Assembly (NCBI RefSeq): GCF_002214465.1
Contig: NZ_CP015101.1
Location: 937,013 to 1,001,012, forward strand
Direction: 5' to 3'
Source: Thermococcus barossii
GTDB lineage: Archaea > Methanobacteriota_B > Thermococci > Thermococcales > Thermococcaceae
DNA length: 64,000 nucleotides
Part shown: positions 1 to 64,000 of the stretch, in pieces
How the letters are laid out: every line of letters starts with the position of its first letter
How positions within the stretch are numbered: position 1 is the first letter of the stretch
The notes under the pieces: model-generated
What the model saw: the letters and a program-made list of their open reading frames with translations, nothing else
What the model was told of the DNA's origin: nothing
Database searches by the model: none
Made by a program: the position numbers and the translations under genes

Positions 1-117
1 GAGGAGATAGGAAAGAAGTTCAAGGGCGTTGAAGTAATAAAGATACCCATGTTCGCCGAGGAGCCGAGGGGCATGGAATGGCTCGAAAGGCTTGGAGGTT
101 TAATCCTTGAGGGCTGA
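1..117 (+). CDS. 3' end of an upstream gene, possibly an ArsA/GET3-type ATPase (partial)
   Basis: Frame 1 is open from the window edge and encodes 38 residues before TGA, ending with a segment that reads KIPMFAEEPRGMEWLERLG. Only the C-terminus is visible. The pattern of a short strand, KIP, then an acidic helix with EWL resembles the end of archaeal ArsA/GET3-type ATPases as I remember them. That is a family resemblance, not a proof, since no P-loop or other motif lies inside the window. The gene overlaps the next one by 11 nt, so the two are probably translated from one transcript. Confidence 0.45.
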   Translation, partial: EEIGKKFKGVEVIKIPMFAEEPRGMEWLERLGGLILEG

Positions 118-400
118 GGAGATACTGGAGCTGCTCCGGGAGGTGAAGAACCCCTTCACGGAGATGGACATAGTCAGCGAGGGCCTCGTGACCAAGGTCG
201 TGGTTGAGGAGGAGACCACGATAATATACGTCGCCTTCGCGAGGAGCACCCCTCAGACTCCCTTTTCCATGGCCGTCAACTGGCCCCTGCAGGCGAGGAT
301 AATCAGGGACATGGTAAAGGTTTTAGAGGACAAGCTGGGATACTTTGAGATAGTTGATGACATGACGTTGCAGCGGTACTACCCAATTGAGGAGGTCTAA
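107..400 (+). CDS. DUF59/MIP18-like small protein
   Basis: 97 residues. The start is TTG, chosen because GGAGGT at 95-100 sits 6 nt upstream and no better start exists. The fold pattern (N-terminal helix, short loop with NPFTEMDIVSEGL, strand, strand, long helix with RIIRDMVKVLE) matches the MIP18/DUF59 family, which in other members helps assemble or target Fe-S clusters. The cysteine found in SufT-type members is absent, since this protein has no Cys at all, so a direct cluster role is uncertain. It overlaps the ATPase-like gene upstream and lies 2 nt before the next gene, so it is part of a compact operon. Family call is moderate; function is inferred. Confidence 0.65.
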   Translation: MRAEEILELLREVKNPFTEMDIVSEGLVTKVVVEEETTIIYVAFARSTPQTPFSMAVNWPLQARIIRDMVKVLEDKLGYFEIVDDMTLQRYYPIEEV

Positions 401-402
401 TC

Positions 403-1059
403 ATGGAGATAACGTCCGGATTTATCCTTGCGGTAATGGTGCTTGCAGCAATTTCATCGATTCAGTTCTTCAAGGGCAGACAGCTTAACCTCAGGATAAT
501 GCAGCACTACCTCCGCTCGATAGAAGACATTGTCAAGCCCGAGGACAAGGAGTACGTGTGGCTCGGTGGCTACATCGGTTTCCGCGCCTACTACAAGGTG
601 AACCGGGACAACATCAAGAAGTTCGAGTACACTCTCACCCTCCTGCCCAGGCAGAGCATTCTCTACTTTCCGATAGCCCTCATCACGAGCAGGCACGACA
701 AGCTCTACATCGTTGTGAGGCCCTTCAACGATATAAAGCACGAGGCCCACCTCATTCAGAAGGGATACTACCGCATGAAGCCCAAGATAGAGAACGAGGA
801 CTTCCTGAAGAAAGAAACGATCGAGATAGCCGGCAAAAAGTATGAGGCCCTCTACGAGAAGAGGCGCGACGTTGAGCTGCTCAAGTACCTAATCGAGGGC
901 ATGTCCAAACCCCAAAACGTCAAGCACGTCTCCCTTACACCGAGCACCAACGTCTTCTACATCCTCATGAAGCCCGAGCCGGACACCATAGAGGAGGACA
1001 TCGAAAAGATAGTCCGCTTCGTCAATGAAAAGCTCAAGGAGAGCCCGTTCTCGTCTTAA
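403..1059 (+). CDS. Conserved membrane-anchored protein of unknown function
   Basis: 218 residues. ATG start 5 nt after GGAGGT. Residues 6-21 (FILAVMVLAAISSIQF) form one N-terminal membrane segment. The remainder is a soluble mixed alpha/beta domain rich in Lys, Arg, Tyr and Glu, with no cysteine and no motif I recognise. The positive residues after the helix (KGRQ, LRIMQ) suggest a cytoplasmic domain tethered to the membrane. It is the last gene of the operon begun by the ATPase-like and DUF59-like genes, spaced 2 nt from the latter. I cannot assign a function. It is probably a Thermococcales-restricted protein. Confidence 0.6.
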   Translation: MEITSGFILAVMVLAAISSIQFFKGRQLNLRIMQHYLRSIEDIVKPEDKEYVWLGGYIGFRAYYKVNRDNIKKFEYTLTLLPRQSILYFPIALITSRHDKLYIVVRPFNDIKHEAHLIQKGYYRMKPKIENEDFLKKETIEIAGKKYEALYEKRRDVELLKYLIEGMSKPQNVKHVSLTPSTNVFYILMKPEPDTIEEDIEKIVRFVNEKLKESPFSS

Positions 1060-1117
1060 CTCTTTTTCCGAAAGCCTTATTTTGTTGAACTCTGAGTTAT
1101 ACATGGTGATACCCTTG

Positions 1118-1387
1118 GTGGGCATAAGGCTCAAGGTAGGACCAAAGGGACAGATAGTAATCCCCAAGGTCTTCCGAGAGGCCTATGGCATAAAGGAAGG
1201 AGGGGAAGTTATCATAGAACCAAAAGATGAGGGCCTCGTCATAAAAAGGACCCTAACCAGAGAAGAACTGTTGAAAAAACTTAGAGAATACCACAAAAAA
1301 AGGGAAGGAAAAACAGCGAGGCTCGGCGAACTAAAGGGGGTGAGCCTTGAGGACGAGTTCGACGAGGTATGGGGGATTGAGGAATGA
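1118..1387 (+). CDS. AbrB/SpoVT-type antitoxin (VapB-like)
   Basis: 89 residues from GTG 1118, chosen because GGTGAT at 1105-1110 lies 7 nt upstream. An ATG at 1103 in the same frame would place the ribosome site inside the gene. The N-terminal 45 residues carry the swapped-hairpin AbrB signature: a basic strand, then GPKGQIVIPKVFREAYGIKEG, split here by function into the GQIVIPK strand and the R-x-x-YGI turn. This is followed by EVIIEPKDEGLVIKR. The C-terminal half is charged and helical, as in antitoxins that wrap the toxin. It overlaps the PIN-domain gene by ATGA, the classic VapBC arrangement. Such antitoxins usually repress their own promoter. A plausible TATA (CCTTATTTTG) lies near 1075. 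Confidence 0.85.
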   Translation: MGIRLKVGPKGQIVIPKVFREAYGIKEGGEVIIEPKDEGLVIKRTLTREELLKKLREYHKKREGKTARLGELKGVSLEDEFDEVWGIEE

Positions 1388-1791
1388 AGCTCTTCATCGA
1401 CACCAACCTTTTTGTATACTTAAACTCTGGAATTCCAGAAGACGTCGCTCAAAAACTTGATACGTTCTATGCTGACCTCGCACAAAACCATGAACTCCAC
1501 ACGGACGTTCTAGTTCTTGATGAGTTGGTTCACGTTTCAAAAAGAAAATACGATGTGGCTTACAGGGATACCATCGAGTTCATAGAGGACGTTGTACTCC
1601 CGGTTGTTCAAGTTCTCCCACTGACGCTCTACGATTACCTCACCGCGAGGGAGATTATCCTGAAATACAACCTCCGCCCTTCCGATGCCCTCCACGTGGC
1701 CGCTGTAGAGAACAACGGCCTGCAGGCCATAGTCAGCGAGGACGAGGATTTTGACAGGCTCCCCCTCAAAAGGCTCTGGCTGGGTGGTTGA
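1384..1791 (+). CDS. vapC: PIN-domain ribonuclease toxin (VapC-like)
   Basis: 135 residues, the usual VapC length. Acidic residues expected at the metal-binding PIN active site are visible: D6 in FIDTN, E47 in LDELVH, D101 in RPSDALH and D120/D122 in SEDEDFD. VapC proteins cleave RNA, often initiator tRNA or rRNA, and are held inactive by the cognate VapB, which here is the AbrB-type gene overlapping by 4 nt. The target of this toxin cannot be read from sequence. The following hydrolase gene begins 1 nt after the stop and may be cotranscribed, though it is functionally unrelated. Confidence 0.88.
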   Translation: MKLFIDTNLFVYLNSGIPEDVAQKLDTFYADLAQNHELHTDVLVLDELVHVSKRKYDVAYRDTIEFIEDVVLPVVQVLPLTLYDYLTAREIILKYNLRPSDALHVAAVENNGLQAIVSEDEDFDRLPLKRLWLGG

Positions 1792-1792
1792 G

Positions 1793-2632
1793 ATGGAAGT
1801 TTACAAAGCGAAGTTCGGGGAACCGAGGCTCGGCTGGGTGATTCTGGTTCACGGCCTCGGCGAGCACAGCGGAAGGTACGACAGGCTTATTTCAATGCTC
1901 AACGAGGCAGGCTTCGCCGTTTACACCTTCGACTGGCCCGGCCATGGAAAGAGCCCAGGCAAGAGGGGGCACACCAGCGTCGAGGAGGCCATGGAGATAA
2001 TTGACTCTATAATCGGCGAGATAGGCGAAAAGCCCTTCCTTTTCGGCCACAGCCTCGGTGGCTTGACAGTTATAAGGTACGCGGAGACGAGGCCAGATAA
2101 AATACGTGGAGTAATCGCTTCCTCGCCGGCCCTCGCCAGGAGCCCAAAGACTCCCTCATTCATGGTGGCCCTCGCGAAGTTCCTCGGGAAGGTTGCGCCC
2201 GGGATAACCCTCTCCAACGGGCTCGACCCCAACCTTCTCTCCAGGAACCCCGAGGCGGTAAAGCGCTATATCAGTGATCCCCTCGTTCACGACAGGATTT
2301 CCGCAAAGCTTGGAAGGAGCACCTTCGAGAACATGGAGCTGGCGCACAGAGAGGCCGGAAAAATCAGGGTTCCTGTACTCCTCCTCGTCGGCACGGGCGA
2401 CGTGATAACACCTCCCGAAGGGGCGAGGCGGCTTTTCGAGGGACTTGTCGTAGAGGACAAAGCGCTGAGGGAATTTAACGGCGCCTACCACGAGATATTC
2501 GAGGATCCAGAGTGGAGGGATGAGTTCCACAGGACGATAGTTGAGTGGTTCGTAGCACACGCAGGGGAAGAAAAGGAAATCAGAGGGTATCTCTCCTATC
2601 AATCACGTGCTCAAGCTCAGGGCCTGTCTTGA
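1793..2632 (+). CDS. Alpha/beta hydrolase, lysophospholipase/monoacylglycerol lipase-like
   Basis: 279 residues. The start is ATG 1793, just after the VapC stop; an upstream GTG-type start would run inside vapC. An oxyanion-hole motif [10 protein letters not shown] follows the first strand, the nucleophile elbow is GHSLGG with Ser87, and a late VGTGDVITP strand plus [10 protein letters not shown] supply the likely Asp and His of the triad. The HGxxEHxxRY motif is typical of monoglyceride lipase/lysophospholipase relatives, so an ester or acylglycerol substrate is likely. The enzyme should be cytoplasmic, since no signal peptide is present. The last 53 bp run convergently into the end of purA; the final residues after the His motif look like extension past the core fold. 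Confidence 0.85.
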
Positions 2633-3599
2633 TTATGCCAATGGGAACGCCGACCCTTTCTTCTATCTCTTCTATGAACTCCTTCGCCTTCCTTGGCAGC
2701 TTGTCATAGTCGGTAACGCCGAAGGCTTCTTTGTCGTACTTGTCGAGCATTGTAAGAGCGAGCATCGTCGCACCGTTGAGCCTCGCGGAGTAGCGGGCGA
2801 ACTCGAAGTCGAACCAGCCCACCCTTCTTCTCCTCCCGGTGACCGTGCCGTATTCGACGAGGCCGAGCCTTTCAGCCTCTTCTTCGCTCATCTCCGTCGG
2901 GAACGGCCCCGCACCGACCCTCGTCGGGAAGCTCTTGAAGACCACTATGACGTCATCCACCCTCGTTGGCCCTATTCCAACGTCGCTCGCTATGGCGGAA
3001 GCGGTTGTGTCCTTCGAGGTGACGTAGGGGTAGGTGCCGTAGTAGAGGCTCAGCCCGAAGCCCTGGGTTCCCTCAACCAGAACAAGTTTGCCGTCATCCA
3101 AGGCATCGTTTACCTCGGCGGCGACATCCGTCAGGTGCGGCTCAAGCTCCTTTACCTCCTTTGCGAGCCTTGCTTTTCTCATCACCCTATCCGCGTTGGC
3201 CGGCCCGCAGCCGCTTCCCGTGGTGCCTATCTTGTCGTGGAGGTGGCTGTTGCTCCTGTCAAGTTTCTTGTGCTCGTCTTCGATTATGGCGCATCGGTAG
3301 TCGATGCCAACTCTTTCAGCGACTTTGAAGTCCTTGAGGTGCTCAAGTTCGTGGAAGAAAACCTCCGGATCGACCAGAACTCCCGCCCCAACGAGAAGCC
3401 TGGCCTTCCTCTGAATGAACGCGGTGGGAAGCTGCCTGACAGCGTACTTCTTCCCGTTTATAAAAACGCTGTGGCCGGCGTTCGTCCCGACACCGCCGCG
3501 CGCTATGACCTCAGGCTCATCCTTCAGGGCAAGGTACGCGATGACGGACCCCTTGCCCTCGTCCCCCCACTGACCACCAACAACGATGTAGCTCGGCAT
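2580..3599 (-). CDS. purA: Adenylosuccinate synthetase, short archaeal form
   Basis: 339 residues. It catalyses GTP-dependent condensation of IMP and aspartate to adenylosuccinate, the first committed step to AMP. The N-terminus has the phosphate loop [10 protein letters not shown] and the [11 protein letters not shown] motif. [13 protein letters not shown] and [22 protein letters not shown] blocks and the [10 protein letters not shown] segment are also present. The protein is roughly 90 residues shorter than bacterial PurA, as is usual in Thermococcales. ATG start is preceded by GGTAAGGAGCC. A minus-strand TATA (GTTATAAGCC, about 3632-3641) lies at the expected distance. purB is found 17 kb away, not in an operon with it. 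Confidence 0.97.
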
Positions 3600-3631
3600 G
3601 GCTCCTTACCCAGGTTTAAGTCAATAGGGGG

Positions 3632-3641
3632 CTTATAACGG
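3632..3641 (-). promoter_or_regulatory. TATA element of purA
   Basis: Read on the minus strand, CGTTATAAGC lies about 25 nt upstream of the expected transcription start and about 33-42 nt before the purA ATG, a normal archaeal spacing. Confidence 0.6.
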
Positions 3642-3686
3642 TTTCGAATTTGGCATAAACATGTCAAAAGATTGGGCAGCAGGCCG

Positions 3687-3702
3687 GTAAAAGGTTAAAA
3701 CC
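3687..3702 (+). promoter_or_regulatory. Promoter of the epimerase gene
   Basis: GTAAAAGGTTAAAACC is AT-rich and 30-45 nt before the ATG at 3732. A short inverted repeat, CTACC then GGTAG, overlaps the ribosome-binding region GGGGGTAG just before the start. Confidence 0.5.
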
Positions 3703-3731
3703 CGTGGCAAACACTACCTACGGGGGTAGCG

Positions 3732-4658
3732 ATGAGGAACAAGCTGATAGTCGTCACCGGAGGAGCGGGTTTCATAGGTTCCCACATCGCCTGGGAGCTC
3801 AGCAGGGAGAACGAAGTCATAGTCATTGACAACCTTTACACCGGGAGGAGGGAGAACGTTCCACCTGCCGTTAAGTTCGTGCAGGCGGACATAAGGGACC
3901 ACAGCGCAATAGCCGAGCTGATAAGCCATGCGGATTACGTTTTCCACGAGGCGGCCCAGGTGAGCGTCGTCGAGAGCGTGAGAGACCCGGTTTTCACAGA
4001 GGAGGTCAACGTTATAGGCACCCTGAACATTTTGAGGGCGCTCCTGGATGGCCATGGAAAGCTTATTTTTGCCTCCTCCGCCGCGGTTTACGGCGACAAC
4101 CCAAACCTGCCGCTGAAGGAATCCGGGAGGCCGAGGCCGCTTTCGCCCTACGGCGTGACCAAAGCAACCGCAGAGGAATACCTGCGGGTCTTCAACGAGC
4201 TTTACGGAGTTCCGACGGTCGCGCTCCGCTACTTCAATGTCTTCGGTCCGAGACAGAGCGCCAACCAGTACGCGGGTGTCATAAGCATATTCATTAACCG
4301 GGCCCTGAAAAACGAGCCGCTCGTTATCTTCGGAGACGGCAAGCAGACGAGGGACTTCATCTACGTGAAGGACGTCGTTAAGGCAAACATACTGGCCGCC
4401 GAGAGCAGGAAGAGCAACGGAAAGGTTTTCAACGTTGCAACCGGCAGACAGACGACCATCCTTGAGCTGGCGATGAAGATAATCGAGATAACCGGCGCCA
4501 CAAGCTCGATAATCTTCGACAAGCCGAGACCGGGCGATATAAGGCACAGCCTGGCCGACATCAGCGAAATCAGGCGCCTCGGCTTCGAACCGGAGTGGAG
4601 CCTGGAGAATGGGCTGAAGAAGACTGTGGAGTGGTACTCCCGGAAGATGCAGTCTTAA
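3732..4658 (+). CDS. NAD-dependent epimerase/dehydratase, UDP-glucose 4-epimerase-like
   Basis: 308 residues, an extended short-chain dehydrogenase. The NAD site TGGAGFIGSH is at residues 9-18, the Rossmann acidic residue is in VIDNLYTG, and ASSAAVYGD supplies the Ser. The catalytic pair is Y140-x3-K144 in SPYGVTK, followed by RYFNVFGPRQ and a late DGKQTRDFIYVKD substrate loop. These are typical of UDP-glucose/UDP-N-acetylglucosamine 4-epimerases that feed glycan synthesis. Related 4,6-dehydratases and reductases share the fold, so the exact substrate is not fixed. It stands alone, convergent with the next gene (4 bp overlap at the ends). Confidence 0.88.
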   Translation: MRNKLIVVTGGAGFIGSHIAWELSRENEVIVIDNLYTGRRENVPPAVKFVQADIRDHSAIAELISHADYVFHEAAQVSVVESVRDPVFTEEVNVIGTLNILRALLDGHGKLIFASSAAVYGDNPNLPLKESGRPRPLSPYGVTKATAEEYLRVFNELYGVPTVALRYFNVFGPRQSANQYAGVISIFINRALKNEPLVIFGDGKQTRDFIYVKDVVKANILAAESRKSNGKVFNVATGRQTTILELAMKIIEITGATSSIIFDKPRPGDIRHSLADISEIRRLGFEPEWSLENGLKKTVEWYSRKMQS

Positions 4659-5539
4659 CTGCTCTCCCCAATTTTACTCTCAAGGTTTTTGTTCAGCTTC
4701 TCCAAGACCTCAGGTAGCATTTTCCTGACGTAATCTGACTGCAGAAGCAGAAAACGAAGGCGTAAAAGCGCCGGACAGTGTTTTCTTTTCCCGGATTCCA
4801 AGACTTCAATGCCTGTTTCGGTTTTATCTGTCCCCTCCTCTGAAAACGGAAGCCTATCCAGCGCATCATCCAGCAAGGCATACGCCGTGGGTATTGAGGC
4901 AAGTGTTGAAACAGCAGCAGGGACAAAGGACTGGGAGTAGCACCTGAGATCCAAGTACACGTAATACGTAACGATGCCGTAGTCATAGCTTCCCAGGTAC
5001 ACCCTAATATCCCTATAGGCTCCGGTGGGAATTCCAAGGCCCAGCTCCTGGAGCAGGAGGGATATCGAACCATTGTTCGAGCTTGTGTAATTAGGTGGCT
5101 GAAGTACTGTGCGGAATTCACTGATGAGCGCTTGGTCTCCAGTAATTGCAGGACTTATATTGACAGCGGTGTAGTACCCAGCAGGGAGAGTCTGGGCAAG
5201 AACCGTAGTACCCTGAGATATCAGGCCTGAGTTATCGTAAACCGCAACGGATACATTTGCATTTGCTGACACATCTGCATCAAAATTTCCAGGGTAGACT
5301 TGAGGGACATTTGTGAGGGGGACCGTCGTATCTCCCCAGTAGGAGCCCCATACATATATCACAACGTAGTACTCGTAAGGAACGCAAACTTCCCCACTGG
5401 AAACAGGGCTAAAGAGATCTCCCCCACCACTACCGATCTCCTGTGTTGTCAAGTTAATGTTAGGCACCGCTAACCCAGCTGCAGTAAGGAGCATCATCAC
5501 AATGAAGACGACCGCGCCCGTTCTTATTCCTGTGTTCAT
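4655..5539 (-). CDS. Secreted protein of unknown function with atypical C-terminal tail
   Basis: 294 residues from ATG 5539 (a TTG codon immediately before it is less likely). A minus-strand TATA (CGTTTTAATTC, about 5562-5570) places transcription close to the ATG, so the mRNA is probably nearly leaderless. A signal peptide is visible: Arg6, a hydrophobic core VVFIVMMLLTAAGLA and a cut near AVP. Residues 30-210 are beta-rich, Asn/Ser/Thr/Tyr-rich and contain several N-glycosylation sequons, like archaeal extracellular beta-sandwich proteins. The last 75 residues change character: LPFSEEGTDK followed by basic, Leu-rich helices. That tail has no membrane anchor and looks unlike the rest. Function unknown. 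Confidence 0.7.
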   Translation of the reverse strand: MNTGIRTGAVVFIVMMLLTAAGLAVPNINLTTQEIGSGGGDLFSPVSSGEVCVPYEYYVVIYVWGSYWGDTTVPLTNVPQVYPGNFDADVSANANVSVAVYDNSGLISQGTTVLAQTLPAGYYTAVNISPAITGDQALISEFRTVLQPPNYTSSNNGSISLLLQELGLGIPTGAYRDIRVYLGSYDYGIVTYYVYLDLRCYSQSFVPAAVSTLASIPTAYALLDDALDRLPFSEEGTDKTETGIEVLESGKRKHCPALLRLRFLLLQSDYVRKMLPEVLEKLNKNLESKIGESS

Positions 5540-5678
5540 CAACCCAAGCTATGTCAAAAGAGAATTAAAACGTTGCCCTTCCGGCATCCTCTGAACTATA
5601 TCTCCCAGTTAAGAAGGCCACACAAAGGGTAGAAGGCAGAGGAGATAAGCTTCAAATTTGCAAAATTGAGTAAAAAAG

Positions 5679-6122
5679 TCACCTCTTCACGCTGAAACCC
5701 ATGGCCTGCCTCTGCTGAAGCTCCTGCGCCTTCTGGGCAAGCTCACCCAGCTGCCCCTCAAGCTTCCTAAGCGCCTCCTGGGTCTTCGCTATCGCCTCGT
5801 CGTACTCCTTTATGCGCTCTTCAAGATATCTCACCGCGTCGTCGAGGTTCTTTTCGATGGCATAGCCTGCCCCAACGCTGACTATCGCGTTCTCCTTGTC
5901 GTCTATGTGGGCCTTCAGGAAGGAGCCCGCGCCAATCGGCACTAGGATCTCCGGCTTTTCCTCCTCGACCTTCTTGAGTTCCTCCAGCGTCTCCTTAACC
6001 GCCTGGAACTCGTTCCTCCCGAGGGTGAGCAGTTCAAGGTTCTGGGCCAGGAGCTGTGCCTGTGCCTGAAGGAGCTGGTACTCGTAAGCGAGCCTTTCAA
6101 GCTGCTCGTTCATCTCGGCCAT
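5679..6122 (-). CDS. pfdA: Prefoldin alpha subunit
   Basis: 147 residues, the expected length. Two long coiled-coil helices (about residues 3-50 and 98-140) flank a beta-hairpin core with [15 protein letters not shown] and [15 protein letters not shown], the signature of archaeal prefoldin alpha. With the beta subunit, encoded elsewhere, it forms a hexameric jellyfish-shaped chaperone that holds unfolded proteins and passes them to the thermosome. ATG start follows GGTGGTGTGA. Confidence 0.96.
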
Positions 6123-6191
6123 TTCACACCACCGGAGGGACTACTCCTGGGGGCTTTTAAGGTTTGGGTCTCAATTACCCAAGAAACGAAA

Positions 6192-6204
6192 AAGTTATTT
6201 AATC
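6192..6204 (+). promoter_or_regulatory. TATA element of the exported protein gene at 6232
   Basis: AAGTTATTTAATC lies 28-40 nt upstream of the ATG. The ribosome site GGTGATGG follows at about 6222. Confidence 0.55.
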
Positions 6205-6231
6205 TAGTATCAAAGAAAAAGCGGTGATGGA

Positions 6232-7116
6232 ATGAACCTGGGGAGGATCCTTCTCGCCGCGATGATCATAGTGGCGGTAATAGGAACCGCCTACTCCATA
6301 AGTGAATATCTAAGCGAGAATGGAGACTGCAAATTGGTGGTATCAGAGCCACCCAAGACCAACTACCATGTCAGCTACCAGATCTGCCCGTACGTGCAAA
6401 ACGGCACCATAAAGGGCTACGCCGAAAAGGTTTACAGCCCGAGGAGCCTCGGCAACGTTCTCGTTAAAGCGTTCAACAACTCCCTCGACCCCAACTATCC
6501 CCTCGCCATCGTGAGGTATCTAGCTAAGCAGGGAAAGCTCAGGGCGTACTCGGAGTACTTTTACTTGGAGTTCGACGAGAACGGCAGCCGCGAGTCCAGC
6601 GTCCGCTCTGAGTGGGTTCCAACGGAAAGCCCCGACGACCGCTTCATCGTCTACCCTCCCAGGGACCTGTTCCTTGACAACGATACCTTCGACTTCCTCG
6701 GAGGGTGGGTTTACTCCGAGATGGACGGCAAGGGTGTTCTCGTGGTCTACTACCTCGCCAACCCCGAGACCGTTAAGGGTATCGATGACGTCACCGTAAT
6801 CTACCCGCCCTCCTGGAGCATTGAAAGCTCCACATCTACCCTCCTCTGGCAGTGCTGGCCAGAAAGCGGAACGATAATGACCTGCAACGAAACCGACGAG
6901 AACTCCAAGCGCCTATCCTTCCCCAAAGCATACGGTGGCCTGGACTCCACGGGCTTCAACGCCACCTGGCCGTACGGCGCTTTTGCGCTGGCCTTCAACA
7001 CGACCTACGGGGGAGAAGATAGGCCGCCGCTGTGCGTCAGGTTCGAGCTGGAGACAATATGGGGGAAAAGGGAAGCCCCGATGAACTGCGAGGTCAGCGG
7101 AGTATCTCTTCCCTGA
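6232..7116 (+). CDS. Exported or membrane-anchored protein of unknown function
   Basis: 294 residues. N-terminal hydrophobic segment RILLAAMIIVAVIGTAYSI (residues 4-23) acts as signal peptide or anchor. The rest is an extracytoplasmic domain with several N-x-S/T sequons and six or more cysteines (for example CKLVV, QICPY, LLWQCWP, TCNET, LCVRFE, NCEVS), suggesting disulfides, which are common in hyperthermophile exported proteins. No catalytic motif is recognised. The last 23 bp overlap convergently with the end of the MinD-like gene. Function unknown. Confidence 0.65.
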   Translation: MNLGRILLAAMIIVAVIGTAYSISEYLSENGDCKLVVSEPPKTNYHVSYQICPYVQNGTIKGYAEKVYSPRSLGNVLVKAFNNSLDPNYPLAIVRYLAKQGKLRAYSEYFYLEFDENGSRESSVRSEWVPTESPDDRFIVYPPRDLFLDNDTFDFLGGWVYSEMDGKGVLVVYYLANPETVKGIDDVTVIYPPSWSIESSTSTLLWQCWPESGTIMTCNETDENSKRLSFPKAYGGLDSTGFNATWPYGAFALAFNTTYGGEDRPPLCVRFELETIWGKREAPMNCEVSGVSLP

Positions 7117-7981
7117 TCCTCTCCGCTATCTCCCTCATCGCCTCGGCCGCCCTTGAATCCGGGAAGGCCTCGACGAAGGGCTTGAGCATGCTCATGCTCC
7201 TCGGAATGGCCCTGTCGTAGGGTATTTCTCCGAGTATCGGGATCCCCTCCGTTTCGGCCCACTCCCTCAGGGCGGTGAAGCCGGGGTTGAGGTCGGCCTT
7301 GTTGATTATCAGGTAAGCCGGCTGCCTGAAGTGCTGGACCACCTTGTGGGCCCTCTGGACGTCGCTGAGGGAAGCGGGGGTCGGCTCGGCAACGAGTATC
7401 GTTAGATCGGCCCCGCCTATGCTCGCTATGACCTGACAGCCTATTCCAGCGGCGCTGTCCACTATCATGTGCTCCAGGCCAAGCTCGCCCATGAGCTTTT
7501 TCGCCCACTCCTTCTCCTCTGTGACCAGCTTTCCGCTGTTGGGCCTGCCGACGTCGAGCTGGGCCGAGATCAGCGGGAAGCCGTAGCGGGTGGTTGTCTT
7601 CCTCACCACGCCGGAGCGGACTTCCTCCAGCGTTATCGTCCCCGGAACCGGGCAGACCAGGCCGCAGACGTTGCAGCCCTCGCAGGTCAGCTCGCTCACC
7701 ACGTAGTCACCGTCTATAACCTTGATGCAGTCGTAGGGACAGCGCTCCTGGCAGATGCCGCACCTTATGCAGCTCTCGGTGTTTATCCTCGCCACCTTTG
7801 CACCTATCAGCTCCTTCTCCTCCTCCCAGCGCTCGACGCCGAGGAGCAGGTCGAGGTTCGGCGCGTCCGCATCTGCATCAACGGCAACGAAACGGTACTC
7901 GTCCTTCAGCAGGTAGAGGAGAGAAGCGGTGACGGTGCTCTTTCCAACGCCGCCCTTGCCGCTCGCTATAACCAGCTGCAT
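7094..7981 (-). CDS. MinD/Mrp-family P-loop ATPase with inserted [4Fe-4S] ferredoxin domain (second of pair)
   Basis: 295 residues. The deviant Walker A ASGKGGVGKST is near residues 6-16 with VDADADAPNLD following. Two ferredoxin-type clusters are inserted at about residues 69-110: C-x2-C-x2-C-x3-C in CIRCGICQERCPYDC and again in CEGCNVCGLVCPVPG. A switch motif IVDSAAGIGCQV and the base-recognition NKADLN follow. Proteins of this kind (MinD-type with 4Fe-4S insert) are thought to carry or insert metal centres. Start ATG 7981 overlaps the TGA of the upstream paralogue by one base, so the two are a transcriptional and probably functional pair, perhaps a heterodimer. The last 23 bp converge with the neighbouring gene. 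Confidence 0.88.
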   Translation of the reverse strand: MQLVIASGKGGVGKSTVTASLLYLLKDEYRFVAVDADADAPNLDLLLGVERWEEEKELIGAKVARINTESCIRCGICQERCPYDCIKVIDGDYVVSELTCEGCNVCGLVCPVPGTITLEEVRSGVVRKTTTRYGFPLISAQLDVGRPNSGKLVTEEKEWAKKLMGELGLEHMIVDSAAGIGCQVIASIGGADLTILVAEPTPASLSDVQRAHKVVQHFRQPAYLIINKADLNPGFTALREWAETEGIPILGEIPYDRAIPRSMSMLKPFVEAFPDSRAAEAMREIAERIREEILR

Positions 7982-8850
7982 CACTCACCACCTCCGAGGA
8001 ACTCGACGACCCTGGAAGCGATCTCCCTGAAAATCCCGGCCTCAGGATAGTCGCTCAGGACTATCGGCTTCCCCTCAACGTAGCTCCTTATGACGTTCTC
8101 GCTGTAGGGGATCTCGGCTATCACTTCCGCCCCGTACCTCTCCGCTATCTCGCGCACCCTGCCCACGTCGCCGAGGTCGGAGCGGTTCACTACGACCATC
8201 GCGGGAATGTCCATCAGCTTAGCCAGCCTGAGTATCAGCTCGCCGTCGTGGATTCCGAGGGGCGTCGGCTCCGTGACGGCTATGATGAGTCTTGAGTCCT
8301 CAAGGGCCTTCGACACCGTGTTGCTCGTTCCGGCCGCAGTGTCCACTAGGAGAAGCTCCTTCCCGAGGGCCTGGGCGCGCTTCTTCGCCCTCGAAACTAT
8401 CGGCATGGCCCTCTCCTCACCCTCAAGGAGCCTTCCCGTAACGAGCGGGAAGCCGTAGGGCGTCTCGGTGAGGTAGGTGTGCCCCATCAACTTTTTACCC
8501 GGCAGAATCGCTCCGGGAACCGGGCAGACTATCTCACAGGCAGCGCAGCCGGAGCAGAGGTTCGGCATCAGGAAAGGTGTCCCGTCGCGCATGGTGATTA
8601 TCGCGTGCTCCTCACAAACTTCCGCGCACTTCCTGCACCGGGTGCACTTCGAGTAGTCAAACCTGGGCATGAACAGCTCCACCGGCTCCTCGTTGGCCAG
8701 CTCCACGCCGAGGAGGAGGTGGTCGTTGGGGGCCTCAACGTCGAGATCGGCCAGGGCCAGATCGTAGTGCTCTCCAAGTGCTATCGCGAGGTTTATCGCG
8801 ACCGTTGACTTTCCGGTTCCTCCCTTCCCACCGCTCACCGCTATCTGCAA
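7981..8850 (-). CDS. MinD/Mrp-family P-loop ATPase with inserted [4Fe-4S] ferredoxin domain (first of pair)
   Basis: 289 residues from TTG 8850, fixed by GGAGGTGAG 5-6 nt upstream. Walker A SGGKGGTGKST is at about residues 6-16. Two cysteine clusters (CTRCRKCAEVC and CSGCAACEIVCPVPG) form an inserted two-cluster ferredoxin module as in the paralogue downstream. DTAAGTSN and NRSDLG complete the nucleotide fold. The protein should bind ATP and two [4Fe-4S] clusters in the cytoplasm. The divergent neighbour is a NifX-domain gene, a pairing known from other prokaryotes, which supports a joint role in handling a metal cluster or cofactor. Its promoter holds a DtxR-like TTAGG-N4-CCTAA box, implying metal control. 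Confidence 0.9.
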   Translation of the reverse strand: MQIAVSGGKGGTGKSTVAINLAIALGEHYDLALADLDVEAPNDHLLLGVELANEEPVELFMPRFDYSKCTRCRKCAEVCEEHAIITMRDGTPFLMPNLCSGCAACEIVCPVPGAILPGKKLMGHTYLTETPYGFPLVTGRLLEGEERAMPIVSRAKKRAQALGKELLLVDTAAGTSNTVSKALEDSRLIIAVTEPTPLGIHDGELILRLAKLMDIPAMVVVNRSDLGDVGRVREIAERYGAEVIAEIPYSENVIRSYVEGKPIVLSDYPEAGIFREIASRVVEFLGGGE

Positions 8851-8866
8851 GCTCTCACCTCCAGAA

Positions 8867-8880
8867 TTAGGCCAGCCTAA
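8867..8880. promoter_or_regulatory. DtxR-like metal-regulator box
   Basis: TTAGGCCAGCCTAA has perfect 5-bp inverted arms around 4 bp. It follows the minus-strand TATA of the ATPase pair and covers the expected transcription start, a repressor position. The arm sequence resembles DtxR/IdeR/MntR-type operators (TTAGG...CCTAA). A second copy with a different spacer lies at 19343-19356. Confidence 0.6.
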
Positions 8881-8892
8881 AAGCTTTTAAGC
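8881..8892. promoter_or_regulatory. Shared self-palindromic TATA region for the divergent ATPase and NifX genes
   Basis: AAGCTTTTAAGC reads as a usable TATA on both strands (CTTTTAAG and CTTAAAAG). It sits between the ATPase start at 8850 and the NifX start at 8923, so one element can position TBP for both directions. Confidence 0.5.
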
Positions 8893-8893
8893 T

Positions 8894-8909
8894 TTGTGCA
8901 TACGCTCAA
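8894..8909. promoter_or_regulatory. NifX-promoter palindrome, copy A
   Basis: TTGTGCATACGCTCAA matches 14 of 16 positions of the perfect palindrome at 13446-13461. It lies directly downstream of the TATA and over the likely transcription start of the NifX gene at 8923, the same geometry as copy B. Confidence 0.6.
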
Positions 8910-8922
8910 AACGGTGATGCTC

Positions 8923-9333
8923 ATGAGGTGCCTGAAGGTTGCCTTTGGAATGGAGAACGACGAGAAGCTCATAGATGCACACTACGGCGACTCCGAGTTC
9001 TTCGCGATCTACGAGGTCTGCGAGGACGGAAGCGTTAAGCTTCTCGAAAAGAGGCACAACAGGGCCAAGGACCTTGAAGAGGAGCACGACGAGGGGCACG
9101 GCGATCCGAGGAAGTTCAAGGCAGTTGTCAGCCAGCTCCTCGACGTTGACGTTCTGGCAGCGTTCAGGATGGGCCCGAACTTTTTGAGGATCCGCGACAA
9201 GACCAACAAGGTGGCCTTCTTCACGAGGACGAGGGATTTAAAGGTGGCCCTTCAGCGCGTTGTTGAAAACTTCGACGAACTCTGGGAGCAGGTTCAGGCG
9301 AAGAAGGCCGAGAAGCCGCCGATAGAGGAGTGA
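8923..9333 (+). CDS. NifX/NifB-type iron-molybdenum cofactor-binding-domain protein
   Basis: 136 residues. The start is ATG 8923, 4 nt after GGTGAT; in-frame starts further up fall within the promoter palindrome. RCLKVAFGMENDEKLIDAHYG at the N-terminus, here with the AHYGDSEFFAIYEV strand, matches the RNase H-like NifX/TM1290 fold: a strand with a start-of-fold basic residue, the D-x-HYG loop, then LEKRHN. The loop segment LEEEHDEGHGDPRKFKAV is rich in His and acids and could bind metal. Family members bind metallo-cofactors or have unknown roles outside nitrogenase systems; no nitrogenase gene is seen here. It is divergent from two Fe-S ATPases and is followed 3 nt later by a methyltransferase-like gene. 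Confidence 0.85.
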   Translation: MRCLKVAFGMENDEKLIDAHYGDSEFFAIYEVCEDGSVKLLEKRHNRAKDLEEEHDEGHGDPRKFKAVVSQLLDVDVLAAFRMGPNFLRIRDKTNKVAFFTRTRDLKVALQRVVENFDELWEQVQAKKAEKPPIEE

Positions 9334-9336
9334 GCA

Positions 9337-9768
9337 ATGCACTTTTGGGGGATCGAGCCGAGGGTCTTCCTCTTTACCACCCCTTATGCTCTTTTCGCAT
9401 TTTACCTCAACTCAAGGCTCCCCCAGTCTTTTCTGCAGCTCCCCGGTGTGGGAGTTTCCTTTTTGAGTGCCGGGATAGTCCTCTGGCTCCTCTGCTACCT
9501 CCAGGTCTCAAGGGCTTACTCCGAGGGGAGGCTCCTCACAGCGGGCTGCTACTCCAGGGTCAAGCACCCGATATACTCGATATGGGGCCTCCTGATAGTG
9601 CCGGGCTTCTCGCTCGTCATAGGCGGCTTCATGCTTGCCCTGCCCCTGCTCTACTGGCTCGCGGTGGTGAGGTTTATAGGCGAGGAGGAGAAAGTCTTGG
9701 AGGAGAGGTTCGGGGATGAGTGGAGACAATACGCGGAGAGAACGCCCAGGTTTCTACCGAGGCTTTGA
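9337..9768 (+). CDS. Isoprenylcysteine carboxyl methyltransferase-family membrane protein
   Basis: 143 residues with three to four membrane segments (for example around residues 8-24, 37-54 and 82-105). The C-terminal signature of the ICMT/PEMT family is present: GCYSRVKHPIYSIWG, then EEEKVLEERFGDEWRQYAERTPRF, given here as the EE-x-L-x3-FGxExxxY pattern. Such enzymes use S-adenosylmethionine to methylate lipids or prenylated thiols. The archaeal substrate is not known. Start ATG 9337 follows GAGGAGTGAG and lies 3 nt after the NifX stop, so it is likely in the same transcript. Its 3' end overlaps the next gene by 53 bp. Confidence 0.82.
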   Translation: MHFWGIEPRVFLFTTPYALFAFYLNSRLPQSFLQLPGVGVSFLSAGIVLWLLCYLQVSRAYSEGRLLTAGCYSRVKHPIYSIWGLLIVPGFSLVIGGFMLALPLLYWLAVVRFIGEEEKVLEERFGDEWRQYAERTPRFLPRL

Positions 9769-10249
9769 ACTTCTCCCGGTTCACCTCTACGTCCTGTCCC
9801 ATCTGAAGAGGGCGGGCGTTGACTACGCGAAGATGATGGCCAAAGTTAGCGGCCTTCCCTTGGAGCTCATTAACGACGCCATCGGCGATCTCCTCGAAAT
9901 CGGCCTGATAGAGCGCGATCCCGGAAGCGCGATAAAGCGGAGTAAGGCGCGCTTCAAGAAGGCCTTCGAGGTTCACAAGCACCACACCTACTACCGCCTC
10001 TCCCGCGAGGGAGAACTGCTGGTTCGTTCTATTGATGGGAGCTGGCTGAAGGAATACTTCGACTCCCTCCTCCCCGACGGCTGGAGGGTCGTTAAAGCTC
10101 TCGCGGAGTCCAAGAACATACAGGAGGCCAACCGAAGGGTTGGGATAGACAACGAAACCGCCGAGGAGCTGAAGGTTCTCCATTTCCTCACGGGAAAGGG
10201 GAGGAAGACCGAGTTCTTCAAGAGACTGTGGGAGTTCTTGGGCGTTTAA
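9716..10249 (+). CDS. DUF2250 winged-helix protein, likely DNA-binding
   Basis: 177 residues. No later start codon exists in the first 20 codons, so the 53-bp overlap with the methyltransferase gene appears genuine. Residues 24-60 form a helix-turn-helix (VLSHLKRAGVDYAKM followed by LPLELINDAIGDLLEIGLIERD), and a basic wing region SAIKRSKARFKKAFEVHKHH leads into YYRLSREGELLVRS, a typical winged-helix end. A second helical domain with EANRRVGIDNETAEE follows. This pattern fits DUF2250 proteins of Thermococcales. Being third in the NifX transcript, it is a candidate regulator of the module. The target is unknown. Confidence 0.72.
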   Translation: MSGDNTRRERPGFYRGFELLPVHLYVLSHLKRAGVDYAKMMAKVSGLPLELINDAIGDLLEIGLIERDPGSAIKRSKARFKKAFEVHKHHTYYRLSREGELLVRSIDGSWLKEYFDSLLPDGWRVVKALAESKNIQEANRRVGIDNETAEELKVLHFLTGKGRKTEFFKRLWEFLGV

Positions 10250-10908
10250 AGCTCGATCACGCTCCCAGTCCTAACTCCCACAAACTTGTCCGGGTACTTT
10301 TTTCTCACGTACGCTTTCGCCTCCTCCCCGGAGCAGTGGGCCGGAGCTATGAACTCGGCCATCCCTGCCAATCTATCGAGAGCCGCCCGGGAAGGGTAGT
10401 GAAAGCCGCCGATTACCAGGTGGGCCTTCCCATGGCCCGAAACGTCGAGCACCGCTCTGGTGAGCCTGTCAACGCCGGGATGGGAACAGCCAACGATAAC
10501 GACGAGGCCGGAAGGGGTCTCCACCCCAACTGCCTGTTCGAATCCACCCAAAGGCCCGGAAGTCCAGACGCCGTCAGCGATCCTTCCAGCGTCCAGGACC
10601 TCCACGGCCCTGAATCCCCACCGCAACGCAAGGACCCAGTTTCCGGGTGGAGCGTAGAGGGGAATCCCGGGGTTCAGCTTGCCCACGAGGGAAAGGCCCC
10701 CGTAGTGGTCGTAGTGCCAGTGGCTGAGGACGACAAAGTCAATGCCTTTCAGAGAAACTCCCAGTGATTTAGAGTTGTGTGAGAGAACCTCGGGCCGCGT
10801 GTCGGCATCAAAAATAAATCGGTCCTTTCCCTCAACCAGAACGCTCCAGCCCCAGTCGTTGAGGAGCCCCTTCGAGGGCACGTTGTCGTTCAGGATGAGG
10901 AGCCGCAT
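10246..10908 (-). CDS. MBL-fold metallo-hydrolase, MJ0301-like
   Basis: 220 residues. Zinc-binding motif SHWHYDHYGG (HxHxDH form) is near residues 62-70, with further ligands in VGCSHPGVDR, IGGFHYPS and APAHCSGEE. The last motif (a His-Cys pair) is typical of the subgroup often annotated as 7,8-dihydropterin-6-methyl-aminobenzene-phosphate synthase. That annotation reflects methanogen biochemistry and may not hold here. The protein is cytoplasmic. It converges with the DUF2250 gene (4 bp shared at the ends). Similar hydrolases are, from memory, found near NifX and Fe-S ATPase genes in other prokaryotes, so membership of the module is plausible. Confidence 0.82.
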   Translation of the reverse strand: MRLLILNDNVPSKGLLNDWGWSVLVEGKDRFIFDADTRPEVLSHNSKSLGVSLKGIDFVVLSHWHYDHYGGLSLVGKLNPGIPLYAPPGNWVLALRWGFRAVEVLDAGRIADGVWTSGPLGGFEQAVGVETPSGLVVIVGCSHPGVDRLTRAVLDVSGHGKAHLVIGGFHYPSRAALDRLAGMAEFIAPAHCSGEEAKAYVRKKYPDKFVGVRTGSVIEL

Positions 10909-10995
10909 ACTACCCCCTTCCTTTGGCGGGACGCTAAAAAAACTACCGCTGGAAGGGTTTTAAAGTCCCTCCCCTCAATCATTACAGGGGGTCGC

Positions 10996-11484
10996 ATGAA
11001 GGGGGTCACGTATCGCTTCATCGGAATCATCCACAGCCCGTTCAGAGAGCCGAAGGGCGTTCCCATACAGCCCTCCGCGGCAAGGGGCGTTAGAGGAACC
11101 GTCGAGGTCTTTCCAGAGTACGTTCCGGGACTCAAGGGCATAGAGGGTTTCTCCCACATCATCCTGCTCTACCACTTCCATCTCGCGGAGCCCGGGAAGC
11201 TCCTCGTTAGGCCATACATGGACAGCGAGAAACACGGTGTCTTCGCCACGAGGGCACCGAGCAGACCGAACCCGATAGGCATCTCCATTGTCAGACTCAT
11301 CCGTGTCGAGGGGAACGTGCTCCATGTTGAAGATATCGACATCGTCGATGGCACGCCACTGCTCGACATAAAGCCCTACGTCCCAGAGTTTGATATAAGA
11401 AGCGTTGAAAGAATCGGATGGCTGGAGCGAAACGTTCACAAGCTTCCAGAGGCCAGGGATGACGGCAGATTCGTTGGAAAATAA
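10996..11484 (+). CDS. trmO: tRNA (N6-threonylcarbamoyladenosine(37)-N6)-methyltransferase TrmO
   Basis: 162 residues. TrmO/TsaA-family motifs: an N-terminal RFIGIIHSPFREPKGVPIQP block, EVFPEYVPGLKGIEGFSHI, then YMDSEKHGVFATRAPSRPNPIG with the APSRPNPIG S-adenosylmethionine site, and DIDIVDGTPLLDIKPYVPEFD. The enzyme N6-methylates t6A at position 37 of tRNAs reading ACY codons. ATG start follows GGGGGTCGC; a TATA (GGTTTTAAAG) lies at about 10955-10965. It is divergent from the MBL gene. Confidence 0.93.
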   Translation: MKGVTYRFIGIIHSPFREPKGVPIQPSAARGVRGTVEVFPEYVPGLKGIEGFSHIILLYHFHLAEPGKLLVRPYMDSEKHGVFATRAPSRPNPIGISIVRLIRVEGNVLHVEDIDIVDGTPLLDIKPYVPEFDIRSVERIGWLERNVHKLPEARDDGRFVGK

Positions 11485-11498
11485 AAAGAGGGAGTTAA

Positions 11499-12977
11499 TC
11501 ATTCCATGGCGGCCATTATTCTGTCGACGTCCTCCGGGGGCTTGGTGAGGAGGCTGACTATTACCGTCGCCAGCAGGGCGAAGAGGAACGCTGGAACGAG
11601 CTCGTAGATGCCGGTGCTCGCCTTGAGGTAGAGCTTCCAGATAATGGTAGTCAGTGTTCCAACGACCATTCCCGCTATGACGCCCCACTTGGTCGTCCGC
11701 TTCCAGTAGAGTGAGAGGAGCAGGGTCGGACCTATTGAGGCTCCAAGGCCGCCCCAGGCGAAGAGCACGAACCAGAATATTATGTCCTTCGCAAAGTACG
11801 CCAGAATCGCTGCGAGGAGGCCTATGACGAAGACTGTTATCCTGCTTATCTTGAGGGCAACTTCCTCGGCGAGGGGTTCGCCCTTCCTAACAACCTCTTG
11901 GTAGAAGTCCTTGACGATGGTGGAGGAGACGACGAGAAGCTGGGAGTCGGCCGTTGAGAGTATGGCAGCAAAGATTCCACCCATAAGGATTCCGTAGAGA
12001 ACCGGGCCGAAGAACTGGGCACTGAGCAGCGGGTAAATCATCTCAGCGCTCTCGTTGGGGAGCATGCTAACTTCAGGATAGAGGGCCCTTCCTGCAAGAC
12101 CTATGAAGACGGCACCCCATGCCATGACGACGTTCCAGAAGGTTCCGATTACTGTGGACTGCCTCAGTCTGTCCGGGTCATCGATTGACATGTAACGGAC
12201 GAGTATGTGGGGCTGACCCGGTGAACCGAGACCGATTCCCAGGAAGCCAATGACAACACCTGCACCAAATGCCCACGGGTCAACGAGCTTTGGATCGAGG
12301 GCCTTGAGGGTGTCGAGAACCATATCAAGGCCGCCAACATGGGCGACTGCAACGACAGGCAGGACGGTGAGACCAACGATCATTATAACTGCCCTAATGA
12401 CGTCGTTGTAGGCAACCGCCACGAATCCTCCAAGCACCATGTAGATGACTATCATGAAAACCGATATCAGCAGACCCCAGAAGAGGCTGATTCCCAGAGA
12501 AGCGCTGAGAGTTTTAGCACCCGCATTGAACTGCGCACCGACGTACGAGGTGAGGAAAATGACTATGATTATTGAAACCACCAGCCTAACAAGCTTGGCG
12601 GTGTCCCTAAAGCGGGCCTCGAAGTAGTCGGGAACCGTAATCGCGTTGAACTTCTCTGAGAAACGCCTCAGGCGCATTCCCATGTAGACGAACTGGAGCA
12701 TCTCGACGGTGATGTATCCGGCTGCTGCCCAAACGGCAGCTGTACCCATCTTGTAGGCCATTCCACTGAGGCCCAGGACGAGCCAGCTTGACCTGCCGGA
12801 TGAGACGGCCGAGAGGGCAACCGTTATCTTGTCCATCGCCCTGCCGCCTACGAAGAAGTCCTCCTCCGTTTTGGTCCTTTTCATCGCATAGAATCCCACG
12901 AATATTGGCAGCAGTAGGGTGAATAGAAACGCTGCCATAGCAGCTGGTTCCTTGAGAAGCTCGTATGCATTGCTCAT
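11499..12977 (-). CDS. Sodium:solute symporter, PutP-like
   Basis: 492 residues. Start ATG 12977 follows GGGGGTGAAGGC and overlaps the TGA of a 35-residue upstream gene. About 13 membrane segments are visible. SSF-family signatures include EDFFVGGRAM, SAVSSGRSSWLVLGLSG, GLGSPGQPHILVRYMS and ADSQLLVVSS. The Ser/Gly-rich helix 2 and the GSPGQPH block are close to those of PutP, so sodium-driven proline uptake is the best guess, with other amino acids possible. The -strand promoter is around 13168 and an inverted repeat lies just upstream of it. Confidence 0.92.
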   Translation of the reverse strand: MSNAYELLKEPAAMAAFLFTLLLPIFVGFYAMKRTKTEEDFFVGGRAMDKITVALSAVSSGRSSWLVLGLSGMAYKMGTAAVWAAAGYITVEMLQFVYMGMRLRRFSEKFNAITVPDYFEARFRDTAKLVRLVVSIIIVIFLTSYVGAQFNAGAKTLSASLGISLFWGLLISVFMIVIYMVLGGFVAVAYNDVIRAVIMIVGLTVLPVVAVAHVGGLDMVLDTLKALDPKLVDPWAFGAGVVIGFLGIGLGSPGQPHILVRYMSIDDPDRLRQSTVIGTFWNVVMAWGAVFIGLAGRALYPEVSMLPNESAEMIYPLLSAQFFGPVLYGILMGGIFAAILSTADSQLLVVSSTIVKDFYQEVVRKGEPLAEEVALKISRITVFVIGLLAAILAYFAKDIIFWFVLFAWGGLGASIGPTLLLSLYWKRTTKWGVIAGMVVGTLTTIIWKLYLKASTGIYELVPAFLFALLATVIVSLLTKPPEDVDRIMAAME

Positions 12978-13081
12978 GCCTTCACCCCCTTCACAGGGGC
13001 GGATATGTAGTACACGGCCACTGAAGCCAGTACTATCAGCACCGGCAGAACCAGCAGCACGAACTTTGCCCAACCGTCCAT
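12974..13081 (-). CDS. 35-residue membrane protein, probable symporter accessory subunit
   Basis: A gene too short for ordinary ORF cut-offs. It reads MDGWAKFVLLVLPV, then LIVLASVAVYYISAP and a basic tail ending VKGVKA. One membrane helix spans about residues 8-28. ATG 13081 is preceded by GGGGGTGCAAAA, and the stop overlaps the symporter ATG as ATGA, which is strong evidence for translation as a pair. Tiny single-helix proteins fused or coupled to SSF and NSS transporters are known (for example MetS-type and symporter small accessory proteins). I infer a similar role in assembly or activity. Confidence 0.8.
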   Translation of the reverse strand: MDGWAKFVLLVLPVLIVLASVAVYYISAPVKGVKA

Positions 13082-13167
13082 TTTTGCACCCCCATCTAAA
13101 GGTCACGAACCCACCCAAACTTGCAAATAATATCAAATGAAATACATGTAATGTTTTGGATGGCACT

Positions 13168-13175
13168 ATATAAAC
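13168..13175 (-). promoter_or_regulatory. TATA box of the symporter operon
   Basis: Minus-strand reading TTTATATA is an exact archaeal consensus. The start would fall near 13145, giving a leader of roughly 60 nt before the 35-residue gene. Confidence 0.65.
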
Positions 13176-13179
13176 ATTA

Positions 13180-13198
13180 TGGTCCAACAACGACCATT
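13180..13198. promoter_or_regulatory. Inverted repeat upstream of the symporter promoter
   Basis: ATGGTC, 7-bp spacer CAACAAC, GACCAT: perfect 6-bp arms. It lies immediately upstream (on the minus strand) of the TATA, which is where archaeal activators commonly bind. Confidence 0.45.
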
Positions 13199-13445
13199 AA
13201 TGTCAATTCAATCGAGAAAAAAGACGCAATTTTAGAGTTGTTTATGACGAACTAACGACGCAGGTATTTGATTAGCCTTATCTAAGGTTTTAGCAAGTCC
13301 GAAATATGCTAAAAAAGCGGATGAAACCAGCAAAAATACTACCGGGAAATAAACGAGTATGAGCGGATATCGTCAGTTCCAGTTTTGATATCAGATTTCA
13401 AGCTGTAGGAACAAATTCAATTAGGTCCACCGAAAACTTTAAATG

Positions 13446-13461
13446 TTGTGCATATGCACAA
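13446..13461. promoter_or_regulatory. NifX-promoter palindrome, copy B (perfect)
   Basis: TTGTGCATATGCACAA is a perfect 16-bp palindrome. It begins directly after the TATA (ACTTTAAATG, about 13434-13445), covering the region between TATA and transcription start, where a bound protein would block the polymerase. A 14/16 match is at 8894 and a weaker one at 14389. Confidence 0.75.
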
Positions 13462-13490
13462 AATAATAGAAAGAAAATGAGGTGGTCGAT

Positions 13491-14102
13491 ATGAGGATCG
13501 CGATACCCACCAATGGTGGAGGGCTTGAAGACACCGTTGCCCCGGTCTTTGCCAGGGCGCCGGCTTTCCTCATAGTGGACGTTGATGAGAACGGCAACGT
13601 CACCAACAGCAAGGTAATCCAGAACGGTGCCGCGATGGCCGGAGGTGGAGCTGGACCGATGGCGGTTCAGACCCTCATCAACGAGGACGTTGAAGCGATA
13701 ATAGCACCGCAGGTCGGCCCGAACGCACTCGGCGCGATACAGGCTGCAGGCATAAGGCTGTATCAGGTCGCCCCGGGAACACCAGTTGAGGAGGCCATAA
13801 AGGCTGTCACCAGCGGAAGCGTTGGTCAGTTCACGACCCCAGTGGCACCAGCTCCAGCAACTGCAACAGCTCCCGCACCGGCCTACGGGCCATACCCAGC
13901 GGCCCCGGCTTACCCGGCCTACCCCGCCTACGGCTACGGCCCAGGCTGGGGCAGAGGCTGGGGCCGCGGATGGGGACGTGGAAGAGGTTTCGGACGCGGA
14001 TGGGGCAGAGGCGGCAGAGGCTGGGGAGCAAGGCTCGGCTACTGCCCCTGGACCGGCCAGCCAAGCAGAAGAACTCTTCGCTGGCTTTACGGCTGGTGGT
14101 GA
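13491..14102 (+). CDS. NifX-domain protein with Trp/Gly/Arg-repeat C-terminal tail
   Basis: 203 residues; ATG 13491 follows GAGGTGG by 5 nt. Residues 1-110 are a NifX/TM1290-type domain (MRIAIPTNGGGLEDTVAPVF at the start, then the IVDVDENG strand, AAMAGGGAGPMAVQTLI, IIAPQVGPNAL and AAGIRLYQV). A Pro/Ala/Tyr linker (about 115-150) leads to a tail built of WGRG units and GRGFGRG, ending GYCPWTGQPSRRTLRWLYGWW, of which the last part is aromatic and basic. The tail could bind nucleic acid, metal or membrane. The domain should bind a metal cofactor by family analogy. A U-rich tract after the stop is a likely terminator. Confidence 0.82.
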   Translation: MRIAIPTNGGGLEDTVAPVFARAPAFLIVDVDENGNVTNSKVIQNGAAMAGGGAGPMAVQTLINEDVEAIIAPQVGPNALGAIQAAGIRLYQVAPGTPVEEAIKAVTSGSVGQFTTPVAPAPATATAPAPAYGPYPAAPAYPAYPAYGYGPGWGRGWGRGWGRGRGFGRGWGRGGRGWGARLGYCPWTGQPSRRTLRWLYGWW

Positions 14103-14116
14103 CTTCTTTCTTTTTA
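14102..14116 (+). terminator. T-rich terminator after the NifX gene
   Basis: GACTTCTTTCTTTTT directly follows the stop codon. Archaeal RNA polymerase terminates at such U-rich tracts without a hairpin. Read-through into the next gene 40 nt away is still possible. Confidence 0.45.
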
Positions 14117-14155
14117 CTCAGCATGAACTGTTGATAATGCACGGAGGAACATGCG

Positions 14156-14392
14156 ATGCCACGCGGAATGGGAAGGGGCTACGGCAGATTTGGGGGAGGA
14201 TACGCCCGATACGGGTTCTCTCCATTTGGCGGGGCCTACGGTCTAATCGACCTGCTCTTCCTCATCGGAATTCTGTACTTTCTGGTCAAGCTCTTCATAG
14301 TTGCCGCCCCGTACGCTCTCGGCCTCGTGGCCCTTTTAATCCTGCGGTCGCTCCTGAGACCCCGCTTCCCGGGCTGGGGAGGGCCATTTTGA
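14156..14392 (+). CDS. Small Gly/Arg-rich two-helix membrane protein
   Basis: 78 residues; ATG follows GGAGGAACATGCG. The N-terminus MPRGMGRGYGRFGGGYARYG repeats the Gly/Arg/Tyr-rich style of the NifX tail upstream. Two hydrophobic segments follow (about 30-46 and 48-65), then a basic end RSLLRPRFPGW. It is probably an inner-membrane protein with both Arg-rich ends in the cytoplasm. It sits between two NifX genes and shares their composition, so I infer a membrane partner of the tailed NifX proteins. The N-terminus recalls the Met/Gly/Arg-rich DUF5320 type of peptide, but the identity is uncertain. Confidence 0.7.
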   Translation: MPRGMGRGYGRFGGGYARYGFSPFGGAYGLIDLLFLIGILYFLVKLFIVAAPYALGLVALLILRSLLRPRFPGWGGPF

Positions 14393-14404
14393 GCTTATGC
14401 AAAC
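14389..14404. promoter_or_regulatory. Weak NifX-promoter palindrome, copy C
   Basis: TTGAGCTTATGCAAAC matches copy B at 12 of 16 positions, but its own symmetry is poor. It overlaps the stop codon of the small membrane gene and lies just upstream of a TATA-like ACTTTTTTAAG, so its geometry differs from copies A and B. Possible but unproven. Confidence 0.3.
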
Positions 14405-14449
14405 TTTTTTAAGTTCGGTTCTCCTAATTTTTCGTGGAGGTGATGTGCA

Positions 14450-14926
14450 ATGAGGATTATAGTTTCAACAATAAACGGTGGTCTCGACGACAGAGTTAAC
14501 CAGGCCTTCGGAAGAACCCCCACTTTCACGATAGTGGACGTTAAGAACGGGCAGATAGTTAACGTTCAAGTGGTCCAGAACCCCGGCTATAGCCAGCCGA
14601 GGGGAGCTGGAGTTACGGCGGCGCAGTTCTGCATTGATCAGGGGGCGGATGTCGTCATAGCGGGTCAGTTCGGGCCCAACTCCTCGGGAGTACTCCAAGC
14701 TGCTGGCATAAGGATGGTATCGGCGCCGGCCACAATGACCGTCAGGGAGGCAGTTGAGGCTTTCCTGAGGGGCGAGCTCACCCAGGCAGTTTTTGGCCCC
14801 GAGGGGGGAGCCGGACCGGGAGCGGGATACGGGATGGGAAGAGGCAGAGGAATGGGCGGCGGTATGGGTCGCGGAAGAGGCATGGGCCGTGGAATGGGAA
14901 GAGGTAGGGGCGGTGGCGGCTGGTGA
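14450..14926 (+). CDS. NifX-domain protein with Met/Gly/Arg-repeat C-terminal tail
   Basis: 158 residues; ATG follows GGAGGTGATGTGCA. Residues 1-112 are a NifX/TM1290-type domain (MRIIVSTINGGLDDRVNQAFG, split as VSTINGG and DRVNQAFGRTPTF, then the PRGAGVTAAQFCIDQGAD helix, GQFGPNSSGVLQ and AAGIRMV). The last 40 residues are repeats of MGRGRG and GGGMGRG. A single cysteine (in AAQFCID) is visible in the core. It is a paralogue of the product of the gene at 13491, with a tail of different residues but similar charge, probably acting with it. A T-rich terminator follows. Confidence 0.84.
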   Translation: MRIIVSTINGGLDDRVNQAFGRTPTFTIVDVKNGQIVNVQVVQNPGYSQPRGAGVTAAQFCIDQGADVVIAGQFGPNSSGVLQAAGIRMVSAPATMTVREAVEAFLRGELTQAVFGPEGGAGPGAGYGMGRGRGMGGGMGRGRGMGRGMGRGRGGGGW

Positions 14927-14927
14927 G

Positions 14928-14945
14928 CTTTTTCCTCCTTTTTAG
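14928..14945 (+). terminator. T-rich terminator after the second tailed NifX gene
   Basis: CTTTTTCCTCCTTTTTAG begins 2 nt after the stop and contains two T5 tracts. Confidence 0.5.
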
Positions 14946-15041
14946 TCTTCTACACGCTTTCAACATCTGAGTCTCCGGAGGGCAAATTCTGATTCACCAC
15001 AGACCAAAATCCTAAAATACCCTCATGTGAAGAAAAAAACT

Positions 15042-15128
15042 ATGGTGGAGTCCATGCGCGGTCCTTTTCCCGACCAGGTTACCCTTAAGAGGTCAGATGC
15101 CCTCGCTCGTGAAAAGGGGAGAGAGTAA
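15042..15128 (+). CDS. Possible 28-residue leader ORF
   Basis: ATG 15042 to TAA 15128 encodes a short basic, polar peptide (or 24 residues from ATG 15054, which has GGTGGAG upstream). It ends 13 nt before the membrane protein start, in a different frame. A TATA-like CCTAAAATACC lies about 30 nt upstream. No homologue is recognised, and this may be chance. Confidence 0.25.
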   Translation: MVESMRGPFPDQVTLKRSDALAREKGRE

Positions 15129-15141
15129 TAGTTGGTGAACC

Positions 15142-16158
15142 ATGCGCCCGGTAAGTGTCCTTGTGGGATACCCTGAGGACGGACGGATGAGGCATAGGTA
15201 CTTCTTCTGGTTTCTCCTAGCTTTGCTCTCCGTCTTCTTCGCCGAGGTCACCGTAGCCTCGTACCTCTACCCGTACTTCACACTTTGGGGGATAATATCC
15301 CTTCTCCCGCTCTACGGCCTCCACACGCTGGCTCTCGCCGGAATTGTTTACCGCTTTGGAAAGCCCAGGTTCGAAACCCTATACTTGGCAGGAATCCTCT
15401 TCGGCCTCTATGAGGCATACATAACCAAAGTTGTGTGGAACCCGGAGTGGGGCTCCTTCCTCAAGATCGGCGGCGTCGGAATCTTCGAGGTCCTCGTCGT
15501 GGTGCTCTTCTGGCACCCCTTCATGTCATTCATGATTCCCGTCGGCATCGCAGAGCTCCTGACTTCCAGAAGGAGGCTGCTCCCCGGTGCCGTGCTCAAA
15601 CATCCCTATCTCACGGCAGCGATCCTCGGCATCATTGAAGCCTCAAACGCTCCTTCGCCGCTCCATTCGTTCCTCTCCACAATATCCTCCTCGGCGTTTC
15701 TGCTCCTCCTGACATATCTGTGGCTGAAACATTTTGAAGGTGGACGCTATGACATGAAGGAGCTCCTCCCCTCATCACGGGAGCTTAAGCCTCTGTTTCT
15801 CGCCCTCCTGGCGTACTACATCCTCTTCGGCTCTCTGTTAAGGCGGGAAGCCCTCCCCAGATTTGCCGCTCAGGTTCCAATATGGCTGCTCTACGCGGTC
15901 ACGCTTCTGCTGCTTTACCGCGCCCTCAAAAAGTCGCGAAATGAAGAAGATATTGCCTCCCTGAAACGCCAGCCCGGGCTTAAGCGACTGACAACACTGG
16001 CCGGAATCTTCACCTCCTTCGCGGTTATATTCACATCAATCAAAACTTTCGTACTGCCAAGGCTCGGCGTTGCCATCATCCTGGTTCTCTGGGCCTTTGC
16101 GAGCCTCGTTGCAGTCATGAGCCTCGTGAAGAGCACAAGATGGACACTCGCCTCATAA
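15142..16158 (+). CDS. Polytopic membrane protein of unknown function
   Basis: 338 residues with roughly nine hydrophobic helices. ATG 15142 follows TTGGTGA; an alternative ATG at 15187 (MRHRYFF), preceded by GAGGACGGA, would give 323 residues and start just before the first helix. Intramembrane features include the LFGLYEAYITKVVWNPEWGS loop, split as GLYEAY and KVVWNPEWG, and ASNAPSPLHSF. No family is recognised with confidence. It may be specific to Thermococcales. Function unknown. Confidence 0.65.
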   Translation: MRPVSVLVGYPEDGRMRHRYFFWFLLALLSVFFAEVTVASYLYPYFTLWGIISLLPLYGLHTLALAGIVYRFGKPRFETLYLAGILFGLYEAYITKVVWNPEWGSFLKIGGVGIFEVLVVVLFWHPFMSFMIPVGIAELLTSRRRLLPGAVLKHPYLTAAILGIIEASNAPSPLHSFLSTISSSAFLLLLTYLWLKHFEGGRYDMKELLPSSRELKPLFLALLAYYILFGSLLRREALPRFAAQVPIWLLYAVTLLLLYRALKKSRNEEDIASLKRQPGLKRLTTLAGIFTSFAVIFTSIKTFVLPRLGVAIILVLWAFASLVAVMSLVKSTRWTLAS

Positions 16159-16224
16159 CGAGGCCAGGAGGTTTTTATACGATGGCGCCGAGAAAGGTAA
16201 CAGCCACCACGGAGGGCAGGAGCC

Positions 16225-16791
16225 ATGAGAAAGAGCCAGCTCTGGGCAGGCATCACTTCACCCATCATAGCCCTATCGGGGATAGCGGCGGCTATCATCA
16301 TAAACCGCTCCTGGTGGAGTCTCACGGACAACGCAATAAGCGACCTGGGAAAGGTCGGCCTGCCCCACAGCTGGGTGATGAACGTTCCGCTCTTAATATC
16401 CGCGATCCTCGCGATTTACTACGCACTCGGCCTCCTCGGGGAAATGAAAAACCCGGTTTCAAAGCTGGGCGTTTTGGTGTTCATACTCGGCCTCTTCTTC
16501 CTCGCGGGGATAGCCGTCTTTCCAGAGGGAACCGAGCCACACTATGAGGTCAGCTGGGGCTTCTTCCTGGCGGGGAGCATTGGATTCCTAACAACGGGAC
16601 TCGGCCTTGGACTTGAAGGCCACCGGATGTTTGTCGCGTTCACGGTTCTCCTTTTCATAACGGAGGTTCTTCTGGCAAGATGGGCGTTCGGTGCCTTCAG
16701 CAGCGTTGCCATCGCTGAGTTCATCGGGATTTTTGCGATACTGACCTGGCACTACATGCTGATGTGGATGAAGTTTTTCAAGGATAAATAA
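16225..16791 (+). CDS. DUF998 family membrane protein
   Basis: 188 residues with six membrane helices. The DUF998 pattern is present: a first helix followed by SWWSLTDNAISDLG (the acidic, polar SDLG loop), and HEVSW-type FPEGTEPHYEVSWGFFLAGS in the middle. Members are polytopic proteins of unknown role, sometimes fused to other domains in bacteria. ATG is preceded by GGCAGGAG. It follows the unknown membrane gene by 66 nt. Confidence 0.8.
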   Translation: MRKSQLWAGITSPIIALSGIAAAIIINRSWWSLTDNAISDLGKVGLPHSWVMNVPLLISAILAIYYALGLLGEMKNPVSKLGVLVFILGLFFLAGIAVFPEGTEPHYEVSWGFFLAGSIGFLTTGLGLGLEGHRMFVAFTVLLFITEVLLARWAFGAFSSVAIAEFIGIFAILTWHYMLMWMKFFKDK

Positions 16792-16800
16792 GGACAAAAA

Positions 16801-17223
16801 TCAAAGTTCCACCGCGTCCCATAGGCTCAGGCCGTTTTCCCGGGGCTTTCTCTCAAGGAGCTCACCCAGAAGCTCCTGCATGAACACCTCGGCCACGAAG
16901 ACCTCAGCCTCAATGAGATGCCCTCCGTACAGCATACCGTCGGAGTCTCCCAGGGCAACGTGGATATGGGCGAAAGGCTCGCCGTCCTTTACGCTTACGT
17001 TTCCTGCGAGGGACACCAGTTCGTATGTGCCGGTCAGCTCGATGACCTTGTACTCTCCAGCGTCCTCGTCAAAGTAACCGATTTTCGGGTTCTTCAAACT
17101 TCCAATGGCACTGACAGTCCCGATCAGAACGTTGTTTTTTCTCGCGAACTCGTTTATGAACCCCAGAAGCTCCTCCCCTTCGGGGACCCTGAACAGAAAA
17201 TTCCTGCCCCTCGAAAACCTCAC
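16801..17223 (-). CDS. PPC/DUF296 domain protein
   Basis: 140 residues from GTG 17223, which has GAGGTGAG 5 nt upstream; a GTG at 17232 would put that site inside the gene. The fold signature is clear: RNFLFRVPEGEELLGFI, VSAIGSLKNPKIGYFDED, then the core strand GEPFAHIHVALGDSDGMLYGGHL with the two His of the domain, and VFVAEVFMQEL. Prokaryotic PPC proteins are small trimers of uncertain role; plant AT-hook relatives bind DNA. Here the DNA-binding role is unproven. Confidence 0.88.
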   Translation of the reverse strand: MRFSRGRNFLFRVPEGEELLGFINEFARKNNVLIGTVSAIGSLKNPKIGYFDEDAGEYKVIELTGTYELVSLAGNVSVKDGEPFAHIHVALGDSDGMLYGGHLIEAEVFVAEVFMQELLGELLERKPRENGLSLWDAVEL

Positions 17224-17280
17224 GGCACTCACCTCAAAACTAATAAGCCTCGCCCGATTTAACGGTTTTGGGTGAGAAAC

Positions 17281-17853
17281 ATGGACACAAAAAGAGCAAT
17301 AATGCGTATCTTCCCAGAAATTCCGGAATTTAAAGAGGTTGACTTCTCCCAGTACTCGACTCCCTACGGGGCCCTGCTGATGGCCTTCCTCGATAGTGGA
17401 AAAACCGGTCTGAGAGAGTTTGAGGAGTTCGTTGAGGAAAACGGCGGGACGAAGGCAGACGTTGGAAGGTTTCTGATCTCAATATTCCAGTACCTCCTCA
17501 TCAGATACCGTCGCTATGGAGACGAAAGCGTAGAGGTACCCGCGTTCAAGATTTTCCTGACCCTTAAGGGCTGGCTCAATGAAAACAACTTCAAGAACGA
17601 CTACAGAAGGCTCCTTCACTCGTTCGTGGGATATCTCGTGGACATAGCAGGCAAGATCGCGGAAAGGTCCGACTGCGAATTGAGCGCAGCATACATGAAA
17701 ACCGCCTACCTGCTAACGATTGAAGCGGAGGAAACCTTTGGAGGGGAGTATTTCAGCGAACTTAAGAAGAAGGCCAGAGAAATGCTTGAGGAGGTTTACA
17801 GAAAATGCGGAATCAACGGAACGCTTTCCGAAAAAAGGGAGAAGGGCTGCTAG
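17281..17853 (+). CDS. Helical protein of unknown function
   Basis: 190 residues. Start ATG 17281 lies 5 nt after GGTGA; the GTG at 17272 overlaps that site. The sequence is almost wholly helical and charged (EFEEFVEENGG, DVGRFLISIFQYLLIRYRRYG, RRLLHSFVGYLVDIAGKIAERS, LTIEAEETFGGEYFSELKKKAREMLEE, each a separate helix). Two cysteines are near the end. No motif is recognised. It converges with the ChrB-domain gene by 4 bp. Confidence 0.6.
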   Translation: MDTKRAIMRIFPEIPEFKEVDFSQYSTPYGALLMAFLDSGKTGLREFEEFVEENGGTKADVGRFLISIFQYLLIRYRRYGDESVEVPAFKIFLTLKGWLNENNFKNDYRRLLHSFVGYLVDIAGKIAERSDCELSAAYMKTAYLLTIEAEETFGGEYFSELKKKAREMLEEVYRKCGINGTLSEKREKGC

Positions 17854-18281
17854 GCCTTTCCCTCCTCAATCTGCTTCTTGAAGTAGGCGTACATCGCGTC
17901 GTATAGGTAGAACTCCTTCTCAAGGGTCTCGTAGTCGTCCCTGCATATCATCCGGTAACCCCTCGCGAGGATGTCCAGAGCCACTGCAAGGGGTTGAGGG
18001 TTCTCTACGTGCGTGTCGGCTTCCCGAACAATTTCGGCAATCTTCAGAACAGCCGGATCGGTTATGTTGTACTTCTCAACGAAAGCGTCGAAGGAGCATT
18101 TTCCGTCGTGGTGACCGAGCTCGACGCCCTTAAAGTCAAAGGGTATCCCCTCGGTTATCGTCGAAGGGTCTGTATCCCGGGGCACAAAAATAAACTCCGC
18201 CTCAGGGTCGATAAAGCGCTTTATAAGCCAGGGACACGCCACACGGTCAACGTGGACGTGTTCACGGGTAACCCACTTCAT
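17850..18281 (-). CDS. ChrB C-terminal domain protein (chromate-resistance-like)
   Basis: 143 residues from ATG 18281, preceded by GAGGCGA; a TTG-type start 8 codons earlier has no ribosome site. The domain signature is complete: WVTREHVHVDRVACPWLIKRFIDPEAEF (read as the HVDRVACPWLI block), FVPRDTDP, PFDFKGVELGHHDGKCSFDAF and READTHVENPQ, containing many His and Cys. In bacteria the domain accompanies the chromate pump ChrA and its regulator. No ChrA gene is visible here, so the archaeal version may have another redox or metal role. Confidence 0.85.
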   Translation of the reverse strand: MKWVTREHVHVDRVACPWLIKRFIDPEAEFIFVPRDTDPSTITEGIPFDFKGVELGHHDGKCSFDAFVEKYNITDPAVLKIAEIVREADTHVENPQPLAVALDILARGYRMICRDDYETLEKEFYLYDAMYAYFKKQIEEGKA

Positions 18282-18350
18282 AAAATCGCCTCGAAAGGAA
18301 ATCAACGTCTTTCTATTTACGGGTTTCGAAAATTAATTGGGGGCAGAAAG

Positions 18351-18809
18351 TCACCGCTCCAGGGTTACCTCCGCGTAGCTCCGGGGATCTTCCCATATTC
18401 TAACCTTTATGCGCCTCACGTTGTTCCCCGCCTTCTCCGCTATTCTTTCGGCGAACCACTCCGCTATGTACTCAGCGGTGACGTTGGGCTTGTCGAGGAT
18501 TACCGCCTCGTCCACGGGCAGTTCCAGCCGCTTACCGTTCTTCTCAATGATAACAACGTCCTCCCCTCTCTTGACGACCCAGCTCTCGCTTACCAGGATT
18601 CGATGATCAAGAAGTTTTATAAGCTTGCTCAGGTGGTTGAAGTCGAATATCATTCCGTTCTCGTTGAGTTCGCCCCATATCTCGACGTCGACATTGTACG
18701 TGTGCCCGTGTATCCGGAGACATTTGCTCTCGTACGGCAGAACGAGGAAGTGGGAGCTGTCGAAATCCTTGTGCCAGCCAATCTTTCTCTCAACCATGCG
18801 GAACGTCAT
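18351..18809 (-). CDS. 6-pyruvoyltetrahydropterin synthase / QueD family protein
   Basis: 152 residues from ATG 18809, preceded by GGTGAGAG. Zinc and catalytic residues are visible: an early DSSHFL (first His), CLRIHGHTYNVDVEI with the C-x3-HGH motif, and LDHRILV (a likely catalytic His/Asp). The C-x3-HGH spacing is that of QueD and PTPS-type enzymes; the Thermococcales version may serve archaeosine/7-deazaguanine or pterin synthesis. Substrate is not fixed by sequence. A Walker-free, single-domain protein acting in the cytoplasm. Confidence 0.87.
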   Translation of the reverse strand: MTFRMVERKIGWHKDFDSSHFLVLPYESKCLRIHGHTYNVDVEIWGELNENGMIFDFNHLSKLIKLLDHRILVSESWVVKRGEDVVIIEKNGKRLELPVDEAVILDKPNVTAEYIAEWFAERIAEKAGNNVRRIKVRIWEDPRSYAEVTLER

Positions 18810-18872
18810 TTCTCTCACCAGGCTACGTTTGGGGAACACAGGTTATAACAGTTACTGGGTCGGAAGGGAGAA

Positions 18873-18885
18873 AGTCTATAAAGCA
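18873..18885 (+). promoter_or_regulatory. TATA element of the DUF134 gene
   Basis: AGTCTATAAAGCA is a good archaeal TATA, about 25-38 nt upstream of ATG 18911. With no ribosome site before the ATG, the mRNA is probably leaderless or nearly so. Confidence 0.55.
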
Positions 18886-18910
18886 AGCCACCGTACCGAT
18901 TTTGATAGCC

Positions 18911-19267
18911 ATGCCGATGGGAATGGGACCTGGATGGGGCCGAGGCAGGGGTAGAAGAAGGAAGATGCGCATGATTGGATTTATCCCCCAAGTTAGGCAT
19001 TTTTATCCTGCCCTATCCCCGGCCGGACAGCCAAAACCGCCGATTTTCATGACGTATGAGGAATTTGAGGCCATTCGGTTGGTGGACTATGAGGGACTAA
19101 CCCAGGAAGAGGCGGGGAAGAAGATGGGTGTCTCAAGAGGAACAGTCTGGAGGGCTTTGAGCTCGGCCAGAAAAAAGGTTGCACAAATGCTGGTTGAAGG
19201 AAGGGAACTGATAATCCTGCCTCAGGGAAACGAGGTCCCAAAAAATGCTGGCGAAGAAGAGCTGTAA
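18911..19267 (+). CDS. DUF134 family helix-turn-helix regulator
   Basis: 118 residues from ATG 18911. The first 20 residues (MPMGMGPGWGRGRGRRRKMR) are a Met/Gly/Arg-rich stretch like the NifX tails at 14 kb. Then MIGFIPQVRHFYPA, the DUF134 signature PIFMTYEEFEAIRLVDYEGL, and a sigma-70 region-4-like HTH (TQEEAGKKMGVSRGTVWRAL) with a basic recognition helix and SARKKVAQMLVEG follow. DUF134 proteins are found, from memory, next to NifX and Fe-S ATPase genes in bacteria and archaea, so this is the best candidate regulator of the module, including the palindrome sites. That link is inference. Confidence 0.86.
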   Translation: MPMGMGPGWGRGRGRRRKMRMIGFIPQVRHFYPALSPAGQPKPPIFMTYEEFEAIRLVDYEGLTQEEAGKKMGVSRGTVWRALSSARKKVAQMLVEGRELIILPQGNEVPKNAGEEEL

Positions 19268-19342
19268 GGGTTAAATTTTTGGAAAAATCTGTTATTTGTT
19301 GATTATTGGGTAATTTGGCTGGTCTCTTGGCCGTTTTGTTTT

Positions 19343-19356
19343 TTAGGTAAGCCTAA
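19343..19356. promoter_or_regulatory. DtxR-like metal-regulator box in the AT-rich stretch
   Basis: TTAGGTAAGCCTAA has the same 5-bp inverted arms and 4-bp spacing as the box at 8867. A GGGAGG tract follows at 19365. No intact gene is downstream, so this may be the relic promoter of a metal-controlled gene. Confidence 0.5.
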
Positions 19357-19873
19357 TTCTCGTTGGGAGGTTCTCTCAAAATTTTCAGTTAGATTTTACG
19401 TGATAAAAAAGATATATTCTTAAAATACCTTAAAATGTGACTTAAACTTATTGAAATTTTAAAATTTTGATTTAATATGCAAGTTCAGTATACACACTAA
19501 AGATTATTGCTAAATAAATACGGTTTAAAAGTGTAAAAATTCCAAAAAATTTACTATTATGCAGAAGAATTATTGGCCAAAAGTGCACATTAAGACATGT
19601 TAGCCAGATGCCACAAGCTTGGACACTAGCTACTCAAGAACCTGGAATAATGGTCAAAAGATCGGTTATCTTAACACCAATATCTGATTACAATTAAAGA
19701 TGGTGCAGTTGAGATAAGCGCGTTCAGTCCATAAAGGGTAGAAAAGGAAGGCGCAGTAGGAATAGCCTCCTGCTACGTGGGGAACGCTCTGATGCGGAGC
19801 GACTCAACCAGAAAACTGCAACGCCCTGCGCGCCATTATCTTACCTATTCTAATATACAGTTATGTACACAAG

Positions 19874-19903
19874 TTTTGGATATAATGTACCTTATATCCA
19901 AAA
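19874..19903. repeat. Perfect 12-bp inverted repeat with 6-bp loop
   Basis: TTTTGGATATAA, loop TGTACC, TTATATCCAAAA. The arms are fully complementary. It lies about 18-20 bp upstream of a TATA-like ACATTTAAAC and a strong ribosome site that lead only to an 11-codon frame. It could be an operator of a lost gene or the end of a mobile element. Confidence 0.7.
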
Positions 19904-20605
19904 TTCATGGACGCTTATGAACATTTAAACCCCCACAGGAGGCAATCCAAATGGTCCTGATGTCCTCTGCCATGGCATTTAGATGAGGAACTAGGTATGG
20001 TGTAGCAACAACGTGATTTAAATGTTCTATTTGGGCACACAGGAACGCCACGAGACTCAGCTCCCGTACTCATCGCAGGGCTTAACGGGGACTTTGCAGC
20101 ACTACATCCATCAAGTCAATGTCTCCAATGCAACTACCTGAAAGATCTGTAGCCTGGTCAGTTTCACACTACCTTTAATTGTAACCAATTTTTGGCTCCT
20201 GAAAGCCCGATCTCACAGAAAACTTTTGGGAGTCTGAGATACTTTTGAACAATGAACTTCACGCAGGTTGTTCTCAGGGGTTGTGAAGGGAACAAATGCA
20301 CATGACCAGAAATGACGGCTGCCTCACCACGTACTCATACACAGAGATGGACATTTTATTGGAAATTACTTTATATCGTGGTGATAAATAATCAAAATTT
20401 AACATTATTATTAGTAGTTTTTAAACCTGTTGTATTGAGCAAATTTAATAGTATAAAACAACATTAAATTTAACTTTTAGATTTTGAACATATATATTAC
20501 TATCTATTAAAGTGAACTCTCACCCAAAAATCTGAGGATCAACTTGCACCACAAGGCGGGGAGTATGAAAAAAGAATACAGGCCTCAGGTAAGGAAAAAG
20601 AGGGC

Positions 20606-21961
20606 TCAAAGGCCTTCTTTTTTCTCTTTCTCCTCTATCCATGCGATTACGTTGTCGACTATCCGTGGAGCCATTCCCACGTAGTTCTCCGGCTTCAGGC
20701 TTTCGAAATCATTCTCACTTAGGAACTTTTTAACGTCTTCATTCTCCCTGGCTACCTCTATCAGGTCCCTGTTCTCTTCAAATGCTTTCATGGCAAGCCC
20801 TCTAACGAGTTCATGGGCTTCCTGCCTCCCCATGCCCCTCTCAGTCAGCTTCAACATCAGCGGCTCGGCCATGATAAGGTTGTTGGTCATGTACAGGTTC
20901 CTCCTGATGTTCTCCGGAAAGAACTCAAGGCCAGCAAGGACTTTCTTCATGCTCTTCAGCATCTCATCGAGCAGGACAAAGCTCTCTGGAAGGATAACAC
21001 GCTCAACGGAGGAGTTGGTGAGGTCTCTCTCATGCCAGAGGGGATTGTTGAGCAGGGCAGGGAAGACGTTTGAGTAGAGAATCCTTGCGAGCCCGCTCAC
21101 TTTCTCACTCCTTATTGGGTTCCTCTTGTGGGGCATGGTCGAAGAGCCGACCTGCTTTTTCCCAAAGGGCTCGCTGATCTCAAGTATCTCCGTCCTCTGG
21201 AGGTTCCTGATTTCGAGAGCCATCTTGTCGAGTGTCGAGGCAATGAGAGCCAGAACCATCATAAGTTCGGCGTAGACGTCGCGCTGGATTATCTGATTGC
21301 TTATCCTGGCGGGCTTTAGACCGAGGTCCTCCATAACAAGGCGCTGTATCTCAAGGCCTTTCTCTCCAAAACTCGCCATCGTTCCAACGGCACCGCTCAT
21401 CTGGCCGACTAAAACCCTTTCCTTCAGCTCTTCCATCCTGTCTATGTGTCTTTGTATTTCGTCGAGCCATATGGCAAACTTCATGCCGTAAGTGGTTGGA
21501 ACCGCGTGCTGGCCGTGCGTCCTGCCGATGCAGACTGTATACTTGTGCTCCCGGGCGAGGCGTTTGAGTATGGAGCGAAGCTCCTTCAAATCCTTCTCCA
21601 CTATGGCGAGGCTCTCCTTTATGAGGAGCGCGTTGGCAGTGTCGATTATATCGTTGGAAGTGGCACCCAGGTGGACGTACTTTCCGTGTTCACCGCAGAC
21701 CTCGCTTAGGGCCTTGACGATGGCCATTATGTCGTGGTGTATCTCCGCTTCTATTTCTTTGACGCGCCCGAGCTTAACCCACGCTGTGTTTGCCCTCTCG
21801 GAGATGACCCGTGCACTTTCTTCCGGAATATTGCCCACCTTCGCGTGGGCCCTCGCGAGTGCTGCCTCGACATCGAGAAGCTTTTGAAGCTTGTTCTCCT
21901 CGTCCCAGATGCGCCTCATTTCCTCGCTCCCATAACGATAATCGATCGGGTGAACGGCCAT
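20606..21961 (-). CDS. purB: Adenylosuccinate lyase
   Basis: 451 residues. Start ATG 21961 follows GGTGATAAG; longer frames upstream lack a site. Fumarase/aspartase-superfamily signatures: HHDIMAIVKAL, TSNDIIDTANALLI, IGRTHGQHAVPTTYG, QMSGAVGTMASFGEKGL and the mobile loop KKQVGSSTMPHKRNPI. PurB cleaves adenylosuccinate to AMP and fumarate and SAICAR to AICAR, acting after PurA. A minus-strand TATA (GGTTTTAAGG, about 21992-22003) precedes it. The C-terminus ends in a charged EEKEKKEG tail. Confidence 0.97.
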   Translation of the reverse strand: MAVHPIDYRYGSEEMRRIWDEENKLQKLLDVEAALARAHAKVGNIPEESARVISERANTAWVKLGRVKEIEAEIHHDIMAIVKALSEVCGEHGKYVHLGATSNDIIDTANALLIKESLAIVEKDLKELRSILKRLAREHKYTVCIGRTHGQHAVPTTYGMKFAIWLDEIQRHIDRMEELKERVLVGQMSGAVGTMASFGEKGLEIQRLVMEDLGLKPARISNQIIQRDVYAELMMVLALIASTLDKMALEIRNLQRTEILEISEPFGKKQVGSSTMPHKRNPIRSEKVSGLARILYSNVFPALLNNPLWHERDLTNSSVERVILPESFVLLDEMLKSMKKVLAGLEFFPENIRRNLYMTNNLIMAEPLMLKLTERGMGRQEAHELVRGLAMKAFEENRDLIEVARENEDVKKFLSENDFESLKPENYVGMAPRIVDNVIAWIEEKEKKEGL

Positions 21962-22097
21962 CTTATCACCAGGTCTATGGCAATTTTTGAACCTTAAAAC
22001 CTTTCGCTTTGACACAAACTTGCAGGAGCATGCATGAACATTCAATTAATCCGTTAAAGCCACAGGATTGTCCAATAAAGCCTGGAAAATACCGAAA

Positions 22098-22110
22098 AGT
22101 ATTTAACCAA
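22098..22110 (+). promoter_or_regulatory. Promoter of alba
   Basis: AAGTATTTAACC is a good archaeal TATA at 44-56 nt before the ATG, leaving a leader of about 25 nt that carries the strong ribosome site GGAGGTG. Confidence 0.55.
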
Positions 22111-22153
22111 AATCTCACGACAGGTTAACGACAAAATTCCGGAGGTGCCAAAG

Positions 22154-22429
22154 ATGGCAGAGGAGCATGTCGTCTACATCGGAAAGAAGCCGGTTATGAA
22201 CTACGTCCTCGCCGTGATAACCCAGTTCAACGAGGGCGCCAAGGAGGTCAGCGTTAAGGCTCGCGGTAGGGCCATCAGCAGGGCCGTCGACGTCGCCGAG
22301 ATCGTCAGGAACAGGTTCCTCCCAGAGGTCAGGGTCAAGGAGATCAAGATCGGTACCGAGGAGCTCCCGACTGCCGATGGCAGGACCGCCAACACCTCGA
22401 CCATCGAGATCATCCTCGAGAAGCCGTGA
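22154..22429 (+). CDS. albA: DNA/RNA-binding chromatin protein Alba
   Basis: 91 residues from ATG 22154, with GGAGGTG 6 nt upstream; the in-frame GTG at 22145 overlaps that site. The Alba fold is evident: [20 protein letters not shown] with the lysine pair of the DNA-binding loop, [23 protein letters not shown] and a beta-hairpin [28 protein letters not shown]. Alba dimers coat DNA and RNA, and binding is modulated by lysine acetylation in some species. A T-rich terminator (CTTCCTTTCCTTTTACTC) follows. Confidence 0.97.
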
Positions 22430-22539
22430 ATTTAGCTTCCTTTCCTTTTACTCTCACGCCCTTCTGATGACTTCAAGCAGGCTTGAAGCTGTGAAAAGCT
22501 TTAATACGTCCGTGCCCTATTCTTCCCAGGTGGCGCCTC

Positions 22540-23196
22540 TTGGACTATGAAACGATAGACATCCACGACGAGAGGGCGAAGGAGCTTGCTCAGATCCTGA
22601 TGAATGAAAAAGCGATAACCATCCTCCACTTGGTGGAAGACCGGGCGCTCTCTATAAGCGAGATATCGCGTGAACTGAACCTTCCGATTTCCACCGTCTC
22701 ATACCACATAGACAAGATGCTAAAAGTTGGTCTCATCGAGGTGGCTGGAAAGAAGTACGGGAAGAGACTCCAGGAGGTCAAGCTTTATCGAGCTTCCAAT
22801 AGGCCCATCCTCCTGCTTCCAAGGAAAAGCGTCGCCAAGGTGAAGAAGAAGGCCGTGCTGGGCTTTGAGAGACTCCACGTCATAAGCCTGGCCATAGCAG
22901 GATTGATCTCGGCGGGAGTTTACGCGGTCTCAAACCGTATGCTGACGCCAATGGTGGAAACCGGGACCAACGTATCCTATGAGCTGGACAACGTAACGGT
23001 GATGTCAACGCCGGAAAAGGCCCTTGTGCCGATGGCCACCAACACGAGTACCGGCGCGGTGTTTCAGACAACGACTTCGGCAACCCCCTCCGCCGCTCCA
23101 ACCGCGTGGAATTCGGCTACCCCTGCAATTCTTGCCGTTGTGGCGTTCGTCTTAACGTTTCTCCTCGTTTCGTATCTCCTGAGACGCCGCACTTGA
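22540..23196 (+). CDS. Membrane-bound winged-helix regulator (ArsR-like)
   Basis: 218 residues from TTG 22540, with AGGTGG upstream; a TATA (GCTTTAATACG) lies at about 22498-22508. Residues 10-95 form an ArsR-type winged helix (ISEISRELNLPISTVSYHIDKMLKVGLIEV, read as the HTH ISEISRELNLPISTVSYHI, and the wing KYGKRLQEVKLYRAS). A membrane helix (LHVISLAIAGLISAGVYAV) follows at about 115-133, then a Thr/Ser/Ala-rich loop with two N-x-S/T sequons, and a second helix (PAILAVVAFVLTFLLVSYLL) ending RRRT. The HTH is cytoplasmic and the loop outside. This is a one-component transmembrane regulator; its signal is unknown. Confidence 0.8.
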   Translation: MDYETIDIHDERAKELAQILMNEKAITILHLVEDRALSISEISRELNLPISTVSYHIDKMLKVGLIEVAGKKYGKRLQEVKLYRASNRPILLLPRKSVAKVKKKAVLGFERLHVISLAIAGLISAGVYAVSNRMLTPMVETGTNVSYELDNVTVMSTPEKALVPMATNTSTGAVFQTTTSATPSAAPTAWNSATPAILAVVAFVLTFLLVSYLLRRRT

Positions 23197-23200
23197 AGAA

Positions 23201-23212
23201 AGCTTTTTAAGT
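23201..23212 (+). promoter_or_regulatory. Promoter of the CBS/zinc-ribbon gene
   Basis: AGCTTTTTAAG is a plausible TATA about 35-45 nt before ATG 23247. CAACC-CCC-GGTTG follows near the transcription start. Confidence 0.45.
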
Positions 23213-23246
23213 TTCTCTCCCAACCCCCGGTTGGCGAGGTGATAAA

Positions 23247-23780
23247 ATGGCACCTAGGATAGCCGTGGGACAAGTGGTTAAGAGAAAGGCAGTCATCGTC
23301 AAGCCGGACGACACCGTCCACAGGGTCGCCAGGATTCTCTCAAAGAACAAGGTGGGAAGCGCGGTTGTTGTTAAAGACGACGAAATCGTTGGAATAATAA
23401 CCGACCGCGACATACTCGACAAGGTCGTTGCGAAGGGGAGAGATCCCAAGACCGTCAAGGTCGAGGAGGTTATGACGAAGAACCCGATAACCATCGAGGA
23501 CGACTATGAGGTTCAGGACGCGATTGACAAGATGATGGACAAGGGTATAAGAAGACTCCTCGTTACCAGGCTCGGAAGGCCGATAGGCTTCGTCACCGCC
23601 GCGGACCTTCTCGCTGCGCTCAACACGTACTCCGGTGGGAGCGAGGAGGAGACCAGCGAAGAAACGGAGGTCTACGGCATCTGCGAACTCTGCGGCCAGT
23701 ACGGTCCCCTCTACAAGGTCTACATCGAGGGCGGCGAGAAGTGGATCTGTGAGAGCTGCAAGGACAGCCTCAACCTCTGA
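23247..23780 (+). CDS. CBS-domain pair with C-terminal zinc ribbon
   Basis: 177 residues; GGTGAT upstream of ATG. Two tandem CBS motifs fill residues 8-130 (VKPDDTVHRVARILSKNKVGSAVVV with IVGIITDRDILDKV, then TIEDDYEVQDAIDKMMDKGIRRLLV with IGFVTAADLLAAL). After an acidic linker GGSEEETSEETEV comes a rubredoxin-like zinc ribbon, C-x2-C ... C-x2-C (CELCGQ and CESCKD). CBS pairs bind adenosine nucleotides and sense energy state. The ribbon may bind nucleic acid or protein. The end overlaps the THEP1 gene by 11 bp. Confidence 0.9.
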   Translation: MAPRIAVGQVVKRKAVIVKPDDTVHRVARILSKNKVGSAVVVKDDEIVGIITDRDILDKVVAKGRDPKTVKVEEVMTKNPITIEDDYEVQDAIDKMMDKGIRRLLVTRLGRPIGFVTAADLLAALNTYSGGSEEETSEETEVYGICELCGQYGPLYKVYIEGGEKWICESCKDSLNL

Positions 23781-24312
23781 CTCCCTTCAGTTCTTTCATA
23801 ACTTCATCGAGCACCTCAGCGAAGGCCCTGTTCCTGTTCTCGACACTCAGCGTGTAGAGCTTTCCAAGGGGACGGAATTTATCGGCCATCTTCCTGTGGA
23901 CGACCGCCAACAGCGGTTTCTCGGACTTCAGAACCTCGCCGATGACCCTAACAAACTCGTCGCTCTTGTACTCCATCGGGCCGATCTCATCTATGACTAT
24001 TAGGTCAGCCTCAACAAGGGCGCGCCTTATCGCCGAAACGCCGACCCGCTCAAGCTCATCAACGTGGACGACGTACTTCCCTAAGGGAACACCTGGGAGG
24101 TGCGAGGTCCCTCTAACGCTGGCCAGGGTTCCCTCCTCTCCGGTGTCGAGGGCAGTAATCCTGAAGCCCACCCTCCTTCCACCCCTCCGCACCTCTCTTG
24201 TGATCATTCCACCGACGAGGTAGCCCCAGCGGTCGGCTTCCCTCGCGACCCTCTCCACCAGCGTCGTCTTCCCGACTCCCGCCGGGCCGGTAACGAATAT
24301 CCTCAGCACCAT
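23770..24312 (-). CDS. THEP1-family nucleoside-triphosphatase
   Basis: 180 residues from ATG 24312 preceded by GGTTGA. P-loop VTGPAGVGKTTLVERV near residues 6-18; switch and Walker B LIVIDEIGPMEYKS; GGMITREVRRGGRRVGF; and VVHRKMADKF complete the THEP1/Hydrolase fold. It hydrolyses NTPs in vitro in characterised members; physiological role uncertain. It is divergent from mtnA across a 55-bp region with TATA-like elements for both directions. Confidence 0.9.
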   Translation of the reverse strand: MVLRIFVTGPAGVGKTTLVERVAREADRWGYLVGGMITREVRRGGRRVGFRITALDTGEEGTLASVRGTSHLPGVPLGKYVVHVDELERVGVSAIRRALVEADLIVIDEIGPMEYKSDEFVRVIGEVLKSEKPLLAVVHRKMADKFRPLGKLYTLSVENRNRAFAEVLDEVMKELKGVRG

Positions 24313-24367
24313 TTCAACCACCGAAGGAGATTTAAGCTCCTCCCTTAAACCCTTTGGGGTGGTGGCT

Positions 24368-25438
24368 GTGGAGATGAGGTATAAGGCCGAGGAACTCACG
24401 AGGCTCCCCAGGAGTGTGCGCTATGAGCGCGGGAAGGTCATCATGATAGACCAGACCCTTCTGCCAAGGGAGTTTCGCATGATTGAGCTGAGAACCGTCG
24501 ATGAAGTTGCCGATGCAATAATCACCATGAAGGTCCGCGGCGCTCCTGCCATAGGTGCGGCAGCAGCCTTCGGCCTGGCCCTCTACGCCGACACTTCAAA
24601 AGCCAAAACCAAGGATGAGTTCATGGATGGATTTTACCGGGCGTACGACAGGCTTAAGAACACCCGGCCAACCGCTGTGAACCTCTTCTGGGCGCTCAAC
24701 AGGGTGAAGAAGCTCGTCGAGGAGCACCTTGAAGACCCACTCGACGAGATTAAGCGCATGATTGTCGCCGAGGCGCAGAGGATAGCGGACGAGGACGTCG
24801 AGGCCAACCTCAGGATGGGCCACTACGGTGCCGAGGCCCTTCCCGAGGGCAACGTCCTGACCCACTGCAACGCTGGCAGCTTGGCAACGGTCCAGCTCGG
24901 AACGGTTGGAGCCGTCCTGAGGGTAATGCACAGGGACGGAACGCTGAAGCTCCTCTGGGTGGACGAGACGAGGCCCGTCCTCCAGGGCGCGAGGCTTTCC
25001 GCGTGGGAGTACCACTACGATGGCATACCGCTTAAGCTCATAGCCGACAACATGGCCGGCTTTGTCATGCAGCAGGGGAAGGTCGATGCTATCATCATCG
25101 GCGCCGACAGGATAGTGGCCAACGGCGACTTCGCCAACAAGATAGGAACCTACACCCTCGCGGTTCTCGCCAAGGAGCATGGGATACCGTTCTTCACCGT
25201 TGCACCGCTCTCGACGATAGACATGAGCCTGAAGAGCGGGAAGGAGATACCCCTCGAAGAAAGGAAGCCCGAGGAAGTTCTCACCTGCGGTGGCTGCAGA
25301 ATTGCGCCCGACGTTGACGTCTACAACCCTGCCTTCGACGTGACTCCACATAAGTACCTCACGGGGATAATAACCGATAGAGGCATCGTTTACCCGCCCT
25401 TTGAGAGGAACTTGAAGAGGCTCTTTAGGAAGGAGTGA
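24368..25438 (+). CDS. mtnA: S-methyl-5-thioribose-1-phosphate isomerase
   Basis: 356 residues from GTG 24368 (MEMRYKAEEL), preceded by GGGGTGGTG at 7 nt. Starts at 24359 and 24374 are also possible. Aldose-ketose isomerase motifs: VRGAPAIGAAAAFGLAL, LTHCNAGSLATVQLGTVGA (substrate cysteine), DETRPVLQGARLSAWE, the catalytic Asp in IIGADRIVANGDFANKIGTYTL, and VAPLSTID. The enzyme is in methionine salvage; the related eIF2B-like ribose-1,5-bisphosphate isomerases have different motifs. The C-terminal PPFERNLKRLF is usual. Confidence 0.93.
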   Translation: MEMRYKAEELTRLPRSVRYERGKVIMIDQTLLPREFRMIELRTVDEVADAIITMKVRGAPAIGAAAAFGLALYADTSKAKTKDEFMDGFYRAYDRLKNTRPTAVNLFWALNRVKKLVEEHLEDPLDEIKRMIVAEAQRIADEDVEANLRMGHYGAEALPEGNVLTHCNAGSLATVQLGTVGAVLRVMHRDGTLKLLWVDETRPVLQGARLSAWEYHYDGIPLKLIADNMAGFVMQQGKVDAIIIGADRIVANGDFANKIGTYTLAVLAKEHGIPFFTVAPLSTIDMSLKSGKEIPLEERKPEEVLTCGGCRIAPDVDVYNPAFDVTPHKYLTGIITDRGIVYPPFERNLKRLFRKE

Positions 25439-25683
25439 ACTCCTTTCTTTTCTCCTTCAACAACCTCCTCAACAAACACACCCTTTATCTCGCCAATCTC
25501 TTCCTCCAAAGCGGGGAGGAGCAGGCCCAAGAGCTCCAAAGGCTCAAGGCAATTGCAGTCGGTGGAATACTCGAAAGGTTCTCCGGAAAGCTCGACCCGG
25601 AGTGATACTCCCTCATCAGTTTTCAGTACTTCAAATGGAAACGTGCCGTTTTCTGCAACCACCTTGCCTTTAACGAGCATCAT
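25390..25683 (-). CDS. Small conserved protein of unknown function
   Basis: 97 residues from ATG 25683 (or 25680). A minus-strand TATA, CCTTTAATC near 25708, suggests a very short leader. Beta-strands VKGKVVAENGTFPFEVL and SLRVELSGEPFEYST lead to CNCLEP, an acidic Leu-rich helix LLPALEEEIGEIKGVF and a basic Lys/Phe helix. One Cys-x-Cys pair is visible. The 3' end converges 49 bp into mtnA, so mtnA constrains that region. No function recognised. Confidence 0.55.
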   Translation of the reverse strand: MMLVKGKVVAENGTFPFEVLKTDEGVSLRVELSGEPFEYSTDCNCLEPLELLGLLLPALEEEIGEIKGVFVEEVVEGEKKGVHSFLKSLFKFLSKGG

Positions 25684-25723
25684 CTGCTAAATTGAGTCCC
25701 CAGATTAAAGGATTTCTTAATCG

Positions 25724-25753
25724 GGAGGTTTTAAACCGGTGGTTAAACCCTCC
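25724..25753. promoter_or_regulatory. Imperfect 30-bp inverted repeat upstream of the alcohol dehydrogenase promoter
   Basis: GGAGGTTTTAAACC, GGT, GGTTAAACCCTCC: the arms pair with one mismatch and one inserted base. It sits just upstream of a TATA-like TGTTAAAAGCC (25758-25768). Each arm also contains a near-palindromic TTTAAA/TTAA, which could be a second TATA. Confidence 0.5.
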
Positions 25754-25798
25754 GAGAATGTTAAAAGCCTTCGGGCATAGGTTTCCTTGGTGGTGCTC

Positions 25799-26935
25799 AT
25801 GTTCTGGCTGAAAACCAAAATCATCGAGGGTGAGGGAAGCCTGCGAAGGCTCTCAAAGGAGGCCAGAGGGTACGAGCGCGTTCTCATACTCTCTTCACGC
25901 TCGATGAAGAGGCACGGCTTCCTGAAGGAGGCCGAGGACTACGTAAGAGGGGTCGGGGCGGAGGTCTTTTCGATAGCTGGACTTCCAGCGGAGCCGAGCG
26001 TTGAGGTCATAGAGGAGTTCCTTCCGAAGGTGAAGGATTTCGAGCCCGATCTGCTGATAGCCCTCGGCGGCGGAAGCGTGATAGACACGACCAAAGCGTT
26101 GAAGGTCTTCTACGACGCTCCCGAGCTGAACTTTGAGGAGATAGCCTTCATAGATCGCTTTTCAAAGCCCAAGCCCGTTCCCAAGCTCAGAACAAAGCTC
26201 ATAGCGATTCCCTCGACGAGTGGAGCTGGAAGCGAGGTATCCGGGGCGAGCGTCCTGAAGAAGGGCGACGTTAAGTACAACATCGTGACCCCGGAGATAG
26301 CGCCCGACGTTGCCATACTTGACCCGCGACTGCCGAGGACTATGCCGGCAGAGGTGGCACGCAATTCCGGCCTTGACGTCCTCGTTCATGGAATAGAAGC
26401 CTACACGACAAAGGTGGCGAATCCATTCAGCGACGCCATGGCGATTAAGGCGATAAAGACCGTCTATAAGTGGCTGCCGCTCTCGGTGAAGGGCGATGAC
26501 GAGGCAAGGGCGAGGGTTCACTACGCAGCAACGATGGCAGGTATAGCGTTTCTCAACGCACGCCTCGGTCTTTGTCATGCCATGAGCCACAAGGCGGCGT
26601 GGATTGGCCCGCATGGACTCCTCAACGCGATATTCCTGCCCTACGTCATGGAGTTCAACATGGAGCGCAGTGATTATGCAAGGAAACGCTACGCGGAGAT
26701 AGCGAGGGAGCTTGGCTTCTCGACGGCCAAAGACCTCGTGGAGGTAGTACGGGAGCTCAACGGGATGCTCGGTGTCCCGGAGCTGGGTGAACTGGTGGAC
26801 GATGAAACTTTCGTGAGCCGGGTCGAGGAGATGGCCGAGAAGGCCTACCGCGACGGGCTCGTTGCCTTCAACCCCGTCGAGCCAAAGCAGGAGGAGATAC
26901 GGGAGCTCTACCTGAGGGCCTACAGGGGAGAATAA
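25799..26935 (+). CDS. Iron-containing alcohol dehydrogenase
   Basis: 378 residues from ATG 25799, with GGTGGTG upstream. Cofactor motif GGGSVIDTTKAL lies near residues 90-101, PSTSGAGSEVSG follows, and metal ligands are probably D193, H197, H260 and H272 in GLDVLVHGIEAY, LCHAMSH and GPHG. Group III alcohol dehydrogenases oxidise or reduce primary alcohols and aldehydes with NAD(P)H and an iron ion. In Thermococcales such enzymes help dispose of aldehydes from amino acid fermentation. The promoter region carries a near-perfect inverted repeat. Confidence 0.92.
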   Translation: MFWLKTKIIEGEGSLRRLSKEARGYERVLILSSRSMKRHGFLKEAEDYVRGVGAEVFSIAGLPAEPSVEVIEEFLPKVKDFEPDLLIALGGGSVIDTTKALKVFYDAPELNFEEIAFIDRFSKPKPVPKLRTKLIAIPSTSGAGSEVSGASVLKKGDVKYNIVTPEIAPDVAILDPRLPRTMPAEVARNSGLDVLVHGIEAYTTKVANPFSDAMAIKAIKTVYKWLPLSVKGDDEARARVHYAATMAGIAFLNARLGLCHAMSHKAAWIGPHGLLNAIFLPYVMEFNMERSDYARKRYAEIARELGFSTAKDLVEVVRELNGMLGVPELGELVDDETFVSRVEEMAEKAYRDGLVAFNPVEPKQEEIRELYLRAYRGE

Positions 26936-26948
26936 AAGGGAAAAAGAA

Positions 26949-28427
26949 TCAGCCAACGGTTATCTCCTTTTCTCCACCGTTTTCAACCTCGTGTATCTTC
27001 CCGCCCTTCATGACCTCGACGATGGCAAGGCTCAGAAGGGCGAGGAAGAGGTAGACGAGCGCCGAAGTGCCGAAAAGCACCTCGTAGGCCTTCTCCGTCG
27101 GTATCTTTATCGGCACCGGCACCCCGGGAATGTGCACGAGTATGTAGTAGGTGCTCATGACGGTTCCCGCTATGGCCGGCCCCCAGGTGGAGCCGAAGTT
27201 TCTGAACAGGCTGTTCGCTCCGGTCGCCACTCCCATGACCCTCGGCGGGACCGAGAACACCAGCACGTTGATGAAGGAGACGTTCATCAGGGTTATTCCG
27301 GCCCCAACGACCGTTATGAGGGCCACGAACTGGGTGAGGGATAGCTGCGTGGCGTACTGGGAGAGCAACGCCAGACCGGCGCTTGCCGTCAGGGCACCGG
27401 TTACCGCGAGGGGCTTTGCGCCCACCCGGGGCATCAGTTTGCCGGCGAGCGGCGCTATGACCAGCATAACGCCGGCCATGGGAGTCATGAGCAGGCCGCT
27501 TTCGAGTATGGTCTTGCCGAAGCCGTAGGGCGGCTTCATCTGAAAGATGTAGGTGTTAGCTTGGCTCATCATCGAGATTCCAAAGGCCGCGAACATTATG
27601 CCGAGGTTCACTATCGCTGGGTTCCGGGAGGATATTATGTCGAGCGGAATCAACGGATTGTCCGCCCGCTTCTCCCAGAGGTAGAGGAGGACGACCCCAA
27701 CAATGGACACCCCGAAGAGCGCAAGCGTCTGCCCCGCCTGCCAGCCAACGTTCGGGGCGCGCGTAACGGCAACCAGGGCGGGAACAACAGCCCAGACCAG
27801 GAAGAGTGCACCAGGCCAGTCGAGCTTTCCGGGGTTCACGTAGCGGCTCTCGCGGAGGATTCTCCACGCAAGGATGAACATGATGACAGCAAACGGTGCC
27901 GCCGAGTGGTATGTCCAGCGCCAGCCGAAGTTCTGGGTTACGTACGCGCCAAGGGGAAGAGCGATAACCATACCGACACCGAACATCGCGCTTATCATTC
28001 CCTGAACCTGGGGCACCATCTCGGGCGGGAACTCCTCGCGGACGAGGCTGAAGGCGAGCGGGAATATTGCCATGCCGAGGCCCTGGATTGCCCTGCTGAA
28101 GAGGAGCCACTCGAAGCTCGGCGCAAAGCCGTTGAGTATAACCCCGAGCGTGTAGAAGCCCAGAGCGACGAGGAAAATCTTCTTCTTGCCGTACATATCC
28201 CCGAGCTTGCCGAGGATTGCCGCGCTCACAGTCCCGACGAGGAGGTATATCGTCAGCACCCAGCTTACGTCGTTGGGGTTTATTCCGAACTCCTTCTGTA
28301 TCGTCGGCAGTGCGGGGGTCAGCATCGCCTCCGTGTACATGACGAGAAGCGGCAGGATAACGACCACCAGCATCGCCCGCTTTGCATAGGCCATATCGTA
28401 GGTCTCGGTATTCCTCGTGACCTCCAC
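26949..28427 (-). CDS. MFS drug/proton antiporter, DHA2 (14-helix) type
   Basis: 492 residues from GTG 28427, with GGTGATA 5 nt upstream. Motif A-like LGKLGDMYGKKKIF follows helix 2; PTIQKEFGINPNDVSWVLTIYLL and SRAIQGLGMAIFPLAFSLVR are family blocks; about 14 membrane helices with a hydrophilic central loop NPGKLDWPGAL are present. This resembles EmrB/QacA multidrug exporters. The promoter contains a 22-bp near-palindrome between TATA and start, so expression is probably repressed and induced by substrate. No repressor gene is adjacent. Confidence 0.92.
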   Translation of the reverse strand: MEVTRNTETYDMAYAKRAMLVVVILPLLVMYTEAMLTPALPTIQKEFGINPNDVSWVLTIYLLVGTVSAAILGKLGDMYGKKKIFLVALGFYTLGVILNGFAPSFEWLLFSRAIQGLGMAIFPLAFSLVREEFPPEMVPQVQGMISAMFGVGMVIALPLGAYVTQNFGWRWTYHSAAPFAVIMFILAWRILRESRYVNPGKLDWPGALFLVWAVVPALVAVTRAPNVGWQAGQTLALFGVSIVGVVLLYLWEKRADNPLIPLDIISSRNPAIVNLGIMFAAFGISMMSQANTYIFQMKPPYGFGKTILESGLLMTPMAGVMLVIAPLAGKLMPRVGAKPLAVTGALTASAGLALLSQYATQLSLTQFVALITVVGAGITLMNVSFINVLVFSVPPRVMGVATGANSLFRNFGSTWGPAIAGTVMSTYYILVHIPGVPVPIKIPTEKAYEVLFGTSALVYLFLALLSLAIVEVMKGGKIHEVENGGEKEITVG

Positions 28428-28437
28428 TTTTTATCAC

Positions 28438-28459
28438 CGATGTATCGGACGATATATCG
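28438..28459. promoter_or_regulatory. Operator of the MFS exporter (two CGAT-N2-ATCG decamers)
   Basis: CGATGTATCG-GA-CGATATATCG: two nearly identical 10-bp palindromes side by side, together an 18/22 palindrome. It begins directly after the minus-strand TATA (TTTATAAA, 28459-28467) and covers the transcription start, the classic repressor position. Confidence 0.75.
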
Positions 28460-28484
28460 TTTATAAATCTAACGGTGGTTGGGC

Positions 28485-28494
28485 TTATAAACCA
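28485..28494 (+). promoter_or_regulatory. TATA element of the helicase gene
   Basis: GCTTATAAAC lies 20-28 nt upstream of ATG 28513 with no ribosome site between, which predicts a leaderless mRNA. Confidence 0.5.
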
Positions 28495-28512
28495 CGTACC
28501 CCATTTTTCACC

Positions 28513-31290
28513 ATGCACCCCCTCCTCAGAAAGGCCATCAAAGAGCGCTTCGGAAGGCTCAACAGGCTCCAGCAGGACGCGTTCAGGGAGGTTAGCTCCG
28601 GAAAGGGCGTCCTGATAATAGCCCCCACCGGCTCGGGGAAGACTGAGGCAGCTGTTCTGCCCGTCTTCAATGAAATCCTTGAAGGGGGACTTAAACCAAT
28701 TTCTGCACTCTACATCGCACCGCTCAAGGCCCTCAACAGGGATCTGCTCGAGAGGCTTGAATTGTGGGGAGAGAAACTTGGAATAACCGTCGAGGTGAGG
28801 CACGGCGACACCTCAGCCTACAGGAAGGCAAAGCAGACGAAGAATCCCCCACAGATGCTCATAATCACCCCCGAAACGCTGGGGGTTATCCTGACGGTCA
28901 AATCCCTCAGGAAGCACCTGGAGAACGTGAAGTTCGTCATCGTCGACGAGATAGCGGAGCTGGTGGACAACAAAAGGGGAGCACAGCTCCTCTTAAACCT
29001 TGAAAGGCTCGCCGAAATTGCCGACTTCAGGAGAATAGGCATGACAGCAACGGTAGGCAACGAGGAGGAAGTGAGGGCGTGGCTGAAGGCGGACGTCATA
29101 GTCAAGCCGAACTGGAGGAAGAACTACCGCTTCCACGTTCTCTACCCGAGGCCAGATGGGAGGGACCTCGACCTCGCCCGGGAGCTGAGCGTCTCGCCCG
29201 AGATAGCGGCGAGGCTGAGGGCCCTGTGGGGAGTCGTCGAGGAGCACGGGAAAGCTTTGATATTCACCAACACGCGGCAGTTCGCAGAGATTCTGGCGCA
29301 CCGCCTCAAGGCCTGGGGGAAGCCCGTTGAGGTTCACCACGGCTCGCTTTCGAGGGAAGCCAGAATTAAGGCCGAAAAGGCCCTCAAGGAGGGCAGAATT
29401 AAAGCGCTGATCTGCACGTCCTCTATGGAGCTGGGCATAGACATAGGCGACGTTGACGTTGTAATCCAGTACATGAGCCCGCGCCAGGTGAACAGGCTCG
29501 TCCAGCGCGTCGGGAGGGCAAAGCACCGGATAGGCGAGGTGAGCGAGGGTTACGTCATAGCGACGAACGTCGAGGACTACCTCCAGAGCCTCGTCATAGC
29601 GAAACACTCCCTCGAAGGCCGTTTTGAGGCGGTCGAGCCGATGGGCGGGCTGGACGTTCTGGCCCACTTCGTTGTCGGCCTGCTCATCGAGTACAAACGC
29701 CTCCCTCGTGAAAGGCCCTACGAGATAGCGAGGAGGGCCTACGTTTACCGGAATCTAAGCTGGGAGGACTACCTCGACGTCTTGGGAGTTCTAGAGGACG
29801 CGAGACTCATGGGCTACGACGAGGAGAAAAACCTTCTCTATCTCCGCCGCGGCGCGTTCCAGTACTACTACGAGAACCTCTCCACGATACCGGACGAGGT
29901 TTCCTGGAGGGTTTTCGATTCCAAGAGCGGACACGTCATTGGAAGGCTCGATGAGAGCTTCGTGATGGACCTGGAGGAGGGCATGGAGTTCGTCATGAAC
30001 GGCCGGAGCTGGATCGTGCTTAAAATCGACGACGAGGCGAGGCTTTTGAAGGTCCGCGAGAGCAAGAGCCTGGAGAGCGCGATACCGAGCTGGGAGGGCG
30101 AGATGATCCCCGTTCCCTTTGGAGTGGCCCTCGACGTCGGCAGGCTGAAGAGGGAGCTGGCCTTTGACTTCAAGAAGGCGAAGGGGCTCCTTGAAGGGGT
30201 GGAGTTCAGCGAGGAGGAGCTGAGGAGGGCGTTTGACGAGATCAGGGGCGAGCCCTTCTCCACCGACCGCGACATCGTCGTCGAGAGCACGCCGGAAGCG
30301 CTGGTAATCCACGCGGACTTTGGAAACAGGGCAAACGAGGCCCTCGGGCGGCTCGTTCACTCGCTCCTCATCCTGCGCTACGGCAGGGTCTTCTCCGTGA
30401 GGAGCCAGGGGCATGCGGTGGTCTTCAAGACGCCCTTCCAGCTGAACCCTGAGGAGGTGAAGCGCTACCTCTACCAAGAGCCGGAAAGCCTTGAGTTCAT
30501 AGTCTCCCGCGCTCTGAGGGATTCCCACGCCTACCGGTGGAGAATGACGAACGTGGCGAAGCGGTTCGGGGCTTTGCGAAGGGACGCGAAGATAAGGAAG
30601 GTCGAGAGGCTCTTCGAGGGAACGGTGATTGAGCGCGAGACCTTGAACGAGCTGTACCACGACAAGGTTGACGTGAAGAAGGGCGAGCTCGTCCTTGAGA
30701 TGCTCAAAAGGGGCACGATGAGGGTGAAAACGGTTCTCAGGAAAGAGCCCTCGACCTTGGCCAGGCTGAACATGACCGTCGGCGGCGAGTTCCTGCTGAG
30801 CGGGACGCTGGAGAGGGACGAGGTACTTGAGCTCTTCAGGAAGAGACTGCTCGACCACGAGGTCGTTTTAGTGTGCACCAACTGCGGGTGGAGCGCGAAG
30901 ACGAGGGTGGCGAGGCTTCAAAACATAGAGCTCAGACAGTGCCCGCGCTGCGGCTCGAAGATGCTCGCGGTTGCGCATCCGATAGATGCGGAGGAGTTTC
31001 TGCCGGTTCTTGAGAAGGTTCGCCATGGGAAGCCGCTGGAGAGGAGGGAGGAGAGGACGTACAGAAAGCTGCTGAAAGCTGCAGACCTCGTGGACTCCTA
31101 CGGCTTCGAGGCGATTTTAGCTTTGGCGAGCTACGGAACCGGGCCAGACACGGCGGCAAGGCTTCTGGCGCAGTACCGGGGCGAGGCACTCCTCGTCGCA
31201 CTCATGGAGCGTGAGAGGCAGTTCATAAGGACGAGGCGCTTCTGGATGGATAGGAAGGAGAAGGAAGAGGGTGGGGAACAGGGTTCATGA
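28513..31290 (+). CDS. Lhr-type DEAD/DEAH-box ATP-dependent helicase
   Basis: 925 residues from ATG 28513. Walker A APTGSGKT is at 37-44, motif II DEIAE near 145, SAT-like GMTATVG, then helicase-C motifs TNTRQFAEILAHRL, EVHHGSLSREARI, CTSSMELGIDIGDVD and QRVGRAKHR. A winged-helix and DEAD/H-associated region follow. The C-terminal zinc ribbon has C788-x2-C791 and C810-x2-C813. Lhr enzymes unwind DNA-RNA and DNA duplexes in repair or recombination. The ribbon marks the archaeal Lhr2-like subgroup as I recall it. It is divergent from the MFS exporter. Confidence 0.93.
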   Translation: MHPLLRKAIKERFGRLNRLQQDAFREVSSGKGVLIIAPTGSGKTEAAVLPVFNEILEGGLKPISALYIAPLKALNRDLLERLELWGEKLGITVEVRHGDTSAYRKAKQTKNPPQMLIITPETLGVILTVKSLRKHLENVKFVIVDEIAELVDNKRGAQLLLNLERLAEIADFRRIGMTATVGNEEEVRAWLKADVIVKPNWRKNYRFHVLYPRPDGRDLDLARELSVSPEIAARLRALWGVVEEHGKALIFTNTRQFAEILAHRLKAWGKPVEVHHGSLSREARIKAEKALKEGRIKALICTSSMELGIDIGDVDVVIQYMSPRQVNRLVQRVGRAKHRIGEVSEGYVIATNVEDYLQSLVIAKHSLEGRFEAVEPMGGLDVLAHFVVGLLIEYKRLPRERPYEIARRAYVYRNLSWEDYLDVLGVLEDARLMGYDEEKNLLYLRRGAFQYYYENLSTIPDEVSWRVFDSKSGHVIGRLDESFVMDLEEGMEFVMNGRSWIVLKIDDEARLLKVRESKSLESAIPSWEGEMIPVPFGVALDVGRLKRELAFDFKKAKGLLEGVEFSEEELRRAFDEIRGEPFSTDRDIVVESTPEALVIHADFGNRANEALGRLVHSLLILRYGRVFSVRSQGHAVVFKTPFQLNPEEVKRYLYQEPESLEFIVSRALRDSHAYRWRMTNVAKRFGALRRDAKIRKVERLFEGTVIERETLNELYHDKVDVKKGELVLEMLKRGTMRVKTVLRKEPSTLARLNMTVGGEFLLSGTLERDEVLELFRKRLLDHEVVLVCTNCGWSAKTRVARLQNIELRQCPRCGSKMLAVAHPIDAEEFLPVLEKVRHGKPLERREERTYRKLLKAADLVDSYGFEAILALASYGTGPDTAARLLAQYRGEALLVALMERERQFIRTRRFWMDRKEKEEGGEQGS

Positions 31291-31367
31291 GGGGCTCATA
31301 TCAGCCCTCCAAGCCCTGGACATCATAACTATCCGCTGAAAACATGAAATATCAACGGCAGGCCCCT

Positions 31368-31413
31368 AAAACCCCGGTTCCATGCAAGAAAGGGTTCCAC
31401 TTTCCGGGGTTTT
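31368..31413. terminator. 10-bp inverted repeat with T-tract, possible terminator
   Basis: AAAACCCCGG pairs with CCGGGGTTTT across a 26-nt loop. On the + strand the second arm ends in TTTTT, and on the - strand the first arm gives TTTT, so it could end transcripts from both sides. Confidence 0.5.
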
Positions 31414-31425
31414 TGGTACCCTTAA

Positions 31426-31450
31426 CCCCCCACCAGTAACTGGTGGGGGG
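31426..31450. repeat. Perfect 12-bp GC-rich hairpin with one-base centre
   Basis: CCCCCCACCAGT, A, ACTGGTGGGGGG. Fully complementary arms. An RNA hairpin would need a slightly larger loop. Possible terminator or protein site between convergent genes. Confidence 0.75.
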
Positions 31451-31482
31451 CCTTCCTTAAAAAGGTGATGGGAAGAGAAGGT

Positions 31483-32538
31483 TCACCCGCTCTTTCCATA
31501 AATCTCGTTCAGCGCCTTCAGGAACTCGCTGGCGGTAACCACGTCCCTCACGTCGATGTGCTCGTTCTTGGTGTGAGAGATGTCGAGGTTGCCGGGGCCG
31601 AAGACTATGGTTCTGGTTCCGTTGTACATGAAGTTTATGGCATCGGTCCAGCTCCTCATCCCGCCGAACTCGTCTATGTCGGTAACATCCATCGCCTTCC
31701 TGGCGAGCTGGACTATCTCCTCGTCCGGCTCCAGCCGGTAGCCGTCCCATATCTCGGTGTACTCGTACTTCAGCGTGTACTCGTCGAATATCGGGTCGAG
31801 CAGGTCGAGTATGTCCTCTACCTCCTGCTCTGGTAAAAGTCTCGCCTCAAGCCTTCCCCTGCAGAGGGCGGGGATCAGGTAGACCGGGTTCTCGCAGACC
31901 AGCTCCTGGATTCCGATGTGCGGGTCGAAGAACTCGCCCCGGGCCTTGAAGGGCTCGAGTTTCTTCATCTCCTCCAGCATCTTGTAGGTCTCCTCTATCG
32001 CGTTCACCCCGCTCTCGGGGCACGCTCCGTGGGCCTCTTTACCGTCCACCTCGAAGTAGGCCTCGATGTTGCCCGCGTGGGCTATGTGGACCTCTAGGTC
32101 GGTCGGCTCAAGCACTACCGCCATCTTTGGTTTATACCTCTCCATGAAGAGCGCACTCCCGCGGCCGCCCAGCTCCTCGTCGCTGACGAAGACTATGCCG
32201 ACGTTGAGTTCCTTCCCTTCCCTGCGGAGGTTCTCCAGCATGAGGAGTATTGCCGCCGCCCCGCCCTTTATGTCGCTCGAACCAGTTCCATAGATTATGT
32301 TGCCCCTCACGAAGGGCTCGGCGCGGATGGGTATTGTGTCCACGTGCACCTCGTAGAAGAGGTCAGCGTCGGGGTTTACAACAAGGTCTATTATCTCGCC
32401 GTCGCTCTCTATCCTCACGTCGTAGTCGAGCCTGTGCAGGAACTCCATGATGTGGAGCATTATCCTGTCCTCCTGGCCAGATGGAGAAGGTATCTTCAAA
32501 AGCTGGAGGAGTATCTCCTTCGCTCTCTCGGTCTTCAT
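31483..32538 (-). CDS. M20-family metallopeptidase/deacylase (ArgE/DapE/LysK-like)
   Basis: 351 residues from ATG 32538, 5 nt after GGTGA. Dinuclear zinc residues are visible: EVHVDTIP (first His-x-Asp), GSSDIKGG (bridging Asp), SDEELGGRG (catalytic Glu and ligand Glu), VLEPTD (Asp/Glu ligand) and ISHTKNEHID (last His). The family removes acyl groups from amino-acid intermediates or cleaves dipeptides; the length and motifs fit a lysine/ornithine-type deacetylase, but none of the biosynthetic neighbours is here, so the substrate is open. A minus-strand TATA (TTTATAAGC) lies at 32570-32578. Confidence 0.86.
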   Translation of the reverse strand: MKTERAKEILLQLLKIPSPSGQEDRIMLHIMEFLHRLDYDVRIESDGEIIDLVVNPDADLFYEVHVDTIPIRAEPFVRGNIIYGTGSSDIKGGAAAILLMLENLRREGKELNVGIVFVSDEELGGRGSALFMERYKPKMAVVLEPTDLEVHIAHAGNIEAYFEVDGKEAHGACPESGVNAIEETYKMLEEMKKLEPFKARGEFFDPHIGIQELVCENPVYLIPALCRGRLEARLLPEQEVEDILDLLDPIFDEYTLKYEYTEIWDGYRLEPDEEIVQLARKAMDVTDIDEFGGMRSWTDAINFMYNGTRTIVFGPGNLDISHTKNEHIDVRDVVTASEFLKALNEIYGKSG

Positions 32539-32655
32539 TTGGGTCACCTAACTTTCAATTGGCTGCGGTGCTTATAAAGGCTCCCCGGGTTTGATGCATT
32601 TCCTCAAACCCAGCCGATATGTATGATGAGGACGGAATATTAACGGGGATGCCCG

Positions 32656-32835
32656 ATGGTTAGTGGTGGGTCCATCGCCGACCGTTCCGCTGTGAGAACG
32701 ATAACCGGAGAGCTCGTCGAGTTTATAGCCAGGGAAACCGGTCTTGACAGAAGGACCATCCTAATGGTCTTGAAGGCCGAGGAAGACTTTCTCATGCTTC
32801 AGATATCCAAGAGCTTAGGGGGTGGCCGGCCATGA
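32656..32835 (+). CDS. 59-residue protein coupled to the giant surface protein gene
   Basis: A small gene below usual ORF cut-offs. ATG 32656 to TGA 32835, the stop overlapping the ATG of the 4498-residue gene (ATGA). The sequence reads as two helices: AVRTITGELVEFIARETG, then LDRRTILMVLKAEEDFLMLQISKS, ending GGGRP. A Leu-Asp-x2-T-I-L turn makes a small helix-turn-helix possible. The ribosome site is weak (GGGGAT). Coupling to a giant secreted protein suggests shared expression; role unknown. Confidence 0.7.
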   Translation: MVSGGSIADRSAVRTITGELVEFIARETGLDRRTILMVLKAEEDFLMLQISKSLGGGRP

Positions 32836-35800
32836 AAAGGCCCGGCCTTGTTGTCCTGATGATTCTTCTCGGCTCCCTACTGCCCCCCAACCTCGTGCTC
32901 CATGAGGGAGTCTTCGCCCAGGCGGGGCCTCCAGATATAGCCGTTTCGAATCCAGGGTACACCGTGGAGAACGGGAAAATAATCGTTTCCGCCCCCATCG
33001 AGAATGAAGGGGGGCCGAGCAGTTCATTCAACCTCACGTTCTCGTTCGTTGGTCCCATCAGTCCTCCGGAGCCAGGAGAGGTTCCCTTCACATGGCTCAA
33101 CACGAGCAGGATGCTTGAGAATTCGCGTGAGGTTTCGTCGGGAGAAGTCGTTAACGGCAGCGTCGTGCTAAGGGACGACGATGGCTACATAATATACGAA
33201 CTCCCCTTTGAGCTGAACTTCTTCGGCATTCCCGTGAAAAAACTCTCGGTCAGCACCAACGGCTACGTGGAGCTGATGGCGGAATACGAGGACACCATCT
33301 CCGAGGGGGATTACGAGGTATGGGATTTCCTCTCCGAAAGCAGGAGGGACTTCGTGGCGGGTCTCGATGAGGATCTCGAAACCGAGGACGGCTATCTGCT
33401 CGTGGCCAGAATAGAAAACGGTGTCGTGATTGAGTGGTTCGGCTCAACATGGGACGAGTACGACTCGGAGAACTACCCCATCAACTTTCAGTTGCTCATA
33501 CTTTCCAACGGGACGCTCGTATGGAGCTACGGCCGTCTTACAGACTCCCCAAGCCACAGTAAGGCGGGATACTTCTCAAGGGTCTCGCTCGAATCCAGGG
33601 AGATTGAGCCTGAGGAAGGAAAAAGCTACTCCGTGAACCTCCCCCAAGTAACCCCGACGGTTCTGAAAGTTCAGATTCCACCCATGGGGGAGAACGAAAC
33701 CCGTAGCGTCTCGGTCACTTCGCCGGTGGACGAGGGATACGTGCGCATTTTCGCTGACTTGGAAGGGACACTAAACGACGTCGACCGCTCGAACAACTTT
33801 GCTGAGCTGTGGCTCTGGCCCGGCAACTACTGGATAGAAAACGTCAGCATCGGCAATGTAACCCCCGGTGAATTCGTCGAGGTAAACTTCACGGTGAAGA
33901 CAACTTCAAGGCATCCGGAGCCTGTGACGGTGAGGCTCCTAAAGAACGGGGAAGTGGAGCTGGAACACCACATCTGGAATCCCCAGGCGGAGGGTCTGGC
34001 AGGGGGCCTCCACTGGCTTGCCCAGGGCGGGAGCTACAACCTGAGCCTTGAGATAGATGTTATGGGAGATACAAACCTGAGCGACAACAGGGCCCACCTT
34101 GGAGAGTACTCCTTCCCGTTGCCGAACTTCAGGATAGCCAATTACTCCGTCGAGGTGCCCCACTGCTCCGGCTCCCCGGCGATGATAAGGGTCAACGTGA
34201 CCAACGATGGATCGCTGAACTGGAGCAACGTGGAGGTGATGGGGGCACTCATGTACAGCGACGGGACCATGTCACCATCCTGGGCCTTCATACCCTTCCT
34301 GCCTGCGGGAAAAACGGCCGAGGTTCTGCTGGAGCCCGTGGTGGCACCAGGGAACATAACCGGGGTTCGTATAGAGGTTGACCCCTACGACCGGGTCGAT
34401 GAGTCCAGTGAGGATGACAACTCCGTGAGTGTCGAGCTTTCCGTGAGCATTGAAATGCCTGACTTCACCGTGGTTGGGGTGGAGATTCCCTCAAACGTAA
34501 CGACCGGGAAATCTTACCAGGTAAACGTTACCCTGGACAACCTGGGAGGCTGCTACGCCGGGATTGTTGGGGTTAGGCTCTACGAGAACGGCCGCGATGA
34601 AGACTGGGAATACGTGGAGATAAACGGAACCACTACAGTCGGTCTGAGGTGGTCACCTTCGGCGATAGGATGGGTCAACCTCACCGTCGCGGTCGATCCA
34701 TACAACGTGATAGCCGAGCTTAGGGAGGACAACAACGAGCTAACTGAGAGGGTCCTTGTGAGGGGGCCCGATATAACGATAACGAACGTTGAACTGGTGA
34801 GCTTTGACGGGATAGCAGGAAGCCCGGCCGTCTTCAACGTGACGCTCAAGAACCTCGGTGAGAGCTTCACCAGCGGGTTCTACGTCAAGGCTTACGGGGG
34901 CCTCGGTACGAGCACAATATACGTTCTTGGAGGGCTTTCGAAGGGCGAAGAAAAGACCGTGGCGATGGAAATCTACGCCAACGCCGGGAACGTTACCCTC
35001 TATTTCAAGGCCGATTCCTCCAACTGGATAACGGAGACGAACGAGTCAAACAACGGCTTTTCATACGAACTGGACGTCCCCCTGCCAAACTTTAAGGTTG
35101 AGGCCGTGTCCCTCCCCGAAAACACCGTCGGCTACGTCCCGGTAAACGTCACGGTGAGGAACATCGGGGCACCCTACAACGGCACGCGCTTTCCGCTAAC
35201 GCTCAAGGTTTCCATTGGGGGGCGTTCAAGATACTACTACATCAGGAATCTTTTCGGAAGCAACGAAACGATAACTAAGCTAGGAACGATAATTATACAG
35301 GCTCCAGGAGGGCTTGTGAACGCAAGTGTTTATTCAAACGTCAATGAAACATCCAAGTCCGACAACTGGCTGGCCGTGAACGTCTCAACCGGCTATCCCG
35401 ACCTGGTGGTGGAGATACACCCGCCGGAGGTTTCAGCCGGGAGCTACGTGCGGGTCAACTACACCGTGAGGAACACCGGGAACGCGACCCTCTACCTTAA
35501 AGGAACCTCCCTGCCCGTGAAATACGGAATTGAATACGAGGACGGGAGAAGGATAACCGGAGGGACATGGATAAGCAACCTCGTTCTGGAGCCCAACGGG
35601 ACGGCCGAGATAAGACCCTACCTCAAGTTCAACGGGGGCAGAAACATCCTGTTCGGCGTCATAGACGAGGCGAACCGGTGGGTGGAGAGCAACGAGGACA
35701 ACAACAATGCCACCCTCCTGCTGGAGCTGGATAAGCCGGATTTCGCGATAGCTAACTATTCGATTCCGGATGAGGTTCTCAACGGCAGTGCGTACCTTTA

Positions 35801-38800
35801 CCACCAGTATGGAATCGAGGTCAACGTCACCAACCTCGGGGGAGAATTTAGGGGATACCTGGGCATTGCCCTGTTTGTCGATGGAAGGGTGAATGGATTC
35901 GCCGGATTCTACAACCTCGGAAAGAACGAGACCAAGGAGGTAACCCTCTACTACAGGCCCGAACCCGGGAAACACAACCTAACGATAGCACTCGACTACA
36001 GTAACGAGTGGATAGAGGGGAGGAAAGACAACAACAATGCCACCGCCACGACCGCTGAGTTCGGGATGCCCGACGTGACTCCGGTTGGCGTGACATGGGA
36101 GCCCTACAACTTCACCTCGGGCGAGAGGGTGACCTTCAAGGTTTACCTGAAGAACCTCGGCCAGGCCTTTGAGAAATCATTCACGACCCGGGTTGAGGTA
36201 TGGAACGGGAGCACCAGGCTGACGTACGGTACCGTCTATCCTTACCCCTATGGCTACACCTTCCGGGAAAACGAGACGCGGGAGTTCAGGTGGGTCTGGT
36301 ACGGCGCAGAGCCTGGGAACCTGACCTTCAGGGTGGTGGCGGATTACTACAACTACCTGCCGGAGGTCAACGAGACTAACAATAACCTCACCGTTGACCT
36401 TGGAAGCATCGGAACCCCGGACTTCGAGCTGAGCAACCTGAGCGTTGGGGAGCTGGCCTTTGGAAGGTGGGTGGATGTTAACGTCACACTCAAAAATCTC
36501 GGGGAGGGCATATACAGACCTTTCAACGTGCTCTTCAACCTGAGCGGGAGGATTTACTATGAAACCGTCTACGGCATCGGTGCAAACGAGACGAGGATTC
36601 TCAGCAGGCGCTGGTACGTTGATAGAACCGGAGAACTGAAGGTATCCGTGGGAGTTGACCCAAGGAACGAAATAGCCGAAACGAACGAAACGAACAACTG
36701 GGTCTCTGGAATCTACAACGTAGAGCCTCCAGAGCTTTCCATAGTCTCATACAGGTGGGAGAGGCGTGAACTGGCAAGCGGATACTTGGCATTCACGGTG
36801 AACGTGACGAACTCCGGTGGGGACACCTACAGGGGTTTCTATCTTGCCATGTACGTTGATGGCTCACCGAAAGCCCGTGTCTGGGTTCCGGAGCTTCTCT
36901 CGGGTGAGACCTCGGAGAAAGCCCTGAGATGGCGCCTTGATACAGGGGGAATGCACGAAGTCTGGCTGGTGGTTGACGACGGCAACTTGATTCCAGAAAC
37001 TGACGAGGACAACAACATCGTGAAGACCAACGTCACCATTGAGCTCCCAGACATTGAGGTCGAAGGGCTGTCGGTTCCCGAGATGCACGCCAATGCACTC
37101 TTCACGGTCAACGTTACCCTGCGGAACTCCGGCATCCAGGACATCGAAAGGCCCTTCTTCGTGGCGGTGTACCAAGACGATAAATACCTCGGGGGAGCAT
37201 GGGTTGATTCTCTTCCTGCGGGAGATTCAAAGAGGGTTGGAATAGCGGTCAGGCCCTACCCGGGTGATTCCATCATAACGGCCGTGGCGGATCAGTACAA
37301 CACCGTTGTCGAGGCCAGCGAGGACAACAACGAACTCTCGGTGGCCGTTCACGTCAGCGCCCCGGACCTGAGGGTTATCTCCTTCTCCCCCGGAAACCCA
37401 AGGTACTCCGGAGAGACTGCAAACGCGACGGTTCTCATAAGGAACGAGGGAGACCACGAGACGGGAGCGTTCCAGGTGGTAATCCGCGAAAACGGGAGAA
37501 ACCTCGGAAGCGCGTACGTTGAAGGCCTTATGCCGGGGGAGGAGCTAAACGCCACGGTACCTTGGAAGGCAGAACCGGGGAGATACAACGTTACCGCGGT
37601 CGCTGATCCGTACAATGTCATACGGGAATGGGACGAGGGCAACAATGCCCTGAGCGTTCCGGTCGTCGTTCCGGCGCCGGATTTGAGCGTCTTAAGCTTC
37701 AGCTATTCCGGCGGGAGGATAGCGGGGGAGAGCATGAGCTTCACCGTAACGGTTGCTAACAGGGGGAACACCACCCTGTTGCCGTTCTACGTGGTCATCT
37801 ATGCCAACTCCACCGTTATTGGCGTCAAAAGGCTCAACGGACTCCCATCAGAAGGAATGAGGACCATTCACTTCGAGAATTCCTGGAAAGCCCGCTACGG
37901 GAGCTACGTTCTCAGAGCTGTGGTTGACCCCTACAACGGGATAACCGAGCTGAGGGAGGACAACAACGAGGCCAACGTGTCGGTCTTCATAGACGACGAG
38001 ACTCCCCCGTCAGTAGTTACTCTCTACCCAGCCAACGGAAGCTTCACCAACGAGGCACTCATCGGTGTCCTTCTGAGAGATGAAGGCTCTGGAGTTGACC
38101 TTGAAAGAAGCCGGTTGAGCATTTACCGCGAGGGCGTTCCAGTTGAGGGCTCAAGCGAGGCCTCGTGGGGATGGTTGATCTTCAGGAACTCAACGCCCCT
38201 CCTCGACGGGAACTACACGGTAATTCTCACCGCCATGGACAGGGCCGGCAACTCGATGGAGTACTCGTGGAACTTCGTCCTTGACAGGAAGGCACCGGTG
38301 ATTTCCAGCAACATCATCAACGGCACCCTCTACAACGGGAGCGTGGTGCCGGCGATTAACGTCTCCGACGAGAACCTGCTGGACTACAGGGTAACCGTTA
38401 ACGGGAGAGAGTTCCATGGTGGGGAAATAAAAGCCGACGGGAGTTACCTCCTTGAGGTCTTTGCGGTGGACAGGGCAGGTAACAAGGGGAGATATTCAGC
38501 CTGGTTCACGGTCAACGGCGTTCCCCATCCGCCGTCGGGCCTTACGCTGAGGATGGAAGGAAAGTACGTGGAGCTGAGCTGGCTCCCAAGCGGGGATTCT
38601 GACATCGCCGGGTACTACGTTTACGTGGACGGGAAGAGGCTCAACGAGGAACCGGTGGAGGTCACGGCCTTCAGGGACGTCTTCAGGGGAAGCCTCAACT
38701 ACAGCGTAACGGCGGTTGATTTCATGGGCTTCGAGAGCGAACCGGTTCAGGCGTTCCCCGTGAGGCTTGGAATAGAGACCGAGAGGATGGTCGTGGGGTA

Positions 38801-41800
38801 TCCAACTGAGGTCAGGGTGAATATCGAGAACCTGGATGGACCAGCCAACGGAACACTGAGGCTCGAGCTGGTGGACGTCTTTGGAAACACCATCGAAGGT
38901 ATCATCAGAAACGTTAGTCTCATCCCTGGGAACGGCACCGAGAACTTTGAGGTCGTAGTTCCACAGGGCCTCGGCTCGCTTAGGGCTTCCCTGACCATCA
39001 ACGGCTCCGCAACTTTGGCCGTCCTTCCGGTGATTCCCGAAGAGGCCGAGGCCCCAGTAATCCTCCCCCAAAAGCTTGAAACTGGCCTTCCCGGGCTCGT
39101 GGAGGTCAGGTTGAAGAACCACGGTTCCAGACCGCTCGACACCTCCAAGGCCACTCTGAGGCTGGGGAACATTACAGGCGAAGCAATTGGAGCTCTCCCA
39201 GCCATTCCTCCAGGTGAGGAAGCGGTTCTCCGCTACCGTATCGTTCCGAGGGAGAGAGGGCTTCAAAACCTGACCTTCCGTCTGGGATACCTGTCAGCAG
39301 CGATGGAGGTTGAGATCAGAGATCCGGTAACGAGTCCGGTTATGGTGTCCACGGAGAACTTCGTACGTGGGGCCAGGGCAAAGGTTTACGTCACCTTCAG
39401 GAACACCGGCACGGCACTGCTGAGGGTTTTGGATGTTGAAGTGCTCGGGATGAGGCGGAGTGTCGGGCTTCTCCTCCCACCAAATCTCTCGGTGGAGCTC
39501 CCCTTCGAGTACACGGTGCCCCAGAACGCCTCGCGGGTTCTCATAAACGCCACCGTCTTTACCGATGTGGGAACGTTCGGAAGGAGCATCGTGGCAGAAA
39601 CCACGGAGCCAACCTACAACGCCAACGTCACGGTTAAGCCGGTCTTCAAGGTCGGAGAGGATGTTCTCATCGAGGGCTTTGCCTACAATTCAAGCGGCCC
39701 CCTTGCCAACGTTCCGGTCAAGGTCAGCGTCCTCCGTGGCGACTTCGTGAGGGAATACTACGTGGTCACCGATGGAACTGGACGCTTCAACCTCACGTTC
39801 CGGCCGTTGGGAGGAGAATACGGGCACTTCATCGTGAGTGCGACCCATCCGGCTGTCGTTGCCCCGGAGAGGGACGGGGAGTTTGACATAGTGGGCCTAA
39901 CCCTGGTTCCCGACGTATATGACCTCACGGTTACCCGGGAGTTCAGCGGGGAAATTGAGGTGGAGATAATCAACCACTGGCTCGACTCGAACGTCTCGGT
40001 TGATGTCAGCGCCCCGGAGACCTACAACGTTACCGTTCCCCGGAGGATAGAGCTGAAAAGCGGTCGCAACCGCCTGAAGATTGGTCTTTCCAGCCAGAGC
40101 GCGGTTAACGGAACCATAGTGATAACCTTCAGAGCCGTCCAGCTGGGGATTGAAGTGGAGAAGAACCTCACCGTGAGGGCTAACGTCCTTCCACCCGCTC
40201 CGAGGATAGAACTCGAACCCCTCAGCCTCGATGTGGGGCTTTTGGCCAACGAGAGTGTGAGCAGGACGATAACGGTAAAGAACACGGGGTTCGAAGAGCT
40301 CAGGAACGTCAGCGTCGTCTCGTCCATAGAATGGGTAAAGATTGTTTCGGCATTCACCGGGCTTGAAGCCGGAAAATCAGGGGCCATAGGTCTTTACATA
40401 GCTCCCCCTGAGAACCTAACCGGGACGTTCGAGGGAAGCATAAGGATATCTTCCTCAAATTACAGGGACGTCCATGTCCCGATCAGGATAACTGTGACTC
40501 CAAACGCCAGGGGCTCCCTCAGGGTCGTCGTCATGGATCCCAATGCTACAAAGCTGGAAAAAGCCGAGGTTACACTCTACAACGGATACGCCCATTTTGA
40601 GGGGAAGACGGACGAAAACGGAACGGTGATCTTCACCGACGTTCCAATCGGAGAATACACGCTCATAGTGGGTGAGGAGAGCCACTACACCTCAAGCAGG
40701 AAGGTTATCATAGAGGCAGGGCTGGAGAGGAACCTAACCGTGGTGCTCATGCCCTCGGTGCTGGAGATTGAGTGGGAGGTCGTGCCTGTAACCATAGAGG
40801 ACGTCTACATCATAAAGCACGAGATTGGCTACACCACCTACGTCCCCGCCCCGGAGATAAAAACATACGGCGGCGATCTTGAGGTTTACATAGACTATGA
40901 AAAGCTGGCGGAGCTGGGGATGGTAGAGTTCCGGGGGCAACTGATCATCAGGAACACCCACCGCTACGTATCGGTCTTCAACATCACCTTCGAGAGCGGT
41001 GGCAGCCACTACATCGATGTAGAGTTTATGGTGGACAGGATAGACGAGCTGAAGCCCGGAGAAACCGTGACAGTGCCCTACGTGGTGAGGGTTTACTACC
41101 AGCGCTCGCCGCCCATAAACCCGTGCCTCCACGAGACCAAGGTCTTTACCCTCAAAGCGGGTGTCGTTTGCGTTGAGGAAGCTGGAAAGATAACCTTAAG
41201 GGCGCAGAAAGTGCACAGGCTGATAGTCAAGCCAACCTGCGACGGCTGCTGGAAGAGCCTGCTGAACATAGGTGCGCACATACTCTTTGAGAAGCTGAGC
41301 GACAAGCTGGGAGACCTGCTTGAGAACAACGAGATAGCCAAAGACTCCGGGGACAAGGCGCTTGAAGCTTTGAAGGAGCTATACGAGGCATACTACCAGA
41401 TGAGCATGAACCCCACCGACGAGAACATAAAGAACTACGAGAAAACCCTCCAGAAGTTCAAAGGAACCCTTCTGGAGATTGGAAAGACCGCCCTGGCAAA
41501 GTACGGTGAGAAGTACCTTGAGAACTATCTCTCCACCAAGGGGATTGAGTTCGACCTGATACTCGACGAGAAGGGCCAGGTCGTCGGGTTTGTGATGCCC
41601 TCAGACGTCGCTCCGATGTACCCTGAGGTCATGAGCACCGTCAACGTGCAGAACGGAAACGTTCAAGTGAGCTGGGAGGAAGCGGAGAAACTTGCGGACA
41701 AGCTAACCGGCGGGCTCATATCGGAACTCAAGGAGAAGGCCGAGAACCTGTGGATAGTCGAGATGATCAACCTGATAGTGAAGCTCGTCGATGATTACAC

Positions 41801-44800
41801 GCCGATGATAGCCGAGGCCGGAATGAACTGCGCCATCTGCCTGCTTCGCAACAACTGCAGTCCCCCGAACGTCGGGGAGATGAAGCCAATCCAGCTCATA
41901 CGCACGGCCTACTTCACCGGATACGACGGAGGCGGAGCCGGGGGCGTTTCAGGAGGCGGTGTCCAAGGGGAGACCAGCGTTGGAAGGTTCACGTGCGAGG
42001 GTCTTCCAAGACCAAAGAATTCCACGTCGCAGACATCACAACCAACGGCCCAGTCATGTCCGGCTTGTGGCATCGAAACCAAGCTCTCCAACACGGGGGA
42101 GAGGAAAATCTGCGTTAATCTCCCGCTGAGGGACCTTCCATCCCAGCCCCTCCAGGAGGACGGGGATGGGGAAGCGCAGAACACGCTTCACATGTGCGTT
42201 GATCTGGTCATAACCATAGAACAGAGACTCACCTTCGAGAGACAGGCATTCAGAGCCTCACTGAGGTTCACCAACACCAACGCCAACTACAGTCTGGAGG
42301 ACGTCAACGTTAGCCTGGTCTTCCTCGACGATAACGCCAACGATGCAGGCGAGAGGTTCTTCGTGAGGCTCGACGAGAGGAGCGGTTTGAACAACGGAGT
42401 GCTGAAACCAAAGGGAGAGGCAAGCTTCAGGTGGCTCATAGTGCCTAAGGTGGGGGCGGCGGGAGAGTTCAGAACGAGATACTACGTCATGGCCAATGTT
42501 ACCGCCAGGCTCGGCGACTCCAGACTTGTCTTCGAGACTTGGCCGGCCGTGATAGAGGTTAAGCCGGTTCCCCAGCTGGAGCTCGACTACGTGATTCCAA
42601 GAAAGGTCTACGGCGATGACCCGTACACCCCGGAGATAGAGCAGCCGGTGCCTTTCATCTTCGGGTTAAGGGTGAAAAACGTTGGGTATGGAGAGGCCAA
42701 GAATCTGAGGATAGCATCGGCCCAGCCCAGGATAGAACGTTCCAACTATCCGGGAGTGTACATAGACTTCAAGCTACTCGGAACCATCGTCAATGGAAAT
42801 GTGGCCCCCAACAGCCTAACGGTGAACTTTGGAGACCTAAAGCCCGGAGAAAGCTCAACGGCGGCATGGATAATGAGCGCGGAGGTAACGGGAGATTTCG
42901 TCTACTACAATGCCACCTTCCAGCACAGCGACGAGCTGGGTGGAAACGAAACGTCCCTGATAAGGGCCCTGAGAACACACTTCCTCTTCAGGGCTTTCAA
43001 CGACACCGCCAACGACGATGGGATGATGGACTTCCTGGTGGACGATGATGGGGACGCCGTTCCAGAGAGGATAATCGACTCCAACGGGGAGGACTATCCC
43101 GTCCTGAAGGTCAACTTCACGGAGGAGTATGGAAGGGGCTTTAGAAAGGTAATTCCTCTGGTAAAGTCCCCAGGCTGGATTTACATGGCGATACCAGTCA
43201 GCGGGTTCACGAGGGCAACGAGGAGCGATGGAAAAGAACCAGTGGTCCAGTGGATTGACAACGGAACCCTCAACCTGCTGGACCTTGGAACCGCGGAATT
43301 CTACGTTCTGAAGGCCAACCGCCCGCCGGTTCCAGTGATGAGTCTCAGCGAACCCGTCATCGTCAACAGAACGGTGACCCTCGACGCATCGTTGAGCTAC
43401 GACCCGGATGGCAGAATCGTTAGGTACCTCTGGCGGATTGGCGACGATACCTTAGAAGGCCCGGTGGTGAGCTATACTTTCAGAGAAGCTGGAAACTACA
43501 CGATCATTCTGACCGTCTGGGACGGAGAAAACTCCAGCTCCTCCATGACAAGAAACGTCAGGGTATACCTGGGCCCGAGGTTCGTCGTTGAAGTGGGAAC
43601 CATCCCGCAGTGGGGAATAGTGCCCTTCAACGTCACCGTTAACGTCAGCGTTGCCAACGCTGGAGATGCCCCAGGCACCTACAACCTCAGCATCTCCATC
43701 GACGGTCAGCCGGAGGTGTTTGAGGAGGTAACACTTCAGGCAGGGGAAATGAGAAATCTAACGTTCCAGGTCGAGATAACTAGCGCGGGTGAGCACGTAA
43801 TCTCCGTTGATGGAAAGAACTCAACGGTGTTGGCCTACTGGAACGTGAGCCTGAGTAAAAACGAGACCCTTGAGTACAGCAGGGACTTTGGATTCTACGA
43901 TTCCCTAACCTGGGAACCCTTCGTGAGGGACTTCGATAACTGGACCACACAAGTGCTGGAAAACGTCTCCATCCCGGAGCTGACGCTCGAAAGGATACTC
44001 GACGAAAAGGTCTCCAACTGGGCACTCGCGAACCGCTCCGAGAACCTTAATCCTCGGGAAAGGGAGGGCGATATTAGAGCCATCTACTCCAGAAACGCCA
44101 CCATCAGAGGAATATCCGGATGGAACTACACGACCGTAAGGGTAACTCAGAGGGTAGTGGTCTTCGCGAACGCAAGCCACAGGCTCGATGAGGAGCCACC
44201 GACGATACGGGTAACCCCTGAAAGCGGCGTCTATGAGAGAATACCGGTTCTCAACGTTACAGTCATTGACGAAACCAACGTCACGGTCTGGGTTGAGACG
44301 GACAGGGGCAGGGAAAACCTGACGCTCCTGTTAAAGGACGGCAACGTGTCGGTCTGGAGCGGTATGCCACCCCTTGGGCCGGGGAACAACACGGTTATTG
44401 TCTATGCGGAGGATTACTTCGGAAATCAGGCCAATGGAACGCTCTGGATTTACCTCAACCCCAAAGCACCCATAGTTACGATAGAGAGCCCGGAGGAGAG
44501 GGTTTACAACTCCAGACAGGTCTGGATAAACTACACCGTAATCGATGACGACCTCGTTGGGGTGAAAGCCTACCTTGACGGGAGGCTCGTCTCGACCAAC
44601 TCCTCGTGGAGCGCCGAGCTAGTGCTCGACTACGGAACCCACAACCTCACCGTCGAGGCGTGGGACGTCAGCAACAACGTCACGGAGACGGTCACCTTCA
44701 GAATAAACGAGCCCCCTACAGTGAACTTCACGTGGAGCGCCAAGTATCTAGAGGTGAGCTTCCAGGCCAATTCAAGTGATCCTGACGGCATAATCGAGTA

Positions 44801-46328
44801 TCTCTGGGACTTTGGAGATGGCTCAACTGGTCGGGGAGCAAACGTTACCCATGTCTATGCCAACGGAGGAGTTTACAACGTCACGTTAATTGTCTGGGAC
44901 GCCTACAACCTCAGCTCAAGCAGTACTAAAACGATAGAGGTCTTCGCCAATGTGAGCCTGCGTAGAAACGAGACCCTTGAGTACACAAGGGACTTCGGAT
45001 TCTACAACTCAACATCGTGGGAGTCCTTTAAGAGGGACTTCGAGGAATGGGTCAACAGGACCCTTCGCGGGATTGAAGTTCCAGAGACCGGGCTCGACGA
45101 GGTGTGGAGCGTAAAAGCTGGCAACTGGAGCCTCGTCAACCACACCGAGAACCTCCTGCCCGGCTCCGGCAACGGCTGGATAAACGCCACCTATCGCCGC
45201 TTGACTATCGTGAAGGGCCTGATTGACCACAACGAGACGACCATGCTCGTAATTCAGAGGGCTGTCCTCTTCGGCAGTGCAACCAACGTGAGGGACGTGG
45301 AGCCTCCGTTCGTGAAAATAGTCTATCCCGAGAACAGAACCTACGACCACAACGTTACCGAGCTGATTGTGTTCGTCAACGACTCCACGGCAGTGGCGTC
45401 GGTGGTGGCGGAGCTCGACGGGGAAGCGGTTGCCCTAACCCAGGCCAAAGGCTCATGGCGGGCAGAGATAACGGCAGGAGACGGGAGGCACCGGCTCGTG
45501 GTTATCGCAAGGGACATATGGAACAACACCGCCGTTGAATGGGTAAACTTCACCGTCAACACCACAGTTAGGATTACCGAAATCAACGGGACGGAGATAG
45601 TCACAATTCCCGGTGAACTTGAAAGCGCGGCCATCGTTCAGAACGGACTGCTGAGGATAACACTCGGACTGGGAGGAGAGACCGTCTCCCTGGGATTCTC
45701 CCTCAGGAAGCGGGTGCTCATAGACGAACGTCTCTGGGAAACGCCCTGGCTCGCGGTAAGAAGCGGAATGACCAGGGGGGAGATTTCAGTCCGGGAGGAG
45801 ACCATCAGAAGAGCGGGCAGGCTTTATGAGAGAAGAACGTTCAGGGTGGAGGCAACGGGGCAGGGCTACGCTGTACTGATGCTTCCGCTGAACGGGATGG
45901 ATGTCGTGAGGGTTACCATCGAGAAAAACGGGACAACTTATGAACTCGGCACCGCCGACGAGGGCAAACCCGGCCACTACGGAATCCTCGGGGGATACCT
46001 CTACGTTGTCATACACTCCGACCCCATCATCGAGGTGGAGCTCGAAAGAGTAGTGGTACAGAGAGCCTCCACCGATTCATGGCTACTCCTAGGCTTTGCA
46101 TGGCAGAGATGGTACCTGAAACTCAGGGAAGAGTTCACCGAGCTTAGGGAAAAGACGTGTAATGAAACCTTCTTAGAGGAGGCCGATGAGCTCCATACCC
46201 GGGCGGAGGAGTATTACCTCAGAGGAATAAGTCACTATCCAAACAACCCAATATGGTACGCCATATACATGAGAAAGGCATATCTGCTTGAAAAACAGGC
46301 GGTCGAAATCGTGAGGCGCTGCACCTGA
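32832..46328 (+). CDS. Giant secreted CARDB/Ig/PKD multidomain protein (4498 residues)
   Basis: Signal peptide: two basic residues, LVVLMILLGSLLPPNLVL, cut near FAQA. Residues about 33-1720 hold roughly 13-14 CARDB-like repeats, each opening with P-D-x-x-V and a VNVTLKNLG strand and closing with ETNEDNN-type acidic Asn motifs; the first contains a NIDO-like insertion. Then come Ig-like and fibronectin-III-like domains (about 1720-1980), two carboxypeptidase-regulatory-like domains (about 2263-2350, 2557-2643), a helical region with CDGC, CAIC and CPAC (about 2787-3083), and two PKD-like domains (about 3497-3580, 3960-4040) around a duplicated unknown module. The tail is helical, with no membrane anchor or sorting signal. 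Many N-glycosylation sequons. It is probably a cell-surface adhesin or structural fibre; function inferred. Confidence 0.9.
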   Translation: MKRPGLVVLMILLGSLLPPNLVLHEGVFAQAGPPDIAVSNPGYTVENGKIIVSAPIENEGGPSSSFNLTFSFVGPISPPEPGEVPFTWLNTSRMLENSREVSSGEVVNGSVVLRDDDGYIIYELPFELNFFGIPVKKLSVSTNGYVELMAEYEDTISEGDYEVWDFLSESRRDFVAGLDEDLETEDGYLLVARIENGVVIEWFGSTWDEYDSENYPINFQLLILSNGTLVWSYGRLTDSPSHSKAGYFSRVSLESREIEPEEGKSYSVNLPQVTPTVLKVQIPPMGENETRSVSVTSPVDEGYVRIFADLEGTLNDVDRSNNFAELWLWPGNYWIENVSIGNVTPGEFVEVNFTVKTTSRHPEPVTVRLLKNGEVELEHHIWNPQAEGLAGGLHWLAQGGSYNLSLEIDVMGDTNLSDNRAHLGEYSFPLPNFRIANYSVEVPHCSGSPAMIRVNVTNDGSLNWSNVEVMGALMYSDGTMSPSWAFIPFLPAGKTAEVLLEPVVAPGNITGVRIEVDPYDRVDESSEDDNSVSVELSVSIEMPDFTVVGVEIPSNVTTGKSYQVNVTLDNLGGCYAGIVGVRLYENGRDEDWEYVEINGTTTVGLRWSPSAIGWVNLTVAVDPYNVIAELREDNNELTERVLVRGPDITITNVELVSFDGIAGSPAVFNVTLKNLGESFTSGFYVKAYGGLGTSTIYVLGGLSKGEEKTVAMEIYANAGNVTLYFKADSSNWITETNESNNGFSYELDVPLPNFKVEAVSLPENTVGYVPVNVTVRNIGAPYNGTRFPLTLKVSIGGRSRYYYIRNLFGSNETITKLGTIIIQAPGGLVNASVYSNVNETSKSDNWLAVNVSTGYPDLVVEIHPPEVSAGSYVRVNYTVRNTGNATLYLKGTSLPVKYGIEYEDGRRITGGTWISNLVLEPNGTAEIRPYLKFNGGRNILFGVIDEANRWVESNEDNNNATLLLELDKPDFAIANYSIPDEVLNGSAYLYHQYGIEVNVTNLGGEFRGYLGIALFVDGRVNGFAGFYNLGKNETKEVTLYYRPEPGKHNLTIALDYSNEWIEGRKDNNNATATTAEFGMPDVTPVGVTWEPYNFTSGERVTFKVYLKNLGQAFEKSFTTRVEVWNGSTRLTYGTVYPYPYGYTFRENETREFRWVWYGAEPGNLTFRVVADYYNYLPEVNETNNNLTVDLGSIGTPDFELSNLSVGELAFGRWVDVNVTLKNLGEGIYRPFNVLFNLSGRIYYETVYGIGANETRILSRRWYVDRTGELKVSVGVDPRNEIAETNETNNWVSGIYNVEPPELSIVSYRWERRELASGYLAFTVNVTNSGGDTYRGFYLAMYVDGSPKARVWVPELLSGETSEKALRWRLDTGGMHEVWLVVDDGNLIPETDEDNNIVKTNVTIELPDIEVEGLSVPEMHANALFTVNVTLRNSGIQDIERPFFVAVYQDDKYLGGAWVDSLPAGDSKRVGIAVRPYPGDSIITAVADQYNTVVEASEDNNELSVAVHVSAPDLRVISFSPGNPRYSGETANATVLIRNEGDHETGAFQVVIRENGRNLGSAYVEGLMPGEELNATVPWKAEPGRYNVTAVADPYNVIREWDEGNNALSVPVVVPAPDLSVLSFSYSGGRIAGESMSFTVTVANRGNTTLLPFYVVIYANSTVIGVKRLNGLPSEGMRTIHFENSWKARYGSYVLRAVVDPYNGITELREDNNEANVSVFIDDETPPSVVTLYPANGSFTNEALIGVLLRDEGSGVDLERSRLSIYREGVPVEGSSEASWGWLIFRNSTPLLDGNYTVILTAMDRAGNSMEYSWNFVLDRKAPVISSNIINGTLYNGSVVPAINVSDENLLDYRVTVNGREFHGGEIKADGSYLLEVFAVDRAGNKGRYSAWFTVNGVPHPPSGLTLRMEGKYVELSWLPSGDSDIAGYYVYVDGKRLNEEPVEVTAFRDVFRGSLNYSVTAVDFMGFESEPVQAFPVRLGIETERMVVGYPTEVRVNIENLDGPANGTLRLELVDVFGNTIEGIIRNVSLIPGNGTENFEVVVPQGLGSLRASLTINGSATLAVLPVIPEEAEAPVILPQKLETGLPGLVEVRLKNHGSRPLDTSKATLRLGNITGEAIGALPAIPPGEEAVLRYRIVPRERGLQNLTFRLGYLSAAMEVEIRDPVTSPVMVSTENFVRGARAKVYVTFRNTGTALLRVLDVEVLGMRRSVGLLLPPNLSVELPFEYTVPQNASRVLINATVFTDVGTFGRSIVAETTEPTYNANVTVKPVFKVGEDVLIEGFAYNSSGPLANVPVKVSVLRGDFVREYYVVTDGTGRFNLTFRPLGGEYGHFIVSATHPAVVAPERDGEFDIVGLTLVPDVYDLTVTREFSGEIEVEIINHWLDSNVSVDVSAPETYNVTVPRRIELKSGRNRLKIGLSSQSAVNGTIVITFRAVQLGIEVEKNLTVRANVLPPAPRIELEPLSLDVGLLANESVSRTITVKNTGFEELRNVSVVSSIEWVKIVSAFTGLEAGKSGAIGLYIAPPENLTGTFEGSIRISSSNYRDVHVPIRITVTPNARGSLRVVVMDPNATKLEKAEVTLYNGYAHFEGKTDENGTVIFTDVPIGEYTLIVGEESHYTSSRKVIIEAGLERNLTVVLMPSVLEIEWEVVPVTIEDVYIIKHEIGYTTYVPAPEIKTYGGDLEVYIDYEKLAELGMVEFRGQLIIRNTHRYVSVFNITFESGGSHYIDVEFMVDRIDELKPGETVTVPYVVRVYYQRSPPINPCLHETKVFTLKAGVVCVEEAGKITLRAQKVHRLIVKPTCDGCWKSLLNIGAHILFEKLSDKLGDLLENNEIAKDSGDKALEALKELYEAYYQMSMNPTDENIKNYEKTLQKFKGTLLEIGKTALAKYGEKYLENYLSTKGIEFDLILDEKGQVVGFVMPSDVAPMYPEVMSTVNVQNGNVQVSWEEAEKLADKLTGGLISELKEKAENLWIVEMINLIVKLVDDYTPMIAEAGMNCAICLLRNNCSPPNVGEMKPIQLIRTAYFTGYDGGGAGGVSGGGVQGETSVGRFTCEGLPRPKNSTSQTSQPTAQSCPACGIETKLSNTGERKICVNLPLRDLPSQPLQEDGDGEAQNTLHMCVDLVITIEQRLTFERQAFRASLRFTNTNANYSLEDVNVSLVFLDDNANDAGERFFVRLDERSGLNNGVLKPKGEASFRWLIVPKVGAAGEFRTRYYVMANVTARLGDSRLVFETWPAVIEVKPVPQLELDYVIPRKVYGDDPYTPEIEQPVPFIFGLRVKNVGYGEAKNLRIASAQPRIERSNYPGVYIDFKLLGTIVNGNVAPNSLTVNFGDLKPGESSTAAWIMSAEVTGDFVYYNATFQHSDELGGNETSLIRALRTHFLFRAFNDTANDDGMMDFLVDDDGDAVPERIIDSNGEDYPVLKVNFTEEYGRGFRKVIPLVKSPGWIYMAIPVSGFTRATRSDGKEPVVQWIDNGTLNLLDLGTAEFYVLKANRPPVPVMSLSEPVIVNRTVTLDASLSYDPDGRIVRYLWRIGDDTLEGPVVSYTFREAGNYTIILTVWDGENSSSSMTRNVRVYLGPRFVVEVGTIPQWGIVPFNVTVNVSVANAGDAPGTYNLSISIDGQPEVFEEVTLQAGEMRNLTFQVEITSAGEHVISVDGKNSTVLAYWNVSLSKNETLEYSRDFGFYDSLTWEPFVRDFDNWTTQVLENVSIPELTLERILDEKVSNWALANRSENLNPREREGDIRAIYSRNATIRGISGWNYTTVRVTQRVVVFANASHRLDEEPPTIRVTPESGVYERIPVLNVTVIDETNVTVWVETDRGRENLTLLLKDGNVSVWSGMPPLGPGNNTVIVYAEDYFGNQANGTLWIYLNPKAPIVTIESPEERVYNSRQVWINYTVIDDDLVGVKAYLDGRLVSTNSSWSAELVLDYGTHNLTVEAWDVSNNVTETVTFRINEPPTVNFTWSAKYLEVSFQANSSDPDGIIEYLWDFGDGSTGRGANVTHVYANGGVYNVTLIVWDAYNLSSSSTKTIEVFANVSLRRNETLEYTRDFGFYNSTSWESFKRDFEEWVNRTLRGIEVPETGLDEVWSVKAGNWSLVNHTENLLPGSGNGWINATYRRLTIVKGLIDHNETTMLVIQRAVLFGSATNVRDVEPPFVKIVYPENRTYDHNVTELIVFVNDSTAVASVVAELDGEAVALTQAKGSWRAEITAGDGRHRLVVIARDIWNNTAVEWVNFTVNTTVRITEINGTEIVTIPGELESAAIVQNGLLRITLGLGGETVSLGFSLRKRVLIDERLWETPWLAVRSGMTRGEISVREETIRRAGRLYERRTFRVEATGQGYAVLMLPLNGMDVVRVTIEKNGTTYELGTADEGKPGHYGILGGYLYVVIHSDPIIEVELERVVVQRASTDSWLLLGFAWQRWYLKLREEFTELREKTCNETFLEEADELHTRAEEYYLRGISHYPNNPIWYAIYMRKAYLLEKQAVEIVRRCT
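43845..44213 (+). repeat. Duplicated module A within the giant protein
   Basis: Encodes about 123 residues beginning VSLSKNETLEYSRDFGFY, with NWALANRSENLNP and TTVRVTQRVVVFANAS. It is homologous to module B 1107 bp downstream, in the same frame. Both follow a beta-sandwich domain and precede an Ig-like EPP..I domain. No known family recognised. Confidence 0.8.
44952..45323 (+). repeat. Duplicated module B within the giant protein
   Basis: Encodes about 124 residues beginning VSLRRNETLEYTRDFGFY, with NWSLVNHTENLLP and TTMLVIQRAVLFGSAT. Matches module A at most aligned positions in the first 25 residues and at scattered positions after. Codons differ widely, so the duplication is old. Confidence 0.8.
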
Positions 46329-46340
46329 TTCCCGGAAGGG

Positions 46341-46350
46341 ATTTATACTT
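46341..46350 (+). promoter_or_regulatory. TATA element of the STAND regulator gene
   Basis: GATTTATACT, about 32-41 nt before GTG 46382, with T-rich sequence between that may also terminate the giant gene's transcript. Confidence 0.55.
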
Positions 46351-46381
46351 CTTTTTTTACAAAACCCAGCGAGGGGTGCGT

Positions 46382-48661
46382 GTGGATACACTTGCCCTGC
46401 TCAAGGCCCTCTCCAACGAAACGAATCTCCAGATACTCTCCCTCCTGAGGTCGGGGTCATTCCATCCGAGGGAGCTGGCAAGGCTCCTCCAGAGGAGCGA
46501 GAGCGACGTGTCGAGAAGACTGAAAAAACTGGAGAAGCTGGGACTTGTGGAGGGAAGGTGGATCAGACTGGGGGGCAGAAACGTTAGAATCTACTCCCTC
46601 AGGGTGAACGAGGTAAAGGTCAACTTCCTGCCGGGAGAAGTTCGGGTGGGGATTGAGGAGGCCGAATCCTACAGGCTTCCCATAACATTTGAAGACGTGC
46701 CAAAAACGGGCTTTTTCGTGGGGAGACACGATGAGGTTGAGATTCTCAGAAGGGCAAGGGGTAGGGTGGTGGTTGTTCACGGAATTGCGGGAATCGGAAA
46801 GACCAGCCTCCTTGCAAGGGCTTTTCCTGAAGCGTTCTGGTACTCAATGAACGGCTCGGAGAGCTTCGAATACTTCGCCTGGCAGCTCAGCCTCTACCTA
46901 AACTCCCTGGGATATCGGGCCCTTATGGAGTATCTTCGAGGCGGTGGAAAAGAGGAAAAGGAGCTGTTTGAGCTGATTCTCGAAGGAATTGACGAGACAG
47001 AAAGTGTGGTCGTGATAGACGACCTCCACAAGTGCCGGGACGAGACACTCATGAGAATGCTCTCCTATCTGGCAGGAAGGCTGAAGAAGGGCACCATCGC
47101 CGTTGCGTCGAGAGTCAAGCCCCCCCTCGGCATCGAGGGGATAGTCTACATAAACCTGGGCGGCCTGAAACCCGAGGAGGCCTACGAACTGGCAAAAAAG
47201 ATTAAAAAAGGAATCCCCGTGGACGAATTTGCCGAGATCTACCGCATAACCCGGGGCCATCCGCTGGCGCTTATCCTTCTGCTCGAAAGCCCGGGGGAAA
47301 GCTCGGAAGAGGCCAGAGAGAATCTCTTCGAGTTTCTTTTCACGGAGATTTACCGCTCTCTGACCGAAGAGGAGAAGCGGATGCTCCTAATGCTTTCCAT
47401 CTTCGAAGGACCCCTGGAATATGAGGCCATTAAAGCCCTTTACGGTGGAAGGAACACCTTTTCCGTTCTCCACTCCCTGCTGAGAAAGGGGCTGGTGGAG
47501 AGGCGGGGCAGGCAGTACTTCATCCACGACATGCTGAAGGGCTTTCTCCGGGAGAAGGAAACTCCCGAAAGCAGAACCTACTATCTGGAGTATGCAGAGT
47601 ATCTCCTCCGAAAAAACACGCCCAGAGACTTCCTGAAGGCCTTCGAATACATCCTCAGGGCCGGGGCCACCGGGAGGATAAGGGAACTGGTGGAGCTTCG
47701 AATCCGGAGGTTCAAACACCTGCCGGGGGACTTTCCGAAGACATACAGGATGATACTATCCCATGCAGGGGATAACCCCTACGCCCGGGGGGAGCTGGGC
47801 ATAATCTACTTCAACACGGGATTCTTCCAGAAGGCCAGGGATACCCTCCTGGAGGTGGAGGACAAAATCGAGGGCCTCTTCAAGGCGGAGGTCGTGAGCA
47901 CCTTGGCGGACGTCTTCCTCATGCTTGAGAACCTGGAGATGGCGGGGAGGTATCTGCAGAAGACGAGAGAGCTGGCCGAAAACCTTCAGGATCCAGAGGT
48001 GTGGCTCTGGTATTACATGGAGAAAACGAAGTACGAGTACTACCGCCGAAACCTTGAAGAAGCTTTGAAGAGTGCGTTTAAGGAGCTCGAAATATCAAGA
48101 AAACACGGAGGCGCTCCTGAAAACGAAGGACTGGTGCTCCTTCACATAGGGGACATATACCTCGACCTGGAGCAACCTGAGGAGGGAATAAAATACTACG
48201 AAGAGGGTCTGAGGGTAGCAAAAGCCTACGGGCTGACCTTTATCGAACACGTTACGTACATGGAGCTATCTAAGACTCACTACATACTTGGAAACTACCG
48301 GAAGGCCGTCTCCTATGGAAACCGGGCCGTGGAGTACTTCCTGAGAATCAAGAACTACCGCAGGGCGGTGGATGCTCTGGCCTACAGATGCGTATCATGG
48401 ATAGGGCTCGGCGAGGCAGAGAGGGCGGAGGAGGATGCCAGAGAGCTCGTCAGAATCGCCCACAGCACCGGCTATCCCCTTGCTTGGGCGGGCTACATCT
48501 TCATGGGAGCGGCAAAGTTTTTGAAGGGAGAGGACGGGTCCGGTTACGTGGAGGAGGGGAGAAAACACCTCCAGGATTATCCCTGGCTTTTTGAGGCCGT
48601 TATTCAAGAACTCGGAAGGGTTTTTGAGTTCCCTGAGGAGCTAAACTTAAGTAGAGAATGA
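46382..48661 (+). CDS. STAND-type regulator: HTH, AAA/NB-ARC-like ATPase, TPR repeats
   Basis: 759 residues from GTG 46382, with GAGGGG upstream; an in-frame GTG at 46376 overlaps that site. Residues 1-75 are an ArsR-like winged helix (LLKALSNETNLQILSLLRSG, RSESDVSRRLKKLEKLGLVEG). FVGRHDEVE leads to Walker A GIAGIGKTS (134-142), Walker B VVVIDDLHK, a sensor VASRVKPP and a GxPLA-like GHPLALILLL. The C-terminal half is TPR-like. STAND proteins respond to a ligand by ATP-driven oligomerisation. The position immediately after the giant surface gene suggests control of it or of the other surface gene. Target unproven. Confidence 0.88.
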   Translation: MDTLALLKALSNETNLQILSLLRSGSFHPRELARLLQRSESDVSRRLKKLEKLGLVEGRWIRLGGRNVRIYSLRVNEVKVNFLPGEVRVGIEEAESYRLPITFEDVPKTGFFVGRHDEVEILRRARGRVVVVHGIAGIGKTSLLARAFPEAFWYSMNGSESFEYFAWQLSLYLNSLGYRALMEYLRGGGKEEKELFELILEGIDETESVVVIDDLHKCRDETLMRMLSYLAGRLKKGTIAVASRVKPPLGIEGIVYINLGGLKPEEAYELAKKIKKGIPVDEFAEIYRITRGHPLALILLLESPGESSEEARENLFEFLFTEIYRSLTEEEKRMLLMLSIFEGPLEYEAIKALYGGRNTFSVLHSLLRKGLVERRGRQYFIHDMLKGFLREKETPESRTYYLEYAEYLLRKNTPRDFLKAFEYILRAGATGRIRELVELRIRRFKHLPGDFPKTYRMILSHAGDNPYARGELGIIYFNTGFFQKARDTLLEVEDKIEGLFKAEVVSTLADVFLMLENLEMAGRYLQKTRELAENLQDPEVWLWYYMEKTKYEYYRRNLEEALKSAFKELEISRKHGGAPENEGLVLLHIGDIYLDLEQPEEGIKYYEEGLRVAKAYGLTFIEHVTYMELSKTHYILGNYRKAVSYGNRAVEYFLRIKNYRRAVDALAYRCVSWIGLGEAERAEEDARELVRIAHSTGYPLAWAGYIFMGAAKFLKGEDGSGYVEEGRKHLQDYPWLFEAVIQELGRVFEFPEELNLSRE

Positions 48662-48760
48662 TGCGAAATTGTTCTGGGGCGATGAAGAGTTTAACCCCTC
48701 CTGACGGGTCGCCCGTATGAGGAGGCGGTCCCCCCTCGAGCCCCTTCTGGAGGTGAAAGC

Positions 48761-49480
48761 GTGAGGATAAGCTCAATCGAGGAGTTCCCCCGCGAGATAG
48801 TGCCGGTTGAGATTCCTCCGCACATCGTTATGCTCCGGGGAATCGGCTGGGACTCCAACGTTTACCTCGTGAGGGATGGGAACGAGGTCCTCATCATAGA
48901 CACCGGCACCGGCGTTAACTGGCACGTCTACGCTGAAATCTGGGAGAGGGAAGGCTATCTAAAGGAGGCGAAGAAGGCGATAATCTTTAACACTCACGAG
49001 CACTTCGACCACGTGGGCGGAAACTCTACCCTGGCGGACTGGCTGAAGGGGAAGGGCATTGAGGTTCTCTTCGCCGCCCACGAGGTTACTGCAAAAACGC
49101 TGGAGAAGGGAGACGACTACGTGATTCTGGCCTATTCCTACGGTAGAAAGTTTGAGCCGCAGAGGGTTGACCTTCACATGGAGGATGGAGAAAGGCTCAA
49201 AGTGGGTTCCCTAGAGCTTGAGCTGGTTCACACCCCAGGTCACACCGCGGGAAGTGCGTGCCTTTATCTGGACGACAGGGAGACGAGGGTGATGTTCACC
49301 GGCGACACGGTCTTCAAGGGAACCGTGGGCAGGACGGATCTGCCGACCGGAAACGGCTGGAAACTTCAGGAGAGCCTCGAAAAGCTCCTCGAATACGAGG
49401 TTGACTTTGGACTTCCCGGGCACGGGTGGGTCATCAAAGACTGGCGGGGGAACATCAACTCGATACTGGGGTGGCTCTGA
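48761..49480 (+). CDS. MBL-fold metallo-hydrolase
   Basis: 239 residues from GTG 48761, with GGAGGTGA upstream. Zinc motifs: NTHEHFDHVGG (HxHxDH), HTPGHTAGS, a metal Asp in MFTGDTVFKG and the late His in LPGHGWVIKDW, all as in glyoxalase II-type beta-lactamase-fold hydrolases. Cytoplasmic; thioester or phosphodiester substrate unknown. The next gene starts within its stop codon (TGATG), so the two are coupled. Confidence 0.88.
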   Translation: MRISSIEEFPREIVPVEIPPHIVMLRGIGWDSNVYLVRDGNEVLIIDTGTGVNWHVYAEIWEREGYLKEAKKAIIFNTHEHFDHVGGNSTLADWLKGKGIEVLFAAHEVTAKTLEKGDDYVILAYSYGRKFEPQRVDLHMEDGERLKVGSLELELVHTPGHTAGSACLYLDDRETRVMFTGDTVFKGTVGRTDLPTGNGWKLQESLEKLLEYEVDFGLPGHGWVIKDWRGNINSILGWL

Positions 49481-49725
49481 TGCGAAAGGGAACTGTGAAG
49501 GAGGTTCTGGCCAAGATAAAGTACGACCCGAGGGAGGACGAAGGGGACTACTACATCGTAATCGAACATCGCGGGGCCTACGGGGATATAAAGAAGATTC
49601 CCGTGGGAATGATAGAACTGGGGCACGGTTACTTCTTCGTCGGCGATGCCCAGATACCCTACCACCGTATTCTGAAGGTGGTCAGAAAGGATGGAAGGGT
49701 AGTGTGGGAAACCAGAAAGCTCTGA
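49480..49725 (+). CDS. DUF504 family protein
   Basis: 81 residues from ATG 49480, overlapping the MBL stop by one base. The family pattern is present: VLAKIKYDPREDEGDYYIVIEHRG, here with YIVIEHRGAYGDIKKIP, then GYFFVGDAQIPYHRILKVVRKDG with the IPxHRI motif. DUF504 domains are found alone in archaea or near RNA ligase/2'-5' phosphoesterase genes; a role in RNA repair or processing is suspected but unproven. Its stop abuts the end of the convergent ferritin-DUF835 gene. Confidence 0.9.
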   Translation: MRKGTVKEVLAKIKYDPREDEGDYYIVIEHRGAYGDIKKIPVGMIELGHGYFFVGDAQIPYHRILKVVRKDGRVVWETRKL

Positions 49726-50700
49726 TCAGGAGACCTCCTTGAGTTCCGAGGTGAGTAGGACCCATTCGCGGGGGCTGAAGGCCTCTTTGACTGCAGTGGC
49801 CAGGATGTAGCCATCGTACAGGAGCGCACAGTCCTTCAGGTAAAGCACAACGTCCATCATGCTCTTGAACCCGAGCTCAAGCGCGAGATAGCTGAGATTC
49901 TGGAGGAAAACTGCGCCCTTACCTCTGCCCTCTGAGGTCTTGCCCAAGAATCTGCAGAACATCTTCTTGAGCATAGGTATCTCATCGGGGCGTATGGAAC
50001 CTTCAACTTCGGTCCTGGTTATCCACACCACGCTAACCCTGCTGCCGTCCAGCATTTCAAGGAACTTCTCGGGCTTCTCTCTTATGACCGCCGACAGCTC
50101 AACACCGCTCTCCAGGAGGTCTATTAGGAAGTACTTCGCCTTCAGCTCGTCAGTGAAGAGGTATCCCCCAGGCTCAAGTTTCTCGGGGGTTATCTCCTTC
50201 TCCTCAAGGGAGAGCATGAGTTCGTACATCTTTCTTATCGAGTTATAATGGTCCTCCTCCATCGCGGCCAGATTGAGTGCGAATGCCTTCGTGTCCTCGT
50301 CCCTTGCAACCTTGGCCAGAAGCTCGTAGGTTTTCTTGGCAAACAGCTCGCTTTCCATGCAGTACTTGAGGGCAGATAGGTAGTCTTCAACGCTCTCAAA
50401 CTCCGGGTAAAAAGGGGCAACCTCCACAGGGGGAGCCTCAACCTTCACGGGTTCCTCATCAGGATAGAGCTTTTTGAAGAGCCTGTACAGCCAGTCACGG
50501 TGTCCCTTACTGTCTTCACTCATTTTTATGAACAGAGCTTTGATACTGGCCCTCTTGGTCTTTTCAGCCAGTTTGGCGTAGTATTTTGCCTCCTCTTCCT
50601 CATTGAAGATGGCATAGCTCAAAAGCTCCTTTGGAGACTTATCCCTAAGCGCCTCCACTATCCCGTCCATGCTGATGGCAGAAACCTCCTTGTTTTCCAT
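49726..50700 (-). CDS. Ferritin/rubrerythrin-like domain fused to a DUF835 domain
   Basis: 324 residues from ATG 50700, with GGAGGT upstream. Residues 1-165 form a four-helix ferritin-like domain in two halves: YAIFNEEEEAKYYAKLAEK with SEDSKGHRDWL, and YCMESELFAKKTYELLAK with AMEEDHYNSI. The second half keeps the E-x2-H iron motif; in the first it reads S-K-G-H, so one ligand seems lost. Residues 195-324 are DUF835 (YLFTDELKAKYFLIDLL, WITRTEVEGSIRPDEIP, FLQNLSYLALELGFKSMMDV, DGYILATAVKEAFSPREW). DUF835 is common in Thermococcales with unknown role. The fusion may couple peroxide or iron sensing to an unknown output. Confidence 0.85.
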   Translation of the reverse strand: MENKEVSAISMDGIVEALRDKSPKELLSYAIFNEEEEAKYYAKLAEKTKRASIKALFIKMSEDSKGHRDWLYRLFKKLYPDEEPVKVEAPPVEVAPFYPEFESVEDYLSALKYCMESELFAKKTYELLAKVARDEDTKAFALNLAAMEEDHYNSIRKMYELMLSLEEKEITPEKLEPGGYLFTDELKAKYFLIDLLESGVELSAVIREKPEKFLEMLDGSRVSVVWITRTEVEGSIRPDEIPMLKKMFCRFLGKTSEGRGKGAVFLQNLSYLALELGFKSMMDVVLYLKDCALLYDGYILATAVKEAFSPREWVLLTSELKEVS

Positions 50701-50758
50701 GTGCTTTAACCTCCGATAAATAGTCATCCAAACAACGGAAAAGCTTTTCTATAATCCC

Positions 50759-51532
50759 ATGAAGCGAAAAAACATGCTTGACGCACACGCTCATTTCGAG
50801 TTCTACAAAAAGGACGCGCCACAGGTGATAGAAGAGTGTCGGAAGGAGCTCAGGGCAGTCGTGGATTCCATCACAGAGTACCGCAAAGCCCATGTCTGGA
50901 AGAGCTGGGAGCTGTTAAAGCCCCACTTCGGCTTCGTCTTTCCAACGCTCGGCTACCACCCAAACGAGGCCAGAAGGGGCAACTGGGAGAAGGTGGAAAA
51001 GGTCGAGAACTTCATCCTCGAACACAAGGATGAGATAGTGGCGGTGGGAGAGATAGGCCTCGACTGCCACTATGCTGAAAACGAAAGGCAGAGAGAGAAC
51101 CAGAGGGCAATCTTCAGGCACTTTCTCGAACTGGCGGTTGAACTTGAATTGCCCGTGGTGATACACGCGAGGGAGGCGGAAAGAGAGGCCTTCGAGCTCG
51201 TTCAGAAAGTTGGGGCCAGGGCGTACTTCCACTCCTTCGCAGGGAGCATTGAACTGGCAAGGGAGATAGCCGAGAACGGACACCCCATCGGTATAAACAC
51301 TGGAATAGTTTTCATCCCAGAGGTAAAGGCCGTTGCGAAGGCCATCGAGGTCGATCACCTCCTCGTCGAGACGGACAGCCCCTACATGAGCCCCGTAAGG
51401 GGGCGGAGGAACATCCCATGCAACGTCCGCGTTGCCATCGAGGAGGTGGCAAAGCTTAAGGGCATGGAGTTTGAGGAAGTCGAAAGGATAACCGAAGGAA
51501 ACACCGTGAGGTTCTTCAGTTTGAAGCTGTAG
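50759..51532 (+). CDS. TatD-family metal-dependent hydrolase
   Basis: 257 residues. TIM-barrel metallo-hydrolase signatures: DAHAHFEF (metal HxH), AVGEIGLDCHY (metal Glu), LPVVIHAREAE (His), ARAYFHSFAGS (His) and LLVETDSPYMSP (metal Asp). TatD enzymes are 3'-5' DNA exonucleases or deoxyribonucleases in characterised cases. Start ATG 50759 has no strong ribosome site; the mRNA may be leaderless. The following small gene begins 11 nt after the stop. Confidence 0.92.
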   Translation: MKRKNMLDAHAHFEFYKKDAPQVIEECRKELRAVVDSITEYRKAHVWKSWELLKPHFGFVFPTLGYHPNEARRGNWEKVEKVENFILEHKDEIVAVGEIGLDCHYAENERQRENQRAIFRHFLELAVELELPVVIHAREAEREAFELVQKVGARAYFHSFAGSIELAREIAENGHPIGINTGIVFIPEVKAVAKAIEVDHLLVETDSPYMSPVRGRRNIPCNVRVAIEEVAKLKGMEFEEVERITEGNTVRFFSLKL

Positions 51533-51543
51533 GGGGTGCCGGT

Positions 51544-51840
51544 GTGAACGTCCCTGAGATTGAAGAATTGAAGGAACTGTGTGGAGAACTCGGGGAGACG
51601 GGCCTTGTCGGAAGGATAGATTCGTTCGTGGCTCTCAACGAGGGGCTCGAAAGCAAGAAGGGGAAGGAGTTCATAGAGGTCTCGCTCCTGGGCTTCGCCG
51701 AGGGCATCCTTGTGAGCCTGATGAGAAAGTATCCAGATGACGAAAGGGTGAGAAGCCTCCTTGAAAAGGTCAGGCAGAGAAGAGAGGAGCTCGATGTCCT
51801 CTTCAGGAAACCGAGAGCTCCTATCTTGGATGAAACGTAA
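51544..51840 (+). CDS. Small helical protein of unknown function
   Basis: 98 residues from GTG 51544 with GGGGGTG upstream. Almost entirely helical and acidic-basic (VPEIEELKELCGELGETGLVGRIDSF, LESKKGKEFIEVSLLGFAEGIL, RVRSLLEKVRQRREELDVLFRK). One cysteine. It lies 11 nt after tatD and is probably cotranscribed. No family recognised. Confidence 0.6.
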   Translation: MNVPEIEELKELCGELGETGLVGRIDSFVALNEGLESKKGKEFIEVSLLGFAEGILVSLMRKYPDDERVRSLLEKVRQRREELDVLFRKPRAPILDET

Positions 51841-52063
51841 CTGCGTCAAAATACACATTATTGGCCATTGCTGGGGAAAAGACGCCTATTGTAGCTTTTT
51901 TAACATTTTGGAGATTCACCAAAAGCTTATTATACTTTGGGAGCGTAGTTAGGCCTATGATACGATAATGTAAGGAGAGCCTCGGACTGCAGGCTCAAAT
52001 AAGATTTTAGGATTTTCACCCCCGCTCGCAGCCCCCGGCTCTTCTTCGCGGGAGGGAAAAGAC
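51841..52063. promoter_or_regulatory. Promoter and leader of the second giant surface protein
   Basis: 223 bp without an ORF. TATA-like CTTATTATAC (about 51927-51936) would start transcription near 51960, giving a leader of about 100 nt, longer than elsewhere in the window. A GAGCCT-N8-AGGCTC hairpin lies at 51977-51996 and a C/G-rich CCCCCGGCTC ... CGCGGGAGGG pair overlaps the ribosome site. The leader may fold and modulate translation. Confidence 0.5.
51977..51996 (+). repeat. 6-bp hairpin in the leader of the second giant gene
   Basis: GAGCCT, loop CGGACTGC, AGGCTC. Perfect arms within the predicted leader RNA. Confidence 0.5.
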
Positions 52064-55000
52064 ATGAGAAAACTCACGGTCTTTTTGATATATCTCCTCT
52101 TAGCGTCTTACCTAAACGTGGGCTTCGTCGGCGTTTCCCACGTTGTCCAGGCCCAGGGGACGTACGTTTTTCAGGACGACTTCAACGACAACAGCCTCGA
52201 TCCGGCGAGATGGAGCACGGAAGTGGTGGGCGATGGGAACAGCGTCACCGAGACAAGCGGCGAGATTCAGGTCGTAACCTACGGCCACGGGGGCTGGGAC
52301 TCGGGACACGCTCTCCTGAAAAGCAGGGAAATCGACGTGGATAACTGGAGCTCGGTAACCTTCGAGGCGGACTGGAAGTTCACCGACCCCAACACCGCCG
52401 AGATGCTCGTCCACGTCGTGGACCTTGACACAGGGAAATACGTGGGAGTGCATTACATAAGCTGGAACGGGCCGAAGGTATCCTACCGGTACGACGGCAC
52501 CTCCCAGGATGAACCGCGTGAGATTCCAACGAACTACGTTCCGTTCAAAATCGTAATTTACAGGGACCGCTTCGAGTTCTGGGAAAGCGGGATTCTTGTG
52601 AAAACAATCTCCACAACCAGCATGAGCGGGACGACGAGGTTCCAGTTCGTGCTTGGCGGCTGGGAGAGTTCTCCCCTTTACTCCCACATGTACTTTGACA
52701 ACGCCGCGGTTGAGTACGAGCCGGCCCTTCCGGAGGACGAGCCCCTTGAGGTGACCATCGTTTCCCCGGAGGAAAGGGAGTACGACACGTCCGTGATAGA
52801 CCTGAACGTCACCGCCAACAAGCCGGTTGATGAGTGGCGCTACTCGCTCAACGGGGGAGAGAACGTGACGTTCACCCCGAACACCACCATAACGGCGCCG
52901 AACGGGGAGAACCGCCTCGTGGTATACGCCCTGGCCGGCGACGAGAGAGGAATGGCTCAGGTGAACTTCTACGTGAACGCGGAGGAGGAAGACACGACCC
53001 CGCCGGGAACGGTTAGGAATCTTACCCACGAGGTTGGGGCCGACTACATCCACTGGACGTGGGACAACCCGGAGGATGAGGACTTTGAGACTGCCCTCGT
53101 TTACATCGACGGGGAGTTTCAGGGCGAGACCGACGAGGGTGAGTGGTGGCTCGACGAGCTGTCACCGGGGGAGACCCATACGATTGGAATCCTCACGAGG
53201 GATTATTCCGGGAACGTGAACACCACCTGGGTGAACGACACGGCAACGACGCTCACACCGGCCGAAACCGTCTACGTAAACGAGAGCGGCTGGTGGTACG
53301 AGGGAGGCGAGCTAAACCCCAGCGAGACCCCGCTCCAGGACGGCATAGACGGGGCCGTCAAGGGTGGGACGGTGATAGTCCTCGCCGGGACGTACCCGGA
53401 GAGCGTCGAGGTGGACAAGCCCCTGACGGTGGAAACGGGCGAAAATGCCCGCATAACCGGCGACGGCTCCGAATGGGAGAACGGGAAAAAGCCGGTCTTC
53501 TACGTGAGCTCGGACAACGTCACGCTGAGGGGGTTTGAGATAGACTCGTCGGTTTCCAACATCGGGGTCTGGCTCGATGACGTGGGGAACTGCACGGTCG
53601 AGAACAACAATATCATCATAAGGGAGGCCGGAGAGAGCGAGCGCTACGGAATCTACCTCAGCTACGGTGGAAATCACGTGGTCAGGAACAACGAGGTGAG
53701 CGTCTCGGGCTTCCAGGGGGTCGGAATCTACGTCTACGAGACGGACGGCGAAAGCGACGTTTACGGGAACACCGTTGTAACCGAGGGCGACAGCGCCGAT
53801 GGGATAGAGGTGTTCTACTCCTCGGCATGGGTTTACGACAACACGATCTCGATAAGCGGCGTGGGAGAAACCCCCGGCTACGCGCTCTACCTGTATCTGG
53901 CGGAAGATTCCTCGATAGACAACAACGGGCTGACGACCAACCTGTCGGAGGAGAACGCGTGGGCGATACTCGTTATCGGGGAGTTCAAAGGCTCGCTGAG
54001 CGGAAACAGGATAAACGGAGTACAGACCGAGATAGTCTGCCCTGAAAACTGTCTCCTGAGGGGTGTTTCGCCGGAGAACAGACCCGCTCCCCCGGAGGGC
54101 TACGGGGACGTTGGAGAGTACCTGGAGATAGACGCCGATTCCTGGCTCCATCTGGGCCTTTACTACGACGATTCATCGCTGGGGGGCCTCAGAGAGGACA
54201 CCCTGCAGATATGGCGCTTCAATGAGGGCTGGACGCTCGATGGGACGAGCGGAGGGAGCCTGGACACCTTGAAGAACCTCGTTGAGGCGAACCTGACGCA
54301 GTCTGGCATATTTGCCCCGCTGGCCCAGGAGGAGAACGACGTTACGCCTCCGGTTCTGACCTTCGTTGAGCCGACTCCAGAGAATGGTGCCCTCATTGGA
54401 TACTCCCACGTAGTCATCAACGTCACCTCGAACGAGAACCTGAGCGGGGCCATAATCGAGTTCGATGGAGCAAACCACACCATGCTCGGCTCCGGAAGGA
54501 GCTGGCACTACGAGGCCGACGTTTCGGACGGGGTTCACACTTTCAAAGCTTACGGGACTGACTTAGCTGGCAACAACGGAACGAGCGAGGGACGGAGCTT
54601 TGAGGTTGACACGAAGGCACCGGAATACTCGGATGTCGGGCAGGACAAAGCTGGAATCCCGCCCGGAGGGGAACTTCACGTTCACGCCTTCTGGAGCGAC
54701 CTGCATCTCAGCTACGCGAGGCTCATCACGAACGCAACCGAGGGAGGGGCATGGGACTGGATAGACGATACCTTCTTCGAGGGGAGCGAGGGATGGAGCA
54801 ACTTCACGATTTCAACCGAGGGGCTTGATCCGGGTCTGTACTGCTGGTTCATAGAAGCATCGGACTCCCTGGAGCACTGGAACTCGACCCCAACCGAGTG
54901 CTTCCGGCTTTATGAGCCGCCGGAGATAGTTTCCCACTCCCCCGAAAGCCCCGTCGAGAGCTACGTCGGCGATACCGTGACATTCAGCATAACCGCGAGT

Positions 55001-58000
55001 CAGATTGTGAACGTCACCTGGTACCTCGACGGGAGCCCCGTAAAGACGGAGCAGAACGTCGAAACGTCCACCTACACCAACTCCGACGCTGGAGAGGGCG
55101 AGCACGGGGTAAGGGCGGCGGTAGAGAACGCCAACGGCTCGGCGAGCCAGTTCTGGGCGTGGTACGTTTACCCGAGGCCGGGCCTCACGGTGAGCTTCGT
55201 CGGGCCAACGCCGGAAAACGGGGCAAGGCTCAACGTGAGAACGGTGGTTATAAACGTCACCTCGTCGCTCGACCTTGAAAGCGCAACCCTCGAATGGAAC
55301 GGCGTCAACGAGAGCATGAGCGGCTCCGGAAGGAGCTGGTGGGCAACCAAGGAGAACCTCGCCGATGGAACCTACACCTTCCGCGTTTACGGCTCGGCCG
55401 ACGGAGTTAGCAACGCCACCGAGGAGAGAACGATAGAGATAGATGCAACGGCCCCGGGGTTCATCGAATACGGCCAGAGTTCGGACGAGGTTCTTGAAGG
55501 GGAGAGCATTGAGGTATTCGCGAGGTGGAGCGATGCCCATCTCGACGGGGCCGTTCTGGTGACGAACGCGACCTTCGTTGACGGAGCCTTCGTCTGGAGC
55601 GAGGTTCCCCTCGAAATCGCCGGCGGCTGGAGCAACTGGAGCATAAACACCGACGGGAACTTCGCGGGGAAGGTCTTCTGCTGGTACATCAGGGCGAACG
55701 ACACCTTCGGGAACGAGAACGAGACACCGGAGCTGTGCTTCCGCGTCGGGGAAAGGCTGAGGATAATCTCATTCTCCCCAGAAAGCAGCGAGGTGGAGCT
55801 TCCCCACAACGGGACAGCGGTCTTCTCGGTGGAACTCAACCAGATTGCAAACGTCACGTGGTTCGTCAACGGGACGGAGGTTTTTGAAGAGGTAGGAAAC
55901 GAATCCACGTACACGAACTCGACCCTGATTCCGGGCCTCTGGAACGTGAGCGTCATCGCCGGGAACGGGAACGGTCTCGCGAGGCACTGGTGGCTCATGC
56001 ACGTGAATCCGCCGGAGAACGAGCCTCCCGAAATTCAGTTCGTCCCACCAACACCGGAAAACGGCTCCCTGCTCGGCTCAGGGTGGCTTTCCTTTGCGAT
56101 AAACTCCAGCGAGAACCTCAGCTCGGCCGTTCTTGAGCTGGACGGCCTCAACCACACCATGAGCGGTTCCGGGAAGAGCTGGGAGTTCGGCCCGGTTCTG
56201 GTCGATGATGGGCCCCATACGTTCAGGGCCTACGGAACGGACGAGGGAGGGGCAACCGGGGCAAGTGAACCGAGAACCGTTGTCACGGACTCAACCGACC
56301 CGGAGGTGGTGGACGAGCTCGTTAACCTGACGGTCGTTAGTGGGACGGAAGACCAGGTTTGGGTGGTGGCCGAGAGGCTCTCAAAGGCAGGGGTCTGGAT
56401 CACCGCAAGGGACCCCCATCCGGGCTGGTACACGGTGGACTTCAACCCAGACGCGAACACGCCCCAGGCCGGCTGGTACAGGCTCGGAGCGGGAGAGTGG
56501 GAGAGCGAGGTTCCGTTCTTTATACCCTTCAACACCAGCGAGGAGGGCTACGTCATCTACTTCATCTCCGTTGCGGATGCCCTCAACCACCTCGGCTACG
56601 ACAGGTACTTCTTCCTCACGGTCAGGGACACGACCCCACCCGCGAGGATAGAGTACCTCCAGATATATCCCTTCGTCGGTGGCGCCGAGATAGCGTGGCA
56701 AAACCCGTCCGACGAGGACTTCAACCACACCGAGCTCTGGATAAACGAAACGCTGGTGGGGAACTTCACGGGAGAGCCGGGCTCGATAGGGGGCCATACG
56801 GCCTTCCTGACCACGGGAGAAACCTACAACATCTCCGTCGTTCCGGTTGACAGGTACGGCAACAGGGGCGAGGCAACGTGGAAGAGCGTGAAGATACCAT
56901 ATCCGAGCCTGAACGTCCGGTACGTGCCCCCAACCCCAGCGGACGGTGCCGAGCTTCCCTCCGACACGGATAGGATAACCGTCAAGGTCTCATCTGAGGA
57001 CGAGATAAGTGCGTGCAGGATAGTCTGGGACGGAGCGAGCTACAGCGTGCCAGTAGAATATCACTGGGTCAGCCAAGTGGACGAGAGGGGCAACATCCAC
57101 TCCAAGCTCGTCTACACGTGCGAAAAAACATTTAGCGGACACCTCAACGGAGGGCACAGCTTCTACGCCGTTGTCTCAGATGGCTACGGACATTTCAAGG
57201 CCCTTCAGACGAGGCACGTTGAGGTTCTCTGGCCCTGCTTTGAAGACTGCGCCCTAGAGCTGAGGTCTCCAGAGGGCAACGTGATGAGCCTGTTCATCCC
57301 GATCAACTTCACGATGACCGGCAACTCCCTCCCGGCGAACTACTCACTAACGATCGAGAACCTGCGTTACACGGAGGAGTTCTCACCGAACGTCAGCTAC
57401 ACGTGGGAGGGTGAAATGCTGACCCTTACCGGAAGCTTCGTCCTCGACATGCGGCCATTCATGAAAGATATGGAAAAACTCGGTGGAGAGCCGGTTATAC
57501 TGAAGGTAACCGCGAAGGGGCCGTGCGGAAACGAGGTGAGTGCGGAAACGGGCTTTACGGTCTGTAAGGGCAACGAAAGGCCGGAGCTGAAGGTGGAACT
57601 CCCCGACTCGGTGAGGCCCGGTGAAGCCGTCGTGCCGATCATCGAAGCCAAAGACCCGAACGGAAACCTCGAGGGGATATACATCTCAATAAACGGAAAC
57701 GGTTACATGGAGTACTCCCCCGGAATGGATGTCTCGGAGTATCTCCAGCCCTACGCCAACAACATCGTAAAGGTAAAGGCGGTTGACCTCTGCGGGGAAG
57801 CCGTGATCCAGGTCTTCAAGGTCAAGGTCGAGGGACCGCCATTGACGGGTGACTGGGTCGTTGATAACGTCCAGACCTGCAACGGGAGGGACTACACCGT
57901 CAACGGAAGCCTCCTGATAACCGGAAGCGGCTCCCTTGAGCTGAGGAACTGCAGGGTGCATCTCCTCGGCAGTGGAGTGGAGGTCAACGGAACGCTGAGG

Positions 58001-61000
58001 GCTCTTCAGGGCTCGCTCATCTACGGCACCTCCCTGGGTCTCTACGGTGAAGGCGGAACCGTTGAGGTGAGCGAGTCTGGCATGAAGGGCTTTGACGGTG
58101 GTAACTTCACGGGCACCGCAAGCTTCCTGCACTCTTCGCTCACCGGAGAGTTCGTCTTCAACCTCTCGACCGTCGAGCTTGATGGGAGCGAGGTCGTGGG
58201 AGGAATAACCGCCAGCGGGAGCCTGAGCGTGAGGGGGAGCAGCTTCCACGATGGGAAGGGACTCACCTACCTCAGGCCCCTCTGGAACTCACCGGGAAGT
58301 CTTGTCATTGCCAACAGCACCTTCAGGAACAACGATTTTGGAATAAAGTTCGTCGGAGTTGCCTCTGACTGGTACTGGAAGATGGAAAACCTGCTCGTGG
58401 AGAACAACCGCGAATGCGGGCTTTACCTTGAGGCCCCCAGATACGGCTACGCCATGGAGGAACTGAAGAACGTGACCGTTAGGAACAACGGAAAGGGCGT
58501 CTGCGCGAAGAAGATCCGTTTGGGCTTCCGTGATTCCCTGATAGAGTCCAACGGAGAGAGGAACTTCGAGCTTGAGCTGGGAAGCAACTGGATTTATCTC
58601 TACGACACCAACGTCACGGGCAGCGACTACGCCTTCCACGCCATCAACGCCGGGGGGATAGAACTTCACGACGTTAACGTCACCGGCGACGTGTCCCCGT
58701 ATCCAACTTACCTGATGGTTTACGTGGACAAAGGAAAGGAATCAACCTTCGAGGGCGGAAAGGGGGGCCGCTTCTTCGCGTTCGTTGATGGAAAGCTGAG
58801 GCTGAGAAGCTACACCATCGAGGGAGGAAGGATCCAGGTCAAGCCCGATGGGACTCTCCGCGTCGAAGATGTGGACGGCATACCCGCAACGAGTGACCTC
58901 GACAGGGACGCGAGTGTCCTCAGAAACGTGACGATTGAGGGACTGCGGAACGGCTCCGCCCAGTCCCACATGGTAATAATGAACTCCCGGCTTGAGGATT
59001 CAACCTTCGGAACCCTGTCGACCGACGTTCTGCTGAGGGGATGCAGAATAGACGGCGGGAGCGTTTCCTTCAGCACCCGGCTGTTCTGGAGCCAAGAGGA
59101 GACGGAAGTCGAGGGCACGGTCATAGGCGAGAACGCCGAGTGGTTCTACTCCACCAGCGAGCCCGGGGAGAACTGGATGTACGTGCCCGAAAGCACCGGG
59201 ATGAGCTCTGGAACGGCTCCGTTCTCGGCCGACATGTACCGCTCTCACTTCACGTCGGGGACCGAGGTGGGAGAATTCACCGATCTGTACCTGAAGAAGG
59301 TGGTGAGCTTTGAGAAACTGCCGGTCCTGGCCTGGCTGGACTACTACGCGATAAGCGGCGTCGAGATATACGTGAACGGAAGGAAGGTTGTTGACGAGCT
59401 CGACCATGAGGCCCAGCTCTCCTTCGTCCAGGGCTGGGGCGGGGGGAGCATAAGCGCCCATCCGCTCATGGGGCTCGTTGACATCGCCGGCTACCTGAGA
59501 ACGGGGGATAACGTCATAGCCGTTCACGTCAGGAGCCCGAACCGTTATCCATACCTCCAGCTCGGGGCCTTCAGGGGAACCCTTTACACCGTGGGCGGAG
59601 CGGCCGGTCTGAGGGACAGCGTCGTTAATGCTCCAGTCCATGGAAGCTCCGCGAGGCTCATCCTGGCGGGGGACGAGATAAACGGCAACGTGACGTCGGA
59701 GTATTACTCCAGAGTCAGGATAATTGGCTCAACGGTTCACGGGAGTGTTGAGGCCTCCGGGTACCTGAAGATGGAGCGGAGCGAGATAACGGGAGATGGA
59801 ACGGGTTACGGGGTGTGGTCGGACGGCAGGTTTGACATAATCCTCAACGGGAGCACCGTGAGTGGCTTTGAGTATGGAGTTCACCTCCTCCCCCTGGGTT
59901 CAAAGGGGAGCGTTGAGATAGTCTCGAGCACGGTAACCGGAAACGAGGTGGGGCTGTGGATACGCCAGGCCAGGGCGGATATACGGAGCAACTACGTCAT
60001 GCACAACGGCAGGGGCATGGACCTCTCCGAGGTCAACGGAACGGTTTACAACAGTTTGCTCTTCGACAACGGGGAGGGAATCGTTCTCGGAACCTGGAAG
60101 GGGACGAACCTTCTCCTGGACCACGACACGGTAACCGGGGGGAGCGTTGGAATCTCAGTAACCGGCGGAAACGGTGGAAGGGTGAGCCTGACCAACAGCA
60201 TCGTCCAGAACAACGGGCTCGGGCTCCTCGTAGACGGGAACGCGATTCTCGCGCTGGAGAACAATTCGGTGGTGAACGGGAAGGGGATACGCCTAACCAA
60301 GAAAGCGGGCTCGCTCTCCATCAACAACACCGACTGGGGAGGCCACGAGCCGAAATTCGTGAAAAACTACACGGGCGGGACGATGTACACGGCCAGCGGG
60401 GAAGAGGAGGAAAACTACGACATCCTGAGCGAAACCGGTGACGTCTCACCGGGAAGCACCGTCGGCACAGGCCCCGGTTGGGGCTCCAGCCTGCTCGGCG
60501 TCTCGCTCAACCTGTACCCGATGGAGAACGACACCGTCAGGGGCGTTGTGAGCCTCGCCGGAAGGGCAACATCCCGGAGCCCCATTACCAAGGTGAACTA
60601 CACCCTGATCTACAACGGCACCGAGGAGATGCTCGGCGAGAGCACACCCAATTCGGGGGAGTACTACGACTACATAACGCTGGACACCCTCGGAAGGAAC
60701 CTCACCAGTACCGGCTACCTGAGGTTCACGGCAAAGAACGCGGAGGGAACGAGCATCAGCGCCGTCAGGAAGGTGCGCTTCGGGAACGCCGACATAAGGA
60801 TAGAGGGCTTTTCGATCAGCCATCCCACGGCAGTTTACGTCTACCGCCGCGACCCGGACTACTACGGAACCTCCATCCCCTACGACGAGCGCTTTGCAAA
60901 CGTGAGCGTTCTCCTGAAGAACATCGGAGGGCTAACGGGCGTTGCGAAGATCGAGCTCGTCCTGCCAGAGTACATCGAGAGGCACACGGGAAGGGTGAAC

Positions 61001-64000
61001 CTGCTGGTTGCCGTCCCCGGAAACACCACCGGGTATTTCAACGCCCTCATCCCGATAACGGTCTTTGACCCCATAACGCTCACCTGGGACCCCCTGCCCG
61101 ACGAGCTGCCGGGCGACGGGAAGATACCGCTCAAGATAAGGCTCTACGACACCGATGGAATACTGAGGGACGAGAGGAACGCCACGATAGAGTTCGACCT
61201 CGGACCGGTCTTCAAGATAAACGAGTACGATGCCTACGTGTACACAAGGCAGTGGTGCCAGGGGAGCGGGGAATGCCACGTCAAGAACTACGGCCTGAAC
61301 AGCTACACCTACGACGGGGATGGGGACGAGAACCTCGAAGCGGCCGAGAGCCACCACTTCGACATCACCTTCCAGAACATCGGGGACAGGCCGGCGTATC
61401 TGCGGTCGTTCAGCGTGAGGGACTACATTCCGGAACGCGATCCAAACCTGCACAACAAGCTTCTCAAGAGGAACTCCGTTACACTCCTCGGCGGGGGAGA
61501 TGCCACCTTCATGGCCGATGTCTGGTCGAAGAACCTGACGAGGCTCGTGAAGCCTGGGGAGAAGAGGTGGGTCCACGGTGCGTGGATGCCCTGGTGGCTC
61601 GATGCTCCACCGAGGTTCATACCGCCCGTGAACTTCTCCGGCGAGTACCTCAGCTCCATGAACGTGATCTACAACGAGACCGTAAACGGCCAGCCCAGGC
61701 AGGGTTACTACGTGACGATACCGGTAAACTACGTGAAAACGCCAGTCGAGGCCCTCGACAAGAGCTTCATACCCTTCACCGAAAACGTTGGTCCGGTTCA
61801 GGTTGACGTCATAGGCGTGAACGGAAACAAGACATACCTTAAGCTCACGAACACCAACGACAACGTCTACTACAGCTATTACGCGGAGGGAGACTACGAC
61901 ATGAACCCCGAGGGCTACGTATGGTACCACGTTATTCCACCCGGCTTCGAGTTCAAGGCAATAGCCGACCACAGTAAAGAGCCGGGAACCGTTATACCCC
62001 ACTACCGCGTCACGGTTGGAGTCGAGTACTCCCTCCTCTTCAACGAGATAGACCTGATAGCGATAGGCGTGGAGGGCGGCCTGGGCGTTTATGACATCGA
62101 CGTTCCCGCGAGAACCATAGCGATGGCCATAGCCAAGAGCATGCTCAAGATAACCAACATCGTCGAGAACATAGACTTCCCGGACGAGGACAAGAACTTC
62201 ACCTGGATGGCCCAGAACTCACCGGAGACCAACGACCTTATAGCGGCGGACGACGCAACGTACGCGGCCATACTCGACCTGAACACGATGGCGAGGCTGG
62301 AGCAGAACTACGGGATGGACAGGCAGTTCTACGAGGAGGTTGCCAACTTCGGGGACATCCCACTGCCCAGGGAACTTGAGGTCGTGAAGAAGTACGGGAA
62401 GGCAATACTCGGTGACGAGGACCTGCAGATTCTGTTCCTTGAGACCGTGCTGGAGATAATAGACAACGACGATCTGAACGAGATTTACAAGGAGGCTCAG
62501 GACGCCGCGAACCCGAAGTCGCCGGAGGAGGAGATGGCGGAGGACTTCAGCGAGACCTCAAAGAAGATCGCCAAGGAAAAGGCGCAGGAGCTGGTGGTGA
62601 AGGAGATCAAGAAGAAGAAGTCGTTCCAGTCCCTCTCCCCGGAGAAGCAGAAAAAGGCCCTAAAGGACGCCAAGGGCTCGATAGCTGCAGCGGTTGATAC
62701 ATTCATCACGCTGGGCGAGTGGGCGTTCTACAACATCTACGCCACCCTAACACAGCCGCTCCCGGTGAGCATACAGGTTCTCGACCCGCCGGCGAACTAC
62801 ACCGTTGAGGCCCAGAGACTCGACACGGCGATACTCCTCGGGGGAGAGGGAGGAAGCCTCGACGGCTGGGGCAACGTGAGCCTCAACTTCGGCGAGACGG
62901 ACATTTACAGGGCGGAGTACATAGTTCCCACACCGCTCACCAGGGTCGGACCGCTCTTCAACGGGACGCTGGAGGAAATGAGCGTCGAGATAACAGGGAG
63001 CAGGAAGGGCGAGATGTTCGGGAGCCTCAGGATGGAGATAAAACCCGATCCGAGAAACGCCTCCATGGTGTTCGCCCTCTTCAGGAACGGTGCCTTCACC
63101 GAGGCGTTTTTGGGCTCGTACTTTACCAGCATTGATTCCTTCGACGTCAGAATCGGGAACGATACGATAATCCTGAGTGCCGAGGGAAGGCTCGTTGCAC
63201 TCCCGGAGGACGAGGAGATCCACGTGACCATGAGCGTTGGAAGGCTCTTCACCAACGCGACGATAGAGAGAAGGGGACACTACAGGGGCACCGTCGAGCT
63301 GAAGCCGGCCTTCGGAATCGAGCCTTCCAACGTGGAAACTTCCATCGGCGGGGACGTGGAAACATCCAGGGGAGATGCCAACGGAAGCGTTGTCATTGCG
63401 GTGCCGGAGAACGGGACGGTGGAGCCGCCGGAGATAAATGTTGCTCCCCAAAGGCTCTACATCGGCGGAACCGTGGGAATAGAGACGTCCAAGCCATGCC
63501 CCCTAGCCTGGAGGCTCGGAAGCTTGAGCGGAGAGGGAGCCTTCGTACCCACCGAGAAACTTGAACCCGGAAACCACACGCTCACCGTCATCTGCACCTA
63601 CGGAAACCTGAGCGTGGAGAAGGCCTTCACGATCGAGCTCCTGAAGAGGCCCGAAGTCCGGAACGAGGCCGATGGCAACCTGGTCTCCGCTGACTCTGGT
63701 GACTGGGTGGCGGTCTCCACGAAGACCGACCTTTACAGGCTCTACTTCCTCCCAAGGGTGAAGGTGAGCGGAGTGGTGGCGGTTTACCAGAGGGCCGGGG
63801 AGGTCGAGGCTCAGGAAGGATACGACTATATCACCTACGCGGTCTTCAACGTTACCCACCCCGAGAACTGGAGCATAGCAAATGCAACGCTCCGCTTCAG
63901 GGTTTCGAAGGAGTGGATGGTAAGGCACAACGTGAGCAGGACCTCGCTGCTGCTCCTGCACTACGAGAACGGCTGGAAGGAGTACAAACCGACGTTCGAG
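52064..64000 (+). CDS. Second giant secreted multidomain protein with two beta-helices (partial, at least 3979 residues)
   Basis: Open from ATG 52064 (GGGAGGG upstream) to the window edge; 3979 codons, no stop. Signal peptide: RKLTVFLIYLLLASYL, cut near VQAQG. Residues 28-225 resemble a LamG/concanavalin-like sandwich (QDDFNDNSLDPARW). Then Ig-like and fibronectin-III-like domains, a right-handed beta-helix (about 399-650) with LRGFEID- and VRNNEVS-type coils, a triplet Ig-like unit repeated about every 280 residues from 765, a long second beta-helix (about 1935-2760), CARDB-like and disulfide-prone regions, a helical segment (about 3340-3550) with KEIKKKKSF, and at 3859 onward NVTHPENWSIANATLRFRV, like a PGF-pre-PGF domain. 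Anchoring by a PGF-CTERM tail beyond the window is likely. Probable surface adhesin or carbohydrate-acting protein. Confidence 0.9.
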   Translation, partial: MRKLTVFLIYLLLASYLNVGFVGVSHVVQAQGTYVFQDDFNDNSLDPARWSTEVVGDGNSVTETSGEIQVVTYGHGGWDSGHALLKSREIDVDNWSSVTFEADWKFTDPNTAEMLVHVVDLDTGKYVGVHYISWNGPKVSYRYDGTSQDEPREIPTNYVPFKIVIYRDRFEFWESGILVKTISTTSMSGTTRFQFVLGGWESSPLYSHMYFDNAAVEYEPALPEDEPLEVTIVSPEEREYDTSVIDLNVTANKPVDEWRYSLNGGENVTFTPNTTITAPNGENRLVVYALAGDERGMAQVNFYVNAEEEDTTPPGTVRNLTHEVGADYIHWTWDNPEDEDFETALVYIDGEFQGETDEGEWWLDELSPGETHTIGILTRDYSGNVNTTWVNDTATTLTPAETVYVNESGWWYEGGELNPSETPLQDGIDGAVKGGTVIVLAGTYPESVEVDKPLTVETGENARITGDGSEWENGKKPVFYVSSDNVTLRGFEIDSSVSNIGVWLDDVGNCTVENNNIIIREAGESERYGIYLSYGGNHVVRNNEVSVSGFQGVGIYVYETDGESDVYGNTVVTEGDSADGIEVFYSSAWVYDNTISISGVGETPGYALYLYLAEDSSIDNNGLTTNLSEENAWAILVIGEFKGSLSGNRINGVQTEIVCPENCLLRGVSPENRPAPPEGYGDVGEYLEIDADSWLHLGLYYDDSSLGGLREDTLQIWRFNEGWTLDGTSGGSLDTLKNLVEANLTQSGIFAPLAQEENDVTPPVLTFVEPTPENGALIGYSHVVINVTSNENLSGAIIEFDGANHTMLGSGRSWHYEADVSDGVHTFKAYGTDLAGNNGTSEGRSFEVDTKAPEYSDVGQDKAGIPPGGELHVHAFWSDLHLSYARLITNATEGGAWDWIDDTFFEGSEGWSNFTISTEGLDPGLYCWFIEASDSLEHWNSTPTECFRLYEPPEIVSHSPESPVESYVGDTVTFSITASQIVNVTWYLDGSPVKTEQNVETSTYTNSDAGEGEHGVRAAVENANGSASQFWAWYVYPRPGLTVSFVGPTPENGARLNVRTVVINVTSSLDLESATLEWNGVNESMSGSGRSWWATKENLADGTYTFRVYGSADGVSNATEERTIEIDATAPGFIEYGQSSDEVLEGESIEVFARWSDAHLDGAVLVTNATFVDGAFVWSEVPLEIAGGWSNWSINTDGNFAGKVFCWYIRANDTFGNENETPELCFRVGERLRIISFSPESSEVELPHNGTAVFSVELNQIANVTWFVNGTEVFEEVGNESTYTNSTLIPGLWNVSVIAGNGNGLARHWWLMHVNPPENEPPEIQFVPPTPENGSLLGSGWLSFAINSSENLSSAVLELDGLNHTMSGSGKSWEFGPVLVDDGPHTFRAYGTDEGGATGASEPRTVVTDSTDPEVVDELVNLTVVSGTEDQVWVVAERLSKAGVWITARDPHPGWYTVDFNPDANTPQAGWYRLGAGEWESEVPFFIPFNTSEEGYVIYFISVADALNHLGYDRYFFLTVRDTTPPARIEYLQIYPFVGGAEIAWQNPSDEDFNHTELWINETLVGNFTGEPGSIGGHTAFLTTGETYNISVVPVDRYGNRGEATWKSVKIPYPSLNVRYVPPTPADGAELPSDTDRITVKVSSEDEISACRIVWDGASYSVPVEYHWVSQVDERGNIHSKLVYTCEKTFSGHLNGGHSFYAVVSDGYGHFKALQTRHVEVLWPCFEDCALELRSPEGNVMSLFIPINFTMTGNSLPANYSLTIENLRYTEEFSPNVSYTWEGEMLTLTGSFVLDMRPFMKDMEKLGGEPVILKVTAKGPCGNEVSAETGFTVCKGNERPELKVELPDSVRPGEAVVPIIEAKDPNGNLEGIYISINGNGYMEYSPGMDVSEYLQPYANNIVKVKAVDLCGEAVIQVFKVKVEGPPLTGDWVVDNVQTCNGRDYTVNGSLLITGSGSLELRNCRVHLLGSGVEVNGTLRALQGSLIYGTSLGLYGEGGTVEVSESGMKGFDGGNFTGTASFLHSSLTGEFVFNLSTVELDGSEVVGGITASGSLSVRGSSFHDGKGLTYLRPLWNSPGSLVIANSTFRNNDFGIKFVGVASDWYWKMENLLVENNRECGLYLEAPRYGYAMEELKNVTVRNNGKGVCAKKIRLGFRDSLIESNGERNFELELGSNWIYLYDTNVTGSDYAFHAINAGGIELHDVNVTGDVSPYPTYLMVYVDKGKESTFEGGKGGRFFAFVDGKLRLRSYTIEGGRIQVKPDGTLRVEDVDGIPATSDLDRDASVLRNVTIEGLRNGSAQSHMVIMNSRLEDSTFGTLSTDVLLRGCRIDGGSVSFSTRLFWSQEETEVEGTVIGENAEWFYSTSEPGENWMYVPESTGMSSGTAPFSADMYRSHFTSGTEVGEFTDLYLKKVVSFEKLPVLAWLDYYAISGVEIYVNGRKVVDELDHEAQLSFVQGWGGGSISAHPLMGLVDIAGYLRTGDNVIAVHVRSPNRYPYLQLGAFRGTLYTVGGAAGLRDSVVNAPVHGSSARLILAGDEINGNVTSEYYSRVRIIGSTVHGSVEASGYLKMERSEITGDGTGYGVWSDGRFDIILNGSTVSGFEYGVHLLPLGSKGSVEIVSSTVTGNEVGLWIRQARADIRSNYVMHNGRGMDLSEVNGTVYNSLLFDNGEGIVLGTWKGTNLLLDHDTVTGGSVGISVTGGNGGRVSLTNSIVQNNGLGLLVDGNAILALENNSVVNGKGIRLTKKAGSLSINNTDWGGHEPKFVKNYTGGTMYTASGEEEENYDILSETGDVSPGSTVGTGPGWGSSLLGVSLNLYPMENDTVRGVVSLAGRATSRSPITKVNYTLIYNGTEEMLGESTPNSGEYYDYITLDTLGRNLTSTGYLRFTAKNAEGTSISAVRKVRFGNADIRIEGFSISHPTAVYVYRRDPDYYGTSIPYDERFANVSVLLKNIGGLTGVAKIELVLPEYIERHTGRVNLLVAVPGNTTGYFNALIPITVFDPITLTWDPLPDELPGDGKIPLKIRLYDTDGILRDERNATIEFDLGPVFKINEYDAYVYTRQWCQGSGECHVKNYGLNSYTYDGDGDENLEAAESHHFDITFQNIGDRPAYLRSFSVRDYIPERDPNLHNKLLKRNSVTLLGGGDATFMADVWSKNLTRLVKPGEKRWVHGAWMPWWLDAPPRFIPPVNFSGEYLSSMNVIYNETVNGQPRQGYYVTIPVNYVKTPVEALDKSFIPFTENVGPVQVDVIGVNGNKTYLKLTNTNDNVYYSYYAEGDYDMNPEGYVWYHVIPPGFEFKAIADHSKEPGTVIPHYRVTVGVEYSLLFNEIDLIAIGVEGGLGVYDIDVPARTIAMAIAKSMLKITNIVENIDFPDEDKNFTWMAQNSPETNDLIAADDATYAAILDLNTMARLEQNYGMDRQFYEEVANFGDIPLPRELEVVKKYGKAILGDEDLQILFLETVLEIIDNDDLNEIYKEAQDAANPKSPEEEMAEDFSETSKKIAKEKAQELVVKEIKKKKSFQSLSPEKQKKALKDAKGSIAAAVDTFITLGEWAFYNIYATLTQPLPVSIQVLDPPANYTVEAQRLDTAILLGGEGGSLDGWGNVSLNFGETDIYRAEYIVPTPLTRVGPLFNGTLEEMSVEITGSRKGEMFGSLRMEIKPDPRNASMVFALFRNGAFTEAFLGSYFTSIDSFDVRIGNDTIILSAEGRLVALPEDEEIHVTMSVGRLFTNATIERRGHYRGTVELKPAFGIEPSNVETSIGGDVETSRGDANGSVVIAVPENGTVEPPEINVAPQRLYIGGTVGIETSKPCPLAWRLGSLSGEGAFVPTEKLEPGNHTLTVICTYGNLSVEKAFTIELLKRPEVRNEADGNLVSADSGDWVAVSTKTDLYRLYFLPRVKVSGVVAVYQRAGEVEAQEGYDYITYAVFNVTHPENWSIANATLRFRVSKEWMVRHNVSRTSLLLLHYENGWKEYKPTFE
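53258..54020 (+). repeat. First right-handed beta-helix of the second giant protein
   Basis: Encodes repeated coils of about 22-25 residues with N-x-I/V and G-V/I-Y motifs (VTLRGFEIDSSVSN, CTVENNNIIIRE, HVVRNNEVSVSG, DVYGNTVVTEGD, WVYDNTISISG, SIDNNGLTTNL). This is the PbH1/NosD type. It begins after the DGIDGAVKGGTVIVLAGTYPE sequence, split here as GGTVIVLAGTYPES, typical of the first coil. Confidence 0.7.
54356..56330 (+). repeat. Triplet Ig-like repeats of about 280 residues
   Basis: Units start at 54356, 55184 and 56033, each with F-V-x-P-TPENG, then SGSGRSW (or SGSGKSW) and an H/YTFKAYGTD-like strand. The first two contain three Ig-like parts, including WSDxHL ... CWxIxAxD ... NVTWYLDG/NVTWFVNG. 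The third is partial and is followed by different sequence; a fourth TPADG start is near 56913. In-frame tandem growth, now diverged. Confidence 0.75.
57862..60350 (+). repeat. Second, long right-handed beta-helix of the second giant protein
   Basis: About 830 residues of short strands with N-N-x-F/G and GxLxVxGS turns (LELRNCRVHLLG, EVNGTLRALQGSLIYG, ENNRECGLYLEAP, VRNNGKGVCAKK, and later VSSTVTGNEVGLWI, IRSNYVMHNGRGMDL, LTNSIVQNNGLGLLV, LENNSVVNGKGI). Interrupted at about 59230-59640 by a non-helix insertion (WLDYYAISGVEIYVNG). Polysaccharide-binding or -cleaving helices share this form; no catalytic triad was identified. Confidence 0.65.

Follow-up and report, generated by a model that had tools for sequence, protein, structure and literature searches.

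The window analyzed here, a stretch of 64,000 nucleotides of the Thermococcus barossii genome, encodes a NifX-type protein with a tail rich in Trp, Gly and Arg, which we identify, with a probability of roughly 0.93, as the Thermococcus ortholog of IssA (formerly SipA), a protein whose NifX-type core would nucleate thioferrate and whose tail would hold it, giving rise to storage particles. Both the protein and its tail are already described in the literature. The protein is known and remarkable, and the finding of the tail by itself adds little; what is added is an almost invariant C-terminal end with a Cys, for which the published charge-wrapping model has no need, together with a specific candidate operator and a candidate regulator (DUF134) through which archaea amenable to genetics might control thioferrate storage in response to iron and sulfide.

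Identification of the IssA ortholog

The coding sequence and its parts are as follows.

13491..14102, + strand: issA (sipA) coding sequence, 203 aa (PF02579, E=8e-21 for the core; single-copy orthologs sharing this tail throughout Thermococcales; layout like that of P. furiosus IssA)
13491..13817, + strand: NifX/IPR003731-type core, aa 1-109 (phmmer to MTH1175, PDB 1eo1, E=3.6e-21; AlphaFold2 block with pLDDT ~75-89)
13818..13937, + strand: Pro/Ala/Tyr linker, aa 110-149, freely varying, with many indels
13938..14018, + strand: WGRG and GRGFGRG repeats, aa 150-176, copy number variable, composition kept
14019..14099, + strand: C-terminal module GWGARLGYCPWTGQPSRRTLRWLYGWW, aa 177-203, which carries the protein's sole Cys, near invariant (n=49)

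We placed the start at the ATG at 13491, which directly follows a Shine-Dalgarno-like gaggtgg; the mechanical open reading frame starts at a GTG at 13482. The 94-residue tail contains 11 Arg/Lys, no Asp/Glu, 19 aromatic residues, 22 Gly and 13 Pro, and ends in a module that starts with GWGARLGYCPWTGQPSRR and finishes in GWW. No Cys was present in the core and one was present in the tail in every complete ortholog locus. AlphaFold2, run with 11 sequences, gave pLDDT values of ~75-90 for the core and below 50 for residues 118-197, leaving the tail without confident structure. The preliminary description had correctly recognized the NifX core, the linker and the Trp/Gly/Arg tail, in both sequence and coordinates.

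IssA was characterized in P. furiosus as PF2025 (Q8TZG9) by Vaccaro et al. 2017, who described it as storing iron and sulfide in thioferrate nanoparticles (PMC5524996). According to that description, a 109-residue IPR003731 domain leads through a segment rich in Pro into a cationic tail that is rich in aromatic residues and Gly and holds the only Cys; the 70 tail residues comprise 7 cationic and 14 aromatic ones, 15 Gly, 11 Pro and one Cys, and the authors consider the tail highly conserved in Thermococcales (PMC5524996). The window protein has the same layout: an IPR003731/PF02579 domain of ~109 residues, then a Pro-rich and a cationic, aromatic and Gly-rich part with a pI above 10, a lone Cys in the tail, and conservation of the tail among Thermococcales (n=49). 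Tail composition is also close to that published, with 12% Arg plus Lys, 20% aromatic residues, 23% Gly and 14% Pro here versus 10, 20, 21 and 16% in P. furiosus, and a pI of 11.2 versus 10.7 (PMC5524996). The window protein is longer (203 versus 179 aa), as are its linker and repeats. P. furiosus IssA was compared through its published description, so that the case for orthology is made by architecture, composition, gene order and conservation across the family.

The issA locus was conserved and syntenic, including in a genome (G074, locus L105) that we take to be T. onnurineus NA1. Gene order in this genome fits, by gene counting, an assignment of TON_0916 as the MinD-type ATPase (SipB) and of TON_0919 as IssA. 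TON_0919 has been reported to be sulfur-induced (PMC4463584), as has the Palaeococcus pacificus ortholog (PMC6981617), and expression of issA in P. furiosus is described as sulfur-induced and iron-dependent (PMC5524996).

The PF02579 domain is also found in NifX, the C-terminal domain of NifB, ORP and MrpORP. These families were considered and rejected: the protein had no match to the nifX NCBIfam model, and its matches to the nifB and MrpORP models were far below the curated cut-offs. In addition, no nitrogenase context was seen in the examined part of the window. The core fold is shared with MTH1175, which served as the template for IssA in PMC5524996; unlike the window protein, MTH1175 has, according to the same source, little or no tail.

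Conservation of the tail

Orthologs of issA were gathered from Thermococcus and from four further genus groups within the family. The tail was kept in essentially every complete Thermococcales ortholog examined, including those of three genomes (L088, L090 and L092), presumably Pyrococcus. A 40-residue tail query matched 78 of the 115 genomes in the phylum, almost always at one place per genome; outside Thermococcales, the same phylum yielded only isolated weak matches besides issA. A scan of genome contigs returned Thermococcus metagenome-assembled genomes and weak bacterial matches to the core, and nothing new on the tail.

Among 49 Thermococcales sequences, pN/pS was 0.20 for the core, 0.52 for the linker, 0.24 for the WGRG part and 0.19 for the C-terminal module; these values are rough, with pS near saturation, although the linker is still clearly apart from the other parts. 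Mean pairwise amino acid identity in the same set was 78, 53, 87 and 83%, respectively. Thirteen positions of the C-terminal module, the Cys among them, did not vary in any of the 49 sequences, and in the stretch LGYCPWTGxPxRR all named positions were found in every sequence except for Trp (46/49). The tail is thus under selection, with the WGRG repeats and the final 27 residues constrained to the same degree as the core, while the linker drifts. Codon usage in the tail is mixed (GGC, GGA and GGT for Gly; CGC, CGT and AGA for Arg). Selection on the peptide, which had been suggested earlier from the varied codons, is borne out by these codons and by pN/pS values of the repeats and the C-terminal module close to that of the core; the alignment of orthologs that was proposed as a check likewise found tail composition kept, rather than the tail being absent or freely varying.

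Proposed role of the tail

In the mechanism we favor, the NifX-type core would bind iron and sulfide and nucleate thioferrate, (FeS2-)n, and the flexible cationic, aromatic and Gly-rich tail would hold the anionic chain, mainly through Arg charge and contacts by Trp and Tyr. Many monomers would then come together as storage particles that could later release Fe and S for Fe-S clusters. Thioferrate, particles, Fe/S binding by the core and in vitro cluster transfer to ferredoxin have been demonstrated for the P. furiosus protein, and binding of the cationic tail to anionic thioferrate was proposed by its authors from charge and composition (PMC5524996); we infer the same contact here. Although the published wrapping model would work without a fixed sequence, the last 27 residues hardly vary. 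This strict conservation, which extends to the Cys, suggests that the module makes a specific contact and may have a particular job beyond bulk charge, such as Fe ligation or capping/docking. The strictness of the module and the operator described below go beyond the description of IssA compared here (PMC5524996).

Tails of this kind had been called unexpected on a metal-cofactor protein and linked to binding of RNA, DNA or membranes, or to condensation. The first point is not supported, as the orthologous IssA is an experimentally characterized Fe-S storage protein whose same tail was described in 2017 (PMC5524996), and its storage role needs neither nucleic acid nor membrane binding, for which we found no support. 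Condensation fits loosely with the large assemblies that IssA forms; however, the 1-109 core of the P. furiosus protein alone binds Fe/S and oligomerizes to ~200-900 kDa (PMC5524996), and the tail is therefore at most a possible driver. A tail serving mainly in nucleic acid binding, or in RGG-like condensation driven by RNA, would give the protein an RNA- or DNA-linked role. The resemblance to RGG/WGRG tails and the predicted lack of structure agree with such a role, but we consider it very unlikely given that the characterized ortholog is described as a homomeric Fe-S storage particle without other associated protein (PMC5524996) and that issA lies with Fe-S genes and has a candidate operator in common with them.

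Anchoring of the protein to a membrane or surface by the tail is even less probable. Ends rich in Trp and Arg can lie at membranes, and the adjacent gene encodes a small membrane protein with a GRG tag, but in P. furiosus the IssA bodies are located in the cytoplasm (PMC5524996), and any tethering could be done by the neighboring membrane protein itself. Variation in the copy number of the repeats and in the linker might also point to a functionless, neutral low-complexity tail that arose by repeat slippage. This explanation is hardly credible in view of the pN/pS values of 0.19-0.24 in the module and repeats, the mixed codons and the thirteen invariant module positions, and chance or slippage was rejected on the basis of the 49-sequence analysis. 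Storage of thioferrate by an IssA ortholog remains our preferred reading.

Genes near issA

Several neighboring genes are relevant.

14156..14392, + strand: small membrane protein whose N-terminus is MPRGMGRGYGR; cotranscription with issA is possible (in 36/39 loci examined; no Pfam match)
14450..14926, + strand: second NifX-type protein with a GMGRGRG tail (PF02579, E=8e-22)
7981..8850, - strand: MinD-type ATPase with a ferredoxin domain, likely SipB by gene-order comparison with the presumed T. onnurineus NA1 locus
18902..19267, + strand: DUF134 helix-turn-helix protein with N-terminus GPGWGRGRGRRRK, candidate regulator of the palindrome described below (PF02001, E=9e-27)

The N-terminus of the small membrane protein reads MPRG(M/F)GRGYGR across loci. 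The second NifX was found in 17/39 loci with the pattern used, and its Met/Gly/Arg tail recurs in those 17. Two further genes whose products have GRG-rich ends lie 3' of issA, an arrangement for which no example was found in the literature searched, and four GRG-tagged proteins (IssA, the membrane protein, the second NifX and the DUF134 protein at 18902) are encoded close together. The small membrane protein and the second NifX are possibly part of the particle or of its tether.

A candidate operator upstream of issA

A perfect 14-bp palindrome was identified just 3' of the TATA-like box of issA.

13430..13444, + strand: BRE/TATA-like promoter element CCGAAAACTTTAAAT, conserved with minor changes in 30 loci (L001-L030)
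13447..13460, unstranded: palindromic operator candidate TGTGCATATGCACA, identical in 30/30 Thermococcus loci, where it lies 34-50 nt upstream of the start codon
8895..8908, unstranded: degenerate palindrome TGTGCATACGCTCA between the SipB-like ATPase gene and a divergent (third) NifX gene; the corresponding position in T. onnurineus (L105:3285) reads TGTGCATATGCTCA

The exact palindrome was present in 85 of 94 genomes of the family, versus none of 94 for a reversed control pattern. Two exact copies occur in the genome of the window, one 5' of issA and one 5' of another NifX gene at 310947. Nearly all of the family-wide sites read were located shortly 5' of issA, a NifX paralog, an FmdE-like gene, a SipB-type ATPase gene (with the exact palindrome in two Pyrococcus genomes, L060 and L061), Mrp/NBP35 or a cation-efflux gene, where names other than NifX come from reading the sequences; one of the remaining sites was 5' of a permease gene and a few were not assignable. 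We also noted a copy with two mismatches just 5' of a sulfide-dehydrogenase-like gene in the same genome (L056:1501).

The location of the palindrome downstream of the issA TATA box would suit a repressor. At the NifX paralog elsewhere in the genome the palindrome lies upstream of the TATA-like box, and the mode of regulation may therefore differ by promoter. No SurR site (GTTN3AAC) was detected within 150 nt before the issA start in 30 loci. The motif was not found in this setting in the literature searched, although Leyn and Rodionov 2015 (archaeal DtxR regulons) may describe it.

DUF134 as a candidate regulator

The DUF134 gene of the window is the only one in its genome. In a second archaeal phylum (around genome G060), only 7 of 200 genomes contained the exact palindrome, and DUF134 was present in all seven, compared with 76 of the 200 overall (hypergeometric P = 0.001). 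Four exact sites in this phylum adjoin a DUF134 gene, and four sites (three of them the same) lie 5' of a gene for a small GRG-rich protein, after which NifX follows. When 30 DUF134 loci of the phylum (L138-L167) were searched, 12 had a palindrome with at most two mismatches, versus 0.1 expected in shuffled sequences. The recognition helix SRGT(I/V)WR, which the DUF134 protein of the window also has, tracks the occurrence of the palindrome: 11/15 proteins with this helix versus 1/~37 hand-counted others (Fisher P ~2e-7, uncorrected for relatedness). In a third phylum (around G059), in which the DUF134 helix is SQPTFHR, no palindrome excess was observed, and the link is therefore limited to one DUF134 type. 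These patterns make DUF134 with the helix SRGT(I/V)WR a good candidate regulator of the palindrome; neither the palindrome operator nor its link to DUF134 was found in the literature searched.

On balance, we lean slightly toward a single regulon that would comprise issA and NifX paralogs, the SipB-type ATPase, Mrp/NBP35, FmdE-like and cation-efflux genes, with TGTGCATATGCACA as its operator read by DUF134, acting as an iron/sulfide switch in two archaeal phyla, and in which the GRG-tagged proteins of the issA cluster would join IssA in building or tethering the particle. If true, this regulon would be the missing iron/sulfide switch of thioferrate storage.

Free-standing GRG-rich proteins

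At four loci of the second phylum (L131-L133 and L135), the palindrome is found 5' of genes for free-standing GRG-rich small proteins, followed by NifX. These small proteins contain GYC or TGLPGWMRFG motifs like those at the end of the IssA tail. They are probably of the DUF5320 type. They resemble the IssA tail in being GRG-rich, in having a GYC motif and in occurring beside NifX with the same palindrome (L131-L133), but they are free-standing, whereas the tail of IssA is fused to its NifX-type core. It would seem that tail and core are encoded separately in this phylum.
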